Shown: piece after piece, positions 1 to 12,243 of the stretch
How the letters are laid out: each line of letters opens with the position of its first letter
Position numbering within the stretch: the first letter of the stretch is position 1
Assembly (NCBI GenBank): GCA_016987375.1
Contig: PJRA01000343.1
Coordinates: 824,594-836,836 of the forward strand
Direction: 5' to 3'
DNA: 12,243 bases
From: Brachionus koreanus
Taxonomy: Eukaryota > Rotifera > Eurotatoria > Ploima > Brachionidae
Translations under genes and position numbers: made by a program
The notes under the pieces: generated by a model
Told to the model about the DNA's origin: nothing
What the model saw: only the letters and a program-made list of their open reading frames with translations
Databases searched by the model: none

Positions 1-106
1 GTTGCACCATGTTGTTTTTACGGAACTTGCTTTTGACTTTTGAAAGAAAAGTTATAAGAATTTTTAACATTTTGTTCTGTTCTATTGTACTAAATTTCAC
101 AAAACC

Positions 107-613
107 GTAGGACGTTCACAAAGAGTTGTATTAGGAGATACCAGCTCAAGTTGGATAAAAGTTAAAAGTGAAGTTCCACAGGGTTCAGTGCTAGGTCCTC
201 TCTTCTTTATTATTTATATAAACGATATGCTGAGTATTGTCCAAAACAATTTTAAAGCCTTTGCTGATGATACGAAGATCTTATCAACAATTGATAGCTT
301 GAACTCGAATTATAACCTACAATCGGATATAGATAAAGTGTGCAAATGGTCAAAAAAATGGTCGACTCAGTTAAATGTAGAAAAATGCAAAGTTGTTCAT
401 ATTGGAAACAAAAATCAAGAGTTTGATTATAAAATTGATTCAAAAACCTTGAATAAGTCAAATGTTGAAAGGGATTTGGGCATTTACATACAAAGTGATT
501 TAAAATGGAATATTCAAGTCAAAAAAGCTACAGCTAAAGCAAATAAAATGTTGGGCTTAATTAGGAAAGCATTTAAGTATCTTTGTAGCGAGACTATCAA
601 TGAATACAGATAA
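107..613 (+). pseudogene. Non-LTR retrotransposon reverse transcriptase fragment 1 (CR1/Jockey-like)
   Basis: Part of the palm and thumb of a LINE-type reverse transcriptase, which would copy element RNA at the nicked target. The open frame runs without a stop from upstream of the finger-palm segment (GRSQRVVLGDTSSSWIKV) through the motif VPQGSVLGPLFFIIYINDM, the catalytic FADDTKIL box (the two Asp bind metal) and a thumb segment with ERDLGIYIQSDLKW, to a TAA at 611-613. The family RT domain starts well upstream and continues past this point, so both ends are missing: no endonuclease, no N-terminal fingers, no C-terminal domain. There is no initiating Met; the frame is internal. About 40 bases after the stop a different repeat motif begins (655), suggesting truncation or replacement there. 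The RT call is firm; the clade (CR1, Jockey or Rex-like) is a guess from motif style. Confidence 0.88.
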
Positions 614-654
614 GGTTTCGAATCTAGATTTATTAACTATCCAACTCCATTGTC

Positions 655-667
655 TAATTGCTACCTT
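655..667 (+). repeat. Partial copy of the dispersed TAATTGCTACCTT repeat
   Basis: These 13 bases are identical to the core of two 17-bp repeats starting at 4888 and 5225. The surrounding sequence also continues into a pyrimidine-rich stretch, as in those copies. It lies just downstream of the truncated reverse transcriptase. It may mark the 5' end of an inserted repeat. Short length makes chance similarity possible. Confidence 0.35.
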
Positions 668-984
668 GTCATAGACTCTTTTTTCTCTGAAAACTAAACC
701 GAAATAACTTTTGTCTCTTTTTTTTTTGACATTTCATTTATTTAACTACAGATTACAAATAAATATACAGATTTACAAAATAAATAAATGTACTAAAAAA
801 TAAATAAATTCAAAAAATGAATGTCACTTTTTTAACCAAGTCACACAGTTTGTCTATTTGAAGTTTAGTAAAACAAGGTCATCAAATGAAGAAATAAACA
901 ATGAAAATGAAAGTGAAGACAACTAAGATAAAGTTTTCTCCTTATCTTATTTTCTGAATAAAATCATTACTTTATTCCAGTTAT

Positions 985-1395
985 TTTATTGTGAATGTAA
1001 ATGGTCATCTAAGTGATCAATATCGAATAAAAGCAAGAGTCCCACAAGGATCAGTAAATAGTCAACTTCTTTTTAGCATTTTCATTAATGACATAACAAA
1101 AAGAGATAAAACTAATCGCCAAATACCCTATTATTTTTTGCAGACGATTTTGCAACTTTTTTAATTTTTAAAAAGGAAGGAAATCTTGAAAATTTGATTA
1201 AAAAGTACCTTAAAGAAGTGACTTTTCAAATAAAAAATGAAAATGTCTGTTGAATAGACATGTTATATGATCTTTCATAAAAGAACTAAATTCAAAATAA
1301 ATATAGATCTTAAAATTTTCAATAACAATTTAAATCGTGAGGAAAGAGTTACCGTATTTCATCAAATAAAATATAGTTTGATTATCAAAGTGTTT
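985..1395 (+). pseudogene. Non-LTR retrotransposon reverse transcriptase fragment 2, frameshifted
   Basis: A second, clearly different LINE-type reverse transcriptase relic. Reading from 985, the segment RVPQGSVNSQLLFSIFINDI matches the conserved RT block before the catalytic site. A frameshift near 1138 then brings in the catalytic box FADDFATFLIF followed by GNLENLIKKYLKEVT. A second break around 1250 (in-frame TGA and TAG) precedes KTCYMIFHKRTKFKI and IDLKIFNNNLNREERVTVF, which resemble the family thumb region. It cannot be expressed as one protein. The GSV-to-GSVNSQ change and the FADDFA box, compared with FADDTK in fragment 1, show that the two fragments come from different element lineages. 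Confidence 0.75.
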
Positions 1396-1795
1396 TTTCT
1401 ATTCGAAAATATTTTAGTTAAAAAAAAGACACAAATAAGAAATTTGTTCATTTTTTTTCTTCTATTTGAAACAAGAAAATACATGTTTTACATGACAAAC
1501 AACTGCTGAATTTTCTTTTAAACGAATCACATTTTTTTGAGAAAAGCAACTCGAATCAAAGGAATTTTTTGGAGGGTCTAATAAAAACGCTATAATTTAA
1601 GACCTAACATAAATTCAGATATGATAACCCTTCCAACATAATGAATTACGAGGCCTTTAACAAATTTAAACTACAAAAAGTCTCGAATTGAATTTTTGAG
1701 TTAAGTGAGAGATATTGTCCAGGGCAGGATTGAGTTATTCTGTTCAATTGGTTGTCCAACTGGTGGAAGAATAAATGGAAGGTTTCAAATAAAGA
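1396..1795 (+). other. Probable degenerate 3' continuation of reverse transcriptase fragment 2
   Basis: No open frame. Scattered short matches in changing frames look like the end of a LINE RT region: KKSRIEF, LSERY and VVQLVEE around 1677-1772 follow the order expected of the C-terminal part of such polyproteins. Every match is short and separated by stops, so this is an inference from order and style only. Part of the stretch may be unrelated AT-rich sequence. Confidence 0.3.
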
Positions 1796-1819
1796 TAAAA
1801 TAAATATCTTATCCATTTA

Positions 1820-2130
1820 CTTTTCTTCTTTTTTCCCAGAGTCATTATATATTTAAACATATGTAATCTATCCTTTAACTCTCTATTCCATTCAGACTTG
1901 TTTATAAGTCACAGTTTAAATTTAAGTCACAAAAGACTTGTGACTTAAAAAAAGTCTGATTTCATATATATATATGTTTTTAAAAAATTTCCTATTTTTT
2001 TTAAAAATATTTATACTTTATTTTATTTAACTTTAATTTGATATTAATTTTATTTTCATTTATTTTTTTTAGTCTGAAGAAGCATTTGCTCGGTAAAGAA
2101 AACAATAAAATAAAATAAAAATAACAAAAC
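1820..2130 (+). repeat. Dispersed repeat family, copy Y
   Basis: This copy shares landmarks, in the same order, with the copies at 4888 and 5225: a pyrimidine-rich run, AAACATATGTA (1855-1865, identical at 5274-5284), an AT-rich middle, and the end motif AGTCTGAAGAAGC followed by GCTCGGTAAAGAAAAC and a run of AATAAAATAAAA (2071-2125). The end motif matches the copy at 5041 in its TCTGAAG and GCTCG blocks. The A-rich tail on the plus strand suggests a retroposed, possibly SINE-like or LINE-tail unit. No protein is coded. Boundaries are approximate, and the hairpin at 1893-1958 lies inside this copy only. Confidence 0.45.
1893..1958. repeat. Compound hairpin: 12-bp perfect stem inside a 7-bp outer stem
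   Basis: TTTAAGTCACAA (1921-1932) and TTGTGACTTAAA (1938-1949) are perfect inverted repeats around the five-base loop AAGAC. CAGACTT (1893-1899) and AAGTCTG (1952-1958) form an outer pair. The unit AAGTCACA occurs at 1906 and 1924 and is inverted at 1938. A short TA run follows at about 1964-1975. The role is unknown; it could be a mobile-element end or a foldback formed by local duplication. Confidence 0.7.
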
Positions 2131-2416
2131 ATTAATGATCCAGATGCTTATGATCGTAATTTACACTGAAAAAGTATAGGCAATGTAATTTAGATTAGAT
2201 TACAATGGTGGGAAAATAGCTTACTTTTTTGTTTATGATTACAAAGAAAAAATAGGATTTAAGAACATTATCCAGCATTCATTGCTCATAATCATAAATA
2301 TGCGATAATCATCATTTTCGCTCAATGGTTTTTTTTTAGAGGACGGCATTTTACTAACCAAGACCTAGTAGAAGAAGGTGTAATGTCATTCTAAAAATAA
2401 ATAAAATAAGATTTTG

Positions 2417-2455
2417 GTGTAGGATAGTGCAATTGGTTGCACTAACTAACTACAC
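2417..2455. repeat. Imperfect 39-nt hairpin
   Basis: An inner perfect stem TAGTGCAA/TTGCACTA (2425-2432 and 2437-2444) closes a TTGG loop. An outer stem GTGTAG/CTACAC (2417-2422 and 2450-2455) is separated from it by a 2-base and a 5-base bulge. That is 14 paired bases in all, in a region with few other GC pairs. The function is unknown. It is too short for a typical miRNA precursor and lacks tRNA arms. Confidence 0.6.
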
Positions 2456-3251
2456 GTATGGTCTGATAAATTTGTCTAACAACTCTATTTACAATTAAAT
2501 ATTTCATTTTATTTAATCTATATAGACATGTATTTACAAACTTACTAGTCTCATATCACTTCAACGTGCCATCATATAATACTTATATAATATAAAGAAG
2601 CTGAAATGAACATTTCAACTTAAAGCTTTGTTTAGAAATTTCCTATACACACTATTTCTTCTACTTACATTTTTCTAGTTCAGAGGCTCTCATGTAAGAT
2701 GGCGCCACTTTTTTATTCCTTTAATTTAGAAATAAACTATCTAAAATTATAAATTTATATATTCTTTTATTCACATATTGTGGAGTTTTATAAAACAGAC
2801 ATACAACATTTGATATCTTTCAAATGTAAAGGCTTTTATTAAAAGTTAATTCAAAAATAGTAGAAATGTAGTAAAAAAAATAAGTAGAAATGGCCTTCTA
2901 AGCCAAAGATTAAAAATAAAATAATTCCTCAATCATATGTAGCTTCTGCGCATATGCGTGTTTGTACAACAGTAAAAAAATTTAATATTCTAAAACAACT
3001 TTCAAATAAAGTCCACGAACTAAAAAAAAAAATGAATTAAGTGTTTTAAGTTAAAAAAATATTAAAAATTTAAACTTTCAATCATGTGATGCTCAAACAT
3101 AACTGAATGGTGTCGTAACTAGCTAATTATTTTTATTTTTCATGTTGATTAATATAAAAAAGTTAGAATAAAAACCAAATTTTTTGACTGACTCAAAACA
3201 TTTGCCACTAGAAGTTTCTATAAAAACAAAAACAAATTCACTTTTGAATAA

Positions 3252-3257
3252 TTTATT
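3252..3257 (-). promoter_or_regulatory. Candidate polyadenylation signal of the phosphatase gene
   Basis: An AATAAA hexamer on the minus strand, about 125 bases past the phosphatase stop codon. Another lies at 3132-3137. In sequence this AT-rich, such hexamers are common by chance, so position is the only support. Confidence 0.3.
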
Positions 3258-3380
3258 GAATTTTAAATATTCCATTTTAATTAAATTCTTTTTAAAAAAG
3301 AAATAAAAATAAATTTTAATTAGAATCTCAGTTTGGTTAAGATTATTAAATTTAAAAAAAAACATTTATATTTCTTCTAA

Positions 3381-6300
3381 TTAGAAAGATACCTTAAAAA
3401 CTTTGTTTTTATATGCATACAAGCCAAATGAAATAAGCAAAGCTATAACTATCAAAGATAAAATAGATACAGCAATTATGAGTGAAATTTCCATACTATT
3501 CAATTCCATTATTTTTTTATCTTTATCTTTGATTAGATCTTCATTTGTGTTGGTCATATTCATTTCATCAATAGTAGGACAAGGAGTTGAATAAAAATTT
3601 GTGTTGTATATCGAATCAGTTGTCATGCTGGGATCAAAATTATTAGATAAACATTCTTCTGTAATATTACTAACTGTGCGTCTTATTAAAATATCAAAAA
3701 AATTTCCAAAATTGCACAATTGATCGCACTCATTCATTTTAACTGGATTTATACTAACTGGCTCTGTAGCATTATTACTTTTCAACATGATATTGATGTA
3801 ATGAAGATCATTTGAATCTTTCCTTAGCTCAAATATTAAACTAGAGCCAAATGGTACATTTGTTAGACTAGTATTTAAATTAAGCAATTTTATTAAACTT
3901 ATAAAATGCGAGTCAAGCTAAATTAAATTAAAACAATAAATAAAAAATAATCAAAAAATTTATATATAACTTACACAAGAATATATTTGAACTTCTTGTT
4001 GTGTTCCATTCATTTTGTCACGTATATTCTTAATTATATCAAGCAAAAAAGCACCTGAAACAAGCCTAGACTTTTCCACTGAGCCATAGTTTAACTCAAT
4101 CAATTTTTCATTTACAAGAGTTAAATTTTTGAGGTGCTCTGATAGCCAAAGTTCAAGGGGAAGATTGCTTGATAACTGTCAAATTTTCGAGAAGATAAAT
4201 TTTTGAAAAAAACCAGAATAAAAAATATTAACTAAAAATTACTTTGGACATTGCATTATCAAAAATATTGCTGAGATTGACAAATGTAAGAGAAGGTGAA
4301 GCTGTGTATCCAGATATATTTGCAACTAAATTCTAAAATAAAATTTTTTAAAAAGATAATTTTTTTTTCTGTATATTAATACCATGTATTTTAATTCGGC
4401 TTCCAAATACGTTTCAGAGTTCAAGGACTCTTTAACTTTTTCATTGTACTTGGGACAATTTTTATTAACAATCTAAAAAAACAAATTATTATTCCAGTTA
4501 TCGAAAGCCTGATTTCTTAATCAAAATAAATAACTTTCATATCTAGAAAGATTTTTTTATAAATAAATGAAAAATGTTAAATTAATTTTTTTTTAATTTA
4601 AACATCTATGAACAAGAAATGTATTTTTAAGAACTTTTTTTTTTTTATTTTTATTAGGCTTAGATTAATTATCAGCTAAGTTAATTGAGCTGGTCAATTT
4701 ATTCTTTTAAAAAATCAATAAAAAATTTGTTGAACAAATTGGTAAAATGAAAAAAAGTTAAAAAAATCCTTGGTGTCATTTTTTGTTTTAATGATTTTTA
4801 AAAAAAATGCGATTGCCAACTCAGAGAATATGAAACAAGTTTTTAAACAAGCTTTGAATCAAAATATATAGAATATCTAAGATTATTGTGTAATTGCTAC
4901 CTTATTATATCCTTCTTTTTATTTAGCCATCAAACATTTAAATATTTATCTAAATTAATAAATTTTAATTTATTTTTTTTCTATTTTTAACGTATCTAAT
5001 ACTTACTTGACTTTTTTTTTTCAATTTTTATTTTATTTAATCTGAAGGTGAATTAGCTCGATACAGAAAAAAAAAAATAAATTAAATAAAAAATTTATTT
5101 ATTAGAAGTTTTATTTTTTCGCTAATAATTAAACAAGAAAATAAGAAATTAGTTGATTAGGCAGATTATTATCATTATGTCATTTTTTATTCAGATTTTA
5201 ACAAAATAGGCCGTCAATAGTGTTGTGTAATTGCTACCTTACTTTTTCCTTTATTTCCTGGGCCATCAAATATAAACATATGTATCCTGTTACACTTTAT
5301 TTCATTTTATTTTATTTTTTAATATTTTTCTATCTTTGCAATATTTGGAAATTTTCAAATGGCAAAAAAGTATCTGATTCTCTTGTCTGACGAAGATTAT
5401 CATGAAGAAAGCTTGAATGTAAAATATGCGGTTCGAAAACCAATATTATTCAAAAGCTCAAAAAAAGCATGAAAAAGTTTTTGTCTCAATATAAAATCAT
5501 GAAATGAAAATAGAAGCAGACAACACATAAAATCGAATAGCCATAAGAGAAATGCCGTCAGAGAAGTATAATGAAGAATGTATTGGAATTTGGTGTTTTA
5601 AGAGCTATCATGGTCTAGGATTATTTTGGCAAAATGAAAATAATTTTACATTTTTACATTTTCATATTTTTAGATTTTTTGTGCAATATTTAAGAAATTT
5701 TTTAATTTTTTTTTGTTTACCAAATAATTTGAAGGAATTTTTTTAATTTTTTGAAATATTGCAGAAAAAATCTAAAAATATGAATTTGTATAAATGTAAA
5801 ATTATTTTCACTTTGCCATTATTTTGTATATTTGATTGAAGGCTAATTTCCCAGAGATATGTTGATATTTTAGAAGATAACTTGCTTCCATCTATAAAAA
5901 AGCTTAGACAAGAAGATGAGTTTATGTTTCAACAAGACAATGTATTAATGATTTTCTTTAGAAGTTTTCTCCTAAAACTTTTTTCTCAATATTTCATTAG
6001 GTTGACTCGCTAAAACATTTTAAAACATTCAAATTAAAGAGAAATTCATATCCCAAAAAAAAAAATTTTAATTACTGGATTGTAAATTGATTCGGCTGGA
6101 TGAACTGGAATAGGAAACCAAGATACAGTTGGACTCCAAAGTTGATCACTATTAGATGGGGGAAACATACCAGCTAAGAAAGCATTGGTTGACACAAGAG
6201 CTGGATCAGAATCAACGCTTATAGCAAAGGCCCTTTGAGGACTGTATGAAGGAGACAAATAAGATGAATAATAATTTTTTATATATTGACCGAAGTTGTA

Positions 6301-6420
6301 GGATTGTAACAAGCCCCTGGGAGTTATCTGTCCTAAACCACCATATCTTGCCCAGTATGATTCGCCGTAGGGATCAGTTGGATAAGACCACAAAGGCGCT
6401 CTGCTTCCGTGAAAATTTAC
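3381..6420 (-). CDS. Membrane-anchored histidine acid phosphatase family protein, predicted catalytically dead
   Basis: Coding exons, in transcript order: 6420-6076, 4472-4383, 4332-4243, 4175-3975 and 3917-3381 (stop 3383-3381), all phase 0 with GT/AG introns of 1603, 50, 67 and 57 nt. The 420 residues align throughout with prostatic/lysosomal acid phosphatases: HGSRAP then YPTDP, GLGQITPRG, FLAGMFPP, WFPIPVHP, NCPKY, EKSRLVSGAFLLDII, a CDQLC pair like the family CxxxC disulfide, and a Cys (EEC) near the end. About 24 hydrophobic residues (ISLIIAVSILSLIVIALLIS) and a short basic tail (YAYKNKVFKVSF) follow, as in the lysosomal enzyme, so a type I lumenal or extracellular protein is expected; nine NxS/T sequons fit. 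The family RHGxR, RSTDxDR and HD motifs read FHGSR, ISVDSDP and LD, losing the catalytic Arg, Arg and His. The signal-peptide exon is not certain. Family call firm; loss of activity inferred. Confidence 0.88.
4888..5100 (+). repeat. Dispersed repeat family, copy X
   Basis: It opens with GTGTAATTGCTACCTTA (4888-4904), identical to 5225-5241. A pyrimidine run, a GCCATCAAA block (4926-4934, also at 5263) and an AT-rich middle follow. It then ends with TCTGAAG...GCTCG (5041-5060) and an A/T-rich tail of AAATAAATTAAATAAAA type. The end motif matches copy Y at 2073. No open frame of note. The intronic copies run antisense to the host gene. Confidence 0.5.
5225..5345 (+). repeat. Dispersed repeat family, copy Z (5' part only)
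   Basis: It starts with the same 17 bases as copy X (GTGTAATTGCTACCTTA), then shares GCCATCAAA with X and AAACATATGTA with Y. It appears to stop in the AT-rich middle; the TCTGAAG end motif is not found before the next feature. X and Z start 337 bases apart in the same direction, so they may be a tandem pair or two insertions into related sequence. Confidence 0.45.
5340..5480 (+). pseudogene. Possible zinc-finger (BED-like) transposase remnant
   Basis: Short coding-like pieces in different frames: NIWKFSNGKK near 5344, LECKICGSKTN with a CxxC pair (Cys codons 5418-5420 and 5427-5429), and, one frame later, LKKHEKVF. A Trp-containing start, CxxC and a later His are the layout of BED fingers in hAT transposases. 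The second His is not clear and a frameshift is needed, so this is weak. A 37-codon frame starting at the ATG at 5359 overlaps it and has no recognisable content. Confidence 0.2.
5540..5945 (+). pseudogene. Tc1/mariner-like transposase remnant, split by a MITE
   Basis: The middle of a DDE/D transposase, which would cut and join element ends at TA sites. Upstream of the insertion, PSEKYNEEC and IGIWCFKSYHGLGLF match the family block around VMVWGC and a following Gly-rich turn. Downstream, RLISQRYVDILEDNLLPSI then FMFQQDN match the block that carries the second catalytic Asp (codon 5936-5938, in FQQDN). The conserved AP-H after it is lost (NVLMI). The first catalytic Asp, the N-terminal DNA-binding domain and the third acidic residue are missing, and a TGA interrupts the frame shortly after the insertion. 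Removing the MITE and one copy of its 8-bp duplication joins the two halves in the same frame, showing that they were one gene. Confidence 0.75.
5628..5817. mobile_element. 190-bp MITE with 64-bp terminal inverted repeats and 8-bp target-site duplication
   Basis: The terminal repeats lie at 5628-5691 and 5754-5817. They begin GGCAAAATGAAAATAATTTT and GGCAAAGTGAAAATAATTTT (second read from the minus strand) and differ at 5 of 64 positions. They flank a 62-bp AT-rich centre with no coding capacity. ATTATTTT occurs directly on both sides (5620-5627 and 5818-5825). It sits inside the Tc1-like transposase relic, so it came later. An 8-bp duplication is known for hAT, P and Merlin elements; the GGC terminus does not settle which, and no autonomous partner is in the window. 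Confidence 0.9.
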
Positions 6421-6422
6421 CT

Positions 6423-7154
6423 TTTATTCATGAAAAAAATAAACAAAAATTTATTTTTAGTTGTCCAAAGATTACAATTGTAATGTGAATAATATTAGTA
6501 TTTATTTGTTGATTACTTAGTCTGGACAACAAACAAAGTAATATGAATCGAATTGTAAAAAAAATTAAATTATTCATTTTTTTAAATTAAAAAAAAATTG
6601 ATCATCAGTTTTTAAAAGTAGATGTTCATTTTATAAATTTAAAATTTTAATAATATTTAAATAAGAAATTTCATTAATTAATAATATTGTAAGTAGAAGT
6701 TTTTATTGAATAAAAAACAAATAAAAAAACTTAATTAAATTTTCGTTTTAATTCAAATATTTGCTCAGAATCCAGAAGAGTATTCTATTTATTTGACAAA
6801 AAATTGAATAGACCTCGTCGATAGTAAATAAAAAATTGAATAATCCTTCTGAATCAGGTTTGTGTTTTGGTAAATAATTATGTAACAATATTCTATTTTA
6901 AAAGGCTATGAAAATAACTGATTGAAACAAAATTTTTTTAGTTTTATTTAATTTTTCGAAAGATAAAGTCAAATTTTTTAAAGTTATTACCTTAAATGGA
7001 ATAGTACTAATTAGTGCGATATAGTGATCTATATCAGTACGATTTACCGTATTTCCTCATTGAATATCCTTTGAAAACTAAACAAAACAAGTCTTAGTAT
7101 CCTTTGGAACATTAACTTTTTTTTTCTAACTCTTTTTTTTACATTGGAAATTAC
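6423..7154. other. Probable first intron of the phosphatase gene
   Basis: AT-rich, with a good pyrimidine tract before the acceptor at 6421-6422. It holds the perfect palindrome ATTACAATTGTAAT (6471-6484) and an inverted pair GTTGTCCA (6460-6467) / TGGACAAC (6523-6530), which could be a very small foldback. A 22-codon open segment at 6991-7056 on the minus strand (including TDIDHYIALISTIPFK) ends at a good donor but has no compatible acceptor that I could find. Confidence 0.4.
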
Positions 7155-7208
7155 CTGAAACATGCACAGGACTTTAAGTGAAACAACTAAATTTTTTTTT
7201 ATAAACAT
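7155..7208 (-). CDS. Candidate first coding exon (signal peptide) of the phosphatase gene
   Basis: An ATG at 7208-7206 opens 18 codons, MFIKKNLVVSLKVLCMFQ, ending at CAG|GTAATT in phase 0. That phase fits the next exon, which starts at 6420. A basic start followed by a hydrophobic stretch is what a signal peptide needs, and LKVLCMF is loosely like the LK-hydrophobic strand that precedes the RHG motif in the family. The intron would be 734 nt. There is no strong cleavage site, and nothing else proves that this exon is used. A rival is the open segment at 6991-7056, which also ends at a phase-0 AAG|GTAATA donor. Confidence 0.35.
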
Positions 7209-8101
7209 CTTTTTTATTTACTAAAAACTTTTATACTATTTGTTACATTTAAGTTAAAACAAATGGACTTAAGACACATAAAAAAAAATAGAAAAAAAAT
7301 TATTTATCTTCAAAATTAGATAATAAAATAATTTATTAATAATTTAGCTATATAAAATGCTACAGATCATAATTTTTTGATTATCGATTCTTAAAATAAT
7401 GTCAAAATACCACAAAAATGCACTTTTTTTTACTTGTCAGAAAAAATAGATAAAAACAAAAATATTGACTTAAAGATAACGATGGGGGTATTCGATTTTC
7501 ATCAAAATTTGTACCAATATTTATTGATATTATATTTATGTATGATGTAAGATCAATTTTTTCTAAAAAAATTGAGCCGATCAGACAAACCAAAAAATTT
7601 TAAGACTAAAAAATTACCTTAAATTGTGTTTTATAGATCATTTAAAAGCTTAATTATTAATCTTTAAAAAAAAAAACCCTAGCCAAGAAAATTAATAAGG
7701 ATACCTCTAGTTGTTAGGCGTTAACCTTAACATGCTTTTTTAGGGTAACTTTTTAGCTTTAAATATTTTGGTTTGTATGAACGACTCAAATTTTTTAAGA
7801 GAATATTCGATAATCATCTTTTTTGCTCAATTCACATTTAACTAACCTATACCAAAGCTTAGAGAGCATAATAGTTTATATTTTGATAATTAGCTATCTA
7901 TTGCTATTTTTGTTGATAAATTCAAATAAGCTTTTTACATATAAAACTTATTTACAAACACCAACTTAAAAATAAAAAATTATGTGTTTAAATATTTATT
8001 AGAATAAAATAAAAAGAAATGGTATCAGGTGACACGAGTTTTTCTTTTATTTAAATCTTTTAAATATAAATAGATGAGTCCGAATTTTAATTTTTTCCTA
8101 T
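7209..8101. other. AT-rich intergenic stretch
   Basis: No recognisable gene. On the minus strand, 7476-7593 has protein-like composition (LEKIDLTSYINIISINIGT, then NFDENRIPPSLS) without a Met, domain or secure splice sites. A minus-strand segment MIYKTQFK ends at a donor-like AAG|GTAATT at 7615. These may be exon relics of an unknown gene. Promoter elements of the phosphatase gene are expected here, but none stands out from the AT background. Confidence 0.35.
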
Positions 8102-8212
8102 TTAATTCCCCTTTAAATCCTCGTCAATATCATTAAGGGATTCATTTAGTTTCTCTTTTTTCTTTTTGTTTTTTGGTTTTGGTATATTTTCTTCTGACAG
8201 AATAGCTTTCAG
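8102..8212 (-). CDS. Orphan terminal-exon candidate, lysine- and acid-rich C-terminus
   Basis: After an acceptor-like TAAATTAG (AG at 8214-8213), 36 codons run to TAA (8104-8102): LKAILSEENIPKPKNKKKK followed by EKLNESLNDIDEDLKGN. A basic block then an acidic tail is typical of real, disordered protein C-termini and unlike the Phe/Ile/Asn translations of the AT background. No preceding exon can be identified between here and the SMG1 stop at 8601, and no domain is recognised. In another frame an ATG at 8230 gives a basic frame of about 30 codons over the same bases, so the coding call is tentative. Confidence 0.35.
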   Translation of the reverse strand: MKAILSEENIPKPKNKKKKEKLNESLNDIDEDLKGN

Positions 8213-8598
8213 CTAATTTAGTCCTTAAATTCATTTTTTTTAAATGTTAAATAATCCGATTTTTTTCAAAAATTCGTTAAAATAAAATTTATGTGTGTTT
8301 AAAATTTCTATATAATGTTAGTAAATGTGCGCTGAAATTATTTCAAAAATGTGCAGTGGTTAGGCACATCCCTAATATTAACGCTTTTGATAAAACAATA
8401 TTATACAGCTGTCATATTTACTAATAAGGAAGTGTCTTCTTTTAACTTTTTATTAATTATTAAAAAATGTAGTTTAAATAAAAATATTCAAATAATAGAC
8501 AACAAAAATTCAAAATTATAAAAGAAATATAAACAGTTAACAATAAAATTAAAAAAAAAATGGTTTTTCTAAGTGTGCATGATATTAAAAGCTTATTT
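8213..8598. other. Stretch downstream of the SMG1-like gene
   Basis: It holds the 3' end of the minus-strand SMG1-like transcript. A minus-strand AATAAA lies at 8449-8454, about 145 bases past the stop, and is a plausible polyadenylation signal. GGCACATCCCTAA at 8362-8374 resembles, on the minus strand, the TAGGGATGTGCC ends seen in some hAT elements, but no partner terminus was found. Otherwise nothing is recognised. Confidence 0.4.
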
Positions 8599-10278
8599 CT
8601 AAACCCATGGTGTCCATCCTTCATACAATACAGCCAAATTATTCAAATCAATTGCTTCTTCAATCAAATAGTTGACCTAAAAAATGATCATTTTTATTTT
8701 ATGAAAATATTTTGCAGAATTTTACTTGTTCTTGAACTGTAATTTCATTATTGGGATCAGGATCACGGCCATCTAGTTTTTCAGATACCCGCTTCCACAC
8801 TCCAATCGCATGACTATTTCCTTCTTGATTCACTCTCAATACTTTAACTGTTTCACCAAGTTTTCTTTCGTTTTTATTATTCTCTATTTTTTTTTCGCAT
8901 GGATCATTCAAAACCTTCAAGTCTGCATAAATCTTTGACAAAACTTGTGACAATTCTTGGCATTTCTCCTCCAAATCATCAGTTTCAGCTTCGATCAAAT
9001 CTTTATTTGCCAAAATTCGAACCAACTGCTGACATGTATCGGAAAATTTCTGATAAGCTTTTGAATAGTCCGATAGACGTTGATTTTCACCATATTTTGT
9101 CATACTTTTCAATAAGGGTTTAATGTCAGCCATTATTTTATTGTGCTGATTGAGAATGGACTTAAATTCAGACAAACTCTTGTTTAGTTCATCAACTTTG
9201 GTCGAAAAATCTTTTTCCTCTTTTTGTTTTATTCGCTTCATTTGTGTCACTTCATCATACAAAAGCTTATAATATTCTTGCAATATAAAGCTTTTAAGAG
9301 GTTTTTGGTCTTTAAACGATTTAAAATTGATCAAATTTAATTCAGCTTCAGACAAGTGGGGAATATCGGACGTGTTCAAAAGATCTTTTTCTTCAATTGA
9401 TTTAAGAATGAATTGAAAATTTTTATTAAATTCAAGCAGTAATTTTGATTTTGGGCTTCTTATTTGCTCGAAATTGATCCACATATTTATATTATCTATC
9501 AAGTTGTTGATGCGAGATAGCTCTTGGTCAAAATTCATCTCATTTATCTGTACCATTTCTTTGAATTTTTTGCTTATTTCCGCAAGATTTGGGTTCGCAC
9601 TACTTGACCAATCAAGCCTTCGAACAATATTGGCATCATTTTGATTAATTTCTGATAGATCTTTTCGGATTTGGTCCAATCTTTTGCTCAAATCATCTGA
9701 TATACTTTTTAAATTTTCCATTAGTGACTCCCGGTTTGTTTTAAAACTGAGCTGGTTTGATAAAGACTCCACTATTAATGGATCATTAAGCCATTCAATT
9801 GATGCTATGACACTTTGAATAAGCTTCAAGAATTCTTGATTGTATTTAATATTAGAATCGATTCGCCTTTTAAAAAATAATTAAATCAATTTCAAAAAAT
9901 CTAATTTAATTTTACTGACTTTATTAAGTCAACGTTCACCCAATTGGCATCTAAATTTAGCATTAATTGATTGAAAGTATTAAAAAAGTAGTTATTTATT
10001 TCATTGATCATTAGTTTTTGGTTGATTAGGAAGCTAATTTGCTCGGCCTGAGAATTCGGGTCTATCAAATTGTATTGATAATTGCTTAGAATAGTGGTCA
10101 CGTTTCCAATCAACAATAAAGGCAATCCATTCACCTTAGCAGAAAAGGGTGTAATTTAACAGAAAAAGCATAAACGAATTTTCCTAGTGACTTACCATTT
10201 GAGTGATAAATTCGGAAACATAATTTTTGAGTGGGAGCATAAAATCCTCTAGACTAAAATTAAAATCAGTTCTGGAAC
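8599..10278 (-). CDS. SMG1: SMG1-like PI3K-related kinase, C-terminal part with FATC domain
   Basis: SMG1 is the kinase that phosphorylates UPF1 in nonsense-mediated mRNA decay. Exons in transcript order: about 10278-10196, 10134-9920, 9866-8726 and 8676-8599 (stop TAG 8601-8599), joined by GT/AG introns of 61, 53 and 49 nt with matching phases (0, 2, 0). The final exon reads NYLIEEAIDLNNLA then VLYEGWTPWV, a complete FATC domain whose LYEGW-x-WV end is closest to SMG1; ATM, ATR and mTOR end differently. Just before it, GVWKRVSEKLDGRDPDPNNE and VQEQV also fit SMG1. The roughly 450 residues upstream are helical and Glu/Lys/Asn-rich with coiled-coil character (SLMENLKSISDDLSKRLDQI), as expected for the long insertion between kinase and FATC that marks SMG1. 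The kinase domain is not in view, so the gene is 5'-partial here. The first exon start may instead be 10253. Confidence 0.85.
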
Positions 10279-10571
10279 CTTTGAATAAATTAAAATTAAA
10301 GATATTTTTTATTTTGACAAATTTTGAAAAGGCAAATAATTTTTGAAATCTAAAGAAAATTTTAAAAAGATTATTTTTGAGAATGAGCATTATATGCCTA
10401 ATTTATTAGATAATTTTGAGTATAATAATCTATCAAAAAATCAAATATTAAAAATTAAAATGATTTTTTAGTTTTAAAAATAAAAAACTTTTTATTTTAT
10501 AATCGATTATTTTTTTCAGAAAAAAATATTATAAAAAAATATAATTTTATCTACAAATAAAAAATTTCCAC

Positions 10572-10611
10572 CAAGGGCATAAACCAAACCAAAATTATTA
10601 GAGTTTATAGA
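10572..10611 (-). CDS. Candidate 40-nt micro-exon of the SMG1-like gene
   Basis: Between an acceptor-like GATTAG (AG at 10613-10612) and a donor CTTG|GTGGAA, the minus strand reads SINSNNFGLVYAL plus one base. That single base would complete the codon split at the 10278 acceptor (two bases), giving an in-frame Gly. The phase match and protein-like content are the only support. The implied intron (10279-10571) is 293 nt, longer than the others in this gene. Confidence 0.25.
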
Positions 10612-12243
10612 CTAATCTAAATTTTGAAATTTTAAAAAAAAACTTAATGATTTCATGTCAACAAATAAAAATTTTATGTTTATTTTATTTTATGATTTTT
10701 TAATAACTTCGAAAATAAATTTTAAAACTTCGATTACTTTTGCATTTTAAGATGGAAATGACTAAAATTTTGGGATCTAATATGGAAAATATTTTTTGTA
10801 AATCTTATATAAAATAATCTTAAAATTTTTTAAATGTCTATTGATCTGTTTAAGCATTTTCAAAACTTTTGAATCATTCATTACTAGATGAAAAATAAAC
10901 TAATTGACTGATAAAAATATAATCTACAAAAAAAGCAACTTTGTTCTACCAGAACAATTGTATTTTGAACCGAATCAGATAATGAATCCTAACTCAAGAA
11001 AGTAGCTGTCGAACAAGAGTATCTTCTGAAATCAATAGTCGTTGATAGAGGATTTTTGGTGAAGTAACAGTTGTTGATGTGGATTTACAGAAAACAAACA
11101 AGAAAGGCAAAGAAAATCAACAACTCAAGTGACAAAAAATAATTAGTTATTATTTTTATTTTTCTCATTTTTTTGCTTTTGACCTAATTTTTTTTTTCAG
11201 TCAAAGTCAATTAATTCATTTTATTATTTACATAAATAAATATCTTTTTCACTTAATTTAGCAAATTTTGTCAATATAAAATGTTAAGATAAATAGTTTT
11301 AAGTAAAAATTGGACGCCTGGATGAAGGATTTTTGCAGCTTTGGACTTGTTATAGTTCAAGTTGCTGTTCTATTTACTACTACAACTACTAAGATAGTAA
11401 CCTTATTAAATATATTATTGCTAGTATTTATGAAAAATTCACTAATTTAAAATATTTTTTGCTAATAGGGCTTTTGCTACTATCTTCTTAGAAACAAAAA
11501 TATCTTTTTTTACAAAATTTTTCAATTTCAATATTTTCTTATTTTAATAATAGTAAATTTCAAAATTTAAATAAACTTTTCTGATTTCTCACTTAATTTT
11601 GAGTAAATATCATACATATTGTAAGGTATTCTATTTCAAAGAATTTTACTCTCTAAAAATGTCATTTTAAAAAATCAATTGTGTCCTACGAATTAATAGA
11701 GAACGTGCAAATAAAAGATTTTTAATTTGTAGTAAAAAATTAGTTTAATAGTGCAAAATTTTAATTCCGAAAAACTTTATAAATATAAAAGCCATATTCT
11801 TCTGGATATGGATGAGATTATTCTTTTTTATAAAATCTTAACACTTGAAAAGGTTTTTAAATCAATCTTTATCAGATAGATTGTGTCTTAATTCAATTTT
11901 GAAAGTTATAAGTTTCTTAAAAAACCCTGTTTTAATTTAAAAAGGAGGGAGTGAAGCCCTATTCGTTGTTAATAAATTTCAAACAAATATTAAAATTAAG
12001 TGTGATAGGTTACACATATAAAAATATTTGATAATAAATATTCATTATTTCCTGTTTCGAGACCTTTTTTCACTGGAATTAGTGTTGGGCGGAAATATAA
12101 GCTTAAATAGACATTATGAATTTTGGAACAAAAAACAAAAATAAAAATTAAAATAACTTTTTTTCTAAGGGTCTAAAAACCATTCTGCAAAATGTATCAG
12201 CTGATACAAGAATTGTATCACCCAAATTTAATCTGTGTAAAAA
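10612..12243. other. AT-rich stretch, no recognised gene
   Basis: Probably a long intron of the SMG1-like gene or sequence between its exons. The kinase exons are not visible. A denser island at about 10935-11130 has short coding-like frames on both strands (see findings). A 16-bp perfect palindrome lies at 12193-12208. TAGTGTTGGGCGGAAAT near 12079 resembles hAT-type element ends but has no partner here. Confidence 0.5.
12193..12208. repeat. 16-bp perfect palindrome plus a third half-site
   Basis: TGTATCAGCTGATACA is perfectly self-complementary, and the half TGTATCA recurs at 12214-12220. It is more ordered than the surrounding AT-rich sequence. It could be a dimeric factor site or an element end; its role is unknown. 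Confidence 0.5.

Follow-up and report, generated by a model that had tools for sequence, protein, structure and literature searches.

A maintained, probably inactive histidine acid phosphatase-like gene in Brachionus rotifers

The window, by which we mean the whole stretch of DNA analysed (12,243 bases, 24.9% G+C, from a genome of 83.3 Mb), carries on its minus strand a six-exon gene running from 6577 to 3381, with 454 codons plus a stop, all junctions in phase 0 and GT..AG intron ends. Exon 1 (6476..6577; 34 codons), placed by its frame and GT donor, holds the start codon, a hydrophobic signal peptide (hydropathy 1.7 over residues 4-22) and the first beta strand, and its junction with exon 2 continues as in the B. 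calyciflorus protein described below. Exon 2 (6076..6420) carries motif I, VNFHGSRAP, then motif II, SVDSDP, and the stretch that follows. Exons 3 (4383..4472) and 4 (4243..4332) have 30 codons each, the former carrying the Cys of NCPKY. Exon 5 (3975..4175; 67 codons) ends with the letters YSC ahead of the His257 position, and exon 6 (3381..3917) supplies LD for HD, the CxxxC motif, a stalk, the membrane anchor, a short tail and the stop. The original prediction had five exons between 6420 and 3381. These are indeed open, in phase and well spliced, with phase 0 introns and GT..AG ends, but the model was incomplete, as the upstream signal-peptide exon (6577-6476) makes six.

Judged from its sequence, the locus encodes a histidine acid phosphatase-like protein with a signal peptide and a membrane anchor (type I). 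The window protein matches PF00328 at 52.1 bits against a Pfam cut-off of 23.6, which places it in the family by descent. The structure predicted for the closest protein found, P0001 of B. calyciflorus, has the two-domain fold of human prostatic acid phosphatase (PAP). That prediction used a 67-row alignment, with rows chosen by us; an alignment-free prediction had a pLDDT of 33 and was discarded. Confidence in the model drops over residues 121-150 (block pLDDT 52-72), which belong to the putative cleft region.

The CxxxC motif said to be kept is present as C340/C344. The membrane anchor said to be kept appears as a strongly hydrophobic C-terminal stretch, a predicted transmembrane helix at 3426..3494 on the minus strand with a hydropathy of 3.16 over 19 residues (420-438). 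This anchor is confirmed for the window protein only, because the deposited B. calyciflorus protein model has no transmembrane stretch (best hydropathy 0.86). The claim that glycosylation sequons are kept holds between the two rotifers but not against PAP. Of the eight sequons in the window protein, seven ectodomain ones are matched in place by B. calyciflorus sequons, whereas none of the three PAP sites is matched exactly: inspection by eye finds no counterpart of Asn62 or Asn188, and the Asn301 column is Ser323 in the window protein, with a sequon two residues further on. By eye the C183-C281 pair of PAP is also missing, and the glycosylation sites are placed differently.

Catalytic positions are numbered on the human PAP chain, in which RHGDR spans residues 11-15 and RSTDVDR residues 73-79, so that Arg79 is the second Arg of the latter motif. 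At R11, H12, R15, R79, H257 and D258 the window protein has Phe, His, Arg, Pro, Leu and Asp, so it lacks Arg11, Arg79 and His257, by which it differs from prostatic and lysosomal acid phosphatase (ACP3 and ACP2; PF00328, histidine phosphatase branch 2). Two of the substitutions lie in the alignment where the original prediction put them: a Phe codon, TTT (6412..6414, minus strand), replaces Arg11, so that FHGSRAP is read in place of RHGxRxP, and a Leu codon, CTT (3915..3917, minus strand), replaces His257, with the next codon keeping Asp258. His12 and Arg15 are likewise retained in the window row, as had been claimed for all three. The third substitution had been misplaced. The Ile codon ATA at 6220..6222 (minus strand), taken earlier for the loss of Arg79, aligns with Arg73; the true Arg79 position is a Pro codon, CCA, at 6202..6204 on the same strand. 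The count of three lost residues out of six thus stands, with the Pro and not the Ile as one of them. The correction matters for how motif II is read. Among the 115 aligned rows that are intact at the six catalytic positions, 23 lack Arg at position 73, so the Ile carries no weight. Loss of the first Arg of RSTDxDR was therefore set aside as a sign of inactivity; it says nothing about activity.

P0001 is 62% identical to the window protein over 93% of the latter's length. At the six positions it has Tyr, His, Arg, Pro, Leu and Asp, with the same three residues lost and the same three kept, and its motifs read VNYHGSRAP, SVDSDP and YTLLD. Both Brachionus proteins thus have Pro at Arg79 of STDxDR and LD in place of His257-Asp258. 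If this copy alone had decayed, relatives should keep the motifs; the opposite was found in the one orthologue reached. The finding of a second rotifer with the same losses suggests that the protein is probably kept for a job other than phosphatase activity, for example binding another molecule.

The first protein search yielded two proteins, and a four-sequence profile search three: P0001, P0003 and the distant P0004. P0003, a 245-residue protein from a JGI metagenome, has Gly, His, Lys and Lys at R11, H12, R15 and R79 and stops before motif III. Viral contigs scanned with P0001 and P0003 gave no matches. No further Brachionus-named protein was present among the matches listed, which for the third search were the best 120 of 206; since a protein can be picked up only if it shares exact words with the query and its length falls within set bounds, this does not imply absence. 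Our alignment of 126 rows combined 123 of the 124 proteins found, leaving out P0004, with three gene models. Of these rows, 115 read RHRRHD at the six positions, a count biased towards intact rows by the use of the intact C1 protein, described below, as the query of the third search. The other 11 are the window protein, P0001, P0003, the C35 gene described below, three rows that differ by gaps only, and four entries from vertebrates, each with a single aberrant motif, some of which are perhaps gene-model errors. Of the 125 rows without a gap at position 11, 120 have Arg.

The window protein, P0001 and P0003 formed a clade with support of 100/99 in a tree of 39 rows (36 proteins and three models, our choice). 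They still grouped at 100/98 when the seven motif columns were removed and 23 rows were used, again our choice (21 proteins and two models, without C35). P0002, which keeps all six residues, joined them weakly in this second tree (76/56). On these sequences the loss of Arg11 seems to predate the split of the two Brachionus species, because the clade with P0003, which also lacks Arg11, is well supported. The triple loss was seen in two sequences only, the window protein and P0001.

Since the two Brachionus species separated, the reading frame appears to have been constrained. Over 331 aligned ectodomain residues the window protein and P0001 are 69% identical with no gaps. Identity is uneven, at 43, 83, 37, 67, 61 and 60% for exons 1 to 6 and 41% for the stalk. 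We simulated neutral change from the window ectodomain coding sequence to the same identity 300 times, using one mutation model along one lineage, which is not a dN/dS estimate. None of the 300 runs was free of stops (mean 7.6, lowest 1). The observed differences were also conservative, with a mean BLOSUM62 score of 0.59 against -0.53 in the simulations (sd 0.17, highest -0.02). As the comparison is free of gaps and stops, and conservative against the simulation, it points to prolonged purifying selection acting after the residues had already been lost. The earlier proposal that selection keeps the product after the catalytic losses is thus supported by the shared losses and by the constraint on the frame, and the gene is a maintained, probably inactive acid phosphatase.

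We propose, with a probability of roughly 0.6, that the gene encodes a PAP-fold type I membrane protein without the classical chemistry, kept for binding in the old active-site cleft. In both species two arginines and one histidine are out of the pocket, and an aromatic residue, a proline and a leucine are in. The phosphate pocket would have been rebuilt by these changes (Arg11 to Phe or Tyr, Arg79 to Pro, His257 to Leu), with His12, Arg15 and Asp258 remaining. Published PAP mutagenesis suggests that such a protein would have no useful phosphomonoesterase activity. Selection may then act on ligand binding in the cleft, and the ligand need not be a phosphate ester. Anchored in the plasma membrane or in an internal membrane of the endomembrane system, the protein would serve as a receptor, a sink or an adaptor. 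It is from conservation that we infer the role of the cleft, because conservation is highest in exon 2, which bears motifs I and II. In the 115 intact rows, 74 columns reach at least 90% conservation; the window protein keeps 47 of them and P0001 49. Since having the six catalytic residues was what qualified a row as intact, those six columns are necessarily conserved. PAP position 107 is Phe or Tyr in the window protein, P0001, P0003 and C35, against Gln in 107 of the 115 intact rows.

The main rival to cleft binding, which we consider unlikely, is that the inactive chain acts as a regulatory subunit, forming a heterodimer with a catalytically competent acid phosphatase and altering the activity or location of that partner. 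Enzymes of this type are dimeric, and many pseudoenzymes regulate the activity or location of an active partner. A candidate partner is present in the same genome, the membrane-anchored C1 paralogue, which keeps all six residues (RHGARTP, STDFDRT and SSHD). Two residues that we take to lie at the dimer interface, Trp at PAP position 106 and His at 112, are kept in the window protein, P0001 and P0003. However, most of the intact rows compared share both, so their presence need not mean pairing; C35 has neither, and the neighbouring Gln107 is replaced by an aromatic residue in all four sequences.

It is more doubtful still that the protein is an altered enzyme, carrying out weak or different chemistry on an unusual substrate through His12, Arg15 and Asp258. 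Both Brachionus proteins have all three, and such retention would be hard to understand if chemistry played no part at all. Against this, Arg11 is reported to be essential in published work on the enzyme and is nearly invariant in our alignment, Arg79 and His257 have gone as well, and P0003, which belongs to the clade, has Lys in place of Arg15.

A decaying pseudogene, here a duplicated phosphatase stripped of catalytic residues as it degenerates, is very improbable. Degeneration typically begins with catalytic losses, and conservation is low in exon 3 and the stalk, but the frame is open, the splice sites are clean, a second species has the same losses, the ectodomains align without a gap, and no neutral run was free of stops. 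Least probable of all is an artefact of gene model or assembly, in which the true residues would sit on a different exon or have been removed by sequencing error. Two of the positions, Arg11 and His257, do lie near exon starts, where a wrong splice choice alters residues, but B. calyciflorus has matching flanks and changes, and the check for a motif-restoring splice form at the locus found none, the protein search giving a single exon 2 and no AG standing directly ahead of the His12 codon.

The nearest precedent for a kept binder is the group of flea salivary pseudo-acid-phosphatases, in which other residues were lost. XcAP-1, -2 and -3 keep the fold, have lost His12 (Gly) and His257 (Ser or Pro), are inactive on pNPP and bind amines and leukotrienes; among the blood-feeders its authors compared, the losses are described for fleas only (PMC10728186). 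The flea proteins (PDB 8gdl) have thus lost both catalytic histidines, whereas the window protein keeps His12 and has lost His257, together with Arg11 and Arg79. They are also salivary and secreted without an anchor, whereas the window protein is predicted to be membrane-anchored. By analogy, the rotifer protein plausibly works like XcAP, retained for binding although its acid phosphatase activity is gone. Judged on the P0001 model, the flea pseudoenzyme is not especially close in structure: 8gdl ranked 49th with Foldseek and 40th with VIA-align, below active enzymes and bacterial phytases. Our trees contained no flea sequences. No literature on such an acid phosphatase-like protein in rotifers or Brachionus was found among the matches listed. 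Among inactive histidine acid phosphatases, the flea proteins were the only ones we found for which a new function has been demonstrated; PMC7926622 and PMC2175518, which mention both histidine acid phosphatase and pseudophosphatase, may hold further inactive members. If the reading as a cleft-binding protein is true, this would be a conserved, membrane-anchored rotifer case with different residues lost, and unrelated animals would have turned this fold into a scaffold for binding.

A PF00328 profile search of the genome gave nine matched stretches on seven contigs, among them the C1 gene and a gene on contig C35 (G000:C35:550985-553005, locus L018, minus strand). C35 has Asn, His, Arg, Arg, Phe and Glu at the six positions, the Phe and Glu being provisional because the modelled acceptor before motif III is poor. 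Its first model was used in the alignment and in the catalytic-residue, column and hydropathy comparisons, and a revised model in the 39-row tree. Like the window gene it has lost Arg11 and His257, kept His12 and Arg15 and gained Phe or Tyr at the Gln107 position; unlike it, C35 keeps Arg79, has Glu at Asp258 and lacks a membrane anchor. In the free tree C35, on a long branch, lies beside P0002 (90/66), and a single clade of C35 with the window protein, P0001 and P0003 was neither recovered nor rejected (p-AU 0.369). The free tree would favour two losses of Arg11, because P0002 is intact. We offer as a tentative picture, at somewhat less than even odds, that rotifers have an old lineage-specific branch of membrane-tethered binders derived from an acid phosphatase, in which Arg11 was lost first and the phosphate pocket was then rebuilt as a hydrophobic or aromatic one, His12 staying in place. 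C35 would belong to the same branch or have taken the same route independently; the latter would point to a general tendency, extending beyond blood-feeding insects, for this fold to be recruited repeatedly as a receptor.

Two other matches were noted. On the minus strand, G000:C15:1659837-1660019 with its flanks (L020) encodes a more distant histidine phosphatase. Its first motif, RHAANYP, is missing the second Arg, and HGD stands at motif III; to us it is reminiscent of MINPP. G000:C29:824413-825972 (L001) is a full-length PF00328 match (262 bits) in an open frame of 881 residues, presumably the phosphatase half of a PPIP5K-type protein.

Intron 2 of the gene (4473..6075, minus strand; 1603 bases) holds an inverted repeat at 5627-5818 with arms of 74 bases, 89% complementary. 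Copies elsewhere in the genome are mostly 89-96% identical (40 of 1028 first-look candidates scored), and the repeat looks like a small non-autonomous DNA element. Two short open reading frames in the same intron (5531-5746 and 5840-6013, plus strand) resemble a Tc1-type transposase by eye and were suspected to be Tc1-like remains, an idea we dropped as neither gave a Pfam match. On the plus strand, 68-613 and 958-1164 match reverse transcriptase (RVT_1, E 2.2e-14 and 4.4e-5, the latter under the cut-off) and are probably the remains of a LINE-type element. Finally, 8699-10402 on the minus strand has an open stretch of 393 residues with further open reading frames upstream; two of these frames had no Pfam match over the cut-off, and the region is probably another gene on the same strand.
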